Shown: positions 1 through 64,000 of the stretch, piece by piece | Layout: each line of letters opens with the position of its first letter | Position numbering within the stretch: position 1 is the stretch's first letter | Assembly: GCF_000020005.1 (NCBI RefSeq) | Contig: NC_010718.1 | Span: 2,996,001 to 3,060,000, forward strand | Source: Natranaerobius thermophilus JW/NM-WN-LF | GTDB taxonomy: Bacteria > Bacillota > Natranaerobiia > Natranaerobiales > Natranaerobiaceae | Reading direction: 5' to 3' | DNA: 64,000 bases | Position numbers and translations under genes: made by a program | The notes under the pieces: model-generated | Told to the model about the DNA's origin: nothing | Databases searched by the model: none | What the model saw: only the letters and a program-made list of their open reading frames with translations

Positions 1-40
1 AGAGTTCAACTATTAACATACAACTCTAATACAACTAAAA
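1..40. repeat. degenerate copy of an intergenic repeat
   Basis: The stretch from about 9 to 34 resembles the centre of two better copies at 28684-28723 and 40387-40426: it shares TTAACAT and CAACTCTAAT in the same order and spacing. It lies beyond the terminator of the first gene. It is a weak copy, called only because the two other copies are strong. Confidence 0.35.
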
Positions 41-41
41 G

Positions 42-83
42 AAAAAAAGCTGGAAGGTAAAGTACCACTTCCCTTCCAGCTTT
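42..83 (-). terminator. intrinsic terminator of the HAD phosphatase gene
   Basis: A 12-bp perfect stem (46-57 with 72-83, AAAGCTGGAAGG and its complement) encloses a 14-nt loop. On the minus strand it is followed by a run of seven Ts. It sits about 50 bp after the stop of the gene at 132-821. Confidence 0.85.
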
Positions 84-131
84 AACAAGCCTTTTCTATC
101 TCTAGGTTAGTTCTTAGACTGCTATTTCAGA

Positions 132-821
132 TCAGTTAAGAAATATGTTAAAGATTTGTCTCTGTACATCATTAAAGTCTTTAAAATTATAAAAAGATAT
201 CCCATGCTCTCTACAAAATTCAGCTAGGTTGCTACGAGCAAAAACTAAATCAGAAGTTTCTGCACCACATCTATCTGTCAGTCCATCTCCTATAAATATA
301 ACCTGCTTATGCTGTGCTTGTAAATTCTTTACATGACTGCGTTTACAATTCCCGCAGGGGCCAAAATCTTTAATGCAGTTGACAGAATCATGATAAAAAG
401 TAATGCTGATATTATTTTTATTGAAGTGTAATTGATTGGCATAAATTCTGGCATAGGAGTTAATCAATGGATCAACACTGTGTAATATTTTCTCGATAAT
501 ATTTGTAAAACCGCCACTGACCACATATAGGGGAATTTTATGCTTCATACATATTTGGGTAAAACTTTTAAAGCCAGTTCGAACTTCTGTGTTCTGTAAT
601 AGAAATTCACTGTATTGATTTTCCAAAATTTTAATTTCTTTAAAATGTCTTTTCATGGCCTCCCGGGTGCCAATCTTGCTATTTTGAAAAAGTCGCTCAA
701 CTTCCTGGTTTGTTTCAGTACCAAAGTTATCAATAATCAGATCATTTGTATCTTGAGAAGTAATTGTGCCATCGAAATCTGTTATAACGGCTAGTTGATT
801 TAAATCCATATCTTTTGACAT
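132..821 (-). CDS. HAD-superfamily phosphatase, MtnX/SerB-like
   Basis: A cytosolic phosphatase of the haloacid dehalogenase fold, 229 aa. Motif I is DFDGT at residues 15-19 (nucleophile Asp15), motif II is Ser102 in VVSGGF, and motif III/IV is GDGLTD at 178-183. A CGNCK pair of cysteines (156, 159) lies in the region between motif II and the C-terminal Rossmann half, as in MtnX-like (2-hydroxy-3-keto-5-methylthiopentenyl-1-phosphate phosphatase) relatives. No methionine-salvage gene lies nearby, so the substrate is unknown. A clear paralogue lies at 60605-61285 under a TPP riboswitch, with the same cysteine block and GDG motif; this copy has no riboswitch. The start is an ATG behind GGGGTGAT. 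Confidence 0.8.
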   Translation of the reverse strand: MSKDMDLNQLAVITDFDGTITSQDTNDLIIDNFGTETNQEVERLFQNSKIGTREAMKRHFKEIKILENQYSEFLLQNTEVRTGFKSFTQICMKHKIPLYVVSGGFTNIIEKILHSVDPLINSYARIYANQLHFNKNNISITFYHDSVNCIKDFGPCGNCKRSHVKNLQAQHKQVIFIGDGLTDRCGAETSDLVFARSNLAEFCREHGISFYNFKDFNDVQRQIFNIFLN

Positions 822-853
822 TTTTTTATCACCCCAGTAAAGCTACTCCCGAC

Positions 854-867
854 ATTTCCCGGGAAAT
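854..867. promoter_or_regulatory. 14-bp perfect palindrome upstream of the HAD gene
   Basis: ATTTCCCGGGAAAT is self-complementary and lies 33 bp before the start codon at 821. This could be an operator for a dimeric regulator or a small RNA hairpin. The regulator is unknown. Confidence 0.35.
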
Positions 868-1007
868 ATAGACAAAATATCTGTTTATCTGTGTTTATAC
901 CAACGACTACGATTATTATAACATACTAAAACCTAGTTCCCTATAATCAACCTAAAACCATAATAATATCATTTTCAATTCTGTTCTAGCCAATTTCTAT
1001 GTTCCAG

Positions 1008-1613
1008 CTAAATCACATAATTATACCCGTACTCTAAAGCTTTTTCGTTCTGCTGACTGTATTTTGCTGGTACATTATTTCGCAAAGAGTTCAACCAAGC
1101 TTGCCAGGGAATTTCAAGCTTGGCTGCTAACATTCCTACAAGAAGTGTATTAGCTAATTTTTCAGTACCAAACTTTTTTCCTGTTTCAAAGGCGTTTATT
1201 GTCGTTAAATTACATTTTTCAGATAACTGTTCCTGGTAATTGACTGGATACTCCTCTTGCTCTAATAGTACAGGGGAGGGGTGAATCTCCTTAGTATTGA
1301 CAAAAATATAACCCTTGGGTTCCGGTGACATAATACCAAGCCACCTTAAAGCTTCTAAGGGCTCTGTAGCAATCATGAAATGACCCTCTCCCTCAGGTAT
1401 ATTTGGTGAAAAAATTTGGTCTTGAGAAATTTTGACTGAACCCCATACTTTGCCACCTCTCTGAGCTAACCCAATCACATCAGTTGTTTTAAAGTCATAA
1501 CCTGCATTTAATGCTGCATCTGCTATTACTTTTGTAGTTAGAACAAGTCCTTGTCCCCCAACTCCGCATAGAATTATATTCGTGGACCTTGCTCTATTAG
1601 AATTAACTGTCAT
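1008..1613 (-). CDS. iorB: indolepyruvate ferredoxin oxidoreductase, beta subunit
   Basis: The gamma/beta-type subunit (201 aa) of the ferredoxin-dependent 2-ketoacid oxidoreductase that decarboxylates aryl pyruvates from Trp, Phe and Tyr to aryl-acetyl-CoA. It opens with the family motif GVGGQG (residues 17-22). The body has the pyruvate/ketoisovalerate oxidoreductase catalytic-domain pattern, including GLAQRGG and the EPLEALR block. The ATG at 1613 has AGGAGG eight bases upstream and overlaps the last 11 bases of iorA, so the pair is translationally coupled. It works as a heterodimer with IorA in the cytosol. Confidence 0.93.
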   Translation of the reverse strand: MTVNSNRARSTNIILCGVGGQGLVLTTKVIADAALNAGYDFKTTDVIGLAQRGGKVWGSVKISQDQIFSPNIPEGEGHFMIATEPLEALRWLGIMSPEPKGYIFVNTKEIHPSPVLLEQEEYPVNYQEQLSEKCNLTTINAFETGKKFGTEKLANTLLVGMLAAKLEIPWQAWLNSLRNNVPAKYSQQNEKALEYGYNYVI

Positions 1614-3441
1614 CTTGGACTCCTCCTCTCACCCGCCGAATTGCTTCTACAGGACAAACTTGGGAACAAACACTGCAGCCTACGCATACATCGGGATCTA
1701 TAAAGGATTTTAATTTATCTTGATTAGGATATTCTGTCATTTTAATGGGGGGGCAGTTTGTTTTAACACAGTTTCGACAACCAATACAGACATTTGGATT
1801 TACATAAAAGTGTGGTTCTTTTATTTTAAATTTAAGGGCACATGGTCTTGATGTAATTACTGCAGATAAACCTTCATAAGAAGTTTCTTGTTCAAAAATG
1901 TCTTTTGTCGTTTGATAGTCAAATTGATCAACTTTTGTAACCCTGTCAAATCCTAGGGATTGCAAAACTTCTTGAATATCTAAATTGCTCTCTGAACTTT
2001 TAATCTGTCGTCCAGTGCTAGGTGTGGCTTGGCCTCCAGTCATAGCGGTTGTTGAGTTATCCAAGACAATCACAGTGATATTATCTGTCTTATCAGTGTT
2101 CTTAGCCAAGTTAACTAGTCCAGATAGACCCGAATGATATAAGGTGCCGTCTCCAATGAGAGCCACTAAAGGTTCTTTTTGATCTAGTTCATTAAAGGCC
2201 TTTCTCATGCCCTTGACTATACCCATACTAGCTCCCATACTGATATTTATTTTGGAGACTTCAAAGGGAGGTAGTAAGCCAAGGGAGTAACAGCCTATAT
2301 CCCCCACCACTTTCATACCGGACTTCTTCAAAATATCAAATACTGGTCTATGAGGACATCCTGCACACATAATAGGAGAACGTTCTGGTACAGCTTGCTT
2401 TGCATGTTCACTTGACTCTTTTCCGGAATGTTTTTGATCCTTTGATATCACACCCGCTTTTTCCAATCCAGAGCTGATATCAGAGGTCAACAGTTCACCT
2501 GTGAAATTAAAGTATTTCTTTCCGTCACATTGAATCCCCTTAGTTTTTAGCTCATCTTCTATTACTGGCATCAATTCTTCCAATACCAGCACTTGCTGAT
2601 ACTTGGAAGCTAGTTCCTCAATCATTTGAATGGGGAGTGGATAAGCCATTCCAAGTTTTAAAACACTGGCTTTGGGACTTACTTCCTGTAAATTTTGATA
2701 CATGAGCCCGGTAGTGATAATTAATGTATTGGAGCCTTCTATTTCTTCTAATTGATTAATCGAAGCTGTTTCTGCGTAATTCGTTAAATTAGCTATCCTA
2801 CTTTGCATTTCCTGCTGTTTGGGAATTGTATAAGGTGGGATCATAGCATGATTGGATATATCAGGAGTGTAACCCGAGATATTAATATCTTGAGGATTTT
2901 CTAATTTGACAGGTCCACGACTATGACATTGACGACTGTTCATATATAACATAACTGGTGTTTGAAATTTTTCGCTAAGCTGAAAGGCCAATTTTGTGTA
3001 TTCTTTGGCTTTAGCACTTGATGATGGCATTAAAACTGGCATATTGGCATACTTAGCTAATACTCTGCTATCCTGTTCATTTTGAGAACTTTTCATTCCA
3101 GGGTCATCCCCTACCATTATAACGAATCCCCCTGAAACTTGAGTTTGGGTAAAGGTCATTAAGGGGTCTAGAGCAATATTGAGTCCTACGTGTTTCATGG
3201 AAACAAGGGCTCTGGCCCCTGACATGGAAGCGCCCATTGCGACTTCCAGAGCAACCTTTTCATTAGGTGACCATTCAGTATATCCCTGTTGATATTGTTT
3301 TATAGCCTCCAAAAGTTCTACGGTAGGAGAACCTGGATAGCTAGCAGCTAAAAAACCACCTGCTTCATAAAATCCTCTGGCAATACTTTCATTGCCTGTT
3401 AATGCTTGTTTAACTTGCTTATGTTGTGTTTGAGTATCCAA
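1603..3441 (-). CDS. iorA: indolepyruvate ferredoxin oxidoreductase, alpha subunit
   Basis: The large catalytic subunit, about 612 aa. The N-terminal pyrimidine-binding domain has the family's YPGSPT stretch. The central TPP domain contains CAGCPHR, GDIGCYSLG and GDGTLYHSG. The C-terminal 60 residues are a 2x[4Fe-4S] ferredoxin domain with CIGCRNCVKTNCP and CVGCSVCSQVCP. The first possible start, a GTG at 3450, touches the Shine-Dalgarno AAAGGAGG. The TTG at 3441 is better spaced, so it was chosen. Together with iorB it ferments aromatic amino acids and yields reduced ferredoxin. It is normal in length and composition. Confidence 0.95.
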   Translation of the reverse strand: MDTQTQHKQVKQALTGNESIARGFYEAGGFLAASYPGSPTVELLEAIKQYQQGYTEWSPNEKVALEVAMGASMSGARALVSMKHVGLNIALDPLMTFTQTQVSGGFVIMVGDDPGMKSSQNEQDSRVLAKYANMPVLMPSSSAKAKEYTKLAFQLSEKFQTPVMLYMNSRQCHSRGPVKLENPQDINISGYTPDISNHAMIPPYTIPKQQEMQSRIANLTNYAETASINQLEEIEGSNTLIITTGLMYQNLQEVSPKASVLKLGMAYPLPIQMIEELASKYQQVLVLEELMPVIEDELKTKGIQCDGKKYFNFTGELLTSDISSGLEKAGVISKDQKHSGKESSEHAKQAVPERSPIMCAGCPHRPVFDILKKSGMKVVGDIGCYSLGLLPPFEVSKINISMGASMGIVKGMRKAFNELDQKEPLVALIGDGTLYHSGLSGLVNLAKNTDKTDNITVIVLDNSTTAMTGGQATPSTGRQIKSSESNLDIQEVLQSLGFDRVTKVDQFDYQTTKDIFEQETSYEGLSAVITSRPCALKFKIKEPHFYVNPNVCIGCRNCVKTNCPPIKMTEYPNQDKLKSFIDPDVCVGCSVCSQVCPVEAIRRVRGGVQDDS

Positions 3442-3472
3442 AAATTTCACCCTCCTTTATCACAAGTTATTC

Positions 3473-3491
3473 GATAACAATATTCGTTATC
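3473..3491. promoter_or_regulatory. inverted repeat in the iorA leader
   Basis: GATAAC and GTTATC are separated by 7 bp, about 30 bp before the iorA start. On the minus strand a TATAAT-like hexamer sits just upstream. This is a possible operator for an amino-acid or redox regulator; it is not recognised. Confidence 0.3.
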
Positions 3492-3658
3492 CCTTTTAAT
3501 TTATAATATTTTCCAAAAGCATTCTCGCTTTTATCATAAGTGGTTCCATCATAATTATGCGATTAATTAGGTTGAAATTATTATCATTCCGTGAAAAAAT
3601 GGAAATGAATGGATTGTTGCGTATAAGATATGGTGAGTATAAGTAAAGGAGGATGATT

Positions 3659-3778
3659 ATGGAAGAACTAACAGCAGGAATTATAGGTTTTATTTTGCGT
3701 CTTATTGTTTTTTATAATCTTGGAAAAGTGATTGTAAAACACGCTATCGAAGATTTAAAAAAAGAGGGTAAAATTTAG
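3659..3778 (+). CDS. 39-aa hypothetical membrane peptide
   Basis: A short ORF (MEELTAGIIGF...KKEGKI) with an excellent ribosome site, AAAGGAGG at 3645-3652, six bases before the ATG. It has one hydrophobic stretch (residues 5-24, which include one Arg) and a charged Lys/Glu-rich tail, so a small membrane-associated peptide is plausible. It stands alone on the plus strand, divergent from iorA and directly upstream of the candidate RNA at about 3794-3977. No family is recognised. The ribosome site is the main support for a real gene. Confidence 0.5.
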   Translation: MEELTAGIIGFILRLIVFYNLGKVIVKHAIEDLKKEGKI

Positions 3779-3793
3779 TTGCAGTAGCTAGAT

Positions 3794-3977
3794 TATAATC
3801 CGTTCGATCATAGCCAGACTTTGCCTAGCTCGTGTTGTCATTTGCCGGCAACCCTATCCTGCATTAAACGGTTGGGTGACCCCTATACCAGATGATAATA
3901 TAGGAATTATCCGATTACTAAGGCACATCATCTAATTTATGTCTCTTACACGATAGCTAATTGCTATCGCTTTTTTT
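3794..3977 (+). ncRNA. candidate structured RNA with intrinsic terminator
   Basis: A gene-free stretch begins with a TATAAT hexamer (3794-3799) and ends with a stem (3951-3957 with 3963-3969) followed by seven Ts. Between them are several nested complementary pairs: GGCAACC with GGTTG, CCTATA with TATAGG, and a perfect AGATGAT/ATCATCT pair. Long unpaired conserved-looking blocks include TTGTCATTTGCCGGCAACCC and GGGTGACCCC. No ORF follows on this strand before the group II intron, so an independent small RNA is more likely than a cis riboswitch. The family could not be assigned by eye. A sporulation-associated sRNA of the CsfG type is one untested possibility. Confidence 0.5.
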
Positions 3978-4032
3978 ATCCAAATCAACAACAGACTTAA
4001 AAAGGTCCATTATATAGATAGTTAAAATACTA

Positions 4033-5947
4033 ATCGAGTAGGAGGTAGATAATTATTTTATCTACCGACCTCTCACACCACCGAGCAAACCGTTCGGTAC
4101 ACGGCGGTTCCTAGTTTACGCTTTAACTTGTCGATAATATTCCGAAAAGAATAGGAAACCAAATCCTTTGATTACATCATTTCCAAGGGATTTGGATAAG
4201 ACGGGGCTATTGGAAATTCTCCAGTAGCCCTTTCTTGTGTTTGCATATTCCCATGCTTTGTATTTATTGGCTCCAAAGAACTTGAGCATTTTAAATTTTG
4301 TTCTCACTTTCTTCCATTGTTTCCAGTAAATCATGCGAATACGCCTTCTCATCCAACTGTCAGTATTTATTAACAGATTCTTCATATCAGCTGGTTTAAA
4401 GTAGTTAACCCAACCCATAATGTATCGGCTAAGTTTCTTTGCTCTGGCTTCGTTGCTTATTCCATAACTTCTAGATGTGAGTTCTTTTATTCTCGTTCTC
4501 ATCTTTGTAACTGATTTAAGATGAACTCTTAATCTGGCTTTTCCTTTATGTCTGTAAAAGCCAAACCCAAGAAATCTTACCTTTCCTACATAGGCAACTA
4601 CAGTTTTATCTTTATTTACTTTGAGAAATAGTTTATTTTCGATGAAGGGTAGTATGTTCTTCAAGGTGCGTCCGGCACTTCTTCTGCTTTTACAAAAGAT
4701 TAGCAGGTCGTCCGCATAGCGGACGAATTCGTGCCCCCTTTTCTCAAGTTCTTTATCCAATTCGTGGAGCATTATGTTACTGAGGATAGGGCTAAGAGGC
4801 CCGCCCTGGGGCACGCCAACTTCTGTATCCTTATAGGTGTGTTTGATCATTACTCCTGCTCTTAGATATTTGTTGATAAGAGATATTACTCGACCGTCTT
4901 TTATTGTCTTAGATAGCACTTCTATCAATTTGCTCTGGTTTACTGTGTCAAAGTATTTCTCCAAGTCCATATCTACTACATATTTGTATCCTTCATTTAT
5001 GTTTTGTTGACTTTTCTTAATTGCATCATGAGTACTGCGTCCAGGGCGAAAACCATAGCTGTTATCTGAGAATTGCTCCTCATATATTGGAGATAGTACT
5101 TGGGCTATTGCTTGTTGGATTACCCTGTCTACCACTGTAGGTATGCCTAATTTTCTTTTCTTCCCATCTTCTTTAGGTATCTCTACCCTTCTGACGGGAT
5201 TAGGGCGGTATTTACCGTCCAGGACTCTTTGCCTGAGGTGGTCCCCGTTTTCTTTGAGATATTGTAGAAGTTCATCTACTCCCATCCCATCAATCCCGTG
5301 AGAGCCTTTGTTGGATTTTATTTTCTTGAATGCTTTATTCATGTTGTCTCTATCCAAAATTTCCTCTAGCAAATTCCCCTTCGACAAGTTTGCATTGGAG
5401 ATGTTGTTTTCAGTTATCCTTAAAGAACTGTGCACTCCCGCATATCCTTCGTGTTCCGCACTATTCTTCTGCGGTGAGCCTTCTTTGCAGCTTTCGCCTG
5501 TCAGAAGTTGGCGGCACTTCATTCCTTTATTGGTAACAGTCATTTACTGATCTCCTCCTAGGTTCATCCCTTCCTTAATGATGTCGACCTCATCAAGTAC
5601 TATGGAGTCTGCTGACTTCTCATGACAAATCTTATTTCAACCGTGGTTCGAAGTTCATCTTGCCACGTCCATGAGACCTCCCACGGTAAGACGATTAACT
5701 TTCATTCCATGTACCCACATCATTTACACTGGTATGTCCGTGTAGTTGATTGGACTTCGTTTTGTATTGCAAACTCATCCCATACCTTATGCCTGATGAT
5801 GTTCGTGTGCCTTGGGTCGGAATTTTGCCTTAAGCTTCCTTCAGATCCCACCTCACGATGGGCACCCTTGCTCTTGGCTAATGGTTGGTAACTACAAACC
5901 CCCATAGTGGACTTACACCACCTAGCTAATCGTCATGCATGGCGCAC
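4033..5947 (-). mobile_element. complete group II intron with its maturase ORF
   Basis: On the minus strand the element starts with GTGCG (complement of 5943-5947) and ends with CTACTCGAT (complement of 4033 onward), the usual bacterial group II ends. A domain V-like stem, with a CGC triad and GTGTACCGAACGG, lies at about 4081-4112. A domain VI hairpin (GGTAGATAA/TTATCTACC) follows at about 4041-4072. The ORF at 4116-5543 lies in domain IV. The 5' exon ends in the T-rich tail of the feoB terminator hairpin, the target habit best known for group IIC introns. Length is about 1.9 kb with no visible decay. Confidence 0.88.
4116..5543 (-). CDS. ltrA: group II intron reverse transcriptase/maturase
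   Basis: A 475-aa intron-encoded protein. It has reverse transcriptase blocks from GSHGIDGMG and RPVRRVEIPK-like sequence through FRPGRSTHDAI, then GVPQGGPLSP and the catalytic RYADD. A maturase/thumb domain follows (ARAKKLSRYIMGWVNYF) with the WEYANTRKGYWRISNSPVL motif near the C-terminus. No H-N-H endonuclease domain follows, as in many bacterial ORF classes that insert by target-primed or replication-coupled routes. The ATG is preceded by AGGAGG. The product binds the intron RNA, aids its splicing and copies it into DNA. The intact reading frame suggests recent activity. Confidence 0.95.
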   Translation of the reverse strand: MTVTNKGMKCRQLLTGESCKEGSPQKNSAEHEGYAGVHSSLRITENNISNANLSKGNLLEEILDRDNMNKAFKKIKSNKGSHGIDGMGVDELLQYLKENGDHLRQRVLDGKYRPNPVRRVEIPKEDGKKRKLGIPTVVDRVIQQAIAQVLSPIYEEQFSDNSYGFRPGRSTHDAIKKSQQNINEGYKYVVDMDLEKYFDTVNQSKLIEVLSKTIKDGRVISLINKYLRAGVMIKHTYKDTEVGVPQGGPLSPILSNIMLHELDKELEKRGHEFVRYADDLLIFCKSRRSAGRTLKNILPFIENKLFLKVNKDKTVVAYVGKVRFLGFGFYRHKGKARLRVHLKSVTKMRTRIKELTSRSYGISNEARAKKLSRYIMGWVNYFKPADMKNLLINTDSWMRRRIRMIYWKQWKKVRTKFKMLKFFGANKYKAWEYANTRKGYWRISNSPVLSKSLGNDVIKGFGFLFFSEYYRQVKA

Positions 5948-5951
5948 AATA

Positions 5952-5977
5952 AAAAATCCCGGGTTAATAAACCCGGG
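5952..5977 (-). terminator. feoB intrinsic terminator, 5' exon of the intron
   Basis: CCCGGGTT (5958-5965) pairs perfectly with AACCCGGG (5970-5977) around a 4-nt loop. On the minus strand it is followed by ATTTTTTATT, after which the intron begins. It lies about 60 bp beyond the feoB stop. Confidence 0.88.
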
Positions 5978-6034
5978 CTGTAAAACAAGGTACAAAATAA
6001 TTTTAAGTTTAAATTTAATAATAGTCGATGCACA

Positions 6035-7897
6035 TTATACGAATAAACCACCTATCCTGGCAATAACCCCTCCGGCAAAAAAAGCTAAGAAACCGGTAAG
6101 CAATAGTATAAAAAAGGCTGTTTTAAAATTAAACTCTCTAGCCAAAGCAGCTATAATAGCCACACACGGAACGTAAAATAATCCTACTACGGCACCGGTA
6201 AATAACTGCAAGGTAGTTAGATCCATTTCTATTAAGGGAATGACCGTTAGCTCGCGTCTAAAAACTCCCAATACCAGAGGAGTTGATGCTTCTGCTGGAA
6301 GTTGTAGCCATGTGACTACTAAAGGACTCAATAATTCCCCTAGAAATGTCATAACTCCACTTTCATACAATAAGGCTGCTATCCCAATAATGCCAATCAT
6401 GGGTAAAGCACCATCAACTATATAATTTTTAATTCTCAACCATACCTTTTTAAAAACAACTTCACCTCTAGGTACAAGTAATTCGGGAATCTCCATTATT
6501 GTATAAGGTCGAGAACCTGCCAATACCTTGTCCAAGGTAATACCAGCTAAGAAAATAATTAATAAAGAAAACAAAAATACTGCCAACAGTACAAAGATAG
6601 ACCGTTCTGCCAGTAAAGCAATAAAGGCCCCAGACTGTGCAACACAAGGTATGGCCAGACAAACGAGAGTAGAAACAGTCAATCTTTCCTTATGAGAGTT
6701 AAGAGATCTTGTTGCCATAATGGCCGGTATACCACAACCATAACCCAAAAGTAAAGGGACTACACTAGATCCCGGTAAACCAAATTTATTTAAAATTCCA
6801 TCCAGCAAGCCACCTAATCGCGGCAGATATCCACTATCTTCCATAACACTAAGGGCAGCATAAAAAGAAATTACATAAGGCAGTACTAGGGTAAAAGGCC
6901 ATTCTAAACCTTTAACCAGCAAGCCATATTCACCTATTAAAACGTTCAGTACTAAACCTTCCGGGATTAAACCTTCAACTACGTAAACTACAGAGGGAAT
7001 AATCAAATCTCTAAACAGAGGTAGTAACAAATACTGACGAATCCCCATCCCTACACCAACTACTATTCCAAATATAGTGGCCAAAATCAATATACTTAAA
7101 GGCAGACCTGGCCAGGGTTTAACTAATAAATCGCCCCATAACTGACGTTTGGATTTTTGAGACTCGGGTTTCTTTTTTTTGGCTTTCTCATTAATATATT
7201 CGGCAATAGACCATAACTCCTGTGGATCATCAGGAAGATTCTTTAAATTCCAGGATTCAGCTTTCTGATTATCATTTGGGCTTGGTTTTTCTTGCGATTT
7301 GCTGTCAACAGAAGAAACTCCTGCCTGTAAGGAAGCCAATAGTGTCTTTTTTATCTCTTCTGTACCTTTTTTCTCAACAGCTACAGAAGGAACAACGGGA
7401 ACCCCAAGAAAATGAGAAAGAGAGCTGATATCAATTTGCTCCCCTCTTTCTTCTATTAAATCTATCCTATTGAGAACTGCAACAGTAGGAATTTTATACT
7501 GTAATACTTGTAATAGCAGATAAATACTACTTTCCAGGTTATAAGCATCTATGACACATATAACAGCTGCTGGTTTTTTATCCACAGAGACATCTGTCAA
7601 TCCGCCCTCGTTATGACAGTGGTTAGCACTTTGAGACTTAGCTTCTCCCCGAAGCATATCAACAGCCACTCTTTCAGCGTCATTTGTCGCCTCTAATGTA
7701 TAAGTTCCCGGAACATCTATCAAATTAGCCGTTTTGCTATCTAATTGAAGCTCTCCCACAGTGTACTCTACGGTAGTCCCAACATAATTGGCTATACTAA
7801 TATTTAATCCGGTAAGATTGCTGAATATTACGCTCTTCCCCACATTTGGAGGACCTATCAGTAAAACATTGTCTTTTTTGCTATGTTTATCTGACAC
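6035..7897 (-). CDS. feoB: ferrous iron transport protein B
   Basis: A membrane GTPase-coupled Fe(II) permease, 620 aa. The N-terminal G domain has G1 GPPNVGKS (15-22), G3 DVPG (61-64) and G4 NRID (143-146; FeoB more often has NMxD). After a charged linker, the Gate/Nucleoside-recognition membrane domains follow, with the family stretches LPRLGGLLDGILNKFGLPG and VPLLLGYGCGIPAIMATR. Its length is on the short side for FeoB. The start is GTG, behind AGGTGA. It is the last gene of the iron cluster, after feoA, a methyltransferase and a YbhN-like gene, and ends in a clear terminator now occupied by an intron. Control by Fur is likely from the boxes upstream. Confidence 0.95.
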   Translation of the reverse strand: MSDKHSKKDNVLLIGPPNVGKSVIFSNLTGLNISIANYVGTTVEYTVGELQLDSKTANLIDVPGTYTLEATNDAERVAVDMLRGEAKSQSANHCHNEGGLTDVSVDKKPAAVICVIDAYNLESSIYLLLQVLQYKIPTVAVLNRIDLIEERGEQIDISSLSHFLGVPVVPSVAVEKKGTEEIKKTLLASLQAGVSSVDSKSQEKPSPNDNQKAESWNLKNLPDDPQELWSIAEYINEKAKKKKPESQKSKRQLWGDLLVKPWPGLPLSILILATIFGIVVGVGMGIRQYLLLPLFRDLIIPSVVYVVEGLIPEGLVLNVLIGEYGLLVKGLEWPFTLVLPYVISFYAALSVMEDSGYLPRLGGLLDGILNKFGLPGSSVVPLLLGYGCGIPAIMATRSLNSHKERLTVSTLVCLAIPCVAQSGAFIALLAERSIFVLLAVFLFSLLIIFLAGITLDKVLAGSRPYTIMEIPELLVPRGEVVFKKVWLRIKNYIVDGALPMIGIIGIAALLYESGVMTFLGELLSPLVVTWLQLPAEASTPLVLGVFRRELTVIPLIEMDLTTLQLFTGAVVGLFYVPCVAIIAALAREFNFKTAFFILLLTGFLAFFAGGVIARIGGLFV

Positions 7898-7920
7898 TTA
7901 AATCACCTGCCACTATATTT

Positions 7921-7948
7921 TAAATTATGATTATTAAATTATGATTAT
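7921..7948. repeat. two perfect 14-bp tandem units
   Basis: TAAATTATGATTAT occurs twice in a row in the gap between feoB and the YbhN-like gene. It could be a replication-slippage product. No regulatory role is evident. Confidence 0.6.
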
Positions 7949-7986
7949 TTTTTCTTACTTCTCTTGCCCTGCTATTGCACCAATTT

Positions 7987-8988
7987 TTAGTTATTACTAG
8001 CCTCAGCTCCGGTAGTTCGAACATAATACCCGGTTATAAAGGCAGAAATAATCAGAGGCAGCCAAAAAGTGAATGCTCGAGTCATCAATGCTACGGAAAG
8101 AGATTCTGGGGAACTTAATCCTCCTATAGTTAGAACTAAAGCCATACTACCTTCAAAGGTAGCAAGACCTCCGGGAAGTAACGGTATCATGCTTACTAAG
8201 TAAGCAGTATAAGTGGCAATAACCGCTATAATTGGATTTATATCAAAACCGAGCATTGTAGCGACTAAGTACACTTTGAGTGGATAACTTGCCCATACGA
8301 GAGCACCGATACAAAACAATAACCCTCTTTGAACAGGTCGAGTTACTAAAGAATTAGATTCCATAGAAGCCTGGGATAAAAACCTGTGAACTTTTTGACA
8401 TTTAGTTAATAATTTCTCAATAACAGGTTTATTAATAAAACTTTTTCCTGAAACCTTTGGATAAAAATGTTCATAAATGGCTGAGTAATTAAAAAATATA
8501 AAGAACAATATAAAAAACAGTACTAGTCCAATAAAAGCTAAATAAACGATAGTAGGAAGAGATAGAAACATTAAAGCATAACTCAAAGTGATAAAAGTAA
8601 TGACTAGGAAAGGTAGTAAAGAGAAAAATTTGGTAACAACAGTTACAGCCATTAATTCTTGATATGTCAAGGCAGTACTCTTTTTCATGAGATAAACCTT
8701 TAAACCTTCTCCGCCCACTTTAACCGAAGGAGTTACACTCTCCACAAACTTACCTGCCAAATTAATAGAAAAAACTTTGCTGTATGATACCATATTTGTC
8801 TTTTGCTTTAATAGATAATACCAAATGAGAGTCGTCAATGACATGGTAAAAACCTGCAGTAATGCCATAATCATTATCTGAGCAGCTTCCATTCTATTTA
8901 GGACTAAATAAATCTCTTCCCAACCTATATAGACAACTACTAAAGTAATAACTAAAATACCGAAAATGAACAAAAAAGGTTTTTTCAA
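7987..8988 (-). CDS. YbhN/UPF0104 family integral membrane protein
   Basis: A 333-aa polytopic membrane protein of the lysylphosphatidylglycerol synthase transmembrane-domain (flippase-like) family. It shows about eight hydrophobic segments, the central KVGGEGLKVYLM motif and the C-terminal LLPGGLATFEGSMALVL block with R-x-F-TFWLPL. It lacks the cytosolic aminoacyl-transferase domain of MprF, so lipid aminoacylation is not expected. Members are thought to move polar lipids across the membrane. It lies 14 bp after the methyltransferase stop, so both are probably on one transcript. Its link to iron is by position only. Confidence 0.85.
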   Translation of the reverse strand: MKKPFLFIFGILVITLVVVYIGWEEIYLVLNRMEAAQIMIMALLQVFTMSLTTLIWYYLLKQKTNMVSYSKVFSINLAGKFVESVTPSVKVGGEGLKVYLMKKSTALTYQELMAVTVVTKFFSLLPFLVITFITLSYALMFLSLPTIVYLAFIGLVLFFILFFIFFNYSAIYEHFYPKVSGKSFINKPVIEKLLTKCQKVHRFLSQASMESNSLVTRPVQRGLLFCIGALVWASYPLKVYLVATMLGFDINPIIAVIATYTAYLVSMIPLLPGGLATFEGSMALVLTIGGLSSPESLSVALMTRAFTFWLPLIISAFITGYYVRTTGAEASNN

Positions 8989-9002
8989 ATAAATTCCTCC
9001 TG

Positions 9003-9545
9003 TTAAGTAGTTAGGTAGAGATTCGAATAGTTAAATGTCTTCATATTTTGCAATACCCAGTCATCGGGTACTAAATCTAAGGAAAGATTGCCATATTCTT
9101 GATTAAATTTGTCCACTGGTTGCCGAAAAATCAATCTTCCTTTTCCATTGGTCTGATTGGATAGATTCTGGTATACAAGAGATTTTCTATCTACTTGTAA
9201 CGCAATTATAGCAACATTAAAGGGAACTGGGATGTCTTCTACTCCATCTCCCTCGTAAATCTCAATATTTTTATTGAGTTGAAATTTTTCCAAAGAATAT
9301 CTTGCTTTTTTAACTGCTTCTGGATCTTTATCTAATGCAACCACTTTTGCTCCCGTCAGTTGTGAAATATGAATGGCTGTAAAGGGTATAGCACCACAGC
9401 CCACATTTAACACTACATCTTGAGAAGTAATATTTCCTAACTCTACCTCACGACGAACTACTTCCCTATACATGCGTGTGTAAATATAAAAAGCAGGGTA
9501 AAATAAACAACCATATTTCTCACAAGATGCAAAAAAACCTTTCAT
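9003..9545 (-). CDS. class I SAM methyltransferase, nicotianamine synthase-like fold
   Basis: A 180-aa protein with a Rossmann SAM-binding motif, VLNVGCGAIPFTAI (45-58), and the acidic strand-2 residue Asp72 in ALDKDPEAV. The sequence G-x-G-x-(I/L)-P-x-T-A-I followed by DxDPEA resembles the motif of nicotianamine synthases and related enzymes more than small-molecule O-methyltransferases. It is much shorter than those (about 270-320 aa), so the resemblance is suggestive only. A strong Fur-like box lies 68 bp before its start, and feoB follows two genes later. A role in iron handling, for example a metallophore or a modified ligand, is inference. Confidence 0.65.
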   Translation of the reverse strand: MKGFFASCEKYGCLFYPAFYIYTRMYREVVRREVELGNITSQDVVLNVGCGAIPFTAIHISQLTGAKVVALDKDPEAVKKARYSLEKFQLNKNIEIYEGDGVEDIPVPFNVAIIALQVDRKSLVYQNLSNQTNGKGRLIFRQPVDKFNQEYGNLSLDLVPDDWVLQNMKTFNYSNLYLTT

Positions 9546-9612
9546 GAAATGAACCCCCAGACAAAACCTTTATATTTTCTTCATTCATCTCTTCATACAT
9601 CGTAAAATTCAT

Positions 9613-9627
9613 TGAGAATCATTATCA
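9613..9627. promoter_or_regulatory. Fur box upstream of the methyltransferase-feoB genes
   Basis: TGAGAATCATTATCA matches the 7-1-7 Fur consensus TGATAATnATTATCA at all but one position. The dyad extends outward to CATTGA...TCAATG (9610-9630). It lies between feoA and the methyltransferase gene, so that promoter is probably iron-repressed on its own. Confidence 0.8.
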
Positions 9628-9659
9628 ATGAATTTTAAAATAAAATTGCAATAGAACCT

Positions 9660-9932
9660 TTATCTATTGCAATTAACTAGAATATTACAGGCTATATCTC
9701 TACTGAGTGCAATATTTCTTCCATCTACAGAACAGATAACTGGTCCATTACATACTTGTTTTGCCTTTACAGTTACCTTTTTTCCTTTCCTTAGGCCTAA
9801 AGAAGCTAACAGCGTATCCCCAGGGGTTTCCATAATGATACCTTCCTCTTCCTTTAACAGTTGATCTACTGATTTATGCTGATAACTATTAGTTTGTGAA
9901 TCTTGTAAATACCCCTCAATATATACGGCCAT
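9660..9932 (-). CDS. feoA: FeoA-domain protein
   Basis: A 90-aa cytosolic protein. Its C-terminal 55 residues form the SH3-like FeoA fold (ETPGDTLLASLGLRKGKKVTV, then GPVICSVDGRNIALSRDIACNILV). It has a 35-residue N-terminal extension with little similarity to known FeoA. FeoA stimulates or stabilises FeoB. It is separated from feoB by two genes and by a second Fur box, which is unusual, since feoA and feoB are normally adjacent. The start ATG follows a GGGGG ribosome site. A Fur box lies 54 bp upstream. Confidence 0.85.
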   Translation of the reverse strand: MAVYIEGYLQDSQTNSYQHKSVDQLLKEEEGIIMETPGDTLLASLGLRKGKKVTVKAKQVCNGPVICSVDGRNIALSRDIACNILVNCNR

Positions 9933-9986
9933 TTATAAACGCCCCCTTACCGGATTTGGCATTTGTCAGTTCCCAAACAGTTTCGG

Positions 9987-10001
9987 TGAGAATGATTTTC
10001 A
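9987..10001. promoter_or_regulatory. Fur box upstream of feoA
   Basis: TGAGAATGATTTTCA has the two half-sites of the Fur 7-1-7 consensus with one mismatch in each. It is placed 54 bp before the feoA start on the minus strand. The rest of the 347-bp gap up to the sleB start holds only the inverted repeat at 10226-10246. Confidence 0.7.
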
Positions 10002-10225
10002 TCTTCATGTTTAATATTAAAGGATTTTTATTGATTTGTCAATCTCACTTTTTACTTTTTAAACTTATCCACTCAGCCAAATATTTTCATATATTCTCAA
10101 ATTAACACAACTGTTAGTATTATGTTTATTATATCAAAAATAAGATGTATGTGTGTTCAGATTTGTTTTTAAAAGCTCCCTCGGCAATCAGTAGATTTGT
10201 TCATCAAAATAGATTATAATATTAT

Positions 10226-10246
10226 GTTAACTAGCTTGTAGTTAAC
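10226..10246. promoter_or_regulatory. GTTAACTA/TAGTTAAC inverted repeat
   Basis: A perfect 8-bp dyad with a 5-bp spacer lies directly after a TATAAT hexamer (10215-10220) and 33 bp before the sleB start, where an operator would be expected. A related pair, AGTTAAC/GTTAACT, sits before the mnt operon at 32149-32175. Confidence 0.4.
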
Positions 10247-10279
10247 TAAACCAAAATATTTGCTTTGAGGGGGAATTCT

Positions 10280-10795
10280 ATGTATTTTTCTAAAGGCCAT
10301 TTAGGCTTTAGTAAGTTATCTAGGATCCTGGGAATCAGCCTATTGGCATTAGCCATAAGCTTGACTTTTATCTCAGGTTTCACAAGTGAGGTTGAAGCCA
10401 GTCAGGAGGAAAATAAAGAAGACTATAAAAGATTAGAGATCAACAGCCATGAACGAGACCTCTTGGCACATGCAGTATATAGTGAGGCTCGTGGTGAACC
10501 ATACAAAGGCCAAGTTGCAGTAGCAGCAGTTATCATCAACCGCGTTGAAGACTCTAGATGGCCAGACAATGTTGAAGGGGTAATTTTTGAACCATGGGCA
10601 TTTACAGCAGTACATGATGGACAATTTTGGTTACAACCTAATGAAACTGCTTATGATGCAGTCTCCGATGCATTAAAGGGCTGGGATCCCAGTGAAGGAG
10701 CAACTTTCTATTACAATCCTGTAACTGCTACTTCAGAATGGATTTTTACTAGAACACCAATTACTACAATTGGCAAACACGTATTTGCATACTAA
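10280..10795 (+). CDS. sleB: SleB/CwlJ-type spore cortex-lytic hydrolase
   Basis: A 171-aa exported wall hydrolase of the Hydrolase_2 family. Residues 1-40 are a signal peptide with a long hydrophobic core. The catalytic domain starts at LLAHAVYSEARGEPYKGQVAVAAVIINRV, with the proposed catalytic Glu69. It ends in the TFYYNP...W...HVFAY pattern of SleB. The peptidoglycan-binding repeats of long SleB forms are absent. The ATG at 10280 was chosen because GAGGGGG sits six bases upstream; an in-frame TTG at 10265 overlaps that ribosome site. The gene is monocistronic, with a terminator six bases after the stop. It implies spore formation. Confidence 0.88.
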   Translation: MYFSKGHLGFSKLSRILGISLLALAISLTFISGFTSEVEASQEENKEDYKRLEINSHERDLLAHAVYSEARGEPYKGQVAVAAVIINRVEDSRWPDNVEGVIFEPWAFTAVHDGQFWLQPNETAYDAVSDALKGWDPSEGATFYYNPVTATSEWIFTRTPITTIGKHVFAY

Positions 10796-10800
10796 AATTC

Positions 10801-10832
10801 AGAAGCTGCTGGATATAGCAGCTTCTTTTTTT
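10801..10832 (+). terminator. sleB intrinsic terminator
   Basis: AGAAGCTGCT (10801-10810) pairs with AGCAGCTTCT (10817-10826), followed by a run of Ts. Confidence 0.9.
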
Positions 10833-10906
10833 AATCTATTTTTATTTTGCGCAAATTATTTTTACAAGTCAAATATTTGGCGTATTTCATTTACACAAAT
10901 TAACAT

Positions 10907-10974
10907 TTTTAAACCAGAATTTCTTTCTTAATAGATTTGTTGAAGCAGGAGTGAGTATGAATTCTGGTTTAAAA
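10907..10974. promoter_or_regulatory. 15-bp inverted repeat upstream of rocB-1
   Basis: TTTTAAACCAGAATT (10907-10921) recurs as its exact complement at 10960-10974, with 38 bp between. It lies just upstream of the sigma-54-like promoter at 11005-11018, where an enhancer-binding activator would sit. It could instead fold as a long hairpin in an upstream transcript. Confidence 0.5.
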
Positions 10975-11003
10975 TTCTCAGTAATCTGAAATTTCCGTTT
11001 TGT

Positions 11004-11019
11004 CGGCATAATTATTGCA
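11004..11019 (+). promoter_or_regulatory. sigma-54 (SigL)-type promoter of rocB-1
   Basis: CGGCATAATTATTGCA has the invariant GG (11005-11006) and GC (11017-11018) with exactly ten bases between, and TTGCA at the -12 element. Transcription would start near 11030, leaving a leader of about 47 nt. Bacillus subtilis roc operons are SigL/RocR dependent, which supports the call. Confidence 0.6.
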
Positions 11020-11076
11020 TGTTTTTGATATATTAAATATTAAAATTTTTAAAATATTATAAGGAGGTATTATATA

Positions 11077-12744
11077 ATGTGGCTCGAGGACAAGAATAAA
11101 TTAAAAGAATTACTAGATCGGTTAGTAAAAGTACCTAGTATATCAGGGACCAGTAAAGAACAAGGTGTTGCAGAAGAAATTCATAAAATCTTATCAGAAA
11201 TACCCTACTTCCAAGAAAATAAAGACCTACTTCATATTAATAAATTACCCGGCGATAGTTTAGAAAGATCCTACGTAACTGCCCTTTTAAAAGGTAAGGG
11301 CAATAAAACTGTTATTTTACTTCATCATCACGATGTAGTTGATGTTCAAGATTATGGGAATTTAAAAGAATATGCCTTTGATACCGATACAATCACTAGT
11401 AAAATGGAAACTTTTGACCTACCATCAGACGCAAGAAAAGACCTAGAGAGCGGTGAATGGTTATTTGGACGTGGTGTAATGGATATGAAAGCAGGAGCAG
11501 CATTACAACTAGCCCTAATGCACGATTACTCTCAAAATATAGAAGATTTTGATGGAAACATTGTACTTGTGTCAGTACCAGATGAAGAAAATAACTCCAT
11601 CGGAATACTATCAGCAGTTCCCCATTTAAATAAGCTAAAAGAAGAACATAGTCTAGAATACAGATCTGTTATCAAAAGCGAAAGTCATCAACCTGATGAT
11701 GAAGGAAATAGTGATATAGCTATCGGAAGTATTGGAAAGATCTTACCTTTCTTTTACTGCTTCGGAAAAGAAACTCACGGAGGTAATCCCTATGGAGGAC
11801 TTAATTCTAGTTTAATATTTTCTCAAGTAGAATCATTAATGGAATTCAATACCGATTTTTGTGACAAATTTAGAGGAGAACTAACACCACCACCAGTTAA
11901 TTTAAAGCTCAACGATTTACGAGGAGTATACAACGTAACAACTCCCCAAGTAACAGTAGGGTATTATAATATCCTAACAATTACATCAAGCCCTTATGAT
12001 ATCTTGCAAAAAATGCAAAAAGTAGCAAAACAGGCCTTAGATAATGCAATCAAGATTTATGATAACAGCTTTGACAGTTTTGAAGAGTTAGCAGGAGAGG
12101 ATGGAATTGATAATTCTTGGGGAACAAGTGAAAAAGTCAGCAAAAATTGGGATCCAAAAGTTTACACTTTTGATGAACTATACAATTCTGCTTATCAGGC
12201 TTCGGGCGAACAATTCTTAGAAGCATATAATCAGGCTGCAAAAGAACTAAAAGAAACAGCTCAAGATGAGCGAGAGTTCTCTCTTCAACTAGTAGATAAA
12301 GTACACGACTACTGTCCTGATAGAAATCCTAAAATAATTGTAGGTTTTCTGCCACCTTTCTACCCCCATGTTAAGAACAACAGAGAAACGGACAAAGAAA
12401 ATTATATGCTAGAAGTAGTAGAAAGACTACAACAAGAAGGGAAAGATAAACATGGAATTCATTTTAATGTGACAGAGTTTTTCAAAGGTATCAGCGATCT
12501 AAGTTACTTCGCGGTACCCGAAAGTGAAGATATTGCTAAGTATATGAATCCCAATATGCCAGCTAATAACCATGTTTACAATCTACCAATTGAAGAAATT
12601 AGTAAACTTGATGTATCAGTCATTAATGTAGGGCCCATGGGTAAAGATGCTCATCAATACACTGAACGACTGCATATGCCATTTTTCACTGAAAAAGCAC
12701 CTAAAATTCTAGAATTTACTGTTAATGAAATACTAAAAAATTAA
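11077..12744 (+). CDS. rocB: RocB-type M20 metallopeptidase, copy 1
   Basis: A 555-aa cytosolic member of the M20 peptidase family related to RocB of arginine catabolism. It has the zinc-ligand motif HHHDVVD (83-89), then GRGVMDMKAG, SVPDEENNS with the catalytic Glu-Glu, and VIKSESHQPD. Its actual substrate is not established in the family; a peptide or N-substituted amino acid is likely. A close paralogue lies at 20797-22473 (about 70% identical over the first 90 residues by eye). The start ATG follows AAGGAGG. The gene has its own sigma-54-like promoter and terminator, so it appears monocistronic. Confidence 0.88.
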   Translation: MWLEDKNKLKELLDRLVKVPSISGTSKEQGVAEEIHKILSEIPYFQENKDLLHINKLPGDSLERSYVTALLKGKGNKTVILLHHHDVVDVQDYGNLKEYAFDTDTITSKMETFDLPSDARKDLESGEWLFGRGVMDMKAGAALQLALMHDYSQNIEDFDGNIVLVSVPDEENNSIGILSAVPHLNKLKEEHSLEYRSVIKSESHQPDDEGNSDIAIGSIGKILPFFYCFGKETHGGNPYGGLNSSLIFSQVESLMEFNTDFCDKFRGELTPPPVNLKLNDLRGVYNVTTPQVTVGYYNILTITSSPYDILQKMQKVAKQALDNAIKIYDNSFDSFEELAGEDGIDNSWGTSEKVSKNWDPKVYTFDELYNSAYQASGEQFLEAYNQAAKELKETAQDEREFSLQLVDKVHDYCPDRNPKIIVGFLPPFYPHVKNNRETDKENYMLEVVERLQQEGKDKHGIHFNVTEFFKGISDLSYFAVPESEDIAKYMNPNMPANNHVYNLPIEEISKLDVSVINVGPMGKDAHQYTERLHMPFFTEKAPKILEFTVNEILKN

Positions 12745-12764
12745 GTATAATCAATTAAACACTT

Positions 12765-12793
12765 AGGCCATCTGAAATCAGATGGCCTTATTC
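12765..12793 (+). terminator. rocB-1 terminator
   Basis: AGGCCATCTGA (12765-12775) pairs with TCAGATGGCCT (12778-12788). The T tract after it is weak (TATTCTTG). Confidence 0.7.
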
Positions 12794-12974
12794 TTGTTCA
12801 TCAATTCTCCTTAAATTTTTGTCGCATTAGTTCATCATAAGTTCATCCTAAATATCACAAAACTGATTATTAACTTGTCCTAATTACTCAGTATTATTAA
12901 AATGTAACTAAGCGAAGGGGTAACTAATTAAGTGCATTTCTTTAGCTAGCTAGACGAATAGAGGTGTATTTATT

Positions 12975-13205
12975 ATGTTGATAATTAAATGTGCATTTTG
13001 TAAAGCCAAAATCTTTAGATACAAAAAAATTGGTAAAGGACAAGTGCTGCGCTGTTATAAAGATAGGATTAACAGGGTTTATCAGGGCCAAATATCTGAT
13101 GATGAATTGGTATGTGGCAAGTGTGGTGGCCGAATTGGGAGGGTAGAAGATCATAAAATTAAAATGGACCAAAATGCTTTTACCTATTCAGGTAAAAAGG
13201 ATTGA
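12975..13205 (+). CDS. small zinc-ribbon protein, hypothetical
   Basis: A 76-aa basic protein with two cysteine pairs, CAFC near residues 6-9 and CGKCG near 48-52, spaced as in a four-cysteine zinc ribbon. Between them is a Lys/Arg-rich segment. No enzymatic motif is seen. It stands between rocB-1 and tRNA-Pro, is transcribed in the same direction, and follows an AGGTGTATTTATT leader. Similar short ribbon proteins are common in clostridia and remain unassigned. A role in nucleic-acid binding is only a guess. Confidence 0.65.
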   Translation: MLIIKCAFCKAKIFRYKKIGKGQVLRCYKDRINRVYQGQISDDELVCGKCGGRIGRVEDHKIKMDQNAFTYSGKKD

Positions 13206-13262
13206 GTGAACGAATGTTTTAGCGATAATTAATAATTCTATTTAGTATTTTGCTGTTTTACC

Positions 13263-13292
13263 TTTACAAAAAGTAAGTTTTTCAGTTATAAT
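13263..13292 (+). promoter_or_regulatory. sigma-A promoter of tRNA-Pro
   Basis: TTTACA at 13263-13268 and TATAAT at 13287-13292 are separated by 18 bp, with the tRNA 5' end 11 bp further on. Confidence 0.75.
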
Positions 13293-13303
13293 ATAAATGT
13301 TGA

Positions 13304-13380
13304 CGGGGCGTAGCGCAGTTTGGCAGCGCACTTGGTTTGGGACCAAGGGGTCGCAGGTTCAAATCCTGCCGCCCCGACCA
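13304..13380 (+). tRNA. tRNA-Pro (anticodon TGG)
   Basis: A complete 77-nt cloverleaf with acceptor stem CGGGGCG/CGCCCCG, D stem GCGC/GCGC, anticodon stem CTTGG/CCAAG around loop TTTGGGA (anticodon TGG, G37), T stem GCAGG/CCTGC with TTCAAAT, and an encoded CCA end. It has its own promoter and terminator. Confidence 0.98.
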
Positions 13381-13386
13381 TATTTT

Positions 13387-13423
13387 AAACCGCGGGTAAA
13401 TTTAATTTATCCGCGGTTTTTTT
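13387..13423 (+). terminator. tRNA-Pro terminator
   Basis: AAACCGCGG (13387-13395) pairs with CCGCGGTTT (13411-13419), extended inward by TAAA/TTTA. It ends in a run of seven Ts. Confidence 0.9.
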
Positions 13424-13535
13424 ATGTGAAATCCTTTATTGAAAACTCATTAATGAAATCTCAATTAAACAAAATTATAAAATTTGACAGTACATATTAA
13501 CGAATGAACAGCTGAACAAGAGTTAGAGCCAAATT

Positions 13536-14558
13536 TTAAATGGCCTGATTATAATCTTCTAAGGGAAAATGACAAGTTACTAACCGCTCATCTGAAGTGG
13601 CCGGGTAATAAGTCCGCTCCGGAGGAGCCGTTTTGGTGCAAACTTCCTGGGAAAATGGACAGCGAGTGTGAAAACTACATCCTCTAGGAGGATTTACAGG
13701 ACTTGGCAAATCACCTTCTAACATGAATTCACTTTTTTGATTGCGCAACTCAGGGTCTGATATAGGTAAAGCCGATAGCAATCCTTTGGTATAAGGATGT
13801 TTAGGATTTCTAAAAAGTTCTTCTGAACTGGCTAGTTCAACGAGTTTACCTAAATACATCACTGCGATTCTATCACTGATATATTTTACTGCCGGTAATC
13901 CGTGACCAATAAATATATAAGTAAGATCGTACTCTTTTTGCAGTTTCTTAAGTAATTGCAAAATTTGAGACTGAATAGACACATCCAAGGCAGATACCGG
14001 TTCATCACATATTATCAATTTAGGTTTTAATGCGAGAGCCCTGGCAATCCCAATCCGTTGACGTTGTCCACCACTAAATTCGTGGGGATAGCGGTTGGCA
14101 TATTCCTTTCCCAGGCCAACGGCTGACAGAAGTTGATATACTTGAAAGCGCAATTCTTCACCCTTGGCCATGCCATGAGTTTTTAATGGTTCGGCAATAA
14201 TATCGAAAACTTTCATTCTAGGGTTTAGTGATGAAAAGGGATCCTGAAAAATCATTTGCATATCTTTTCTTCGTTCCCGGAGCCTCTCACCTTTTAGAGC
14301 TGTGAAATCTTCACCCTCAAAATAAATTTTACCCTTGGTCGGTTCTAACAATCTTGTCATAAGGTTTCCCGTAGTTGATTTACCACAACCAGATTCGCCC
14401 ACTATACCCAAAGTCTCCCCTGGATACAATTTGAAATTTACGTTATCAACTGCTTGTAACTGTTGCTTTTTACCAAATAATCCTCCACCAGAAACCTGAA
14501 AATATTTACTCAACTGCTCTACTTCAAGAATAGGACTTTGTCTTTGGCCATCAGACAT
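13536..14558 (-). CDS. oppF: oligopeptide ABC transporter ATPase OppF, operon 1
   Basis: One of two ATPases (340 aa) powering peptide import at the inner membrane face. It has Walker [10 protein letters not shown], the signature [15 protein letters not shown], and Walker B LIICDEP followed by [11 protein letters not shown]. The C-terminal oligopeptide/dipeptide extension contains [18 protein letters not shown], the cysteine cluster that in relatives holds an iron-sulfur site. The ATG overlaps the oppD stop (TAATG), so the two are translationally coupled. It is last in the operon led by the M20 amidohydrolase. No T-tailed hairpin is obvious beyond its stop. Confidence 0.93.
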
Positions 14559-15541
14559 TATATCGCCACCTTTTTACATACTTCATGGTGTTGAAAACAG
14601 CGAACTTTGTGACCTTGATTTTCCACCATTTCTGGAGAAGCTTCATTACAAATTTCCATAGCTTCTGGGCACCTGGGATGAAAACGACAGCCATCTGGCA
14701 TCTTGTCCGGTGTTGGTACAGTACCTTCGATGCTTGCCAATTCTCCACTATCAATGGTGGGAGTACTGTTCAGCAATCCTTTAGTATAAGGGTGCATGGG
14801 ATTTTTAAAAAGAGAAAATACATCAGACTCTTCTACAACCTGACCGGCATACATAACTATGACCTTATCAGCGAGTTCAGCCACCACTCCCAAATCGTGG
14901 GTGATCATCATAATACTCGTACCGAATTCCTCTCCCAACTGTTTTAACAACTTTAAAATTTGAGCTTCTATAGTTACGTCTAAAGCAGTGGTGGGTTCAT
15001 CGCAAACCAGTAATCTTGGATTACAGATTAACGCTATAGCTATCATCACACGTTGCCTCATACCACCACTCAGAGAGTGGGGATATTGTTTAAATACTTT
15101 TTCAGGCCTAGGTATTTTTACTCTTTCAAGCATTTTTAATGCCATCTCTTTGGCTTGATCTTTATTCAAATTTTGATGAACAATAAGGGGCTCAGTGATT
15201 TGTCGACCGACCGTCAATACTGGATTCAATGACGAAAGGGGTTCTTGAAAAATCATAGCTATCTCTCTACCACGCAGCTGTCTTTTTTGTTCATGATTCA
15301 TTGTAACTAAGTTTTTTCCACAATATTTAATTTTCCCCGAATCCACTCTTCCTCCAGTATCAATTAAATCCATAATTGAAAGTGCTGTCACACTTTTACC
15401 ACACCCCGATTCTCCAACAATAGCTACGGACTCACCAGCATTTATTTGAAAGGAAACGTCCTGAACTGCAGTCACTGTCCCTCTGTCATTTTGAAAAACA
15501 GTCTTTAAGTTGTCCACTTTCAAGATAGGGTCACTTTTCAA
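14558..15541 (-). CDS. oppD: oligopeptide ABC transporter ATPase OppD, operon 1
   Basis: The partner ATPase of OppF, about 327 aa. It has Walker [10 protein letters not shown], the signature LSGGMRQRVMIAIAL, and Walker B LLVCDEP with [11 protein letters not shown]. The C-terminal oligopeptide-binding extension has MPDGCRFHPRCPEAMEIC. The longer frame, starting with a GTG at 15559, encodes MKGG and simply reads through the ribosome site AAAGGAGG; the TTG at 15541 behind it is the likely start. A 122-bp gap separates it from oppC, without a clear terminator. Confidence 0.92.
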   Translation of the reverse strand: MKSDPILKVDNLKTVFQNDRGTVTAVQDVSFQINAGESVAIVGESGCGKSVTALSIMDLIDTGGRVDSGKIKYCGKNLVTMNHEQKRQLRGREIAMIFQEPLSSLNPVLTVGRQITEPLIVHQNLNKDQAKEMALKMLERVKIPRPEKVFKQYPHSLSGGMRQRVMIAIALICNPRLLVCDEPTTALDVTIEAQILKLLKQLGEEFGTSIMMITHDLGVVAELADKVIVMYAGQVVEESDVFSLFKNPMHPYTKGLLNSTPTIDSGELASIEGTVPTPDKMPDGCRFHPRCPEAMEICNEASPEMVENQGHKVRCFQHHEVCKKVAI

Positions 15542-15663
15542 TGTTATTCCTCCTTTCACAACCGTTTAATAATTATATCTATAATTATTACCTCTAACTC
15601 TAATACATTTATCCGTTAAAGTTTATCCGTTAAAGTTGATATAATCAACAATATAAAGTTTAA

Positions 15664-16596
15664 TCAAGCATTTTGACTTTTAGGGTCCAAGACATCTCTT
15701 AGCCAGTCACCCAAAAAAATGATTCCCAATACTGTAATCGTTATGGCTATTCCGGGAAAAGTGGAAATCCACCATGCAGTAGCAAGATAGTCTCTACCGT
15801 CACTTAACATTCCACCCCAGGAAACTTGAGGTGGCTGAATGCCCAGTCCTAAAAAACTCAATGAAGCTTCTAAGATTATAGTAGTTGCTACTCTTAAAGT
15901 CGAAATCACAATAAAAGTAGACATAACATTGGGTAAAATATGCTTGAATATAATAGCTGTATTTTTAGTACCAATGGTTTTACTGGCTTTTACATATTCC
16001 TGTTCTTTAACGCTCAAAACCTCGCCCCGGATCATTCTGGCATAAACCACCCAATTGGTGGCTCCTAAAACCCCGATAACTGTCCATAAGCTCGGCCCAA
16101 AGACTGCAAGTATTACCAGTATAAGTAAGATGTTGGGGATAGCTAAAAAAGCATCCACAACTCTCATAATTATATTGTCAACAATTCCTCCAAAGTAACC
16201 AGCTATTAGTCCTAAGGTGACTCCGATAATACCTGCCACAACCACTGATGTGATTCCCACAAACAATGATATTCTCGTTCCATATAAAATTCTGGTAAAT
16301 ATATCTCTACCGACATTATCAGTACCCAAAATGTGTTCTCCACTCCCTCCCTCTATAAAACTTGGAGGTGAGAGCCTTTCAGCCGCATTCATTGCATCAG
16401 GTTCATGGGGAGTAATATAGGGTGCAAAAATAGCAAGGAGGACCACTCCAAGAACTATCAGTAAACCCACAGTACCTGTCTTACTTTTTAAGAGCTGTCT
16501 CACCCAAAGAATATAATCTTTTTCTTGTAAACTATTGATGATTCCAGATCCATTTTCACGGTGATCTGAATTGTTGATATCAGTACTTTGAGCCAT
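15664..16596 (-). CDS. oppC: oligopeptide ABC permease OppC, operon 1
   Basis: A polytopic inner-membrane permease, about 310 aa. It has an N-terminal cytosolic tail, an OppC_N segment ending in LSPPSFIEGGSGEHILGTDNVGRDIFTRI, and the BPD permease domain with the EAA-loop motif (SKTIGTKNTAIIFKHILPN). It pairs with OppB to form the channel. The first ATG (16614) encodes MKGGLL, again the ribosome site; the ATG at 16596 (MAQSTDIN) is spaced correctly behind AAAGGAGG. It follows oppB directly. Confidence 0.92.
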   Translation of the reverse strand: MAQSTDINNSDHRENGSGIINSLQEKDYILWVRQLLKSKTGTVGLLIVLGVVLLAIFAPYITPHEPDAMNAAERLSPPSFIEGGSGEHILGTDNVGRDIFTRILYGTRISLFVGITSVVVAGIIGVTLGLIAGYFGGIVDNIIMRVVDAFLAIPNILLILVILAVFGPSLWTVIGVLGATNWVVYARMIRGEVLSVKEQEYVKASKTIGTKNTAIIFKHILPNVMSTFIVISTLRVATTIILEASLSFLGLGIQPPQVSWGGMLSDGRDYLATAWWISTFPGIAITITVLGIIFLGDWLRDVLDPKSQNA

Positions 16597-16613
16597 TAGG
16601 AGCCCTCCTTTCA

Positions 16614-17534
16614 TTAACTGTAATTTATCCTTGGATCAACAAATCCGTATAAAATATCTGCCAATAAATTCACGATTATGACCATAAAAGAAATTATCAT
16701 AACTGCTGCCTGAACAATTGCCATATCTCTGGTATTAACAGCTTGGATTAATAGTTGTCCAAGACCCGGCCAGGCAAATACCGTTTCAGTAATCAAAGTT
16801 CCCCCAACCAGAATCGAAACTTGAAGGGCCATAATAGTTATTACAGGTATCAATGCATTTTTAAAAGCGTGAATATAGACAATCAACGGCTTTTTAAGCC
16901 CTTTACTTTTAGCTGTTTTAATATAATCTTGATTCATAATTTCAATCATACTTGATCGAATTAGGCGGGCCATGTCCGCTGCAATGGCTGTACCAAGAGT
17001 AATAGCTGGTAAGACTAAATGTAACAAGGTGCCCCGCCCAGATACTGGAAATATCCTTAAATTAACTGAAAAAATTAAAATCAACATAATACCTAACCAA
17101 AAGTTTGGCATAGCTTTTCCCAGGACAGCTCCACCTGTTACAAAAATATCTAAAAATGAATTTTTATTGACTGCAGACCAAATCCCTAAAGGCACTGCAA
17201 TTACTGTCGCTACTACCATGGCTGATACCGTTAACTCCAAAGTGGCAGGAATACGGGACATCACAATAGGTAAAGCCTGTTCATTATAACGATATGATTC
17301 GCCAAAGTCTCCCTGTAGCATATTAATAAGAAAGCGACCATATTGAACCATGAAAGGGTCATTGAGGCCAAGAGATTCCCTCATGGCCTCTACCTCTTCC
17401 TGGGTTGCTTCTTCTGGCAGCATCATAGTTACAGGGTCACCAGCAACGTATACCAGGCAAAATACAACAAAAGAAATTATAAAAATCACAGGGATTAGTT
17501 GTAGTATTCTTCTTAGAATATAATTAGCCACCAT
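16614..17534 (-). CDS. oppB: oligopeptide ABC permease OppB, operon 1
   Basis: A 306-aa permease with six predicted membrane helices. The typical N-terminus is MVANYILRRILQLIPVIFII, followed by the MLPEEATQEEVEAMRESLGL loop and the EAA-loop TAKSKGLKKPLIVYIHAFKNALIPV. It ends in the standard LLADILYGFVDPRI. It forms the translocation pore with OppC. It lies 9 bp after oppA, so it is co-transcribed. Confidence 0.93.
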   Translation of the reverse strand: MVANYILRRILQLIPVIFIISFVVFCLVYVAGDPVTMMLPEEATQEEVEAMRESLGLNDPFMVQYGRFLINMLQGDFGESYRYNEQALPIVMSRIPATLELTVSAMVVATVIAVPLGIWSAVNKNSFLDIFVTGGAVLGKAMPNFWLGIMLILIFSVNLRIFPVSGRGTLLHLVLPAITLGTAIAADMARLIRSSMIEIMNQDYIKTAKSKGLKKPLIVYIHAFKNALIPVITIMALQVSILVGGTLITETVFAWPGLGQLLIQAVNTRDMAIVQAAVMIISFMVIIVNLLADILYGFVDPRINYS

Positions 17535-17543
17535 TCATCACCT

Positions 17544-19127
17544 CTAGTCTGTTTTACCAATTTCCGGAATGTAAATCATTTCATCCAAACGGGGTTCGAA
17601 GTCAATTCGATTGTTTATACCGTAACTATCCTTTTGTTGATACAAGTAAACATAAGGTAATTCTTCTGCAACAATTTCTTGAACTTCTTGATATTGTTCT
17701 TTTCGTTCTTCAAAATCCATGTTAGATTCGGCTTTTTCTAACAGCTCGTCTACTCGCTCATTTTCATAATAGGTCCTCTCAGTATTTTGTTCTGAATGGA
17801 AATTTCTAAGAGCATGGGCAGCATCAAACATGGAATTAGACAATCCTAAGAACATTAAATCCTCATTTTCATTTCCCAGATACTTGTCGGCAAATTGACT
17901 GAATTCAAGCAGGTTTAAATCAGCATTTATTCCCACTTCTGCTAACATACCTGTAATCATTTCTGAAACATCGCTATCCATCAAATATCGCCCTTGAGGC
18001 GCATGAAACTTTAGTTCAACACCATCGCTGTATCCAGCTTCTTCAAGCAGTTCTCTAGAATAGTCGGGATCATAACGATAATCGTCGTATAACTCTTCAT
18101 TATAACCGGTGTTACCTGGAGTAACCCTTGTTCTGACTGGAGTCCCCTGACCGTCTAGAATAGATTCAGTGAGTGCTTCATTATCAATGGCATAGTCAAT
18201 AGCTTCCCTCACCTTTTGCTCTTCAGTAGGTCGTCCTTCTTCGTGATTTAAGATTAACAGCATAACTCTATTGGAGTCACCTGTCGATATTAGAGTCCCC
18301 TGATTATCATCAACCCTATCCCAGTCAGTAGGAGGAACATTCACCGCTAAATCTACTCCCCCTGTTAACAACTCGGAAACCCTGGTAGAATCTTCAGGTA
18401 TTACTCGGTAAACCACTTCTTCCCAAGGAGAATCATAGTCACCATAATAGTCTTCAAAGGGATTTAGTACAACACGATTATCCCGTTCCCATTCAACAAA
18501 TTCATAGGGACCTGAGCCAATAGGACTGTCTAAAAAGTGATCCCAGCCCTCTTCTTCAATATAGTCCTTTGGTAAAATTCCTGAACCCATCCGAGAAATC
18601 CGGTTAAGTAGGGCCGGTTCAGGATCTTCTGTATGAATATAAAATTCGTAATCATTAATAACTTCCACTTCTGAAATTTGATTGTAATTCGAGTGTTCCG
18701 TTAAAGAACTGTCTTCTATCACCCTGTGAAAGGTGAATTGGACATCTTTTGAAGTCAACTCGTCTCCATTGTGAAATTTTACGCCTTCCTTTAATTTAAA
18801 TTTCCACGTTTCATCATCTATAATCTCATGCTTTGAAACTAATTCAGACTGTATTTCACCATCTTCTTGTCGAAACAAATAATCAAAAATATTGATATGA
18901 ACAGCTTCTGTCGAGGTGTTGTTATGGTCATGGATATCAAAAGTAACCATGTCGGTACCCATACCAATTGTCAATCTATCCTCATATTCAACCTCGAGTG
19001 CTTCTTCCTTACTGCCTTGCTCATCGTTTTTTCCACCAGCTTCTTCATCAACTTCACCACCACAAGCTGTCAATATTAAAGCCGAGCAGGTAGTTACTAT
19101 TGCGAGTTTCTTTAGTTTTTGAATCAT
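17544..19127 (-). CDS. oppA: oligopeptide-binding lipoprotein OppA, operon 1
   Basis: A 527-aa extracytoplasmic solute-binding protein of family 5. A type II signal peptide ends in the lipobox LTAC (Cys22). A strongly acidic linker (residues 23-48) leads into the SBP_bac_5 domain, with the SKDVQFTFHRVIEDSS motif and LLEEAGYSDGVELKF. It captures peptides outside the membrane and delivers them to OppBC. The ATG follows AGGAGGGG. The high Asp/Glu content fits a salt-loving cell. It is the second gene after the riboswitch-controlled amidohydrolase. Confidence 0.92.
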   Translation of the reverse strand: MIQKLKKLAIVTTCSALILTACGGEVDEEAGGKNDEQGSKEEALEVEYEDRLTIGMGTDMVTFDIHDHNNTSTEAVHINIFDYLFRQEDGEIQSELVSKHEIIDDETWKFKLKEGVKFHNGDELTSKDVQFTFHRVIEDSSLTEHSNYNQISEVEVINDYEFYIHTEDPEPALLNRISRMGSGILPKDYIEEEGWDHFLDSPIGSGPYEFVEWERDNRVVLNPFEDYYGDYDSPWEEVVYRVIPEDSTRVSELLTGGVDLAVNVPPTDWDRVDDNQGTLISTGDSNRVMLLILNHEEGRPTEEQKVREAIDYAIDNEALTESILDGQGTPVRTRVTPGNTGYNEELYDDYRYDPDYSRELLEEAGYSDGVELKFHAPQGRYLMDSDVSEMITGMLAEVGINADLNLLEFSQFADKYLGNENEDLMFLGLSNSMFDAAHALRNFHSEQNTERTYYENERVDELLEKAESNMDFEERKEQYQEVQEIVAEELPYVYLYQQKDSYGINNRIDFEPRLDEMIYIPEIGKTD

Positions 19128-19166
19128 AATTATTCCCCTCCTAATTCTTTCTTTAAAATTAAATTA

Positions 19167-20339
19167 TTATTGGTTTAAGTAATTTAATGCGAGCCCTGCC
19201 ATAATAGCAGAACCTATAGGCAATGCTTCTTCGTCAATATCAAATAATGGATGATGCCCAGGATAAGTAATTCCCTTTTCTTCATTTCTAACTCCTAAAC
19301 GAAAAAACACTCCAGGTACTCGCTCGGTAAAAAATGAAAAGTCTTCTCCACCCATACTAGGCTTAGTTACTAAAACATTTTCTTTACCTAAGAGGTCGTG
19401 GGAAGTTTTAGCCAATAAATCCACCATTTGATCAGCATTATTTACAGAAGGATACATATAGGTGTACTTAAACTTGTAATCCAAGCCGTGGGCCTGGGTA
19501 ATACCTGATACCACGGACTCTATTCTTGCTTCCATGTTATTTCTTATTTCTGGATTTAAAGTTCTAACTGTCCCCCCAAGTTTGACTGATTCAGGGATAA
19601 TATTATTGGCACTGCCACCATGTATTTGTCCTATGGTAATCACCCCAGAGTCCAAGGGATCCACATTCCTGCTAATAATTCTCTGTAATGATGATAAAAC
19701 TTCACCTGCTACGGGTACTGGATCTTTTGTCAAGTGTGGATGAGCTGCATGTCCCCCTTGACCAATAATCTCAATTTCAATAAAATCTGCAGCGGCACAA
19801 ACTTGACTTTCAGCATACATAATACTACCAGTTGGAATTGTAGTGTTTACATGTAATCCACCTATTGCATCCACTTTAGGTTCTTCAAGAGCACCATCTT
19901 CGATCATCTTCTTGGCTCCAAAAAATCCTTCTTCACCAGGTTGGAAAATCAACTTAACATTCCCATATTTGGGTGGGTTATTCTTTAAAATCCAAGCTGC
20001 CCCGAGCAACATAGCTGTATGAGCGTCATGCCCGCAAGAATGGGCCATACCGCTGATTTCAGAAGCATAAGACACATTTTTTTCATCATTCATATTCAAT
20101 GCATCCATATCAGCACGTAATCCAATAGTAGGCCCAGGATTTTCCCCTTCAATTAAACCTAAAACTCCAGTTTTTCCTACACCATTTTTTGGTTCAATAC
20201 CCATGGAATATATTTTTTCCTGTACCAGATTAGATGTTTTTTCTTCTTGCATCCCTAGTTCAGGATAACTATGAATATCACGTCTCCATTGAATTAGCGA
20301 ATCCTTTATTTGAGTAGACTCTGATATCAATTGATTCAT
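19167..20339 (-). CDS. M20D amidohydrolase (N-acyl amino acid / hippurate hydrolase type)
   Basis: A 390-aa cytosolic metal-dependent amidohydrolase of the M20D group that removes acyl groups from amino acids or cleaves related amides. Motifs are GLRADMDAL, MAHSCGHDAHTAMLLGAA with the metal-binding Cys and His residues, FQPGEEGFFGAKKMIEDG with the catalytic Glu pair, and a C-terminal GGEDFSFF. It is the first gene of the opp-1 operon and starts 62 bp after a riboswitch terminator. Context suggests that an imported N-acylated or peptide substrate is hydrolysed here; the exact substrate is unknown. Confidence 0.88.
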   Translation of the reverse strand: MNQLISESTQIKDSLIQWRRDIHSYPELGMQEEKTSNLVQEKIYSMGIEPKNGVGKTGVLGLIEGENPGPTIGLRADMDALNMNDEKNVSYASEISGMAHSCGHDAHTAMLLGAAWILKNNPPKYGNVKLIFQPGEEGFFGAKKMIEDGALEEPKVDAIGGLHVNTTIPTGSIMYAESQVCAAADFIEIEIIGQGGHAAHPHLTKDPVPVAGEVLSSLQRIISRNVDPLDSGVITIGQIHGGSANNIIPESVKLGGTVRTLNPEIRNNMEARIESVVSGITQAHGLDYKFKYTYMYPSVNNADQMVDLLAKTSHDLLGKENVLVTKPSMGGEDFSFFTERVPGVFFRLGVRNEEKGITYPGHHPLFDIDEEALPIGSAIMAGLALNYLNQ

Positions 20340-20400
20340 CGATTCACCCCCAATTTTTTGGCAATTTAATGTGTTAACTTGGTAATTAATAAAAGTTATT

Positions 20401-20545
20401 GAAAATAAATAAACCTCTGACAGGTAGGTCCATAATGGAACCTACCGCCAGAGGTTTTTATCCCCACGGTGTGACACCTTCAAACAGGTGTCTTGTACCC
20501 CTCGGACCAGACATCTTGTTAGATCGGAACCCTAGGTACACTCCC
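20401..20545 (-). promoter_or_regulatory. ykkC-family riboswitch with intrinsic terminator
   Basis: On the minus strand the leader contains the ykkC landmarks in order: CTAGGGTTCCG (20525-20535), GGTCCGAG (20501-20508), CACACCG (20467-20473) and GGGGATAAAA (20456-20465). Stems TGTACC/GGTACA and GACACC/GGTGTC enclose them. The expression platform is a long stem (20412-20419 with 20449-20456, and 20423-20428 with 20441-20446) followed by TTTATTTATTTT. GGGG of the last motif can pair with CCTC of the terminator arm, so ligand binding should prevent termination. Whether it senses guanidine, ppGpp or another variant ligand cannot be decided by eye. Confidence 0.85.
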
Positions 20546-20796
20546 ATACAAAAATAAATATCATTTTATTTAATTATTTATTATAATTAGCTATCATAAC
20601 CTTGTCAATGTTTAAAATTTAAAATTGTTAAAGTAATAATTCTTTGAATTTTCATTTAGTGTTGATAGGCCAAAGTCGCAAAGTCAGTTGTACTTTTGGA
20701 AAATTTTAACTAGAAGGTTTAATTATAAAGAATTTTTTGATAATATTTAGTTAGTGGAGTAACAATATTTTGAATTTTTAACCGGGAGGGGTTATT

Positions 20797-22473
20797 ATGT
20801 GGCTGAATGATGAGACAAAATTAAAAGAGATTCTCAATCGGCTGGTAAATGTCCCTAGCGTTTCAGGAACCACAAAGGAACGAGGTATGGCAGAAGAAGT
20901 TTATAATATAATGTCCGAAATACCATATTTTCAAGAAAATCAGGAATTACTAAACTTAAAAAAACTGCCTTATGATGATTTAGACAGATATTATGTCACT
21001 GCATTACTTAAAGGTAAGGGAAGTAAGACTGTTATTTTACTACATCATCACGATGTAGTTGATATCGAAGATTTCGGTAGTCTTCGTGAATATGCTTTTA
21101 ATCCTGAAAAAATCACAGAAAAAATGGCAGATTTTGATTTGCCAGAAGAAGCTAGAAAGGATTTAGAAACTGGCGAATGGCTTTTTGGACGCGGAGTTAT
21201 GGATATGAAATCAGGAGCTGCTCTTCAAATTGCATTGATGCATGATTATTCCCATAAAATTAATGAGTTTGACGGAAACATTGTCCTGGTGTCAGTTCCT
21301 GACGAAGAAAATAATTCTGAAGGTATTTTATCGGCTGTGCCACATTTAGTAGAACTAAGAGACAAGCATGATTTAGAATACATTTCTGTAATCAAAAGTG
21401 AGAGTCATCAACCTGATTCTGAGGGAAAAAATGATATAGCAATCGGAAGTATCGGAAAGATTCTTCCATTATTCTATTGCTTTGGAAAAGAGACCCATGC
21501 CGGAAATCCTTTCGGTGGATTAAATTCAAGTCTGATATTCTCACAAGTAGAAGCTTTAATGGAAAAAAGTCCGGAATTTTGTGATGAATTCAAAGGAGAG
21601 TTAACTCCTCCCCCTGTTAATTTAAAATTAAATGACCTGCGAGGAGTTTACAATGTCACTACACCTCAAGTAACTATAGGATATTATAATGTTATGACCA
21701 TTAATTCTAGTCCCTATGATGTCCTAGAAAAAATGAAATCTATTGCTAAGCAAGCCTTAGATAATTCCATCGAAATTTACAATCAACGTTATGATGGATT
21801 TCAAAATCTAGCCCCCGATGGTGTGGAAAACTCTTGGGGTGTTAGTGAAAAAGCTAGTCTCAACTGGGAACCAAAAGTCTATACCTTTGAGGAGCTTTAT
21901 AATTCTGCCTATAAGGCCTGGGGAGATGACTTTTTAAATGATTATAACGAAACTGCCGAACAACTTAAAGAATCAGTAAAAGATGAGCGGGAATATTCGA
22001 TTCACTTGGTTAACAAGGCCCATGATTACTGCCCGGACAGAAATCCCAAGATAGTTTTAGCCTTTTTACCTCCTTTCTATCCTCATGTTAAAAATAATAG
22101 AGAAACAGAAAAAGAACAATTTATTCTAGATGTGGTTGAAAATATCAAAAAGGAAACTAGAGAAAAATTTGGATTAGAGTACAAGGTTACCGAGTTTTTC
22201 AAAGGTATAAGTGATTTAAGTTTCTTTTACGTACCTGAAAGTGAAGATATTGCCAATTACATGAACCCCAATATGCCAGCCCTCAACCGTGTTTATAGAT
22301 TACCTATTGAAGACATAAGTAAACTCGATGTTTCAGTTGTAAATGTGGGTCCTGTTGGAAAAGATGCTCATCAATATACTGAAAGATTATATCTACCCTT
22401 CTTTACTCAAAAGGCGCCACAAATTTTAGAAATTGCCGTTAATGAAGTTTTGAACTACAATACCAAGCAATAG
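20797..22473 (+). CDS. rocB: RocB-type M20 metallopeptidase, copy 2
   Basis: A 558-aa cytosolic M20 peptidase, closely similar to copy 1 along its full length, with the same HHHDVVD, GRGVMDMKSG, SVPDEENNS, VIKSESHQPD and DAHQYTERL blocks. The ATG follows GGGAGGGG. It is transcribed away from the riboswitch-controlled operon and convergent with opp-2. The upstream gap shows no sigma-54 signature like that of copy 1, so the two paralogues are probably regulated differently. The function is presumably in peptide or arginine-derivative breakdown; the substrate is not known. Confidence 0.88.
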   Translation: MWLNDETKLKEILNRLVNVPSVSGTTKERGMAEEVYNIMSEIPYFQENQELLNLKKLPYDDLDRYYVTALLKGKGSKTVILLHHHDVVDIEDFGSLREYAFNPEKITEKMADFDLPEEARKDLETGEWLFGRGVMDMKSGAALQIALMHDYSHKINEFDGNIVLVSVPDEENNSEGILSAVPHLVELRDKHDLEYISVIKSESHQPDSEGKNDIAIGSIGKILPLFYCFGKETHAGNPFGGLNSSLIFSQVEALMEKSPEFCDEFKGELTPPPVNLKLNDLRGVYNVTTPQVTIGYYNVMTINSSPYDVLEKMKSIAKQALDNSIEIYNQRYDGFQNLAPDGVENSWGVSEKASLNWEPKVYTFEELYNSAYKAWGDDFLNDYNETAEQLKESVKDEREYSIHLVNKAHDYCPDRNPKIVLAFLPPFYPHVKNNRETEKEQFILDVVENIKKETREKFGLEYKVTEFFKGISDLSFFYVPESEDIANYMNPNMPALNRVYRLPIEDISKLDVSVVNVGPVGKDAHQYTERLYLPFFTQKAPQILEIAVNEVLNYNTKQ

Positions 22474-22547
22474 TAAATTCAATAATCCAATAAATCTAAA
22501 TTTTCAAAAACCATAAATTGAATAACTGCCAACTGTCCAAAAGAAAA

Positions 22548-22585
22548 CCGGAGGCCTATCGCGCCTCCGGCTTTCTTATTTTTAA
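22548..22585. terminator. bidirectional terminator between rocB-2 and the opp-2 region
   Basis: CCGGAGGC (22548-22555) pairs with GCCTCCGG (22563-22570). Plus-strand readout ends in CTTTCTTATTTTT and minus-strand readout in TTTTCTTTTGG, so it can serve both convergent units. Confidence 0.85.
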
Positions 22586-22603
22586 TCTTAATCAAAATTG
22601 ACA

Positions 22604-22822
22604 TTATCCCCAAACCAGGAAGAAGAAAAAGGTAACAATTAAACAACTGATAACTAATAATACTGCCATGGGAAGTAACAGTTGAATACCAGCTATAGTT
22701 AGAGCTAATACATCGGACCAGTCCATTTGTTCGCTATTTTCTTTGATTTTTTCTATTTCCTCTTCTGTAAACTGTTCTCCTTGCTCATTATTATCGCGAT
22801 TGTACAATTTATTAAAAGGCAT
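22604..22822 (-). CDS. small membrane protein of unknown function
   Basis: A 72-aa protein. A charged, Glu/Lys-rich N-terminal half (residues 1-40) is followed by a hydrophobic C-terminal helix or hairpin ending in FFFFLVWG. The ATG at 22822 was preferred because AGGAGGGG lies just upstream; the longer frame begins inside oppF-2. It lies 11 bp after the oppF-2 stop, so it belongs to the opp-2 operon as the last gene. It may be an accessory of the transporter; no family is recognised. Confidence 0.6.
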   Translation of the reverse strand: MPFNKLYNRDNNEQGEQFTEEEIEKIKENSEQMDWSDVLALTIAGIQLLLPMAVLLVISCLIVTFFFFLVWG

Positions 22823-22833
22823 CTTATCCCCTC

Positions 22834-23805
22834 CTACTTGACAAGATGACAAGCAACTTCATGGCCATCTTCCTTTTCCTCTAGCTGGGGTATTTCTCTG
22901 GTACAAATATCCTCGGCTATTCGACATCTGGTATGAAATCGACAACCGGAAGGTGGATTAACTGGACTTGGGATATCTCCTTCTAAGAGAATTTTTTCTT
23001 TCTTGGCCAGGGGATCCATAACTGGTATTGCTGATATCAAAGCTTGAGTATAGGGATGGAGAGGATCTTTAAACAAGTTTTCAGTTGGTGCTAATTCCAC
23101 AATATGTCCTAAATACATAACTGCTACTCTATCACACAGATATTTTACTGCAGTCAAATCGTGGGCTATAAAAATATAGGTGAAATTAAATTCTTCCTGT
23201 AATTCTTCCAATAAAGTCATTATCTGAGCCTGAATAGAAGCGTCTAGAGCCGAAATGGGTTCATCAGCCACTATAAAACTTGGGTTTAAAGCCAGGGATC
23301 TGGCTATTCCTATCCTCTGTCGCTGACCTCCGGAAAATTCGTGAGGATATCTGTAGTAATGAGATGCCTCTAGGCCACATACTTCTAACATCTCAATCAC
23401 TCTATCTCTGGTTTCCTTGCCTTTAGTAATACCGTGCTCTTCTAGAGGTTCTCCAATAGCATCTCCAACCATCATTTTGGGGTTAAGAGAACTAAAAGGA
23501 TCCTGAAAGATTATCTGCATGTCCTTCCTTAATTTTCTAAGCTCTTCTTTATCGATTTCATTAATAACATTGCCTCTGTATTCAATATTTCCTGCAGTAG
23601 CTTCATGTAAATTTAAAACCGTCAAACCCGTCGTCGATTTTCCACAACCTGACTCTCCTACTAGACCAAAGGTTTCTCCAGGATAAATACTAAAGCTAAT
23701 CCCATCTACCGCCTTTACATGATTAACTACTCTAGAAAGTATTCCTGCCCTTATGGGAAAGTATTTTTTAAGATTTTCCACCTTTAAAATCGGTTCTTCA
23801 GACAA
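22834..23805 (-). CDS. oppF: oligopeptide ABC transporter ATPase OppF, operon 2
   Basis: An ATPase, about 323 aa, with Walker [10 protein letters not shown], signature [15 protein letters not shown], Walker B FIVADEP and ISALDASIQAQ. The C-terminal extension has PPSGCRFHTRCRIAEDIC. An ATG at 23835 would give ten extra residues that translate the ribosome site GGAGGTGAGG. The TTG at 23805, one base after the oppD-2 stop, is the better start. It is a paralogue of the operon-1 OppF but clearly diverged, so the two transporters are old duplicates or separate acquisitions. Confidence 0.92.
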   Translation of the reverse strand: MSEEPILKVENLKKYFPIRAGILSRVVNHVKAVDGISFSIYPGETFGLVGESGCGKSTTGLTVLNLHEATAGNIEYRGNVINEIDKEELRKLRKDMQIIFQDPFSSLNPKMMVGDAIGEPLEEHGITKGKETRDRVIEMLEVCGLEASHYYRYPHEFSGGQRQRIGIARSLALNPSFIVADEPISALDASIQAQIMTLLEELQEEFNFTYIFIAHDLTAVKYLCDRVAVMYLGHIVELAPTENLFKDPLHPYTQALISAIPVMDPLAKKEKILLEGDIPSPVNPPSGCRFHTRCRIAEDICTREIPQLEEKEDGHEVACHLVK

Positions 23806-23806
23806 G

Positions 23807-24787
23807 TTAATCCTCACCTCCAGTCTTGTCGACATTCCAACATCTTACTTTATGGTCTTCAGTTAAATCAACCATTGGAGGAGGTTCTTGTTCACATTTT
23901 TCTGTTTTATATTCACAACGAGGATGGAATGAACAACCTACAGGCATCTCTAACAAATTAGGAACAGATCCTGGAATGGCCTTTAATTCTCTTAATTCAT
24001 CTTTGATATCCGGACGAGAATTAATCAAACCTATTGTGTAAGGATGTCTCGGATTCTTAAATAATGTGACTATATCCGTATTCTCAACAATTTTCCCAGT
24101 ATACATGACGATTACGTGGTCAGCCATTTCAGCTATAACTCCTAAGTCATGAGTAATTAACATTATTGATGAGTTATATTCGTTTTTTAGTTCTTTGATT
24201 AATTCCAAAATTTGAGCTTGAATTGTCACATCCAAAGCTGTAGTTGGTTCATCAGCTATTAATAATTCCGGATTACAAGATAGTGCCATGGCTATCATAA
24301 CTCTCTGGCACATACCCCCACTCAAACTATGAGGATATTCGTGCATAACATTTTCCGCTCTAGGAATACCAACTTTTTTCAACATTTCGAGACCTTTATC
24401 AAAAGCTTCCTTATCACTCAAGCCCTGATGCAGCTTAATCGCTTCTCCTAACTGATCTTTCACAGTAAATACGGGATTCAGTGCACTCATAGGTTCTTGG
24501 AATATCATAGATATATCATTTCCGCGAATTTTTCTCATTTGACCCTCTGAAAAATCCAGAAGATTGCTATCTCTAAAAACAACTTCACCATTATCAATTT
24601 TACCAGGGTCTTGAATTAATCTCATAATACTAATTGAAGTTACACTCTTTCCACAACCGGATTCGCCTACTACACCAAGTATTTGACCACGATTTACACT
24701 AAAACTAACATCGTCGACTGCTCGGACAATCCCATCATCTGTATAAAAATTAGTCTTCAAATTTTTAACATTCAACAGCTCTTCCAA
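23807..24787 (-). CDS. oppD: oligopeptide ABC transporter ATPase OppD, operon 2
   Basis: A 326-aa ATPase with Walker [10 protein letters not shown], signature [15 protein letters not shown], Walker B LLIADEP and [11 protein letters not shown]. The C-terminal extension has [18 protein letters not shown]. Its start is a TTG at 24787 behind AGGAGGGAG. It lies 11 bp after the oppC-2 stop. It forms the heterodimeric motor with OppF-2. Confidence 0.93.
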
Positions 24788-24798
24788 AGCACTCCCTC

Positions 24799-25707
24799 CT
24801 ATTGCTTCAATCTAGGATCCAGGGCGTCACGTAAGCCGTCCCCTACTAGATTAATACTCAACACTGTTAAGAAAATCATTAGGCCAGGAGGTACATACAT
24901 CCACCAGAAATTCTCAACGATCCGCAGGTTTCTAGCTATCTCTAGCATATTACCCCAACTTGGTTGAGGTGGAACTACCCCTAGTCCTAAGAAGGACAAG
25001 CCTGCTTCTACCAAAACTGCAGTTGCCATGGATAAAGTGGCATTAACAATCAAAGGTGGTAAAGCATTAGGGATCATATGCCTGGCGACCAGTTTTAGCT
25101 CTCTAAGTCCTAGAGCCTTGGCTGCTCTAACATAATCAGTATTTTTAATTTTCAAAAATTCTCCCCTGATAATTCGACAAGTCCTTGGCCAGGATAATAT
25201 GCCGATAACAATCATAGTATTATAGATACTGGGGCCTAATACTGCAGCTATAGTAATGGCCATGGCAAGGAAAGGAAAAGCCAAAAACATATCAGTTAAT
25301 CTCATGATTATAGTATCGGTAGTCCCGCCTTTGTAACCAGCCAAAGAACCTAAAATGATACCGATAACTAATTGAATACCTGTAGCGACTATTCCAACTG
25401 ATAAAGAAACCCGACCACCATGTAATAATCTTGTATATATGTCCCTTCCTATTTCGTCTGTACCCATATAATGTTCACTAGAGGGGGGTTCTTCAGCCCT
25501 TGTCAAATCGTAGGCATCTCTTTCATGAGTAGACAAAACTGGAGCAAATATGGCAAGCAAGACAAAAAATATCAAAACACACATGCCAATGAGAGCTAAT
25601 CTATTTTTTTTGAATTGCTTCCAAACCAGCTGCCTTGGAGTGATAACCCCTTTGGGTTCCACCCTCTCTTGGGCAGTAGAAGTTGCAGTATTACTCAATC
25701 CATCCAC
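24799..25707 (-). CDS. oppC: oligopeptide ABC permease OppC, operon 2
   Basis: A 302-aa inner-membrane permease. It has the OppC_N segment with EPPSSEHYMGTDEIGRDIYTRL, six helices and the EAA loop AKALGLRELKLVARHMIPN. It ends in LVGDGLRDALDPRL. The frame opens with a GTG at 25707; a TTG three codons later is an equally good start behind AAGGGAG. It is adjacent to oppB-2 with a 16-bp gap. Confidence 0.92.
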   Translation of the reverse strand: MDGLSNTATSTAQERVEPKGVITPRQLVWKQFKKNRLALIGMCVLIFFVLLAIFAPVLSTHERDAYDLTRAEEPPSSEHYMGTDEIGRDIYTRLLHGGRVSLSVGIVATGIQLVIGIILGSLAGYKGGTTDTIIMRLTDMFLAFPFLAMAITIAAVLGPSIYNTMIVIGILSWPRTCRIIRGEFLKIKNTDYVRAAKALGLRELKLVARHMIPNALPPLIVNATLSMATAVLVEAGLSFLGLGVVPPQPSWGNMLEIARNLRIVENFWWMYVPPGLMIFLTVLSINLVGDGLRDALDPRLKQ

Positions 25708-25723
25708 TCCCTTCTATAATAAA

Positions 25724-26683
25724 TTAATTATATTTAATGCGGGGATCAACAACGGCATATAACACATCTGCCAGTAAATTACCCAGCATTACCATAAAGG
25801 CAAAGAACAGATTTATACCCATTAACAGAGGATAATCCCTGTCATGTACAGAGTCTAGCAATAATCTACCCATACCGGGCCATACAAAGACCGTTTCTGT
25901 TAATATAGCTCCGGAGAATAAGAACGGAAGGGTTAAACCGAGGAGTGTGATGACTGGTATCAAAGCATTACGCAGGGCATGTTTATAAATAACTATTTTC
26001 TCTGATAAGCCTTTAGCCCTAGCAGTTCTTACATAATCCTGTTTAATAACTTCTAGCATACTGGATCTAGTATAACGCATAAACCTAGCAGTTTGGGCTG
26101 CAGCTAAAGCAATCATGGGAAGTATCAAATGATGCAAAACTCTAGGTATAGCAGTAAAGAAATTTTCATCACTCAGGTTTGGATAACCTCCTGTTGGGAA
26201 TATTTGAAAATCAAAGGCAAGGAATTTAATCAGCAAAATACCCAGGAAAAACACGGGAATAGATACTCCTCCAATTGCAATAACAGTAAACAAGTTATCT
26301 ACTTTGGAATATTGCCTAGTAGCAGACAGCACACCTATCGGAACCGCTAATAAAATACTGACGAATAAGGCAGAAAAGGAAAGCATAAATGTTGGACCTA
26401 TCCTGGAACCAATCAAACTTTCTACCGGAACATGATATCTGAATGAATATCCCAGATCTCCTTGGATTACTTGCGTAATCCAGCTCCAATAACGTTGGTG
26501 TATAGGATCTTTTAATCCCATTTCTTCTAATTGACGATCGATTTCTTCCTCAGTCAAATTGGGGTCTACCATTCCGCTCATGGGATTACCCGGGGCTGCA
26601 TTGATTACCAAAAAAACAATTATAGTAACCCCAATAATTGTAGGGATAAGTTGAAGAATTCTTCTAACTATATATTGATACAT
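25724..26683 (-). CDS. oppB: oligopeptide ABC permease OppB, operon 2
   Basis: A permease of about 319 aa with the usual N-terminus MYQYIVRRILQLIPTIIGV. The periplasmic loop has GLKDPIHQRYWSW, the EAA loop is ARAKGLSEKIVIYKHALRN, and the C-terminus is LLADVLYAVVDPRI. The ATG at 26683 directly follows AAAGGAGGCGTGGA; an upstream start at 26716 would read the ribosome site as coding. It pairs with OppC-2. Confidence 0.93.
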   Translation of the reverse strand: MYQYIVRRILQLIPTIIGVTIIVFLVINAAPGNPMSGMVDPNLTEEEIDRQLEEMGLKDPIHQRYWSWITQVIQGDLGYSFRYHVPVESLIGSRIGPTFMLSFSALFVSILLAVPIGVLSATRQYSKVDNLFTVIAIGGVSIPVFFLGILLIKFLAFDFQIFPTGGYPNLSDENFFTAIPRVLHHLILPMIALAAAQTARFMRYTRSSMLEVIKQDYVRTARAKGLSEKIVIYKHALRNALIPVITLLGLTLPFLFSGAILTETVFVWPGMGRLLLDSVHDRDYPLLMGINLFFAFMVMLGNLLADVLYAVVDPRIKYN

Positions 26684-26710
26684 TCCACGCCTCCTTTCGT
26701 AAATAAGGAT

Positions 26711-26733
26711 CCCCACCCCAAAAAAGGGTGGGG
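26711..26733 (-). other. intra-operon stem-loop between oppA-2 and oppB-2
   Basis: CCCCACCC and GGGTGGGG form a very GC-rich stem with an 7-nt loop. There is no T tract after it, so it is more likely an RNA-stability element that keeps oppA transcript in excess than a true terminator. Confidence 0.55.
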
Positions 26734-26755
26734 CCCCTCATCACACCTTTATGAC

Positions 26756-28429
26756 TTATTCAAGGTACCATTCATGTACGTCATACCAAATATTCCAAGG
26801 ATTTGGTTCAAATACCTGGATATCATTGTTGTAGGCATAACCTTCATAGTCAGCGTACAAGAATACATAAGGCATCTCTTCTTGAAGTAAGCGCTGCCAT
26901 TCTACATAATGTTCTCTTCGTTCATCCCTATCTGTAGTACGAAGACCCTGCTCCATTAGTTCGTCGCTTTCCGGATGTACAAATCCAACAGCATTGAATC
27001 TTTCATCAGGTCCCCAGATACCCGTTGGATCTGGGTCTGCACCTAAAGACCAACCCATAAGATAAGCATCGAAATCAATTTCGTCAAAAACCCTGTCACT
27101 CAAAGTGGCAAATTCTAAAGATTCTAAAGTAATGTCAATACCAATTCCCTGTAAGTCCTGTTCAATGATTAAAGCTGCTTGTTCTCTGGGTTCGTCGCCG
27201 GTAGGATATAATAGAGTGAATTCTAAGGGCTCACCATTTTGTTCCCAGATTCCATCATCGTTTTTAGTATAGCCAGCATCTTCTAATATTTCTTCGGCTT
27301 TATCAGGATCATGGGGATAAGTATCTAAATCTTCGTCATAAGCCCATTGGTTAGGTGAAAAGTGGGAATTTTGGACTTTACCTAAACCATCTAGGATACC
27401 ATCAACCATACCTTCCCTATTGATAGCGTAAGTAGCTGCCTCTCTTACAGCATGATCACTAAAGATACTTTCATCCCTTAAGTTCATACCCATGTATTGA
27501 TAACCATTAGTGGGATAATATTCAAGGGCTAACTCATCGTGAGCTTCATAATCATCCCACTCGCTCTCATCAGGTGGAACTTCAGCGATATCAACTTCAC
27601 CAGTCTCCAAGTCTGCCCTGACTACATCGGGACTTTTTACTTCTACAGTAATTCTCTCTAATTCTGGTTCTCCCCTGTGATAATCTTCATTAGCAACTAA
27701 TTCTACGTATTGACCTTCAACGTATTCCTCAAATTCAAAAGGTCCTGTTCCAATTGGTTCTGTCATTTCAGGGGCTTCTCTTCTTTCACCTACAGGGATA
27801 TCTTCCCATACATGTTTAGGTGAAATGCCCCAGGTACTAACATAATATACGGCAGAAGCATCAACTTGTTCAAAGTGGAATTCTATTTCATGGTCGCTAA
27901 TAATTTCAATTCCCTCTACTTCGTCAGCTTCTCCAGCTCGATATTCGTCAAACCCTTCCAGGTGCTGCCAGTAACTAGCTCTGGGACCTATATAGTCTTC
28001 ATGACACATCCATTCGAAAGTGAATTTAACATCTTCTGCAGTTAGTGGCTCACCATCATGGAATTCAATATCATCTCTTAGTTTGTAATAAAAAGTTTTT
28101 CCATCATCACTTATTTCATGTTCTTCTGCTAAATTTGGATTTAGTTCCAAATCTGCATGGGGATCTGCTTCCATCATGCCATCAAATACTTGATTAAAAG
28201 CATCAAGATCATAAGTACTTTCATATTCACAATAATTAAATAGTCCGTCTGGTTCACTCCATATAGCATGAGTAATAGCCTGTTCTAGCTCTTCCTCTTC
28301 TTCGTCAACATCTTCTTCAGGCTCTTTTTCTTCTTCTTCAGCAATTTCTTCAGGATCAGCCGGATCACAACCCATAAATCCAAAAGACGCCACAAAAACT
28401 ACGAGCAGTAAAATTAACAGCTTTCGCAA
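26756..28429 (-). CDS. oppA: peptide-binding lipoprotein OppA/DppA type, operon 2
   Basis: An extracytoplasmic binding protein of family 5, about 557 aa. The lipobox is FMGC (Cys21 from the TTG at 28429), after which an extremely acidic linker precedes the SBP_bac_5 domain. Domain marks are TAEDVKFTFEWMCHEDY, AATYAINREGMVDGIL and AEEILEDAGYTKNDDG. It is the first gene of opp-2. The start at 28444 would translate the GGGGGG ribosome site, so the TTG was taken. A sigma-54-like promoter lies 56 bp upstream. Confidence 0.92.
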   Translation of the reverse strand: MRKLLILLLVVFVASFGFMGCDPADPEEIAEEEEKEPEEDVDEEEEELEQAITHAIWSEPDGLFNYCEYESTYDLDAFNQVFDGMMEADPHADLELNPNLAEEHEISDDGKTFYYKLRDDIEFHDGEPLTAEDVKFTFEWMCHEDYIGPRASYWQHLEGFDEYRAGEADEVEGIEIISDHEIEFHFEQVDASAVYYVSTWGISPKHVWEDIPVGERREAPEMTEPIGTGPFEFEEYVEGQYVELVANEDYHRGEPELERITVEVKSPDVVRADLETGEVDIAEVPPDESEWDDYEAHDELALEYYPTNGYQYMGMNLRDESIFSDHAVREAATYAINREGMVDGILDGLGKVQNSHFSPNQWAYDEDLDTYPHDPDKAEEILEDAGYTKNDDGIWEQNGEPLEFTLLYPTGDEPREQAALIIEQDLQGIGIDITLESLEFATLSDRVFDEIDFDAYLMGWSLGADPDPTGIWGPDERFNAVGFVHPESDELMEQGLRTTDRDERREHYVEWQRLLQEEMPYVFLYADYEGYAYNNDIQVFEPNPWNIWYDVHEWYLE

Positions 28430-28484
28430 TAAATTTCCCCCCAAATTTGAAATTTCATTCCGAACAATTTAGTCTAAACTGATA

Positions 28485-28498
28485 GCAAGCTAACAGCC
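28485..28498 (-). promoter_or_regulatory. sigma-54-type promoter of opp-2
   Basis: On the minus strand GGCTGTTAGCTTGC has GG and GC with ten bases between and TTGCT at the -12 element. A start near 28473 would give a leader of about 45 nt, matching the geometry of rocB-1. The rest of the 477-bp gap (28430-28906) is AT-rich and holds only a repeat copy and the terminator at its end. Confidence 0.5.
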
Positions 28499-28683
28499 TT
28501 TTTGTCTGACCACCCCCTCTAGTTTATATTTATGTATCTACAATTTTTTAATTTCAATAACTTTTTTGATTAATTCAAAATTTCTGTTAATTTTTTTCAA
28601 TAACACTCTTATTCCATCACTTTATTTTGGCACTATTTTATTAAATATTCCAAAGCTATGACATTATTAAATGAAATTAAAGT

Positions 28684-28723
28684 TTTACAGTTATTAACAT
28701 TCAATTTTGATTCAGTCTATATT
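28684..28723. repeat. 40-bp intergenic repeat, copy A
   Basis: 34 of 40 bases match copy B at 40387-40426 without gaps, and all six differences are transitions. It begins TTTACAGTTAT and ends CAGTCTATATT. It lies about 250 bp before the oppA-2 start. Confidence 0.7.
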
Positions 28724-28871
28724 ACAACTGGATCAACAAGCAATATTAATTTAGCAATAATTACTAATATTTTGAATAATCAAATTATATAGAATTGTTT
28801 GCCGAATATTCTACGATATTCCATCTTATCTGTCAATGAAATACATTAATATTTTAAAGTGTTATTAAATG

Positions 28872-28908
28872 TCATAAAAAAGAAAAAGAAGGGTAAACAA
28901 CCCTTCTT
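28872..28908 (-). terminator. terminator of the RibU-DICT-HD-GYP operon
   Basis: AAGAAGGG (28886-28893) pairs with CCCTTCTT (28901-28908). Minus-strand readout ends in TTTTTCTTTTTT. The stem overlaps the stop codon of the HD-GYP gene. Confidence 0.88.
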
Positions 28909-30295
28909 AGTTAATCTCTTGAAGATATAAATTAAGTAATTCAGTATTTGTTTTATGCATAGATAAATTTTCTAGTCTAAACTTAAACTCCAATAATTCA
29001 TCAACTATTTCAAAAAACAGGTCTAACAATTCCCCATCAAAATGATTATTTCTTTCTTCTAACATAATCTGAAGAGTTTTTTCTTTAGAGAAATCTTGTT
29101 TATATACTCTTTTTGATGACAGAGCATCAAATACATCGGCAATAGCCACTATGCGTGCTTCCAGAGGAATATCCGTACCCTTTAACCCTAATGGATAACC
29201 CTTTCCATTATATTTTTCATGATGATAATAGCAAATATTTCTAGCCATGTTAATTAACCGCTGTGAAGAATCCTGCAAAATTCTTGCTCCAATATAAGGA
29301 TGTCTTTTCATAACTTGATATTCTTCACTTGTTAATCGCCCTGCTTTCATTAAAATCCGATCTGGTATGCCAATTTTTCCGATATCGTGAGTTAAGGAAG
29401 CATAGGTCATTAACTCAACTTCAGTTGGATTAGCACCATAAGCCCTGTAAAGTTCTTTGGAATAGTAACTCATTTTGATCAGGTGCAAAGCAGTTTCCAC
29501 ATCTCGATACTCAGCAGCAAAACAAAGTCTTTTGATCATTTCATATGAGGTTCTCTTATTATTTTTTATTTCCTCTTGTAATTGTACATTTGCTCGTTTG
29601 AGTTGAATTGTCTTGTCTTCTATTTCATTTAAAGCGCGATTAATAAAGTATGTCGTTGTATCTATATCCCTTGAAGTTTTAGAGTCCAAATTAGAATTAT
29701 CCTGACTTAACAGAGAGGATTCCGCTGGATCCGCTAATGAGTTTTCAGGTACATTCATCCTGGCTAATTTTACACCATCTAAGGCTGTCTTAGTATCAAA
29801 ACTCAAGATACCCAAAAAAGCTCTAAAGTCATCTTTACCTGGAAGTTTGTCTTGATTCATAGTTTGCGGTTCTCTTTCCCAATTTATTAGATCTGGTTGT
29901 TCATCTAGTTCTCTAGTTGCCAGAATCATGGGGTTAGGCCTATAATCTACTATCACATTCCATTCTTGGATCAAAGGCGATAAAGAATTCAATTCTATTA
30001 TTATTAAATTGTTTGGGTAGTTTGGCTGTTTTAATTCGTTCCATTTTACATCAGATGTAAAAATGTAAATATTATTGCAGATTTTAGCTAGTTCTAAGTA
30101 TCTGTCAATCTCTTCTATGAAAAATTTAAAGTGTTGAAAAAATACATACATATCAGCTTTAAAACCTGAAGATATGACTATATCTTCTAAGGCGTGACTA
30201 ACTGCTAACATGGAACTTTTTGTGAATTTAGTTTGATGCAGTAAAGAGTATTTGTGACTGAGCTGATAGAAAATTCCTTTATCTTGTCCGTTCAT
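28907..30295 (-). CDS. DICT-sensor HD-GYP phosphodiesterase
   Basis: A 462-aa cytosolic protein. Residues 20-135 form a DICT sensory domain, followed by a variable linker, a short coiled coil (about 222-250) and a C-terminal HD-GYP domain. The HD-GYP residues are present: His271, HDIGK (303-307), HHE (358-360) and GKGYP (364-368). An active cyclic-di-GMP phosphodiesterase is therefore expected. No membrane segment is seen. It is the third gene of an operon with a DICT-only protein (11-bp gap) and a RibU-like transporter. The signal detected is not known; DICT domains are often linked to light or redox sensors. Confidence 0.88.
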   Translation of the reverse strand: MNGQDKGIFYQLSHKYSLLHQTKFTKSSMLAVSHALEDIVISSGFKADMYVFFQHFKFFIEEIDRYLELAKICNNIYIFTSDVKWNELKQPNYPNNLIIIELNSLSPLIQEWNVIVDYRPNPMILATRELDEQPDLINWEREPQTMNQDKLPGKDDFRAFLGILSFDTKTALDGVKLARMNVPENSLADPAESSLLSQDNSNLDSKTSRDIDTTTYFINRALNEIEDKTIQLKRANVQLQEEIKNNKRTSYEMIKRLCFAAEYRDVETALHLIKMSYYSKELYRAYGANPTEVELMTYASLTHDIGKIGIPDRILMKAGRLTSEEYQVMKRHPYIGARILQDSSQRLINMARNICYYHHEKYNGKGYPLGLKGTDIPLEARIVAIADVFDALSSKRVYKQDFSKEKTLQIMLEERNNHFDGELLDLFFEIVDELLEFKFRLENLSMHKTNTELLNLYLQEIN

Positions 30296-30306
30296 AAAAT
30301 TTCCCC

Positions 30307-30834
30307 TCAGATCAATTGATCAAGTAAGTCAACAGCTTTTTTGACTGTATTAGGATTAGTTGATTTTGCTCCTTTGAAATTACGATCTTTTAAATCTTCT
30401 GTATAAAATCCATCCATGTCATAAGCTACCATCATAGATTTTGCCAAGGGCCTATCAATAACCAGAAACCATTCTTTTGTCAAACTATGATTTTTTGGCA
30501 AATAGATAAATTCAACATTCGGATGTGGAGTCAAGTCTTTATCATGTTCACCAAATATGTACACCTTATCCACATTATCGGCAATCTGTCTAAATCTGTC
30601 CCAGATATCTTCCGCTCTAGAGACTTTTTGAAAACCTGCGTACACTACCCCTTCAGTTTTCTTTTGCAGCAATACTTTCTCCATAATATAACACATTTTT
30701 TCCAATTGAGGTACCTTTGTCTCGTACTTTAGTGAAAATGAATTTAACTTCTCTTCACTGATATCATTTCCTAATTGCTCCACCTCCCCATCAACATCCT
30801 TGAAAACCTCTTTGTACAGTGACATTTCTTTCAC
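30307..30834 (-). CDS. stand-alone DICT-domain protein
   Basis: A cytosolic protein of about 175 aa, nearly all of which is a DICT sensory domain (QLEKMCYIMEKVLLQ through KEWFLVIDRPLAKSMMVAYD). It shares with the next gene the pattern of aromatic-hydrophobic strands and a (V/I)D-R-P turn. It has no output domain, so it may partner with the HD-GYP protein. The GTG at 30834 was chosen: GGAGGTGA precedes it and overlaps the end of the RibU gene. Confidence 0.7.
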   Translation of the reverse strand: MKEMSLYKEVFKDVDGEVEQLGNDISEEKLNSFSLKYETKVPQLEKMCYIMEKVLLQKKTEGVVYAGFQKVSRAEDIWDRFRQIADNVDKVYIFGEHDKDLTPHPNVEFIYLPKNHSLTKEWFLVIDRPLAKSMMVAYDMDGFYTEDLKDRNFKGAKSTNPNTVKKAVDLLDQLI

Positions 30835-30839
30835 TACTC

Positions 30840-31445
30840 TCACCTCCATAAATATTTATAAGATTGAATTTTAGGAAAAACCATCATCATAGCAAAAAAT
30901 AACACAATACCCTTTATCAGGTTAAAAGGGATTAGTACAAAAGCAATATAGCTTGCTAATCCATTTACTAGTGGATTAATTTCACCAACCATTTCGATAA
31001 TTTTTGATAAGGGCAAGTCCAAAACAGTTTCGTATAGTGGAATAACAACCATCAAGTTAATTACAACAGCTGAAATAGTCATTATTGCCATTCCCACAAA
31101 TAAAGATGAGTTAAGTGAAAATTTTCTTTTATAAAACAAATAAGAGGCCACTACAACATAACTACCACTAACCAAAAAATTTGTCAGTTCACCAATTCCC
31201 ATAGTTGCAGTCGAAAATACATGAAAAAAGTTTTTTAAAAAAACTACTGCAACTCCCATTAAGGGACCATGAGAAAACCCAGCTAATAACGCAGGGATAT
31301 CACTCAAGTCAAGCTTTAGGAAATATGGCATAAAAGGTAAGTTTATCTCAATAAACATTATTAAGTAAGATATTACTCCAAACAAAGCTGTGGTAACCAG
31401 AGCTTTGGTAGATATTATTTTGTCATTACTTGCCAAATTTTCCAA
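30840..31445 (-). CDS. ribU: ECF transporter S component, RibU-like (riboflavin)
   Basis: A six-helix substrate-binding membrane subunit of an energy-coupling-factor transporter, about 201 aa. Diagnostic stretches are LKLDLSDIPALLAGFSHGPLMGV and FLKNFFHVFSTATMGIGELTNFLV, both typical of RibU. It needs the shared EcfA/A'/T module, which is not in this window. The TTG at 31445 behind AGGGTGAT is preferred over a longer frame from 31505. No FMN riboswitch precedes it, unlike many ribU genes. Its stop overlaps the ribosome site of the DICT gene, tying flavin uptake to the sensor pair. Confidence 0.82.
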   Translation of the reverse strand: MENLASNDKIISTKALVTTALFGVISYLIMFIEINLPFMPYFLKLDLSDIPALLAGFSHGPLMGVAVVFLKNFFHVFSTATMGIGELTNFLVSGSYVVVASYLFYKRKFSLNSSLFVGMAIMTISAVVINLMVVIPLYETVLDLPLSKIIEMVGEINPLVNGLASYIAFVLIPFNLIKGIVLFFAMMMVFPKIQSYKYLWR

Positions 31446-31539
31446 AACTATCACCCTAATGTCGATATCAATAATAAGATAACACAGGTTAATTGATAAT
31501 GACAATAGTTTTTAATACTCATTTTGGGGAGGGGTTATT

Positions 31540-32058
31540 ATGAATAAGAATGAAAAAGACAATCGCAATGAAAAAGACAATCGCTTTGAAAATCAAGGAA
31601 AGGAATTTTACACCGATCGAGGTTATGAACAAATTCAAAAATACGATTTAACACCTAGCATGGAAGATTATCTGGAGATGATTATTAGATTAAGTGATCA
31701 ACAGGGCTATACCAGGGTAAATAGAATTGCTGAAAGTTTAAATGTGAAACCTGCATCTGTATCTAAAATGATACAGAAATTATCTCAGAAATCATACTTA
31801 AAATATGAAAAATACGGTATGGTTCATTTGACAGCTAAAGGACAACAGATCGGAGAATACTTGCTTGAACGGCATCACATACTGGAAGAACTGTTAAAAA
31901 CAATTGGGGCAAGGGGAGATTTACAAAGAGAAGTTGAACGAATTGAACACCACATCAGCTACGATAATTTTATGATTTTATCGGATTTTCTCGATTTTTT
32001 AAAAGATAACCCAGAAATACTCAGGCAATTTCATCAATATAAACAGAACAAAAAATAA
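31540..32058 (+). CDS. mntR: DtxR/MntR-family metal-dependent regulator
   Basis: A 172-aa transcription factor. After a polar N-terminal tail (with NEKDNR repeated twice) comes a winged helix-turn-helix (about residues 38-100, SMEDYLEMIIRLSDQQGYTRVNRIAESLNVKPASVSKMIQKL) and the dimerisation/metal domain (HHILEELLKTIGA, EVERIEHHIS). Metal ligands of the MntR type (Glu and His in these segments) are present. It sits directly before the metal ABC operon and probably represses it when Mn(II) is ample. It is divergent from the ribU operon. The ATG follows GGGGAGGGG. Confidence 0.85.
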   Translation: MNKNEKDNRNEKDNRFENQGKEFYTDRGYEQIQKYDLTPSMEDYLEMIIRLSDQQGYTRVNRIAESLNVKPASVSKMIQKLSQKSYLKYEKYGMVHLTAKGQQIGEYLLERHHILEELLKTIGARGDLQREVERIEHHISYDNFMILSDFLDFLKDNPEILRQFHQYKQNKK

Positions 32059-32148
32059 AATGTTTGAATTTCCCATGATTATGCCCTGATATTTTTTTGG
32101 ACAAGCACAAGATATAAGCAGACCCATATATTATTAGTGAAAGACTGG

Positions 32149-32175
32149 AGTTAACCGCGTATAACAAAGTTAACT
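32149..32175. promoter_or_regulatory. AGTTAAC/GTTAACT inverted repeat before mntB
   Basis: A perfect 7-bp dyad with a 13-bp spacer lies 27 bp before the start of the ATPase gene. It is a possible MntR operator, though it does not match the known Bacillus MntR box closely. Confidence 0.35.
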
Positions 32176-32201
32176 GCAGCTAAAAAACGGAGGGATTACC
32201 A

Positions 32202-33002
32202 ATGACTGTTGGCAAGGCAAGCCAAAATGGCGTGGCAGTTCAGGTCGAAAATTTATCTGTTTCATATCACGAAGTTAGTGCTTTAAATAAAGTTTCTTTT
32301 TCAGTACAACAAGGTCAGAAAATTGGAATCTTAGGTCCCAATGGTGCAGGAAAATCTTCACTAATTAAGGCTATAATGGGATTAACAAATTATCATGGCA
32401 AGGTAAAAATCTTTGGAAAAACTGTAAATGAATCCAGGTCACAAATTGCATATGTCCCTCAACAAAGCAACATTGATTTAACCTTTCCTCTTTCTGTTGA
32501 AGAAACTGTCATGATGGGTAGATATCCTTATTTACCAAAAATAAAAAGTCCCACAAAACATGATAAAGAAATAGTCTATCATTGTATTAAGCAAGTAGGA
32601 TTAACAGATAAAAAGACAAGACAAATTGGTGAGCTATCTGGTGGAGAACGGCAAAGGATGTTTTTGGCCAGAGCTTTGGCGCAAAAAGCCAGGTTATTCT
32701 TTTTAGACGAACCCTTCACAGGAATTGATTTTACTTCAGAAAAAATGATTTCTAACTTATTAGCAGAGTTATCAGAGCAAGGTAAAACCCTTTTTGTTGT
32801 TCATCACGATTTAAAAAGGGCAAGACAGTATTTTGATTATGTGATTTTATTAAACCAAAATCTAATAGCTGCTGGCAAAACAGAAGAAGTTCTCCAACCT
32901 CATTACTTAACAGAGGCATATCAGGGAGAAGCAGTGATTATGCAAACAGATTCAGAAGGAGGAGATCAAAAGAATAAAGATTTCCTCGTGGTGTCCGGAT
33001 GA
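32202..33002 (+). CDS. mntB: Mn/Zn ABC transporter ATPase
   Basis: A 266-aa ATPase of the metal-chelate ABC group. It has Walker A GPNGAGKSS, the Q-loop YVPQQSNID, signature LSGGERQRMFLARAL, Walker B LFFLDEPFTGID and the H-loop VVHHD. Energises import through the downstream permease. Its end overlaps the permease start by 4 bp (ATGA). The ATG follows ACGGAGGG. Confidence 0.9.
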   Translation: MTVGKASQNGVAVQVENLSVSYHEVSALNKVSFSVQQGQKIGILGPNGAGKSSLIKAIMGLTNYHGKVKIFGKTVNESRSQIAYVPQQSNIDLTFPLSVEETVMMGRYPYLPKIKSPTKHDKEIVYHCIKQVGLTDKKTRQIGELSGGERQRMFLARALAQKARLFFLDEPFTGIDFTSEKMISNLLAELSEQGKTLFVVHHDLKRARQYFDYVILLNQNLIAAGKTEEVLQPHYLTEAYQGEAVIMQTDSEGGDQKNKDFLVVSG

Positions 33003-33868
33003 TAAGTGGTACACTTTTGACCAATTTTTCGTTTTTTCTACAGGCCGTCGGTGACTATCAGTACTTGCAAAATGCAATAATAGCAGGAACTTTAGTTGGA
33101 ATTCTCTGTGGAGTAATCGGATGTTTCATTATTCTTAGAAGACTATCATTAATGGGAGATGCCATCTCTCATGCCGTTTTACCCGGAGTAGTAATTTCAT
33201 ACATGCTTGGCATCACTTTTTTCATAGGTGCAGTAATCACCGGAGTAGCTACGGCCCTAGGAATTGGATATGTTAGCCAAAATAGCAAGCTAAAAGATGA
33301 TTCTTCTATTGGAATCTTGTTCACTGCTGCTTTTGCACTGGGGATAGTTATGATAACTGCTTTGGATGGTACTGAAGTTGATTTATGGCATATATTATTC
33401 GGTAACGTTTTGGCAGTCTCAAGATCAGACTTGTTGTTAACAGCTTCGACAGGGATAGTTTCCCTTATAGGAATTTTCATTTATTACAGAGAATTAGTTA
33501 TTTCCACCTTTGACCCCATCATGGCACGAGCTATAGGTATTGCAACAGATAAACTTCACTATCTATTAATGCTCTTATTATCACTCGTAACAGTAGCTTC
33601 ACTGCAGACAGTAGGAATTGTATTAGTAGTAGCCATGTTAATAACCCCTGCAGCCACCGCTTTTCTGTTAACGCGTAATCTAGCTAGAATGCTGATATTG
33701 TCGGCCATTATAGGCGTAATATCTTCCTTGGCTGGGGTTTACTTTTCATTTATTTATGATGTGGCCACAGGTGGAGCAATTGTTTTGGCTGTTTCAGTGC
33801 TCTTTTTAGCAGCCTTCCTCTTTTCTCCCAGGGAAGGTATTATTATCAAAAGAGTCAAGTATAGCTAA
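32999..33868 (+). CDS. mntC: Mn/Zn ABC transporter permease
   Basis: A 289-aa polytopic protein of the ABC-3 family with about eight helices. Characteristic blocks are LRRLSLMGDAISHAVLPGVVISYMLG, AFALGIVMI and VAMLITPAATAFLLTRNLARML. Forms the metal channel. Translationally coupled to the ATPase gene. Followed after 23 bp by the binding-protein gene. Confidence 0.9.
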   Translation: MISGTLLTNFSFFLQAVGDYQYLQNAIIAGTLVGILCGVIGCFIILRRLSLMGDAISHAVLPGVVISYMLGITFFIGAVITGVATALGIGYVSQNSKLKDDSSIGILFTAAFALGIVMITALDGTEVDLWHILFGNVLAVSRSDLLLTASTGIVSLIGIFIYYRELVISTFDPIMARAIGIATDKLHYLLMLLLSLVTVASLQTVGIVLVVAMLITPAATAFLLTRNLARMLILSAIIGVISSLAGVYFSFIYDVATGGAIVLAVSVLFLAAFLFSPREGIIIKRVKYS

Positions 33869-33891
33869 ATTAATTTGAAGGAGGAACAAAC

Positions 33892-34872
33892 ATGTGCCAA
33901 AGCCTTAACTTAAAAAAGTTAAAAAAACAAAATACTTTAATTCCCTCGATTTTAGGGATATTAATCTTAAGTTTTGGGATGCTACTTTTATCAGGTTGTC
34001 AAAGTTCCCAAAATGAAGAACTTAAAGACAAAGAAGAACAAACAACCGGAGAAACTGATTCAATACAAGTAGTTACTAGTATTTCAATTATCGCAGATTT
34101 TGTTGAAGAGATAGCAGGTAACAAAGCTGAAGTAGAGTATATTGTACCTCTAGGAGAAGAACCAGAAGAGTACGAACCTACCCCCAGTGATTTTCAGGCA
34201 ATTAGTGATGCAGAAATCTTTTTCTTGAATGGTTATAATATAGAAACTTGGCTAGAGCAAGTGACTGAAAGCGTTACCGAAGATGTGAAGGTAGTTCCAA
34301 CGGCAGAGGAAGGGCCCACTCTTCCCTTGGAAGGAACGGACATTCCCGATCCTCATCTATGGTTGGACCCGATTTTAGTACGTGATTATTATGTGGAAAA
34401 AATCACTTCAACTTTAATTGATGTAGACCCCAACAATGAGGAGTACTACCAAGATAGGGCCGAGAAATATCAGGAACAACTTACAAAACTGGATGAACAG
34501 CTTAGCCAAAAGTTAGATGAAATCCCACAAGAAAACCGGTTAATTATTAATACAGAAAATTGTTTTAAGTATTATGGAGAAACTTATGATTTAAAAACCG
34601 ATGGGATTTGGGAGTTGAATGCTCATGAAGAAGGAACACCCCAACAAATCGCAAGAATTGTAGATAAGGTAAAGAATCACCAGGTTCCGGCTGTATTTGT
34701 TGAATCCACCATAGATCCACGTTACATGGAAAATGTCGCTGAAGAAACAGACGTAGAAATAGGAAAGCCTATTTACACCGATGCCCTGGGGGAAGAAGGT
34801 AGTAAAGCAGAAAATTATCTAAAAATGATGAAGCATAATACAGAATTATTTGTTGAAAAACTTTCAGAGTAA
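33892..34872 (+). CDS. mntA: metal-binding lipoprotein (MntA/TroA family) with altered ligand
   Basis: A 326-aa solute-binding protein of family 9. The lipobox is LLSGC (Cys36). A cluster A-I fold is evident, with DPHLWLDP (His155), NTENCFKYYGE (Glu222) and YTDALG (Asp297), the ligand set of Mn/Fe-type members. The first ligand is odd: the family's DPHEYEP reads EPEEYEP here, so the usual His is Glu92. The site could still bind Mn(II) with three carboxylates and one His, or specificity may have changed. The third ligand being Glu points to manganese rather than zinc. Last gene of the mnt operon. Confidence 0.88.
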   Translation: MCQSLNLKKLKKQNTLIPSILGILILSFGMLLLSGCQSSQNEELKDKEEQTTGETDSIQVVTSISIIADFVEEIAGNKAEVEYIVPLGEEPEEYEPTPSDFQAISDAEIFFLNGYNIETWLEQVTESVTEDVKVVPTAEEGPTLPLEGTDIPDPHLWLDPILVRDYYVEKITSTLIDVDPNNEEYYQDRAEKYQEQLTKLDEQLSQKLDEIPQENRLIINTENCFKYYGETYDLKTDGIWELNAHEEGTPQQIARIVDKVKNHQVPAVFVESTIDPRYMENVAEETDVEIGKPIYTDALGEEGSKAENYLKMMKHNTELFVEKLSE

Positions 34873-34897
34873 GAATAGAATAACATCGTTAAATAGT

Positions 34898-34952
34898 AAA
34901 AGCCCTGATCTGTGGCAAGTAGGCAATTACTTAACCACTGACAGGGCTTTTT
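34898..34952. terminator. bidirectional terminator between mntA and MFS-1
   Basis: AAAAGCCCTG (34898-34907) pairs with CAGGGCTTTT (34942-34951), with inner pairs GTGG/CCAC and AAGTA/TACTT. T tracts lie on both sides, fitting two convergent genes. Confidence 0.85.
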
Positions 34953-34971
34953 AATTGATCTAGCACCAAAC

Positions 34972-36276
34972 TTAAGTACTCCCATACAGATTTTCTTTAT
35001 AATTAGAGCTTAAAATGAAAAATGATAATGATAATATAAATATTACAGTTGCCAGGGTAATCCAGCTAATTTGATAACTTCCTGTTATATCAGCCAGCCA
35101 ACCTATGAAAGGTGGGCCAATAACAACTCCGGTCCTAATAAATATTAATGCCAATCCAGTGGCAGTCCCCATTAATTTTTTGTCAACTACATCTCCCACA
35201 GTAGTAAAAAATAGTCCTGGTATACCAAGGCTAGTAACTCCTAGAATAAAAGTAAAAATCATAATTACAGGAATTGGGATCCCCGGTTCATCGAAAAATA
35301 TAGCCAGTACCAACATTAACAAGCTGACTAAAAGTCCCAGTATAAATAGACCAAGTCGTCTATTGCTCCTTAAGAAACGGTCATTGATAATGCCCCAGCT
35401 AGGTTTACCAATAATACCCCCTGTTTGGAACACTGCCAGAGATGCTCCGGCGATAAAACCAGAATAACCTAAATCTCCGTCAAGAAATAAAGGAAAATGT
35501 GTTGTTATGTTGCTAATAGTAAAGCCGAAGGTTAAACCGATTAAACAAACTGTCAGCAAAACTTTATTAGTTACTAATTTAGCCAGGTCTTCTTTGAAAC
35601 TAGAATCTGATTTAGAAGATTCTTCAGAGTCAGAAGTGTTTTCTTCCTGTTGGGACTTGGTTCCGTCCTGACCAGGGTTATAAAATTTAAATAAAATTCC
35701 ACTCATCAAAAGTGCTACTCCAGCCGAAACTAAGATTGCATTTCTCCAACCAAATAATTCACCTAAAAAAGGTAACAGTAACGCTCCAAGTATGCCACCG
35801 ATTCCGCCGCCTGCTTGGGTTATTCCCAGTGAAACTGCCCTTTTATTTGGGGAGACAAGTTCCATAACCCCTTTATTAATGGAAGGTGTAATAATACTGA
35901 AACCGATACCAGTAAAAAAAGCTAGAGCCAATAAAAGTACAAAAATATTGGTTACAGAATGAATTATCATTAAAGATCCAATAATAGCAGTACCCATAAC
36001 CAAACCCATTTTGGAACCCAGGCGATCAACTACTCTTCCACTAAAAATAGCTAAAATTGTAGCACTTAAAAAGAAAAAGGTAGTATAAAGTCCCGCTTCC
36101 GCACTACCTATCTGAAAATCTGCACTTACCATAGGGAGCATAGCTTTAAAACCTTGAACATTGGTACCAACAGCTATGTATGCCGTAGACATTACCATTA
36201 ATATCGGAAAATGGTTAACATTCTGACTTCGTTTTCCAACTACCTCCCCATCTCTAATTTCTTGCCCAGTTTCCAT
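34972..36276 (-). CDS. MFS transporter, copy 1
   Basis: A major-facilitator carrier of about 434 aa with 12 predicted helices and a charged central loop (TSDSEESSKSDSS). The loop-2/3 motif is GRVVDRLGSKMG. Closely related to the MFS gene at 42030-43313, sharing VMSTAYIAV and GFSIITPS(I/A)(N/S)KGV blocks. Substrate unknown; organic anions are a guess from the nearby lactate permease. The ATG at 36276 behind GGAGGTTATT was preferred over the longer frame from 36321. Confidence 0.82.
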   Translation of the reverse strand: METGQEIRDGEVVGKRSQNVNHFPILMVMSTAYIAVGTNVQGFKAMLPMVSADFQIGSAEAGLYTTFFFLSATILAIFSGRVVDRLGSKMGLVMGTAIIGSLMIIHSVTNIFVLLLALAFFTGIGFSIITPSINKGVMELVSPNKRAVSLGITQAGGGIGGILGALLLPFLGELFGWRNAILVSAGVALLMSGILFKFYNPGQDGTKSQQEENTSDSEESSKSDSSFKEDLAKLVTNKVLLTVCLIGLTFGFTISNITTHFPLFLDGDLGYSGFIAGASLAVFQTGGIIGKPSWGIINDRFLRSNRRLGLFILGLLVSLLMLVLAIFFDEPGIPIPVIMIFTFILGVTSLGIPGLFFTTVGDVVDKKLMGTATGLALIFIRTGVVIGPPFIGWLADITGSYQISWITLATVIFILSLSFFILSSNYKENLYGST

Positions 36277-36403
36277 TTCAATAACCTCCGTATTGCATAG
36301 TATCACTATATTTAGGGACACTAAATTTCCTTACAAATATCTTAACATTAATTAATAACCCGGTAAAGACATTACACCCTATACTTATTAAACACCTTGC
36401 AAA

Positions 36404-36447
36404 GTCGTCACGCATTCTCGTGATTTTAGTCATGAGTTAGTGGCGAC
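36404..36447 (-). other. stem-loop after the DUF1848 gene
   Basis: GTCGTCAC and GTGGCGAC pair with one mismatch, and an inner CTCGTGA/TCATGAG pair stacks on top. It lies about 40 bp after the DUF1848 stop. No T tract follows; it may be a weak terminator. Confidence 0.4.
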
Positions 36448-36484
36448 ATATGGTAGCTAAAACAAAGTTTAAAGTCTGGTTTTA

Positions 36485-37402
36485 TCATTTTCTAAAATCC
36501 AGTAATGAAGAATTGTTTATGTGATAATGACTATTAAGGTTTTTTTCTACTGTTTCTTGTCGACCATAAGCATAACAATAACTGCAAAAGTGTTTACATG
36601 TGCTATATATTCCCATATCCACAGATTGACTGCACAAACAGTACTCTCTTTGATTACAATCCCGGGAAATCTCATTAAAGGGAATACCTGTATAACTTGA
36701 AATTAATTCTCCATCTATACAGGAACCAGGTGTTACAGAATATTCAGCCAAATATCTGTCACAACAACTATACAATTCCAGATTGTAGTCTTTGGCAATC
36801 TTATTTAAACCCAGGCCCAACTTTGTCAGATCGGAGTCAGATAATGATTCAGTACTATAAAATTTCACATTTTCATGTTCAGATAATAGGTGAAACCTGC
36901 GACTAATCTTTTTATAAAAGTCTAATAAACTGACGGTGAGACGCTTGGTATAACCTTCTAGTGTAGCTGCTAGATAATCAATCTTCCCTAAGTGGTAATC
37001 AATAGGTGTCCTAGAGCTTATTATAATGGGGTCATAACGCCATTGGACTCGGTCTGGTCCCGTTTCGCCAATGATTTCATTCAATCTCTTAAAAGTTGAT
37101 AATTGTTCTTCTAATGAAGGTAAGCCAGGCTCAAGAAAATCAGGGTAATTATTCAAGGTATACTGAAAATAATAAAAGTACTGTTCTTGATTAAGTAAAT
37201 TAATAATAGGAAAGAAAGGACGGGGATTTTTGGTCCAAAATACAATACAGGCCACATCTTCTGGTCGAAGAGAGGTCTCCCTAATTTGCCGCGGGTTAAA
37301 GGGGTTTACACTATAGAAAAAACCTTCTTTGATTCTATTTTTAAACCATTCCCCAAAAAAAGCTGGGATATCTGTGCGACGGCTTGCGCTAATTATCTGC
37401 AT
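36485..37402 (-). CDS. DUF1848 family protein
   Basis: A 305-aa soluble protein. It starts with MQIISASRRTDIPAFFGEWF, has FWTKNPRPFFP and VQWRYDPIII, and closes with a cysteine cluster (CLCSQSVDMGIYSTCKHFCSYC). These are the marks of DUF1848, a family with distant resemblance to radical-SAM/SPL-type TIM barrels and no settled function. The C-terminal cysteines could hold an iron-sulfur cluster. Its ATG abuts the stop of the DMT transporter gene upstream, so both are on one message. Confidence 0.8.
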   Translation of the reverse strand: MQIISASRRTDIPAFFGEWFKNRIKEGFFYSVNPFNPRQIRETSLRPEDVACIVFWTKNPRPFFPIINLLNQEQYFYYFQYTLNNYPDFLEPGLPSLEEQLSTFKRLNEIIGETGPDRVQWRYDPIIISSRTPIDYHLGKIDYLAATLEGYTKRLTVSLLDFYKKISRRFHLLSEHENVKFYSTESLSDSDLTKLGLGLNKIAKDYNLELYSCCDRYLAEYSVTPGSCIDGELISSYTGIPFNEISRDCNQREYCLCSQSVDMGIYSTCKHFCSYCYAYGRQETVEKNLNSHYHINNSSLLDFRK

Positions 37403-38356
37403 TTATTTTCCCCCTTCATGACTTTTATTCTGCATTTCATCGGCTTCAGGGACAAATGGCTTTTTTTCAGTTTCCCCAGTCCTTTCTGATACCAGTATCA
37501 CAGCCGAAATAACTATTAACATACCTACGCCTTGCCATAAAGTCATCTGCTCACCAAAAACAATTCTCCCTAATATAGCCGCCACAACAGGCTCAATAGT
37601 GGCAATGATAGAAGCTTTGCTAGATTCTATACGAGAAAGCCCCAGGGTATATAAAATATAGGCCAGAACAGTAGATATCAATCCCAGTCCTAAAATACTT
37701 AGCAAAACCCAAGGGTTCACAAAGGCGCCCATGTTTGCAATTACTCCACTCATAGGCAGCAAGGCAAGTCCGGCAAAGACAAAGGTGTAAATGGTAATAG
37801 TCAAAGATGAATATCTATAACTAGCAGCCTTACCAAAAATACTGTATAAACCATAGAAAAATCCTGATCCTATCCCCAATAATAGTCCCAAGGGTGAAAC
37901 TGATATTTCATTAGCAGGTAGGAGTCCTGTAACCAGCATACAACCAATTAATGTAAAAGCCAAGGCCGCCAGCTTTCTACCGGTCAGAGGTTCTTTAAAA
38001 AAAATATAAGAAAGCAGTGCAACAAAAGCAGGGCCAGTATATAGCAACACCACAGCAATCGAAAGTGACATCTCCTGAATAGCAGTAAAGTAACACCAGT
38101 TAAAGAATACTATACTAACTATTCCCGTTCCAATAAAGTACCAAATATCTTTTAAAGAAATTTTTAACGCAGAAGGATTGAAGATCCCCACATATATTAG
38201 CATTAAAATTGAAGCTGAAATAGCTCTCAAAGCCACTACTTGTAAGGGAGAAAATCCGAACTGATACAAAGGGACAATAAATAAACCGATAACTCCCCAA
38301 AAGGCAGCAGCTATCGCTATAAGCAAATAGGCTGTGCCTGTTGCCTGATTATCCAA
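37403..38356 (-). CDS. EamA/DMT family transporter, copy 1
   Basis: A 317-aa inner-membrane protein with ten hydrophobic segments arranged as two EamA repeats (AAAFWGVIGLFIVPLYQFG and SSFFYGLYSIFGKAA-like halves). The second repeat ends in SRIESSKASIIATIEPVVAAILGRIVFGEQM, typical of amino-acid or metabolite exporters. A polar C-terminal tail follows. The substrate is unknown. It is followed without a gap by DUF1848. Confidence 0.85.
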   Translation of the reverse strand: MDNQATGTAYLLIAIAAAFWGVIGLFIVPLYQFGFSPLQVVALRAISASILMLIYVGIFNPSALKISLKDIWYFIGTGIVSIVFFNWCYFTAIQEMSLSIAVVLLYTGPAFVALLSYIFFKEPLTGRKLAALAFTLIGCMLVTGLLPANEISVSPLGLLLGIGSGFFYGLYSIFGKAASYRYSSLTITIYTFVFAGLALLPMSGVIANMGAFVNPWVLLSILGLGLISTVLAYILYTLGLSRIESSKASIIATIEPVVAAILGRIVFGEQMTLWQGVGMLIVISAVILVSERTGETEKKPFVPEADEMQNKSHEGGK

Positions 38357-38424
38357 AATTCACTTCCTTTCGAGGCAATATATTATTTTCAACATATTGA
38401 TTAAAACAATCGGCTTTTTTAAAT

Positions 38425-40038
38425 TTAATAAACTGCTATAGAACCATCTGTCCGTGGTTCTGTACCACCAAAAAGTACTCCACTTTGAGGATCACGCCAG
38501 ATGATTTGCCCTCGCCCGAAGCTTCCAGAATCCAGACTAACGTTAATATCATGTCCTCTGCGATATAATCCTTCCGCAATGTGAGCAGGAAGTTTTCTTT
38601 CTACGGAAACTTGTTTATCTTTTATCCACTGCCATCTAGGTGCATCCAGAGCTGCTTGTGGATTTAAATCAAAGTCCACAGTATTCATCACAACTTGTAA
38701 ATGACCTTGAGGCTGCATAAAACCACCCATGACTCCAAAGGGACCAATTGGATCTTTACCTTTAGACATGAAACCAGGAATAATGGTATGGTACGTTTTC
38801 TTGCCTGATTCCAGGACATTATCATGGGAAGAGTCAAGTGAAAAACTACAGCCTCTATTTTGAAAGGCTACCCCAGTTCCTGGCAATACAATTCCAGATC
38901 CGAAACCCATATAATTACTCTGAATAAAGGATACCATATTGCCCTCTCCATCTGCTGTAGCTAAATACACTGTACCACCTCGAGGAGGAGAACCAGGTTC
39001 TGGAGTTATAGCTTCATCCTTAATTAAAGCTCTTCGCTCCCGGGCATAGTCTTCAGATAATAAATCATCAATATCAACTTTCATGTGATGAGGATCCGTA
39101 ATATATTTTTTTCCGTCTATAAAAGCAAGCTTTAAAGCTTCAATCTGGCGATGATAAGTAGATAAAAGTTCCTTGGATTCAAAGTCGTCATGCTGAAGTA
39201 TATTTAAAGCCATTAGTGCAACTATCCCCTGCCCATTAGGTGGTATTTCCCAAATATCATAACCACGATAATTTAAACTAATAGGGTCCACCCACTCTGG
39301 GGTAAATGACTCTAAATCACTTCCCCTAAGATAACCACCGTATTTTTTAAAGAAATAATCTACATTATCTGCTAACTCACCTTTATAAAAGTAATCCCCC
39401 CGGGTTTCTGCAATTTTTTCTAGAGTGTCACCATGGTCCTGGGAACTCCACATTTCACCAATCATCGGCGCACGACCATGGGGAGCAAACACACGAAACC
39501 ATTCGGAATACTCTTCACCTTGCCATTCTTGCTTATATTTATTGAAAGCTCTATCCCAGTTCTTGCCGAGTACTGGAGTTATGGGGAATCCTTTCCGGGC
39601 ATATTCAATGGCGGGTTCTAAAACCTTTTCCAGAGGTAACCTCCCCATTTGTTCATTAAGTTCTACCCAAGAAGCTGGTGCTCCAGGTACTGTAACAGGT
39701 AAAACCCCAAAATTGGGAACTTTATCATATCCTTTTTTGATTAATGCCTCTCTAGAAATTTGTTCTGGAGAAGGCCCACTAGAATTTAAACCGTGGAGTT
39801 TCCCTTGATGCCATACCAGGGCAAATGCATCACCACCTATACCATTTGAAGTGGGTTCAACGACAGTCAAGCAGGCAGCAGTTGCAACAGCGGCATCAAT
39901 GGCATTTCCACCTTGTTTTAAAATTTCTAAGCCAGCATTGGCAGCCAATGGTTGTGAAGTGGCTACCATTCCGTTCCGAGCCATTGTAACACTTCTTCGA
40001 GACGAATACGGATGATTCAAAGAGTCAAACTTCAGCAT
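38425..40038 (-). CDS. ggt: gamma-glutamyltranspeptidase family N-terminal nucleophile hydrolase
   Basis: A 537-aa member of the GGT family that hydrolyses or transfers gamma-glutamyl or related amides. It has the N-terminal half motif GGNAIDAAVATAACLTVVEPTSNGIGGD (43-70), the likely autocatalytic Thr356 in PRGGTVYLATADGEG, and the small-subunit motifs SNYMGFGSG and GGFMQPQGHLQV. The GGT-Y form resembles relatives with other amidase specificities, so classical glutathione activity is not certain. There is no signal peptide, so a cytosolic location is expected. The ATG follows TGGAGGGG. It is downstream of a 48-aa membrane peptide and lactate permease. Confidence 0.87.
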   Translation of the reverse strand: MLKFDSLNHPYSSRRSVTMARNGMVATSQPLAANAGLEILKQGGNAIDAAVATAACLTVVEPTSNGIGGDAFALVWHQGKLHGLNSSGPSPEQISREALIKKGYDKVPNFGVLPVTVPGAPASWVELNEQMGRLPLEKVLEPAIEYARKGFPITPVLGKNWDRAFNKYKQEWQGEEYSEWFRVFAPHGRAPMIGEMWSSQDHGDTLEKIAETRGDYFYKGELADNVDYFFKKYGGYLRGSDLESFTPEWVDPISLNYRGYDIWEIPPNGQGIVALMALNILQHDDFESKELLSTYHRQIEALKLAFIDGKKYITDPHHMKVDIDDLLSEDYARERRALIKDEAITPEPGSPPRGGTVYLATADGEGNMVSFIQSNYMGFGSGIVLPGTGVAFQNRGCSFSLDSSHDNVLESGKKTYHTIIPGFMSKGKDPIGPFGVMGGFMQPQGHLQVVMNTVDFDLNPQAALDAPRWQWIKDKQVSVERKLPAHIAEGLYRRGHDINVSLDSGSFGRGQIIWRDPQSGVLFGGTEPRTDGSIAVY

Positions 40039-40140
40039 AACAACCCCTCCAGTTTAGTATCCTTTAAAATCTACAAAGCTATCTAACCTTCTAAATTTAT
40101 GCTAACTTTCTAAATTTATGAATATCTTATCAAATGTAAA

Positions 40141-40287
40141 TTAAAAGAACAAATTCCACAGGGCATTGACACCCAAAATTACTACAGCGGGTAACGCCAA
40201 TACACTCCCCGTCTCAATGTGGATAGCACCATAGATCATCAGAAATACAAATATTAGAATTACAATAGAGTAGCTTTTTTTATTCAT
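40141..40287 (-). CDS. 48-aa membrane peptide
   Basis: A short gene (MNKKSYSIVILIF...NALWNLFF) with a good ribosome site, AGGAGAG, seven bases before the ATG. Two hydrophobic segments (residues 7-20 and 29-48) are separated by HIETG, which predicts a helical hairpin in the membrane. It lies between the lactate permease and ggt in the same direction. No family is recognised; an accessory peptide for a carrier is possible. Confidence 0.55.
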   Translation of the reverse strand: MNKKSYSIVILIFVFLMIYGAIHIETGSVLALPAVVILGVNALWNLFF

Positions 40288-40365
40288 ATTAATCTCTCCT
40301 GCCAACAATTAATTATGAGTAATATAAGATGATTGGGTTTATGTTTAGGCACTGTAATATTTAGT

Positions 40366-40402
40366 TGTTGATACTGTAAAATTAAATTTACAGTTATCAA
40401 CA
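40366..40402 (-). other. strong stem-loop after lctP
   Basis: TGTTGAT plus ACTGTAAA (40366-40380) pair with TTTACAGT (40387-40394) and ATCAACA (40396-40402), with one bulge and a 6-nt loop. Fifteen base pairs are formed. No U-run follows on the minus strand. It overlaps repeat copy B. Confidence 0.55.
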
Positions 40403-40426
40403 TTCAACTCTAATCCAGTCTATGTT
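40387..40426. repeat. 40-bp intergenic repeat, copy B
   Basis: Matches copy A at 28684-28723 at 34 of 40 positions with transitions only. It lies about 100 bp before the 48-aa peptide gene on the minus strand. Confidence 0.7.
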
Positions 40427-40447
40427 TAAAAGCCTATAAACCCAAGT

Positions 40448-41983
40448 TTATAATGTATTTAACAACACCCAATTAACCATTCCTAAAATCACAGCAATCA
40501 ATAAAGTTATATGTATTATACGGCCATAAATATAAGCTTCCTTACCATTTAAATTTACTGAAGACGTCCCCAGTAATACCTGGGTAGGGCCAATACTACA
40601 TCCTACAGATCCTCCGATAGATTGGACAGCCGCCATAATAGCCGGGCTAACCCCCAAAGTAGTTGCTACTGTAGCCTGAAAACTTCCAAATATCACATTT
40701 GAATTAGTATTACTACCTGTGATAAAGCTACCTAAAACACCAAAGAACGGTGCAAAAATCGGGTAAAATTGACCAGTTAAATTGGCTACATTATGAGCCA
40801 TATTTTCTATCATGCCTGAATCCATCATTAACAAAGCCATACAAATTAACCATGTCAAGGTCAGTGTGGTCCCAGTACATTTTTCGACTGTTTTATTAAC
40901 GACTTGAGAAATTTCTGTCCGGGACAGTATTTGTTTACTATTATAAACAAATATACCTGCCAAGGAGGAAATTAATATAATTGGTGCTGGATGAGTCAAT
41001 AGATCGATGGTTACATATTGCAATTCTTCTGTGACGATATAGCCCAATCCAGTTTCAAAGCCAGGAAAATCAAAATTTAATTCTGGTCCTTGAATCGGGG
41101 AGAGTTGAAATAACACTGATAAAATTATGATTAGTCCATAGGGTAAAATAGACTCAAGTAGATTGAGTTTACCTCGATAAAAATTTATTCCACTATCATA
41201 GTTCTCTTTGGTAGGGACAACCAACTTTCGATAAACAAAAAACAAAAACACTAATCCAACTAATGCAGTTAATAAGGAAACAACGGACATCATCTGTAGA
41301 TAAGTAATGATAAACATAGAACCAACCATGACAACAGTTGTAGAAAGAATATAAGGGACTCCCTTAGTAATAGCTTGAAATCCTCCATAAATATAGCAAA
41401 CTCCAAAACCTGTAAATAACATAGCTACTGATGTATATAGTGACATCCAAAAAGCGAGATCACTAGAAGGTAAGCCTGTAACTAGTCCAATAGTGTAAAA
41501 AGAAGATCCCATAGAGCCAAAACTTATAGACCAACTATGCCCAAGTAATACTGCAGCTACTGAAGCGAAAGGATTAAAACCTAATTTTACTAGTATAGGA
41601 GTCACAATAGCCACAGGCACTCCAAATCCAGCAATCCCCTGTAAAAAAGAGGAGAAGACCCAACTTAACAATAAAAATTGTACAAACTTATCTTCGATTA
41701 CTAAAGTTAAATTACGACTGATCACTTCAATGGCACCTGCTTCATTGACTAAATTGTATAGAAAAACAGCTGCCCAAATTATCAATAACACAAATAGTGA
41801 TAGGGAAAACCCTTTTCCCAATGCTACTACCATACCTTCTAGGGGTAATTGAAATACCCACAAAGAAATCCCAGTAGCTGTCAAGAATGATATAGCACCT
41901 GCTTTTCTGGCTGGTAATTTAAACAATAAAAGAAATATTAATAATATTAGAATTGGAATTACAGCAAAAATATCTACTATCAT
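40448..41983 (-). CDS. lctP: L-lactate permease family transporter
   Basis: A 511-aa carrier of the LctP family with about 12-13 membrane segments. Family marks are ILLFLLLFKLPARKAG near the start, FLQGIAGFGVPVAIVTPILVKLGF, LGHSWSISFGSMG, and GSFITGSNTNSNVIFGSFQ near the C-terminus. It imports or exports lactate or a related hydroxy acid with H+ or Na+. It lies behind an MFS gene, separated by a terminator. The ATG follows AAAGGGGATA. Normal length. Confidence 0.9.
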   Translation of the reverse strand: MIVDIFAVIPILILLIFLLLFKLPARKAGAISFLTATGISLWVFQLPLEGMVVALGKGFSLSLFVLLIIWAAVFLYNLVNEAGAIEVISRNLTLVIEDKFVQFLLLSWVFSSFLQGIAGFGVPVAIVTPILVKLGFNPFASVAAVLLGHSWSISFGSMGSSFYTIGLVTGLPSSDLAFWMSLYTSVAMLFTGFGVCYIYGGFQAITKGVPYILSTTVVMVGSMFIITYLQMMSVVSLLTALVGLVFLFFVYRKLVVPTKENYDSGINFYRGKLNLLESILPYGLIIILSVLFQLSPIQGPELNFDFPGFETGLGYIVTEELQYVTIDLLTHPAPIILISSLAGIFVYNSKQILSRTEISQVVNKTVEKCTGTTLTLTWLICMALLMMDSGMIENMAHNVANLTGQFYPIFAPFFGVLGSFITGSNTNSNVIFGSFQATVATTLGVSPAIMAAVQSIGGSVGCSIGPTQVLLGTSSVNLNGKEAYIYGRIIHITLLIAVILGMVNWVLLNTL

Positions 41984-42012
41984 GAAGCTTTATCCCCTTT
42001 CTGATTGCTGAC

Positions 42013-42042
42013 CTAAACAAAACAGGACCTTAAACGGTCCTG
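42013..42042 (-). terminator. MFS-2 terminator
   Basis: CAGGACC (42023-42029) pairs with GGTCCTG (42036-42042), and minus-strand readout continues TTTTGTTT. The stem overlaps the MFS-2 stop codon. Confidence 0.82.
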
Positions 42043-43313
42043 CTGCTACTGGTCTGATAACTACTACTTTCTTTTGTAAACCAGTAAAAACTGATTGAGA
42101 TAGCCATGATAATTAAACCTAAGAATATCCAGCTAATACCATAATCACCACTCAAATCGGCAAACAAACCAAAAATAGGTGGGAAAATCACATTTGCAAC
42201 CCGAACAAAAGTCAAAGCAATTCCAGTAGCTGTTCCAACATATCTATCCTCAACTGCTTCCCCAATTGCTGAAAGATAAAGGGCAGGAAGACCCAGAATC
42301 GTCAAACCAAGTAAAAAAGCAGATAGCATGACTAATACTGGTGAAATATTTGCTGCTGCCGGTGTCACTACACCGCCCACCAACAGGGACAATACAGCCA
42401 CAAGTATACCAACAATAACAAGGGCCGTACGCCGGTCTCCATTTAACACGGAGTCGCTAAACCAGCCCCAACCGAGATGGGCCAAAATCCCACCTGCCTG
42501 GAAAACAGCCAGACCTATACCAGCCAAAGTACTACCAAAACCTATATCTTGCTGTAAGTATAAAGGTAAATGTGTAGCCACAGAGCTAATACCCATGCCA
42601 AAAACTGCTCCCATTACACATATCCAAACTAAATACTTAAATTTTAATAAGTAAAAAACATCGTCTTTTAGCGATGAATTTTGTTGATTACTGTCTTGGG
42701 AATCATTCCCGTTCCCTTGATTTGACGCATCTGTTTTATAAAATTTAACTATAAACAAACTCATTAGAATTGCAAAACCAGCGGAAAATAACAGCGCCGT
42801 TCGCCAACCTAGCACCTCGGCTAAGGGAGGTAAAATTAAGGCACCTAAAATTCCACCTATACTCGCCCCTGACTGAGTAACCCCTAAAGAAAAGGCACGT
42901 TTCTCTTTAGGTACAATATTTAACACCCCTTTACTTGCAGAAGGGGTGACAATACTAAATCCAAACCCGGCAAAGAAAGCCAAGAACAAGATAAGTAAAT
43001 AAGTAGGGCTAATTGCCTGTAATATAATTAATATACCAACAGAACCTACACCAAAAATTAAACCTCTTTTAGGCCCTATAGAGTCAACTATCCGGCCACT
43101 ATAAATAGCAATCAAGGTAGCACTAGCAAAATAGAAAGTAGAATACAAACCCGCTTCAAAACCGGTGATCATAAATTCTTGTTGTATGCGGGGTAATAAA
43201 GCTTTGATACCCTGCATATTTAAAACAACTGCCATATAGGCAGTAGACATAACCATTAAGGTTGCCCAATTTAGCTTTTTACTCTTATTTTGATTGGGTG
43301 TACCGGCAGACAT
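42030..43313 (-). CDS. MFS transporter, copy 2
   Basis: A 427-aa, 12-helix major-facilitator carrier. It has GRIVDSIGPKRG in the loop between helices 2 and 3 and a Asn/Gln/Ser-rich central loop. A clear paralogue of the gene at 34972-36276. The pair brackets the DMT, ggt and lctP genes, suggesting a local duplication followed by insertion or rearrangement. Substrate unknown. ATG behind AAGGAGTA. Confidence 0.82.
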   Translation of the reverse strand: MSAGTPNQNKSKKLNWATLMVMSTAYMAVVLNMQGIKALLPRIQQEFMITGFEAGLYSTFYFASATLIAIYSGRIVDSIGPKRGLIFGVGSVGILIILQAISPTYLLILFLAFFAGFGFSIVTPSASKGVLNIVPKEKRAFSLGVTQSGASIGGILGALILPPLAEVLGWRTALLFSAGFAILMSLFIVKFYKTDASNQGNGNDSQDSNQQNSSLKDDVFYLLKFKYLVWICVMGAVFGMGISSVATHLPLYLQQDIGFGSTLAGIGLAVFQAGGILAHLGWGWFSDSVLNGDRRTALVIVGILVAVLSLLVGGVVTPAAANISPVLVMLSAFLLGLTILGLPALYLSAIGEAVEDRYVGTATGIALTFVRVANVIFPPIFGLFADLSGDYGISWIFLGLIIMAISISFYWFTKESSSYQTSSSRTV

Positions 43314-43433
43314 AATAATACTCCTTCCAAAATATTTTTGAATTAATATATAATATTTCGCGTCACTAATATTCTATCAAATTTTCTCATAAAGTGAAAA
43401 CCCTGAAAAATAGATTTATTTTTATAACTTTAC

Positions 43434-45698
43434 TTATTCTTTGTTATCCTGGAAAAAGGCCTGAAAATGATAGCAAGCAGGGTCCAGATCTTTTAAAAAT
43501 CTAGAGGGTTGGATAAAGTAACCATTATACGATACTACCTGATGGGGCATTGATAGATATAGTTTTTCTTTAGCCCGTGTTATAGCCACATAAAACAATC
43601 GACGTTCTTCTTCTAGTATAAATGGATCTCTCAGGGACTTAGAACTAGGGAACAAGCCATCTAGTAAGTGAGGAATAAAAACCGTATTCCATTCTAGACC
43701 CTTAGCAGAGTGAATGGTAGATATCACCAAGCTATCGTCGTCTTCAGCTTCATTTAATGCAGGGGTTGTTTCTTGTTGAAATTTATTGGCAGGAGGTTCT
43801 AAGGATAAATCAGCCAAAAATTGTTCTAATTCCGAGTAATTCTGGGATAAATGATAGAGAACTTCTAAGTCATTTTTTCGTTCCGAAGCATCCACTTCTT
43901 GTTTTTCCAGTATTGGGTAATAATATTCAATTATCCGAGCAACACTGTTAGAAGGTGAAATCCCCTTTTTTCCAGCTTCTAATAAAACTTCTTGTAAAGA
44001 TAATAAAGACTTATAATAGCTCGTCCCCTTAAAATTATTAAAGTTCAAACGCCCATCCTGTTCAGTGATTTCTTCAACAATTTGGCTAGCTCTTACCCTT
44101 CCGATCCCTGGAATCATTTTTAAAAATCGATTCCAAGAAACAGCATCTATGGGATTGACTGTTAACCTTAAATAAGAGACCAGATCTTTAACATGCTTTC
44201 TCTCCATAAACTTAATACCACCGTAAACAACGTATGGAATTTTCCTCCTCAAAAGTTCTGCCTGAATATAATTGCCGTGGAAACCAGCTCTGTACAATAC
44301 AGCCATATCCTTATATGAAAAGCCTTGTTCCCGTAAAGCAAGTATCTCAGAAACTATAGCTTCTGCTTCCTCCTCCTGGGAATAATATTTAATAAATTGA
44401 GGTAGCGTACCCTCATGGAACTCAGAGGAGAGATGTTTTTGATAGCCTATTTGAGCCGAATCCACTATTTCATTGGCAAATTTGAGAATTTTATTGTGCG
44501 ATCTGTAGTTTTTCTCAAGCTTTATTAACTTTGCATCGGGATAATTTTGAGGAAACAAGAGGATATTTTCCCAATTAGCTCCTCTAAAAGCATAGATGCT
44601 TTGGAAATCATCTCCTACTACGGTGATATTCCTAGATTGTGAACCAAGCAAATTAACTATCTCGTTTTGAACAACATTAGTATCTTGGAATTCGTCTACA
44701 AGTATGTAGGATAATTCCGAAGACAACTGTTTACGGAAAGTAGAATTGTCTCTCAGATTATCTCGTAAAACCAATAACAGGTCATCAAAATCCATCAGAT
44801 TATAGTGTCTTTTGTATTTATGGTAAGCTTGGGCGATAGTATCAATTTCATCTATATAATCATCTAATCCGGAAAACTCTTCACTTATCACTTGACCTAT
44901 TGATTTTTGAGTATTCCTGCTTTTGGAAATAATCTCGAAAATCCGCTCTTTCTTGGGAAAAGCTTTTTCTTGTCTGTGAAAATCATATTCAGTTCTAAGT
45001 AAATCCACCACATCTTGTGAATCAATCTGATCCAAAACAGAAAAATCAGGGGATAAACCAACTAGGCCCGAGTATCTTCTCAAGACATTATTTGCAAAAG
45101 AATGGAAAGTCCCTCCTTTAATTCTATCAGTACTTTCAGTGCCTAAGAGTTTTTTGACTCTTTCCAGCATTTCTCGGGCAGCCTTTCGTGTAAATGTTAA
45201 AAGTAAAATTTCTTGGGGGGGAATCCCCGATTCTAGTAAATAAGAAACCCGGTATACCAAAGTTCTAGTTTTACCAGTCCCTGCGCCTGCTATGATTAAT
45301 AAAGGCCCATTGCAGTAAGTAACTGCCTCCAGCTGTTGTGGGTTAAGCTCTTCAGGATAATTTATTTTGAAGTCACTGGCACTTTGACTGATATTGTTAG
45401 GAAAATCTCCAGGCCTAGCCTCTTGTTCCAATTGATTATTTATTTTGTCAATCAGTGACTGTAAATGTTGGAATCTAGCTCTGATTTCATCGTCAACAGG
45501 TGGTTCAGGGTATTGGGAAGGAAAAATACTGGCATGGTTTGTTTCCTTGTTTTTCAATGATTCCTCAGTATTACTGGCTTCATGTTTATCTTGGCCTTGT
45601 TTCCTGCGCTTGTATTTTGAAAAATCAATTAATTTATCAAGGGGATCTTTACCATTGCCTTTGTTTTGATTACCTGACCCGGAAAAGTCTCCAATCAT
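43434..45698 (-). CDS. UvrD/Rep family ATP-dependent DNA helicase
   Basis: A superfamily 1A 3'-5' helicase of about 754 aa. Walker A is AGAGTGKT (137-144), motif II is VDEFQDTN, motif III GDDFQSIYAFRGA, motif V STIHSAKGLEWNTVF and motif VI RLFYVAITRAKEKL. A polar N-terminal extension of about 110 residues precedes the helicase core, and the C-terminus ends soon after motif VI, so it lacks the RNA-polymerase-binding tail of PcrA. This makes it a UvrD-like paralogue (YjcD-type length), not PcrA itself. The ATG at 45698 was chosen behind GAGGTGA. Confidence 0.88.
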   Translation of the reverse strand: MIGDFSGSGNQNKGNGKDPLDKLIDFSKYKRRKQGQDKHEASNTEESLKNKETNHASIFPSQYPEPPVDDEIRARFQHLQSLIDKINNQLEQEARPGDFPNNISQSASDFKINYPEELNPQQLEAVTYCNGPLLIIAGAGTGKTRTLVYRVSYLLESGIPPQEILLLTFTRKAAREMLERVKKLLGTESTDRIKGGTFHSFANNVLRRYSGLVGLSPDFSVLDQIDSQDVVDLLRTEYDFHRQEKAFPKKERIFEIISKSRNTQKSIGQVISEEFSGLDDYIDEIDTIAQAYHKYKRHYNLMDFDDLLLVLRDNLRDNSTFRKQLSSELSYILVDEFQDTNVVQNEIVNLLGSQSRNITVVGDDFQSIYAFRGANWENILLFPQNYPDAKLIKLEKNYRSHNKILKFANEIVDSAQIGYQKHLSSEFHEGTLPQFIKYYSQEEEAEAIVSEILALREQGFSYKDMAVLYRAGFHGNYIQAELLRRKIPYVVYGGIKFMERKHVKDLVSYLRLTVNPIDAVSWNRFLKMIPGIGRVRASQIVEEITEQDGRLNFNNFKGTSYYKSLLSLQEVLLEAGKKGISPSNSVARIIEYYYPILEKQEVDASERKNDLEVLYHLSQNYSELEQFLADLSLEPPANKFQQETTPALNEAEDDDSLVISTIHSAKGLEWNTVFIPHLLDGLFPSSKSLRDPFILEEERRLFYVAITRAKEKLYLSMPHQVVSYNGYFIQPSRFLKDLDPACYHFQAFFQDNKE

Positions 45699-45766
45699 GG
45701 TTGTCACCTCGGTTCTTCTCAAATTATTTAACATCTTATCAAATTATAACATAATCGAATAAACAT

Positions 45767-45794
45767 AAAAAAAGCGGGACTTCTAAAGTCCCGC
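45767..45794 (-). terminator. DAACS symporter terminator
   Basis: GCGGGACTT (45774-45782) pairs with AAGTCCCGC (45786-45794) with a 3-nt loop. Minus-strand readout ends in seven Ts. Confidence 0.92.
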
Positions 45795-45814
45795 CATATT
45801 AGCTTTAGCATCTC

Positions 45815-47056
45815 CTAACCCTCTACCTTTGGAGTCATTTGCTCATCAATTATTGGTTCCTGAACACCTGAATCCGGTTCTGTAGGCTGGGAACCAGGTT
45901 CTTTAGCAAAAGCACTGACAATAATACTGTTAGCACCATCTCCAGTTACGTTACACGCAGTACCAAAGGGGTCTTGACCCATATAAAGGGCTATCATCAA
46001 CGCTATCTCTGTTTCACCAAAGCCCAGCATCGAACCCAAAAGTCCCAAAGCCGCCATGACCGCTCCACCAGGAACTCCAGGTGCACCGATCATAACAACT
46101 CCTAACATCATGATGAAAGGGAGAAAAGATAGAAAATCTGGTGTACCAATATGAAGTAGGTAAACAGTTACTGCACTAATGGTTAGGGCAATGGTACTAC
46201 CAGCTAAGTGGATGGTAGCGCCTAAAGGTACAACTAAATCAGTAATTTTTTCAGGTACACTTAGGGTTTTTGCACTTTTTAAAGTAACCGGTAAAGTAGC
46301 CGCACTTGATACCGTGCCCAAAGCAGTGGTATAAGCTGGGACCATTTTTCGAATACTCCCGAAAATCGGGTTTTTAGGCGAAAGTCGGTTGGCTACTGTA
46401 TATTGCATTAGCAAATAGAGTAGCTGAACACCAATTACCAGACCAAATAAAGGTGCAAATAAACCTAGTGTTGTAAAAACAGTCCCTTCAGCAGCCATGT
46501 TGGCAAAAATACCTGCAATATACAGTGGGAGTAATGGGATAATAACCTTTTGAATTACCATTCTTGTAACTTCCCTAAATTCCAACATGAATCTATACAA
46601 TGTTTTTTCTTCTTTGACATTTTTTAGATAGTTGATACCAATACCAAATATAAAAGCTGTTACTAATGCAGTCATAATACCCATTAAAGGTTCAATTTCA
46701 ATCTCAATAAAAGTTGATAAACCTGTACTTTCTTCCACTTCCACCAGTTCTGGAGTAATACTAGGAATGATAAACATGGCAGCGAAAAAAGCTATGGTTC
46801 CCGCAATAATTGTTGATAGATAAGCCACTCCTGCAGTCAAACCCAACATTTTCCCCGGCTTCTCTCCCAGCTCAGCAATACCTGGAATAATAAAGGCCAA
46901 AATAATTAAAGGAACTACATAAAACAACAGCTGACCAAAAATACTCGACAGGGTATAGAGTAAGTCTCCCGTCCATTCAGGAAAAAACATACCAATAACA
47001 GTACCTAAAATAATAGCAATAACAAGTCTTGGTATTAAACCTAAATTTTTGATCAC
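45815..47056 (-). CDS. gltP: dicarboxylate/amino acid:cation symporter (DAACS)
   Basis: An inner-membrane secondary carrier, about 413 aa, of the GltP/DctA/TcyP fold. It has eight helices and two hairpins, with a serine-rich hairpin (TTALGTVSSAATLPVTL), the VPLGATIHLAGS motif and the substrate-binding DPFGTACNVTGDGANSIIV near the end. Glutamate, aspartate or a C4 acid with Na+ or H+ is likely. Several starts are possible: the GTG at 47056 is nine bases after AGGAGG and was chosen. It is monocistronic with a strong terminator. Confidence 0.88.
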   Translation of the reverse strand: MIKNLGLIPRLVIAIILGTVIGMFFPEWTGDLLYTLSSIFGQLLFYVVPLIILAFIIPGIAELGEKPGKMLGLTAGVAYLSTIIAGTIAFFAAMFIIPSITPELVEVEESTGLSTFIEIEIEPLMGIMTALVTAFIFGIGINYLKNVKEEKTLYRFMLEFREVTRMVIQKVIIPLLPLYIAGIFANMAAEGTVFTTLGLFAPLFGLVIGVQLLYLLMQYTVANRLSPKNPIFGSIRKMVPAYTTALGTVSSAATLPVTLKSAKTLSVPEKITDLVVPLGATIHLAGSTIALTISAVTVYLLHIGTPDFLSFLPFIMMLGVVMIGAPGVPGGAVMAALGLLGSMLGFGETEIALMIALYMGQDPFGTACNVTGDGANSIIVSAFAKEPGSQPTEPDSGVQEPIIDEQMTPKVEG

Positions 47057-47215
47057 ATTTTCCATCCTCCTGGATACTCTTCTTAGGAAGAGTTTATTTA
47101 TATTCCCTGAATAATCTCTAATTCTCAAAGATAATCCAAAAGGAATATAGTAATAAAGTATATTCGACACGCAACTACTTTTTTCCTTTAAAATTTTAAA
47201 ATATTTTCAAAAAAA

Positions 47216-47479
47216 TCAAAAAATGGCTGGGCTTATTAAAATAGTGAAATTAATCCCCATAAAAATTAAAATCACAGCTAAAACTATAACTGCCAAGACT
47301 TTCATACGACTATTTTTACGTTCATAGTTCTCCCTACACTGAATACACAGACTCATCTCTTCATATTCAATGGGAAAGTTTTTTCCAAAAGCAAAATTTT
47401 TCCTTACCATATAATTTTCCAAACTTTCTTTATCTTCCCTGCCACATGCCTGACAAAATTCAAATTCTTGAGAACTCAA
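47216..47479 (-). CDS. small zinc-ribbon membrane protein, hypothetical
   Basis: An 87-aa protein. The N-terminal part has CQAC and CIQC pairs about 36 residues apart, a plausible zinc ribbon. The C-terminal part has one hydrophobic helix (VLAVIVLAVILIFMGINFTILI). The TTG at 47479 behind GGAGGTGA is preferred to the frame opening at 47494. No family is recognised. Stands alone between the DAACS gene and the propeller gene. Confidence 0.6.
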   Translation of the reverse strand: MSSQEFEFCQACGREDKESLENYMVRKNFAFGKNFPIEYEEMSLCIQCRENYERKNSRMKVLAVIVLAVILIFMGINFTILISPAIF

Positions 47480-47655
47480 CTTTTTCACCTCCAAGATAAA
47501 GCTTGGGCTATAATATAAATTGATCTACATTTTTTCTTCCTATGGGGGTCATTGAGGGTTAAAGAAGGGGCAAGTCCAAGTCTTAACAGCCATTAGTGGA
47601 CTTATCATTATTATTCGATTAAAAAACTCACATCCCTTCAAATCATAATTAAGAA

Positions 47656-47693
47656 ACCGGTATAGGGAGTTTTCCCAAAACCCTGATACCGGT
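47656..47693 (-). terminator. hairpin after the propeller gene, likely terminator
   Basis: ACCGGTAT plus GGG (47656-47667) pairs with CCC plus ATACCGGT (47681-47693) with one and two unpaired bases. Minus-strand readout continues TTTCTTAATT. It lies about 130 bp beyond the stop of the gene at 47822. The remainder of this 342-bp gap holds a short AAGTCCA/TGGACTT dyad near 47571-47602. Confidence 0.6.
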
Positions 47694-47821
47694 GTTAACT
47701 TAAAACTTCAGTAACCTATGTTATTTTACTACACACAGACATCAATATAAAAAGTAAAAGTTTACAATAAACACCAGCAGAAAGCCCACTGCTTTAGCTG
47801 TTAGAGTATGTCAATAGTTGT

Positions 47822-49660
47822 TTAATCTGATTTGGAAATTCTCCATAGTACTCCACTCTTTGGGATTGCATTAGGGGTCATATCTGGAAATTCGAATACT
47901 CCAAAGTCTAAAAGGTAAAGATGCTCCCCTTGAGGGTCAAATTTAACCGCTATTGGCCTATTCAAACCTTCACCAAATCTTCCGGACCTTGGTTCATCTT
48001 TGTTCTCAATAAAAGTAGCAAATTCCCCAGTTTCAGTGTCTACAGTCATTACCTGGGCCGGTACAGCTTCCTCAACCTCACCTGTTAAAGGTTCGCCATC
48101 GCCAAAAACCGCCACAAATAAATCTCCTTCATCGGAAAATTCCTCGGAATAAGCCAATTTCATAGGCGAATAGTGAGGAGGGAATTCTGTTAAAGGTGGC
48201 TCTGGATCAGGTGGATCTTCTAACAACAAGTCCCTGTTTTCCCCCCGGTCACTTTCAAATTCTGATTCACTTATAGGATCTTCGCCAGCAAAATCAGGCC
48301 AGCCATAAAACCCATCTTTTTCTATTTCGTATATCCAATCGGGAGAATCGCTAACAGCCCGACTACCGCGGTCATCATAACCTAGAACTGTGGCATATAG
48401 TTCTTCGTAGTCTTGATCAAAGGCTAAACCATAAGGATTTCTAAGTCCCCAAGCCCACAGTTCAAGTTCGTAATCATTATCAGGATCTACTCTGTAAATA
48501 GCAGCATTTCCTGGCGTTTTTCCTTCTTTTATTTGACCGTCTTCTGTAGTCGTCCCAAAGGGGGAGAAACCACCTGTCTGAACTTCCGCAGTAGGATCTG
48601 GATCTGCTAAATCTCTGGAAGAAAAATTCTCTCCTCTTAAAGTAATATCCACAGGAGGGACATCATGAAATTCAGGATGATCTTGCAGCCATCCATACAT
48701 AAAGTTATCTTCCCCTACTACTCCGGAATTGGTGGCACTTCCCTGCCCAAAATACATGTATCCTTCTTGACAGAATACCACCTCGTTATTATGATGATCA
48801 CCTTTTGAGGGCAGACCAGTGACGACATCCTCCATTTCTTCACCACTTGTGGTCATGCGAGTTATCGTACCTCTATGAGAAACATAAAGATGTCCTTCAT
48901 GATAAGTCAAACCATTAATAGGGCCTTCAAAATCATTATTCAAATCGGAAACAAAAGTCCCTTCAGGATCTAATTTTATAATTCTTGGTGTGGTTTCCTT
49001 TTCTCCATAACTGTAACCCGCTTCTGCTACATATAGATAGTCTTCATCACAAAAAGTGATGCTAGTAGGATAAGTTAAATTTTTGACAACTACTTCCATA
49101 TCGTAACGGCCAGGAAACTCCAGATTCCTTGGACTAGTCGTCATAGCTCCCCTTAAAAGAACGGGAACTGCCACTAAGCCAATTACTATCATAGCCCAAG
49201 GAATCACCCAGCGCAACATACCTGCCACATTGCCAATCCAAACCTGATAAATTAAAGATAATGAGATTCCATACCCCAAGAAAGTGACAAATGATAGCCC
49301 AAATTCCTCTAACTCAGCAAACATAGGGGGCATACCAAAAGTCAAGGGAATTAAAGTCACAGGACCAAGCAACCAAAGCCCAAATCCTACTCCAATCCCA
49401 ATGTATAAACTTTGTACAAGACTATTAATTTTGTTCCTGGCAATAAATCCATAAATACCTCCTGCTATTATGGTAACAGCCATTATAACTAATAATCCAT
49501 AAAATAAACTCACCCTAGTAATTAAAAGCCCTAAGGCTGGCAACAACCATCCACCCCAGAGAACAGCCGATGCAATAATTCCCGAAAATAAACCAGACAT
49601 CAACCCAACAGCTACGTAAAATTGGGGTTTTTCCTGACTATCAGCTTGATTTTGAATCAA
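47822..49660 (-). CDS. membrane-anchored sugar-dehydrogenase-like beta-propeller protein
   Basis: A 612-aa fusion. Residues 1-175 hold about five or six membrane helices with no matched family. Residues 185-612 form a PQQ-type/glucose-sorbosone-dehydrogenase-like beta-propeller (YPTSITFCDEDYLYVAEAG, GDHHNNEVVF, WAWGLRNPYGLAFD, YGWPDFAG). The propeller would face outward. Catalytic base and PQQ-contact residues cannot be confirmed by eye, and a strict anaerobe would be an unusual host for PQQ, so it may be a binding module. The propeller is Asp/Glu-rich, consistent with life in salt. ATG behind a weak AGGAGG. Confidence 0.75.
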   Translation of the reverse strand: MIQNQADSQEKPQFYVAVGLMSGLFSGIIASAVLWGGWLLPALGLLITRVSLFYGLLVIMAVTIIAGGIYGFIARNKINSLVQSLYIGIGVGFGLWLLGPVTLIPLTFGMPPMFAELEEFGLSFVTFLGYGISLSLIYQVWIGNVAGMLRWVIPWAMIVIGLVAVPVLLRGAMTTSPRNLEFPGRYDMEVVVKNLTYPTSITFCDEDYLYVAEAGYSYGEKETTPRIIKLDPEGTFVSDLNNDFEGPINGLTYHEGHLYVSHRGTITRMTTSGEEMEDVVTGLPSKGDHHNNEVVFCQEGYMYFGQGSATNSGVVGEDNFMYGWLQDHPEFHDVPPVDITLRGENFSSRDLADPDPTAEVQTGGFSPFGTTTEDGQIKEGKTPGNAAIYRVDPDNDYELELWAWGLRNPYGLAFDQDYEELYATVLGYDDRGSRAVSDSPDWIYEIEKDGFYGWPDFAGEDPISESEFESDRGENRDLLLEDPPDPEPPLTEFPPHYSPMKLAYSEEFSDEGDLFVAVFGDGEPLTGEVEEAVPAQVMTVDTETGEFATFIENKDEPRSGRFGEGLNRPIAVKFDPQGEHLYLLDFGVFEFPDMTPNAIPKSGVLWRISKSD

Positions 49661-49788
49661 TCTCTGTCACCCTCCTGTTAACTAAACTGGTATTTTTATA
49701 TTTTCCTCAGTTTTAGAATTTATTACTTTTACAGTTAAATAAAGACTGCGTTAAATTTGAATGTAGATAAATGGGCTAATCTAAGAAA

Positions 49789-49827
49789 GGGGCTATCCCA
49801 AAAATTATCACTTTTTGGGACAGCCCC
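49789..49827 (-). terminator. hut operon terminator
   Basis: GGGGCT plus TCCCAAAAA pairs with TTTTTGGGA plus AGCCCC (49789-49804 with 49812-49827) with one mismatch. It ends in TTTCTT on the minus strand, 66 bp after the hutI stop. Confidence 0.82.
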
Positions 49828-49892
49828 TAGTTAACAAAAAACGATCAATGTAATATTAATGATGTTTAACAGTATTAAGTTATTTTCTGATG

Positions 49893-51164
49893 TCAAACCA
49901 CAATAGTACCTTTCTTAATCACACGTTCCACGTGATTAATCCCATAATGATAAGGCAAGTACTCATGGTTCGGCATATCAAAAATCACAATATCAGCTTG
50001 TTTACCTTTTTCGATACTTCCAATGAGATGTCCCCTGTTAATGGCATGTGCAGCATTTATAGTAGCTGCATTGATCGCCTCACTGGGGAGTAATTTCATT
50101 TTTAAACAGGCAAGAGAAACAATTAAACTCATAGATTCAGTTGGTGATGAACCAGGATTTCTATCCGTGGATAAGGCTACAGGAACTCCTTCTTCAACCA
50201 TTCTTCTGCCTCTAGCATACTCATCCTTCATTAAGAAAAACAGTGTCCCGGGAAGTAGAACAGCCACTACTCCTTTTTCTGCCATTTCTTTTATACCTCG
50301 ATCTGTAGCTTTACCAAGATGATCTGCAGAGACGGCACCTAATTCTGCGGCCAGTTCTGCCCCTCCCAGGGGATTAATCTCATCGGCATGGATTTTGGGC
50401 AATATACCTTTTGTCCTGGCAGTTTGTAAGACTTTCCTGGACTGATCTATGTTGAATACACCTTCTTCACAAAACACATCACAAAATTCCGCCAGATTTT
50501 CTTCTATAACCCGGGGCAACATCTCTTCTACAACTATTTCTATATACTTGTCCGGGTTATCTTTATGCTCTTTGGGAATGGCATGGGCTCCCAAAAATGT
50601 ATGAACTACATCTGCGGGATGAGTTTTCCCAAGTTTGTTAGCAACTCTTAGCTGTTTAAGTTCTGTTGCTGTATCAAGGCCATAGCCACTTTTGGATTCT
50701 ACGGTTGTTACTCCCTCTTTTAAAAAAGTGTCTAATCGCTGTTTTCCAGCATAATATAATTCATCTTCCGATGTTTGGCGCGTAGATTCGACAGTACCTA
50801 AAATGCCTCCTCCGGCTTTTAATATTTCTAAATATTCCGCTCCTTCGATACGCAATCCCAGTTCTTTTTCCCTGGTAGAGCCAAATATAATGTGAGTGTG
50901 TGGGTCAACAAAACCAGGCATTACTGTTTTCCCACGGGCGTCTATCACTTTAGTTTTAGCTGTGACTTCCACTTGTTCAATTACTGACTCGGTAGTCCCC
51001 ACAGCTTCAATTCTGTCACCTTTAATAGCTACAGCCCCATTTTGAATTAAACCGAGGTTGTTAAGTTCTGTCCCAACTTTGGGGCGGTCACTATTACCAG
51101 CTGCTGTTACTAGCTCTCCTGCGTTAATAACTATTTTATCAACAGCTTTTAGATCTTTAACCAT
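49893..51164 (-). CDS. hutI: imidazolonepropionase
   Basis: The third enzyme of histidine breakdown: opens imidazolone-propionate to formiminoglutamate. About 423 aa, amidohydrolase superfamily. It has the metal motif DPHTHIIFG, the SKSGYGLDTATELK loop, the HADEINPLGGAELA segment and ALSTDRNPGSSPTESM. The ATG at 51164 behind GAGGGGGG is preferred over 51227. Last gene of the hut operon, cytosolic. Complete and of normal length. Confidence 0.95.
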   Translation of the reverse strand: MVKDLKAVDKIVINAGELVTAAGNSDRPKVGTELNNLGLIQNGAVAIKGDRIEAVGTTESVIEQVEVTAKTKVIDARGKTVMPGFVDPHTHIIFGSTREKELGLRIEGAEYLEILKAGGGILGTVESTRQTSEDELYYAGKQRLDTFLKEGVTTVESKSGYGLDTATELKQLRVANKLGKTHPADVVHTFLGAHAIPKEHKDNPDKYIEIVVEEMLPRVIEENLAEFCDVFCEEGVFNIDQSRKVLQTARTKGILPKIHADEINPLGGAELAAELGAVSADHLGKATDRGIKEMAEKGVVAVLLPGTLFFLMKDEYARGRRMVEEGVPVALSTDRNPGSSPTESMSLIVSLACLKMKLLPSEAINAATINAAHAINRGHLIGSIEKGKQADIVIFDMPNHEYLPYHYGINHVERVIKKGTIVV

Positions 51165-51193
51165 ATATACCCCCCTCATAAAAGAATGACAGC

Positions 51194-51213
51194 CCCGGAC
51201 GCTATAGTCCGGG
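51194..51213 (-). other. stem-loop between ftcD and hutI
   Basis: CCCGGAC (51194-51200) pairs perfectly with GTCCGGG (51207-51213) around a 6-nt loop, just before the hutI ribosome site. No T tract; possibly an RNA-processing or stability element. Confidence 0.45.
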
Positions 51214-51277
51214 ACTATTCTGATCAATCCATGGAATCTTTTTGAAATAATTTTTTATAATAGTTGATATTTTTACA

Positions 51278-52171
51278 TTAATCAATCAATCGGTTTTCTA
51301 AGACTTGTTCCGAATCAAATCCATCTAGCTGTAGATAATAGCGAGCAACATCAATTAGAGCCTCTACAGGGGTTAGCCCCACTATTTCACAATCAGTGAT
51401 GTATACTCCATATCTAGCAGCTTCGATTTTAATTAATTCTTGCACCCTATAAATAGGGGTTTGATTTACATCAACCAAGTTCATAGTCACCTGAGCAACT
51501 TGCCTATCATCTAAATATATTCCCAGAGCTTTAACATTTTTTAAGCCACCACTTCTTTGGCGAATATTTTTGGCAATTTTCTTTGCTATATCCACATCAG
51601 AAGTGCTTAAATTCACATTATAAGCAACAAGGGGTTTTCTAGCTCCTACTGCAGTAGCTCCAGCAGTTTCGTGCATTTTTGCAGGTCCATAATCTGGTTC
51701 TTCCCCTTCTTCATTTATTCGTTTTTTAACCCCTTCATACTCCCCTTTCCTTACTTTAGCTAAGTTTTTCCTGTCCTTTCTTGTAGCTGATTCTTCATAC
51801 ATAAATACGGGAATATCCAAGTCTTCTCCTAGCCGTTTGGCAATATCCTTGGAAAGTTCTACACATTCTTCCATGGATATATCCTTCACTGGTGTTAATG
51901 GTATTACATCTGTAGCTCCCATTCGAGGGTGTTCACCCTGATGTTTTGTCATATCAATTTCTTCATGGGCAGTTTTTGCCGAAGCTATCACAGCTTCTAC
52001 AAGAGGTTCTGGTTCTCCAACTACAGTTATAACAGTTCGGTTATGATCTTCATCGGGCGCTGTGTCTAAAAGTTTGATACCTTCCTTGTCTTTAAAATGT
52101 GACTCAATTTTTTCGATTATTGCCTTGTCTCTCCCCTCACTGTAATTAGGTACACATTCAATTAAAGCCAT
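51278..52171 (-). CDS. ftcD: glutamate formiminotransferase
   Basis: Transfers the formimino group of formiminoglutamate to tetrahydrofolate, releasing glutamate. A 297-aa protein with the formiminotransferase N- and C-subdomains: the family opening ALIECVPNYSEGRD, HNRTVITVVGEPE, HPRMGATDVIPLTP and GLKNVKALGIYLDDR. It lacks the cyclodeaminase domain of the animal enzyme; no cyclodeaminase is in this window. This shows the pathway routes one-carbon units to folate rather than to formamide. Third gene of the operon. Confidence 0.94.
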   Translation of the reverse strand: MALIECVPNYSEGRDKAIIEKIESHFKDKEGIKLLDTAPDEDHNRTVITVVGEPEPLVEAVIASAKTAHEEIDMTKHQGEHPRMGATDVIPLTPVKDISMEECVELSKDIAKRLGEDLDIPVFMYEESATRKDRKNLAKVRKGEYEGVKKRINEEGEEPDYGPAKMHETAGATAVGARKPLVAYNVNLSTSDVDIAKKIAKNIRQRSGGLKNVKALGIYLDDRQVAQVTMNLVDVNQTPIYRVQELIKIEAARYGVYITDCEIVGLTPVEALIDVARYYLQLDGFDSEQVLENRLID

Positions 52172-52299
52172 ATTTCATCCCTCCTATTATTAGTAAATTA
52201 CCAATAACCAATAAACAATGGAATCACTATGAGCCAAATACTTGAGTTTGTAAAACCACCTCCTATATTTATGAGTTAATTTTTTATTAATAAAACTAG

Positions 52300-53949
52300 T
52301 TAGCTCCACATGGGTATATTAACTCCCTGCTCACTGGCAGTTTTTTTAGCTAGTTCATAACCGGCATCTACATGCCTAATAATACCTGTTCCAGGATCTG
52401 AAGTTAAAACTCGTTCAAGTCGTTCTTCGGCGTCCTTACTGCCATCTGCCATGACTACAATTCCAGCGTGAAGGGAATAACCTATTCCCACACCTCCGCC
52501 ATGATGTACCGATACCCAGTGAGCCCCAGCAGCCGTATTAATTAAAGCATTCAAAATAGGCCAATCAGCAATGGCATCACTGCCATCTTTCATGCCTTCA
52601 GTTTCTCTATTTGGTGAAGCTACTGAACCACAATCTAAGTGGTCTCGGCCAATAACAATTGGTGCTTTAATTTCACCTTTAGCTACTAGATCATTGATCA
52701 ACTTCCCAAATCGAGCTCTCTCACCGTAACCTAACCAACAAATTCTGGAGGGAAGTCCCTGAAAGCTCACTTGTTCACCAGCCATTTTAATCCAGCGACA
52801 TAAATGTTCATTGTCTGAAAACTCTTCTAATATTAATCGATCTGTACGATATATATCTTCCGGATCCCCTGATAGAGCTACCCAGCGGAAGGGCCCTTTG
52901 CCTTCACAAAATTGCGGACGTATATAAGCCGGAACAAAACCGGGAAAATCAAAAGCTTTAGTAATACCTTCAATGTAAGCTTGCTGTCGGATATTGTTCC
53001 CATAGTCAAAAACTATAGCTCCTTGTTTTTGAAATTCAAGCATGGCTTCCACATGTTTCGCTATACTTGATTTTGAAAGCTTCATGTATTTTTCTGGATC
53101 TTGATGTCTGAGCTCTAAAGCATAAGGAAAGTCTAAATCTGCTGGTACATACCCATTTAGGATGTCGTGAGCCGATGTTTGGTCAGTTACCATATCCGGA
53201 ATTCTACCCCTTTTAACTAATTCCGGATAAATAGAAGCTGCGTTCCCTAAAAGCCCAATAGAAAGGGGTTTTTTCTCGGAGACGGCTTCATCCACTAACT
53301 CTAACGCTTCGTCCAAATTTTCTGCCATTTTATCTAAATATTGATAATCAATTCTTCTTTCTATACGTTCCCTGTCAACTTCTACGCATAATACCACACC
53401 ATTATTCATGGTCACAGCTAAAGGTTGGGCACCCCCCATTCCTCCAAGGCCAGCAGTTAGTACAAACTTTCCGGACAAATCTCCATTGTAATGTTTATCA
53501 GCAGCCGCTCCAAATGTTTCATAGGTACCCTGTAATATTCCCTGGGTGCCAATATAAATCCAACTACCCGCAGTCATTTGTCCATACATGGTCAAACCCT
53601 GTTTCTCTAGTTCCCTGAATTGATCCCAATCTGCCCAGGATGGAACCAACAGTGAATTTGCAATTAGCACCCGAGGTGCTTGAGAATGGGTTTTAAATAC
53701 TCCCACAGGTTTTCCCGATTGTACTAGTAGAGTTTCATCATCCTCAAGTTCTTGTAAACTTTTTACAATGGCATCAAAGGCTTCCCAGTTTCTTGCTGCC
53801 TTGCCACTACCACCATAAACAATAAGTTCTTCAGGCTTTTCAGCAACTTCTGGGTCAAGGTTGTTCATTAACATTCTCATAGGCCCTTCCTGCTGCCAAC
53901 CTTTACAATGCAAATCAGTTCCTCTGGGTGCTCTAACCTTCCTTGACAT
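52300..53949 (-). CDS. hutU: urocanate hydratase
   Basis: Hydrates urocanate to imidazolonepropionate using bound NAD+. About 549 aa. It begins [16 protein letters not shown], has the NAD motif [16 protein letters not shown], the [17 protein letters not shown] stretch and the active-site [17 protein letters not shown]. The ATG at 53949 behind AAAGGAGTGG was chosen; the frame opening at 53976 would include the ribosome site. Second gene of the operon, after a partial terminator. Confidence 0.95.
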
Positions 53950-54024
53950 AATCGCCACTCCTTTCTCAAGCATCATAATTTACTTTAATTTTAAACTATT
54001 TTAAGATTTCTGAAATTTTATAGT

Positions 54025-54077
54025 AAATTCGGCCTTTACAATAGTAAAACATCTCTTTGTAACATAAGGCCGAATTT
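54025..54077. terminator. hairpin between hutH and hutU
   Basis: AAATTCGGCCTT (54025-54036) pairs with AAGGCCGAATTT (54066-54077), plus TTACAA/TTGTAA inside. T residues are stronger on the plus-strand side. On the minus strand it would be leaky and could lower expression of hutU-ftcD-hutI. Confidence 0.6.
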
Positions 54078-54121
54078 TTATTAACATGGTGATAAAACTT
54101 TCTAATCTATCAGTATGATTG

Positions 54122-55645
54122 CTACTTCAGTTCTCCTATGGTTTTCTCTAGTTCCGAAACTAGGCGACCTTCAACAATCAGCTGTTCAACAGTTTCTATA
54201 TCCGAAGCTAATTCTCTATCCTCGGCTAAGTGGGGGACTTGTTCTCTTACCAGTTCATAAGCCTTTCTTGTACCACTTCCACTTTGACGTGGCTGCCTAT
54301 AATCCAATGCTTGAGAGGCACACAACAGCTCAATAGCCAATACTTTTTCAGTGTTCTCCAGTATGGATAATGCTTTTCGGGCTCCAATTGTACCCATGCT
54401 AACATGGTCTTCTTGATTAGCCGAACTCGGTATTGAGTCTACACTAGCTGGATGAGCTAGACTTTTATTCTCACTTACCAAAGATGCAGCAGTGTACTGG
54501 GCAATCATAAATCCAGAACTGACACCACCATCTTTAATTAAAAAAGGAGGCAATCCAAAATTTAAATTAGGATTTACCAGTCTTTCTATCCTCCGTTCGG
54601 CGACATTGGCCAACTCGGCTATAGCCATACTCATATAATCCATAGGTAGAGCTAAAGGTTGCCCGTGAAAGTTTCCGCCGGATATGACCTCATTTTCTTG
54701 AGGGAAAATCAATGGGTTGTCGGTAGTTGAATTAATTTCCCTATTAAGAATTCCCCCTATATGCTCATGGGCATCCTTAGAAGCACCATGGATTTGAGGA
54801 ATACATCGCAGTGTATAAGCATCCTGTACTCGCTTGTGTTCCCTATTTTCTATGATTTCACTGTCCTGTAGCAGTCGGCGGATATTTTCAGCTGTTTTGC
54901 CATGCCCCGGATGAGGTCGCAGACGAAAAATCTTGTCTTGAAATGCATCCAAGATTCCTTCCAAAGAATCAATGGTCATAGCTGCACATATATCGGCAGT
55001 CTTTAAAAGGTTTTTCATTCTTAACCATGTTAAAGTGCCCACTGAAACGATGGCCTGGGTGCCATTTATTAAGGCCAAGCCCTCTTTTGCTCCTAGTTTG
55101 ACGGGAGATAAACCAGCCTCCGATAATGCTTTGTCACCTGCCATTCTATCGCCATGATAATATGCTTCTCCCTTTCCAATCATCACTAAAACCATGTGAG
55201 CTAAAGGCGCTAGATCACCACTAGCTCCCAAAGACCCTTTAGAAGGGATAATAGGGTGTACTCCTTTATTTAACATATCTATCAATAATTGCACCGTCTC
55301 TAAACGTATTCCAGAATGACCCTTGGCCAGGCTATTAGCTCTAAAAAGCATCATTCCCCGTACCACTTGCTCGGAAAAAGGTTCACCAACTCCAGCTGAA
55401 TGACTTAAAATCAAGTTTTCCTGAAGCTGTTGTAAATTTTCACTAGAGATGAAAGTGTCACTAAATTTACCAAAACCTGTTGTAACTCCATATACTATTG
55501 ATTCTTTTTCAGTTAAATCATCAATGAGTCGCCTGCTGGCAATTATGTTTTCCTTAGCTTGCGTGGACAGTTCTACTTGTTCTCCGTGATTGATAACTTT
55601 TTCAATCTCTTTAAATTTTAGATTTTCACCAGTCAGGTGTATCAA
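54122..55645 (-). CDS. hutH: histidine ammonia-lyase
   Basis: Removes ammonia from histidine to give urocanate. 507 aa. The MIO cofactor triad is Ala141-Ser142-Gly143 in GSLGASGDLAPLAHM. Other marks are VYGVTTGFGKFSDT, RANSLAKGHSGIR, GTQAIVSVGTL and NFHGQPLALPMDYM. First gene of the operon and cytosolic. Transcribed away from an HTH/TPR regulator. Normal length. Confidence 0.96.
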   Translation of the reverse strand: MIHLTGENLKFKEIEKVINHGEQVELSTQAKENIIASRRLIDDLTEKESIVYGVTTGFGKFSDTFISSENLQQLQENLILSHSAGVGEPFSEQVVRGMMLFRANSLAKGHSGIRLETVQLLIDMLNKGVHPIIPSKGSLGASGDLAPLAHMVLVMIGKGEAYYHGDRMAGDKALSEAGLSPVKLGAKEGLALINGTQAIVSVGTLTWLRMKNLLKTADICAAMTIDSLEGILDAFQDKIFRLRPHPGHGKTAENIRRLLQDSEIIENREHKRVQDAYTLRCIPQIHGASKDAHEHIGGILNREINSTTDNPLIFPQENEVISGGNFHGQPLALPMDYMSMAIAELANVAERRIERLVNPNLNFGLPPFLIKDGGVSSGFMIAQYTAASLVSENKSLAHPASVDSIPSSANQEDHVSMGTIGARKALSILENTEKVLAIELLCASQALDYRQPRQSGSGTRKAYELVREQVPHLAEDRELASDIETVEQLIVEGRLVSELEKTIGELK

Positions 55646-55960
55646 AAAGTACCCTCCCTTTTATTAATTATCGTAACTTATCTATAAACTTGCAGTTAGT
55701 TTCCTATAATTTGTTCACCCTTTTTTTAGGGTATTGTGAATTTCGATATTATTTTTCCATTTCCCTTCAAAATTTATAAAAAAATGTTATAATAAAAGAT
55801 TATGCATTGTGTTAATCAATTAATATATTAACGGCTTAAAAAACTTAGTGTATTAAATTATCAAAATTTCTAAAAGGATTTTTATTGTTAATAAAGAATT
55901 GTATACGAAAGGATTCTTATAAATTAAAACTATATTAGGTAAAAAGGATGGTGGTATCGA
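55646..55960. promoter_or_regulatory. divergent control region between hutH and the HTH/TPR gene
   Basis: A 315-bp AT-rich gap. It holds an imperfect dyad, TTCACCC...AGGGT...GTGAA (55714-55740), and short A/T runs. No sigma-54 signature or riboswitch is apparent. It presumably contains both promoters and the operator of the histidine operon. Confidence 0.4.
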
Positions 55961-57205
55961 GTGAATTTTCAAACTTCCTCCCCTGGGAAAATGTTAAAAA
56001 CAATTAGAAAAAATTGCGGGCTTAGACAGGAAGAAATCACTGGAGACTACATTACGAGAAATTTGATCAGTTTAATAGAAAATAATAGAACTCCGCTTAA
56101 TAGTGATGTAGCTTCTCTAGTTGCTGAAAATATTAATAAAAGCTTAAATTATTCACTTATCCACTGGGTTGATACTGAAGATTTTTACAGGCCCGAGAGA
56201 TATAAAGTAAAGGAAGAAGTGAAGGATTTTATTAACAGAAAAGAACAGGAGTTGCTTGAGGGAAATTTAACACTTGATGAGCAAGAATTAAAATCAGTGG
56301 AAAATACTTTGCGAAAATATCGCTTAACAGATAAAAAAGCAGTACTTTACGAGCTGCTATCCGATTTCTACAATTCCTCTAAACAATTAAATAATGAGTA
56401 TATGTATTTGATCAGGTCCAAAGAAAATTATAGTTTTTATCCCCATCACAAAGATAAATTGTTTGCAATCAAACAGCGAATTATTGATAATCTTATTAAT
56501 AGAGATATAGAGGATAGTGCTTTAAAATTAATCGAAATTATGTACGATACATTTGAATCCATCAACGGTTTGAATCAAAGGGAAAGAAATCTCTTGCAAT
56601 ATAAAAAAGCCTGGGCTTTATACCATCAGGCCGATTATTCGTCAAGTATTGCACTTATAAATTCAATACTATGTAATGATAGCTGTACAGCTGATGATAA
56701 TGAGCTCAAGGCTAATATTGAGAATGATTTTATTACGACAGATTGCTTGCTGCTATTGGCAAAATGTTATAGCGCAACAGATGCTTTAAAAAAAGCAAAA
56801 AATATCTATTATGAGCTTTGGGAAAAACTTAGCATAGAAAACAACACTAATAAAATGCTTGACATAATTATAAACTTAATCAATATCGAAGTCCGATGTA
56901 ATAACAAAACCAATCTTTTCAAATTACTCAATTACAGCGTAACAAATGAGTCTATTCTTAAAAAACAAGCCCAGACCAAGACATTATTTAAATATTATCT
57001 AGAATTGTCCCAGGGGTGGGAAAGCATAGAAGACTTAGATCAGGCTAAAGATTATTATTTAGCAGCTATTCAAGTTGCTATCTCAAACAATGACCAGGAA
57101 GAGCTATTAGAGGTATCCAAAAAAATCTTCAATTTTTGTGAGAAAAGAAACCAGAACTACTTCCTTGCAAAAATATCACCACATTTACAAGAATGGATAA
57201 GTTAA
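55961..57205 (+). CDS. XRE-type HTH / TPR transcriptional regulator
   Basis: A 414-aa protein. An N-terminal helix-turn-helix of the XRE kind (residues 8-55, with LRQEEITGDYITRNLISLIENNRTPL) is followed by a long all-helical region with TPR-like repeats (about 130-410). This resembles the layout of RRNPP-type peptide-responsive regulators, though no cognate peptide gene is seen. It starts with GTG at 55961. It is divergent from hutH and its end overlaps that of the S41 protease gene by a few bases, with no terminator between. It may control hut genes. Confidence 0.72.
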   Translation: MNFQTSSPGKMLKTIRKNCGLRQEEITGDYITRNLISLIENNRTPLNSDVASLVAENINKSLNYSLIHWVDTEDFYRPERYKVKEEVKDFINRKEQELLEGNLTLDEQELKSVENTLRKYRLTDKKAVLYELLSDFYNSSKQLNNEYMYLIRSKENYSFYPHHKDKLFAIKQRIIDNLINRDIEDSALKLIEIMYDTFESINGLNQRERNLLQYKKAWALYHQADYSSSIALINSILCNDSCTADDNELKANIENDFITTDCLLLLAKCYSATDALKKAKNIYYELWEKLSIENNTNKMLDIIINLINIEVRCNNKTNLFKLLNYSVTNESILKKQAQTKTLFKYYLELSQGWESIEDLDQAKDYYLAAIQVAISNNDQEELLEVSKKIFNFCEKRNQNYFLAKISPHLQEWIS

Positions 57206-58146
57206 TTATCTGACAATACATCTTTAATCAAAGATCTCTTAGTCGTCTTCAAAATTTCAGTCTTAATGGCAATATCCGTTAAATCAAAATGCGGTTCAAT
57301 CCCCTTGCCTTCAATTGTTTTTCCATCTAATGTTTTCACTTCATATATTGTTGTTAACAACCCTCCCCCTTCTGATAGGGGGAATAAATTTTGCACAGTA
57401 CCTTTGCCAAAAGTTTTCTCCCCGATAACTAAACCTCTATTCTGATTTTTAATAGCATAAGCAAACATTTCAGCTGCACTAGCCGACCTTCGATCAACTA
57501 AAAAAACTGCTGGTTTTTCTAGCTGAGGTTCAGTTGCTTTAGATCCGCAAATAATTTGTTCCCTATAATTTTCTGCCACCACGATATCTTGTTCACCAAC
57601 AAAATGACCTAAAATTTTACCTGCATCTTCAACTGTTCCTCCAGGATTACCACGCAGGTTTACTACCCAACCCTGTATATCCTCTTCTAAAAGTTCTATA
57701 ATTACTTGTTTGAAATCTTCACTAGAGTTTTCGCTAAATTCTTTAATCTGAATATAACCTAAAGAGTCTGCAATAACCTTACCATTTACAGGGTCGCCAG
57801 AGTATTCGGCAAATTCTTCTTTTTCTTTTTCAGACAAGTACATGGTATAAGGGTCATCTAATATTTCAAAAAGCTCTTCTAAACTTTCTGCATCTTGAAT
57901 ATCATGGGGAGGTTCCTCCACATAATAAGTCTCTAAAATTTCAACGGCTTCTTCAACCAGTTTTTCGCGCAACTCCTCCTCTTTTGTTAAGTCGGGAATA
58001 AGAGGGTTAGCGTCAATATTTTCTTCTAATTTTTCAGGGCCAGGGCTAGCACTATACGCCTCTGGAATAAAAATCATTAAAGCGATAAGCACTGCAAAAA
58101 TAAACAAAGAGTAGTTTAAAAAAGTTTTTTTATTAAAACCAGCCAA
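57202..58146 (-). CDS. PDZ-less S41 family protease, exported
   Basis: A 314-aa secreted or membrane-tethered serine protease. Residues 1-32 are a signal peptide or anchor. The catalytic residues align with C-terminal processing proteases: Ser223, Lys248 and Gln252, with the expected spacing of 25 and 4. The DDPYTMYL motif (97-104) is followed almost at once by the core strand LGYIQIKEF (129-137); the PDZ domain that normally sits between them is missing. Substrate selection must differ from CtpA. Upstream gene is the PHP protein, 49 bp away. Confidence 0.85.
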   Translation of the reverse strand: MAGFNKKTFLNYSLFIFAVLIALMIFIPEAYSASPGPEKLEENIDANPLIPDLTKEEELREKLVEEAVEILETYYVEEPPHDIQDAESLEELFEILDDPYTMYLSEKEKEEFAEYSGDPVNGKVIADSLGYIQIKEFSENSSEDFKQVIIELLEEDIQGWVVNLRGNPGGTVEDAGKILGHFVGEQDIVVAENYREQIICGSKATEPQLEKPAVFLVDRRSASAAEMFAYAIKNQNRGLVIGEKTFGKGTVQNLFPLSEGGGLLTTIYEVKTLDGKTIEGKGIEPHFDLTDIAIKTEILKTTKRSLIKDVLSDN

Positions 58147-58195
58147 ATCAATTCCTCCTTAAAAACAAGCTCAATAGATAACTATTAGTCTTAAT

Positions 58196-59254
58196 TTATT
58201 GACCCCACATATAAAAAGGATTTAAGATAATCCAATTCTCATCTCGAGGATGTGAGATCACCAGATGATATGTACCTTGCTTAAACCGAATTTTTTCCCT
58301 AAAAGGGAAAGGATACTCCGATATCAAATGTCCGTCCCGATACATGTGTAATTTCAGTTTAGTCTTAGAAGGTACAAACTCTTTAAATTGACACACCAAA
58401 GTGTATGTTCCTGAATTTAATTTACTTCCAGGGAAAAACCTGTGGTTATCTGAAGATTTTAAGTAAGCTACCAATCCATCTCCTGAATCTTTCCTATCAT
58501 GACATATATATAAATTTCCTCGGGATAGAGCGTTTAGTACTTGTTGTTTTGCAGTCACATATTCTTCGGATAAAGGTTCTTCAAGGTAAATATAATTATT
58601 ACTACATCTAAATAGATAGTCATAGCTTAAGACTGTAATTGAAAAATAAAATTTGGAAAGTATTGGTGCATGGGCATCAGATCCTACAATACCAACAATT
58701 CTTCGCTCTTTAGTCAGTTCCATCCATTTTTCAAAGGCTTCTTTATTGGGAAATTTAAAGTAAGCTTGATCATTTATAAAGTTTGCATATAAGCCTTGTA
58801 ATTTGGAATCAATTCCATCACGCCATTGACTGGAATAGTTGATTATTTCCATCCCGGTGAATCCTTGGGCATCCCAGTCTGTCCAAGGATATGTTCTGTT
58901 ATTGCGGACTAATGGAGAACCTTTTTCGTAAGGATGGGCTATAAAACCTATCCCACCTTGCCGATTAACTTCATCAATAACTTCCTGGGGATTATCTTCG
59001 TTTCTAGGGATTTCCTCGTCTATTCCGATAGCAAGATAATGGTTTTTTTCCAGGTTGATTTCAGAACCAATAATAACAAGTACATCATGATAATAACCTT
59101 CTAATCTGCGCTGTTTACCTAATAAATGTCTATGATCATTAATAATAATAAAATCCAAATTTCTTTTTTTTGCTTTCTCTGCTATTTCTTCAATTGTAGA
59201 GGTACCATCAGAGTATTTAGTGTGAATGTGAATATTGCCTTTATAGACATACAT
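58196..59254 (-). CDS. PHP-domain metallohydrolase
   Basis: A 352-aa soluble protein. The PHP N-terminal metal motif HIHTKYSDGTSTIEE (9-23) is followed by FIIINDHRH, the GFIAHPYEKG His and GIVGSDAHAP. A C-terminal beta-rich domain (about 265-352) resembles the immunoglobulin-like tail of CehA/McbA-type members. These are divalent-metal phosphoesterases or hydrolases with varied substrates. The specific reaction is unknown. Same direction as the S41 gene. Confidence 0.8.
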   Translation of the reverse strand: MYVYKGNIHIHTKYSDGTSTIEEIAEKAKKRNLDFIIINDHRHLLGKQRRLEGYYHDVLVIIGSEINLEKNHYLAIGIDEEIPRNEDNPQEVIDEVNRQGGIGFIAHPYEKGSPLVRNNRTYPWTDWDAQGFTGMEIINYSSQWRDGIDSKLQGLYANFINDQAYFKFPNKEAFEKWMELTKERRIVGIVGSDAHAPILSKFYFSITVLSYDYLFRCSNNYIYLEEPLSEEYVTAKQQVLNALSRGNLYICHDRKDSGDGLVAYLKSSDNHRFFPGSKLNSGTYTLVCQFKEFVPSKTKLKLHMYRDGHLISEYPFPFREKIRFKQGTYHLVISHPRDENWIILNPFYMWGQ

Positions 59255-59374
59255 CCTGTGTCACCGCCAAACCGTAAAAACTTTTTCTACTCATTATAAC
59301 AAAAATTTCCTCGGTTTTCATGGCTAATTTTGTTGAAGTCTACATCTTGTTTAAAGTGTGACCCATAATCTTGA

Positions 59375-60211
59375 TTAATGACGCATTATGATTGCACCAC
59401 TGCTTATTATTAATATCCCTCCAATTAGAGACAGATAGGTTAATTCTTCTCCAAAAATTAACACCCCTAAAAAAGAAGCCACAACAGGATCAAAGTAAGT
59501 TAAAGTAATTCCATATGAAGCTTTTACTACCTGCATGCCCGAGTAATAAAGAATATATGGCAAAACAGTATGAATAACACCTATAATTGCCGCTATAAAA
59601 ATTTGCCCATGGTGGAAATTAGCTTGAAAATTCACCAAGGGCAACATTATCAAGATGGCCACAACCATTTTATAATAAACTACTATAGGCGCCGGTAATT
59701 GCACTAGCTTTACTAAGATCACCACTAGACTAGCACTTATAGCAGCACACAAACCTAAGGCGATCCCTGCCAAGTCTTGAGTTGATATACTGACTACAGA
59801 AGGGGTTAAAATTAAGGCTAAACCTACCAGAGAAATGACTATGGCCAGGATATTTCTGAACTCCGGAGTTTCTCGAAAGAAAAAAGGGGCTAAAAATGCT
59901 ACAATTACTGGTTTAGTGTAATAAGCAAATAGAGAATTACTTAAAGTGGTTAGATAGATAGAAGATAAAAATAAAATTGCATTCAAAGCATATAAAATTC
60001 CTGTTAAAAAGATAACCATGTATGCCTTAAATTTATTTGTGATCAAAAGATCTTCCCTGGGCAAAATCGACAATAAAAATAAACAGGCAAATAATGTCTT
60101 ATAGAAAGCCAGGTCAGTAGCTGGCATTGCACTCCATCTGGCAAAAATACCCACAGTTCCCCAAATACAAGCTGAAATAAGAATTTTAAAATAACCAGAC
60201 TGGAAAAACAT
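59375..60211 (-). CDS. EamA/DMT family transporter, copy 2
   Basis: An inner-membrane carrier of about 278 aa with ten helices in two EamA halves (ISACIWGTVGIFARWSAMPA; TVLPYILYYSGMQVVKASYGITLTYFDPVVASFLGVLIFGEEL). A likely metabolite exporter of unknown substrate. The ATG at 60211 behind GAGGTGGGG was chosen. It is only distantly similar to the DMT gene at 37403. It lies downstream of the TPP-controlled genes, in the same direction, so read-through is possible. Confidence 0.83.
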   Translation of the reverse strand: MFFQSGYFKILISACIWGTVGIFARWSAMPATDLAFYKTLFACLFLLSILPREDLLITNKFKAYMVIFLTGILYALNAILFLSSIYLTTLSNSLFAYYTKPVIVAFLAPFFFRETPEFRNILAIVISLVGLALILTPSVVSISTQDLAGIALGLCAAISASLVVILVKLVQLPAPIVVYYKMVVAILIMLPLVNFQANFHHGQIFIAAIIGVIHTVLPYILYYSGMQVVKASYGITLTYFDPVVASFLGVLIFGEELTYLSLIGGILIISSGAIIMRH

Positions 60212-60323
60212 CGACCCCACCTCAATATTATTGGATGCCTGAAATGAGGCCGTTATTCCTTAAAGATTAAAATCAGAAAAATTGATTTGTCAGGGTAGAC
60301 CACCCCACTAAGTGATAAATTAT

Positions 60324-60500
60324 TCAAAAACCCAAAACTCCCTCTAAAATATTTGACCCGCCTAAAGCTGCAAGTAAAGCAATTAACCAGCCAGGGAATC
60401 CAAATAGTACAGGTACAACTATCAGACCTATACCAATGACAATTCTGATTATACGATCGTAAAAACCTACATTTTTTTGGATATACATTGAATCAATCAA
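60324..60500 (-). CDS. DUF2892 family membrane protein
   Basis: A 58-aa protein with the DUF2892 (YgaP-like membrane domain) pattern: an N-terminal QKNVGFYDRIIRIVIGIGL, then a second hydrophobic segment ending in GGSNILEGVLGF. Predicted as two helices. The TTG at 60500 follows TAGGAGAG; an ATG four codons later is an alternative start. It sits between the HAD gene and the DMT gene. The family's role is unclear; some members are linked to sulfur handling. Confidence 0.72.
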   Translation of the reverse strand: MIDSMYIQKNVGFYDRIIRIVIGIGLIVVPVLFGFPGWLIALLAALGGSNILEGVLGF

Positions 60501-60604
60501 GTTTATCTCTCCTAATTAAGGATTATATTGATCTAGTCTGTATTTTTTCAACTTCTCCAAGCTGGTATCCATTCAGTTTTATAGTTTCGTATTTATTCCA
60601 TAGA

Positions 60605-61285
60605 TTATTCCGTTTTAATATCTAGTTTATTTATTACATCCTGAAAACTCTTAATTTTATTAGCTTCAATTCCTTTCGATTTTGCTATTTGATATAGTTT
60701 TTCTTTGGCAAAAACAAGGTCTGCAATTTCTATGGGACATCGGTCTGAATAGCCATCTCCTACATAGATTGTTTTAGGGACAGTTTTAAAATTGCTAATT
60801 AAGCTTCGAATTATTGCAGTTTTGCAGCTACCACACTGATGACAGTTATCATTAGAATATGGTGTTGTCATACTGAAATTTCTATTGTTAACCAATAATT
60901 TATTAGCGTAAAAAGGAATATGTGATAATCCTTCTCTACCTAAAATTTCTTTAATTAATAAATCATAACCATCACTTACAATGTATAGCTGATCACCTTC
61001 TCTATTTATTATGTCAACAAATTTTTTAAAATCAGGGTCAATTTGAATATTACTTATAGCTCTGCTAACATCCTCCCAGGAACAATCAAATAACTTAAAG
61101 GTCTCTCGAGCAACATCTTTTGTCGTAAGCTCACCTTTTTCCCACTGTTGATTAAGCTCTTGCCATCCATTTCGGGCACAAGTTTGAATCATTAAATTAC
61201 AACTGTCTTGAAATGTAACGGTTCCATCAAAATCCGTGACAAACAAGCGCGGCTTCCTTAATCTATTAGTATGTTCATCACTCAC
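60605..61285 (-). CDS. HAD-superfamily phosphatase under TPP riboswitch
   Basis: A 226-aa paralogue of the gene at 132-821. It has DFDGT (18-22), Ser104 in YIVSDGYD, GDGYSDRCP (176-184) and three clustered cysteines (148, 151, 154) where the first copy has two. The TPP riboswitch before it predicts a role in thiamine metabolism, for example dephosphorylation of thiamine monophosphate or of the HMP or thiazole phosphates. Bacteria often lack a dedicated known enzyme for this. That function is inference from regulation. ATG start behind AAGGAGAG. Confidence 0.82.
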   Translation of the reverse strand: MSDEHTNRLRKPRLFVTDFDGTVTFQDSCNLMIQTCARNGWQELNQQWEKGELTTKDVARETFKLFDCSWEDVSRAISNIQIDPDFKKFVDIINREGDQLYIVSDGYDLLIKEILGREGLSHIPFYANKLLVNNRNFSMTTPYSNDNCHQCGSCKTAIIRSLISNFKTVPKTIYVGDGYSDRCPIEIADLVFAKEKLYQIAKSKGIEANKIKSFQDVINKLDIKTE

Positions 61286-61334
61286 TTAATCACTCTCCTT
61301 ATATATTGGGAACCACTATCAACTAACAAAAATT

Positions 61335-61365
61335 AGGACCTTTACCCGATCTAGGGAAAGGTCCT
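61335..61365 (-). terminator. terminator of the TPP riboswitch
   Basis: AGGACCTTT plus CCC (61335-61347) pairs with GGG plus AAAGGTCCT (61354-61365), with one unpaired A. Minus-strand readout ends in AATTTTTGTT. It lies between the aptamer and the HAD gene, as expected for an OFF switch acting on transcription. Confidence 0.88.
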
Positions 61366-61389
61366 ATTAACTAATACATTACAGGATCT

Positions 61390-61484
<95 letters not shown>

Positions 61485-61568
61485 TGACTTAATTTAAAAT
61501 TATAGTATCACTCAATTACATAAATTGTCAATTGAATTTCATAAAAATTTCCACTCAATTCAATATAT

Positions 61569-64000
61569 CTAATCTAGATTAAATCTAGATTTAATCCAGA
61601 TGATTACTAAAGGCAGTATCACTAATGTTAGTAGAGTAGCACTAAACAATCCACCTATAAGAGAAAAAGCCAAAGAGTTTTGAATTTCAGACCCAGGACC
61701 AACGGCAATAGCCATGGGAATTAATGCCAACAAGGTAGTAATAGTAGTCATCAAAATGGGTCTCAATCTAAGGGAAGCACCTTCAAGGACACTATCTTCC
61801 CGTTTAATGCAATCCACTAAAACAATAGCATTATTAACAACTAATCCTGAAAGTATAATAACCCCCATTATTGATGCCACATTTAAAGTATCATTCAAAA
61901 TATATAGTGCTAGAATTACACCTACAAAAGAAAAAGGTATGCTGACCATAATAACAAGAGGATAACGTAAAGATTCGAATTGACCTGCCATGACCATAAA
62001 TACTAGCAACAAAGATAAAGCCAAAGCTCCACCTAGCTCTAAATATGAGGACCACATATCCTCGTAAGCGCCCCCATAATTTAGGCGATAACCTTGCGGG
62101 ATATCCACATTATCTAATCTATCTTGGATACTATTTACCGCTCCCCGAACATCTCTTGTTTCCGAATCGGCTGAAATTGTTACATAGCGCTGACCGTCCT
62201 GTCGATTGATAACCGTAGGGCCTGGCTCTTTTTCAACTGTGGCAATATCCTGGTATTTTTCTTTTATTTCTTCAGTAGACTCAGGTCCTTCGCTAAAGTA
62301 ACCTAATACTATGGGGATCTCTCTACCATCTTCTCTAAAAATTGTTGCTCTTCTTCCTGTTAAATCAGTTTCTAAGTCTTGAGACATTTGAATGGGAGTA
62401 ATTCCTTTTAACATGCTTTGTTCGTCTTTGGGAGAAACCTGTAGTTCTGGTCTGGGTGTAGGTAAGTTTCTCGAAACATTTGAAACAACTTCTAATTCAG
62501 AAACTTCATTAGCTATATCTTGAGACAGTTCCCTCAGTGTGTCAAGTTCTGGACCGATTAAGTCAATTTCAATAGCATCACCACCCATCTCTAAATCTCC
62601 CTCCATCTCGGAAGCGCTAATTGAGGCCTGGTCATGATCGTAAAATTCACTCTCAACTTGTTGGGCAAGTTTTTCTTGCTCATCTGTTTCCAATATCACC
62701 ATCAATTCACCGCGATGGGGAGTTCTTTGAGTGTACCCTGCTCCTTCTCTTTGACTAGCTCGCTCACCTATGGTTGCGTATACAGAGTCAACTTCTTCCT
62801 CATCTAAAAGATATTGTTCTACTTCTGTAACAACTTCTTCTGTGGTTTCCAAATGAGTTCCGGGTGGTAATCGTACGTCTACTGTAAATTCGGATCTAGT
62901 TATGGGTGGTAAAAATTCTCCACCCAAATTTGGGAGCAAAGTAAAGGATATTACCATTAATATAATAGCTCCACCTAAAACATATTTTCCTTTTTTCGAT
63001 AGATAGTGCAGGCTTTTTTTATATCGTTTTTTCAAATTTTCAATGGGTATGAACTTTGAAATGGCTTGATTATGCCCAATTAATAACACTGAGAGTACAG
63101 GAATAACCGTTAAAGCTGTAAATAACGACATGGCAAGCGAAAAAACTACCATATAGGACAAATCTGCAAAAATAATACCTGCTAGGTCTTCTAATAAAAA
63201 TACAGGTAGAAAAACCGCAATAGTAGTTAAAGTTGATGCGATTATGGGAGAACTAACTTCTTCTGTCCCCGTGATAGCTGCTTCTTTAATTTGTTTTCCC
63301 TGTTCTACGTGTCTAAAAATATTTTCTAGAACCACAACTGAATTATCTACTAACATTCCTATCCCTAGAGCTAATCCCGATAGTGTCATTATATTGAGAG
63401 ATAGCCCCGTAAAGTAAGCTAGAGGAAAAGTGGCTAGAATAGATGCTGGAATGCTAATGGCTACTATGAGGGTACTTTTATAATTTCTTAGAAACACAAA
63501 TAGTACCAGGGCAGCCAAAAATCCTCCTAAAACGGCATTTTGTTGTACCATTGAAAGCACTTCTTCAATAAAATTGCCTTGATTCCAGGTGGGTACTAAA
63601 TTAAGTTCTTGGTATTCACCCTGAATTTTGGCCAATTCTTCATTAATATTTCTGGTAACTTGAACTGTATTTGCGTCAGATTGTTTTTGGATAATCAATC
63701 CCAAAGCTTTATCTCCATTGAGACGAACTAAACTTTCCCTTTGATACTCATCTCTAATATCTGCTATATCATCTAAATATACTGGTTCTCCATAATCACC
63801 AGAAAACTCTTCTCCCTGCCTTCTATCAGTCGAAAATTCGGTAGAAACCTCTGGATTCTGATCAGCAGGTAACTCATCGCCAGAGGAAAATGAATCATTT
63901 AAGCCATTGCTAGTTTCTCCTGGAAAATCAGGTGTGTTTATCCCAACAGTGGTTTCTTCAAGTTCATCAAGACTACTGAATTCTGACACAGATCTCACCA
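61569..64000 (-). CDS. RND-family efflux pump, AcrB/MMPL-like (partial)
   Basis: The C-terminal 809 or so residues of a hydrophobe/amphiphile efflux pump; the N-terminus lies beyond the window edge. It contains the membrane blocks VLGGFLAALVLFVFLRNY, SGLALGIGMLVDNSVVVLENIFRH with the proton-relay Asp region, a long extracytoplasmic porter loop rich in Asp/Glu, and the C-terminal SIPFSFVGVILALY and GLVVNNAIVLVD helices. The Gram-positive-type RND pumps act without an outer-membrane channel. An Asp/Glu/Ser-rich insertion near the 5' end of the visible part is unusual. No terminator is evident after its stop before the HAD gene region. Confidence 0.88.
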   Translation of the reverse strand, partial: VRSVSEFSSLDELEETTVGINTPDFPGETSNGLNDSFSSGDELPADQNPEVSTEFSTDRRQGEEFSGDYGEPVYLDDIADIRDEYQRESLVRLNGDKALGLIIQKQSDANTVQVTRNINEELAKIQGEYQELNLVPTWNQGNFIEEVLSMVQQNAVLGGFLAALVLFVFLRNYKSTLIVAISIPASILATFPLAYFTGLSLNIMTLSGLALGIGMLVDNSVVVLENIFRHVEQGKQIKEAAITGTEEVSSPIIASTLTTIAVFLPVFLLEDLAGIIFADLSYMVVFSLAMSLFTALTVIPVLSVLLIGHNQAISKFIPIENLKKRYKKSLHYLSKKGKYVLGGAIILMVISFTLLPNLGGEFLPPITRSEFTVDVRLPPGTHLETTEEVVTEVEQYLLDEEEVDSVYATIGERASQREGAGYTQRTPHRGELMVILETDEQEKLAQQVESEFYDHDQASISASEMEGDLEMGGDAIEIDLIGPELDTLRELSQDIANEVSELEVVSNVSRNLPTPRPELQVSPKDEQSMLKGITPIQMSQDLETDLTGRRATIFREDGREIPIVLGYFSEGPESTEEIKEKYQDIATVEKEPGPTVINRQDGQRYVTISADSETRDVRGAVNSIQDRLDNVDIPQGYRLNYGGAYEDMWSSYLELGGALALSLLLVFMVMAGQFESLRYPLVIMVSIPFSFVGVILALYILNDTLNVASIMGVIILSGLVVNNAIVLVDCIKREDSVLEGASLRLRPILMTTITTLLALIPMAIAVGPGSEIQNSLAFSLIGGLFSATLLTLVILPLVIIWIKSRFNLD

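Follow-up and report, generated by a model that had tools for sequence, protein, structure and literature searches.

The leader on the minus strand at positions 20549-20432 was identified as a well-supported member of ykkC subtype 2a, probably responsive to ppGpp. Judging from its sequence, we consider it likely that this RNA is a transcriptional ON switch, by which starvation would turn on the scavenging of peptides and acyl-amino acids. The leader adds to a known riboswitch class, and its notable points are the peptide-scavenging cargo and the natural variation at positions 96 (G96) and 49 (G49). The stretch of DNA analyzed, referred to as the window, was 64 kb long; it lies on the main contig (bases 2,996,001-3,060,000), and the genome measures 3.19 Mb. 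The original prediction had set the element at 20401-20545; a minus-strand leader was indeed found at that place, but the proposed extent left out the initial few bases of the aptamer.

The Rfam model RF00442 matched positions 20546-20444 of the minus strand with 61.1 bits (E 9.2e-11 in a search of 281 bases), and it was the sole Rfam family that matched the leader well. The Rfam check suggested with the original prediction thus returned a significant ykkC match, in agreement with the ykkC landmarks noticed there, though the score lay 1.9 bits under the gathering score of 63 bits. Due to this shortfall the leader is absent from the default Rfam table, and Rfam at the gathering threshold alone was rejected as a test, as it would yield a false negative for this leader. 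A covariance model (R1) built from 39 other 2a leaders recovered the leader with 94.1 bits (E 3e-23) as the only match in the 64 kb, and it was the 15th-best match of that model among 398 genomes.

The subtype was assigned by comparing profile HMMs of the 2a, 2b and guanidine-I classes. The guanidine-I and 2b references were taken from 398 genomes of the phylum, and the 2a leaders were collected by a pattern scan of GTDB contigs. All of the 105 leaders were classed correctly in cross-validation (105/105). The window leader, which was held out, scored 77.8 bits with the 2a profile, 65.5 with 2b and 25.7 with guanidine-I, and a 2a profile retrained on an independent set of leaders, in whose collection the pattern played no part, scored it at 77.3 bits. 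With the same profiles, the purK leader of the same genome (L003) scored the opposite way, as 2b. The classification by sequence therefore backed the ppGpp type that had been favored originally.

The ppGpp contacts reported in a crystal study (PMC6031431) are A5, G6, G48, C75, C77, G104 and G105, and all seven bases were present in the window leader. In the numbering of that ppGpp co-crystal, A5-G6 are located at 20542-20541, G48 and position 49 at 20501-20500, and A74-C75-A76-C77-C78-G79-U80, of which C75 pairs with the guanine of ppGpp, at 20472-20466 (all on the minus strand). The P0 helix, which is absent from guanidine-I (PMC6031431), was found at the aptamer ends, where the 5' arm AUGGGA (20547-20542) pairs with the 3' arm UUCCAU (20440-20435). 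The P0 pairs covaried in the wider leader set, with three of four changing on both sides and 100% of the cells paired. The upper P3 stem consists of four pairs with U80 below in 2a and of three pairs in 2b. The window leader had the 2a form, with the 3' strand CCUC followed by U95 and G96 at 20454-20449.

Two positions of the pocket were atypical. At position 49, guanidine-I has A and the 2a and 2b types have a pyrimidine; at position 96, the PRPP type has G and the ppGpp type has A, C, U or no base (PMC6031431). The window leader carried G at position 49, where nearly all 2a and 2b leaders had a pyrimidine. Among the 2a leaders, G49 was seen in the window leader and in a leader of a sister genus (L006) only; an apparent G in L107 and L135 arose from loop parsing errors, and both were corrected in the tally. 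Since the contacts reported for ppGpp do not include position 49, G49 was treated as a variant within 2a, and this filing is provisional. Position 49 alone was rejected as a subtype mark, as G also occurs in two guanidine-I leaders of SMR genes (L025 and L031), which carry it at the position of the class-marking A.

Position 96 was G when the alignment was anchored on the conserved GCGG and U when it was aligned on the 3' end, and the authors of PMC6031431 called the alignment around this position uncertain. Among the 2a-type leaders with a 6-nt 3' strand, 40 had A, 3 had U and 3 had G (the window leader, L001 and L192), and L202, overlooked by the parser, also had G96. L192 and L202, from one genome of a different lineage (G361), are 2a-like and precede ilvB and gltB-like genes. 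Because these two keep amino acid cargo with G96, this base alone probably does not mean PRPP here. As both G49 and G96 are atypical, we can only infer the ligand, ppGpp being likely and PRPP possible.

A sigma-70 promoter was located upstream of the leader at 20608-20580 of the minus strand, with TTGACA (20608-20603), a 17-nt spacer and TATAAT (20585-20580), in agreement with 12 of the 12 consensus positions. An intrinsic terminator hairpin at 20457-20411, behind which a U-rich tail reaches about 20401, was detected by folding (−31.7 kcal/mol, z −8.1, 0 of 200 shuffles equally good) and had been overlooked by a terminator scan with a strict tail rule. The segment 20457-20435 was common to the terminator and the aptamer; this overlap takes in the 3' strand of P3 and that of P0, and the 3' end of the aptamer forms the left half of the terminator. 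The antitermination-capable terminator proposed originally was thereby located.

We proposed that, in the ligand-free state, P3 and P0 would each lose their 3' strand to the terminator hairpin and transcription would stop ahead of the amidohydrolase gene. Upon amino acid shortage, Rel would produce (p)ppGpp, the guanine of ppGpp would pair with C75, and the pyrophosphates would be held by A5, G6, G48, C77, G104 and G105. The bound ppGpp would stabilize P0 and P3 and block the terminator, the polymerase would read into the amidohydrolase and opp genes, and the cell would then take up peptides or acyl-amino acids and cleave them. The ppGpp aptamers are ON switches, in which a ligand-stabilized P1 (P0 here) resists invasion by the terminator (PMC10687018). 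The genome encodes one RelA/SpoT protein and also CodY. In Bacillus, CodY, a protein sensor of GTP and branched-chain amino acids (BCAA), controls opp and dpp; this control likewise leads from starvation to peptide uptake, but through a protein sensor, whereas an RNA would serve here. Rel/ppGpp and CodY may be two starvation controls acting in parallel, and with CodY present, the main control by nutrition may lie elsewhere than in the riboswitch.

All genes of the operon were on the minus strand. The first one (20339-19167) encodes an M20D amidohydrolase of the aminoacylase, hippurate hydrolase and carboxypeptidase family, which matched TIGR01891 with 383.8 bits (cut-off 153.75) and Pfam M20; with the CpsA model it scored 397.7, under the cut-off of 500. 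It is followed by genes of an OppA-like solute-binding lipoprotein (19127-17544, SBP_bac_5, 266 bits), OppB-like and OppC-like permeases (17534-16614 and 16614-15664) and OppD-like and OppF-like ATPases (15559-14558 and 14558-13536), the last four assigned by family search. The successive gaps from the amidohydrolase gene through oppA, B, C, D and F were 39, 9, overlap, about 105 and overlap, i.e., the genes were close-packed as one operon. The ABC genes belong to the peptide/nickel/opine family and the OppB narrowly passed the NCBIfam model "Opp2B nickel permease" (351.6 vs 350); hence a peptide is the likely, though unproven, transported substrate. With this one correction on the substrate, the cargo was that named in the original prediction, an M20D amidohydrolase and oppABCDF, and its remark that such cargo is atypical for guanidine-I holds.

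The link of 2a leaders with peptide genes recurs, and the opp cargo is not a one-off. A second copy in the same genome (L001) and the sister-genus leader L006 precede orthologous oppBCDFA operons; base 96 is G in the former and A in the latter. In two other genomes, 2a leaders were found ahead of oppB-oppC (L175/L221, with the ordinary A96) and ahead of oppA-oppB-oppC (L111). The leader L206/L222 precedes two genes, one for a membrane protein that matched no Pfam family and one for an M20D amidohydrolase sharing 45% identity with that of the window. The 2a leaders L195, L203 and L206/L222 stand before a membrane protein of ~391-396 aa that is paired with a peptidase or a metal-dependent hydrolase; the two copies tested matched nothing in Pfam, and the protein is possibly an unrecognized transporter. 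The other 2a leaders examined, some 50 of them in the phylum set, preceded genes for the synthesis of BCAA, glutamate-synthase-like genes, ABC transporters of BCAA, SNF-type transporters or natA-type ABC genes; this cargo was assigned by eye except where a family search was made.

The 2a cargo listed in the literature searched comprises genes for making BCAA and glutamate, for transporting BCAA, and natA, and opp cargo for ppGpp riboswitches was not found there, a scope that did not extend to the gene list of the primary ppGpp-riboswitch paper. The window leader shares with the 2a ppGpp riboswitches of Desulfitobacterium ilvE and Clostridiales bacterium oral taxon 876 the P0 helix, the 4-bp P3 with U80, the ACACCG motif, all ppGpp contacts, the terminator overlapping P3 and P0 and, as proposed, the amino acid starvation logic. 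It differs from them in G49 and G96 and in the M20D amidohydrolase and oppABCDF genes that it precedes. The apparent direct RNA-based ppGpp regulon would thereby be extended from the making of amino acids to their scavenging from peptides. Additionally, L001 and L006, standing before orthologous operons in sister genera, offer a natural pair on base 96 and ligand choice outside an engineered mutant.

The main alternative concerned PRPP. If G96 flipped out and paired with C75, it would exclude ppGpp and the operon would track PRPP; we regard this as unlikely. Base 96 alone shifts the specificity of the T. mathranii aptamer about 40,000-fold, G96 in an engineered 2b scaffold weakens the binding of ppGpp about 50-fold (91 vs 1.8 μM; PMC6031431), and PRPP is said to rise under amino acid starvation (PMC9481103). 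G96 is found in the window leader and L001, and the fold, P0 and G96 are shared with the 2b PRPP riboswitches of T. mathranii, L003 and L005. However, those have a 3-bp P3, a pyrimidine at position 49, a P0 of the GAAA/UUUC type and purine-gene cargo; the 2b signature of G96 within CCC-NG-GCGG was matched here in its G96, but with a 4-bp stem and amino-acid-type cargo. The profiles favored 2a over 2b by 12 bits and scored the unmistakable 2b leader of purK the other way, the pyrimidine that holds a metal for PRPP is replaced by G49, the sister-genus leader L006, before the ortholog of the L001 operon, has A96, and G96 recurs before ilvB and gltB-like genes. A hybrid is possible though doubtful, in which the 2a scaffold with the PRPP-type G96 (window leader, L001 and L192/L202), in the window also with G49, would control peptide scavenging with a specificity that has moved to PRPP, to both ligands or to some other nucleotide.

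A ykkC variant for NDPs (2c), for the 2d ligand or for a new one would agree with the two atypical positions and with the ligand switching for which ykkC is known (PMC7266159). It is quite improbable, as every ppGpp-contact base is kept and the cargo consists of neither NUDIX/HAD hydrolases nor EamA/TauE. A guanidine-I riboswitch whose operon would process a guanidino compound was the other type considered originally, and we find it very improbable. RF00442, its model, is the only one Rfam has for the leader, the two share the general ykkC scaffold, and G49 occurs in some guanidine-I leaders as noted. However, its profile scored 52 bits worse than 2a, the leader has ACACCG and not ACACGG, and it carries the P0 helix and GCGGUAGG, in place of which guanidine-I has GGGAG; guanidine-I also has A at the equivalent of position 49 and SMR or carboxylase cargo. 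SMR guanidine exporters were looked for in the genome and none was found, so that guanidine-I was rejected on genome content as well as on the profile and the pocket bases. The two atypical bases could also mark a degenerate or non-functional relic, but the perfect promoter, the intact overlapping terminator, the intact contacts and the opp-linked leaders kept in two genera make this hardly credible. The ppGpp-responsive 2a switch thus remained the preferred reading.

Several other features of the window were observed. Two RocB-like M20 peptidases, 73% identical, are encoded on the plus strand at 11077-12744 and 20797-22473 and flank the opp operon. The arginine link drawn from them in the original prediction was not supported; the genes of these M20 peptidases lie outside the operon and are transcribed divergently. 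A second opp operon without an Rfam leader lies at 28444-22834 of the minus strand and forms a peptide-use island with the first operon and the RocB-like pair. A TPP riboswitch at 61487-61382 of the minus strand precedes a HAD-type phosphatase gene (61285-60605), plausibly for a thiamine-phosphate phosphatase, and a similar HAD gene was present at 132-821. A group II intron was located at 5862-4116 of the minus strand, together with its reverse transcriptase.
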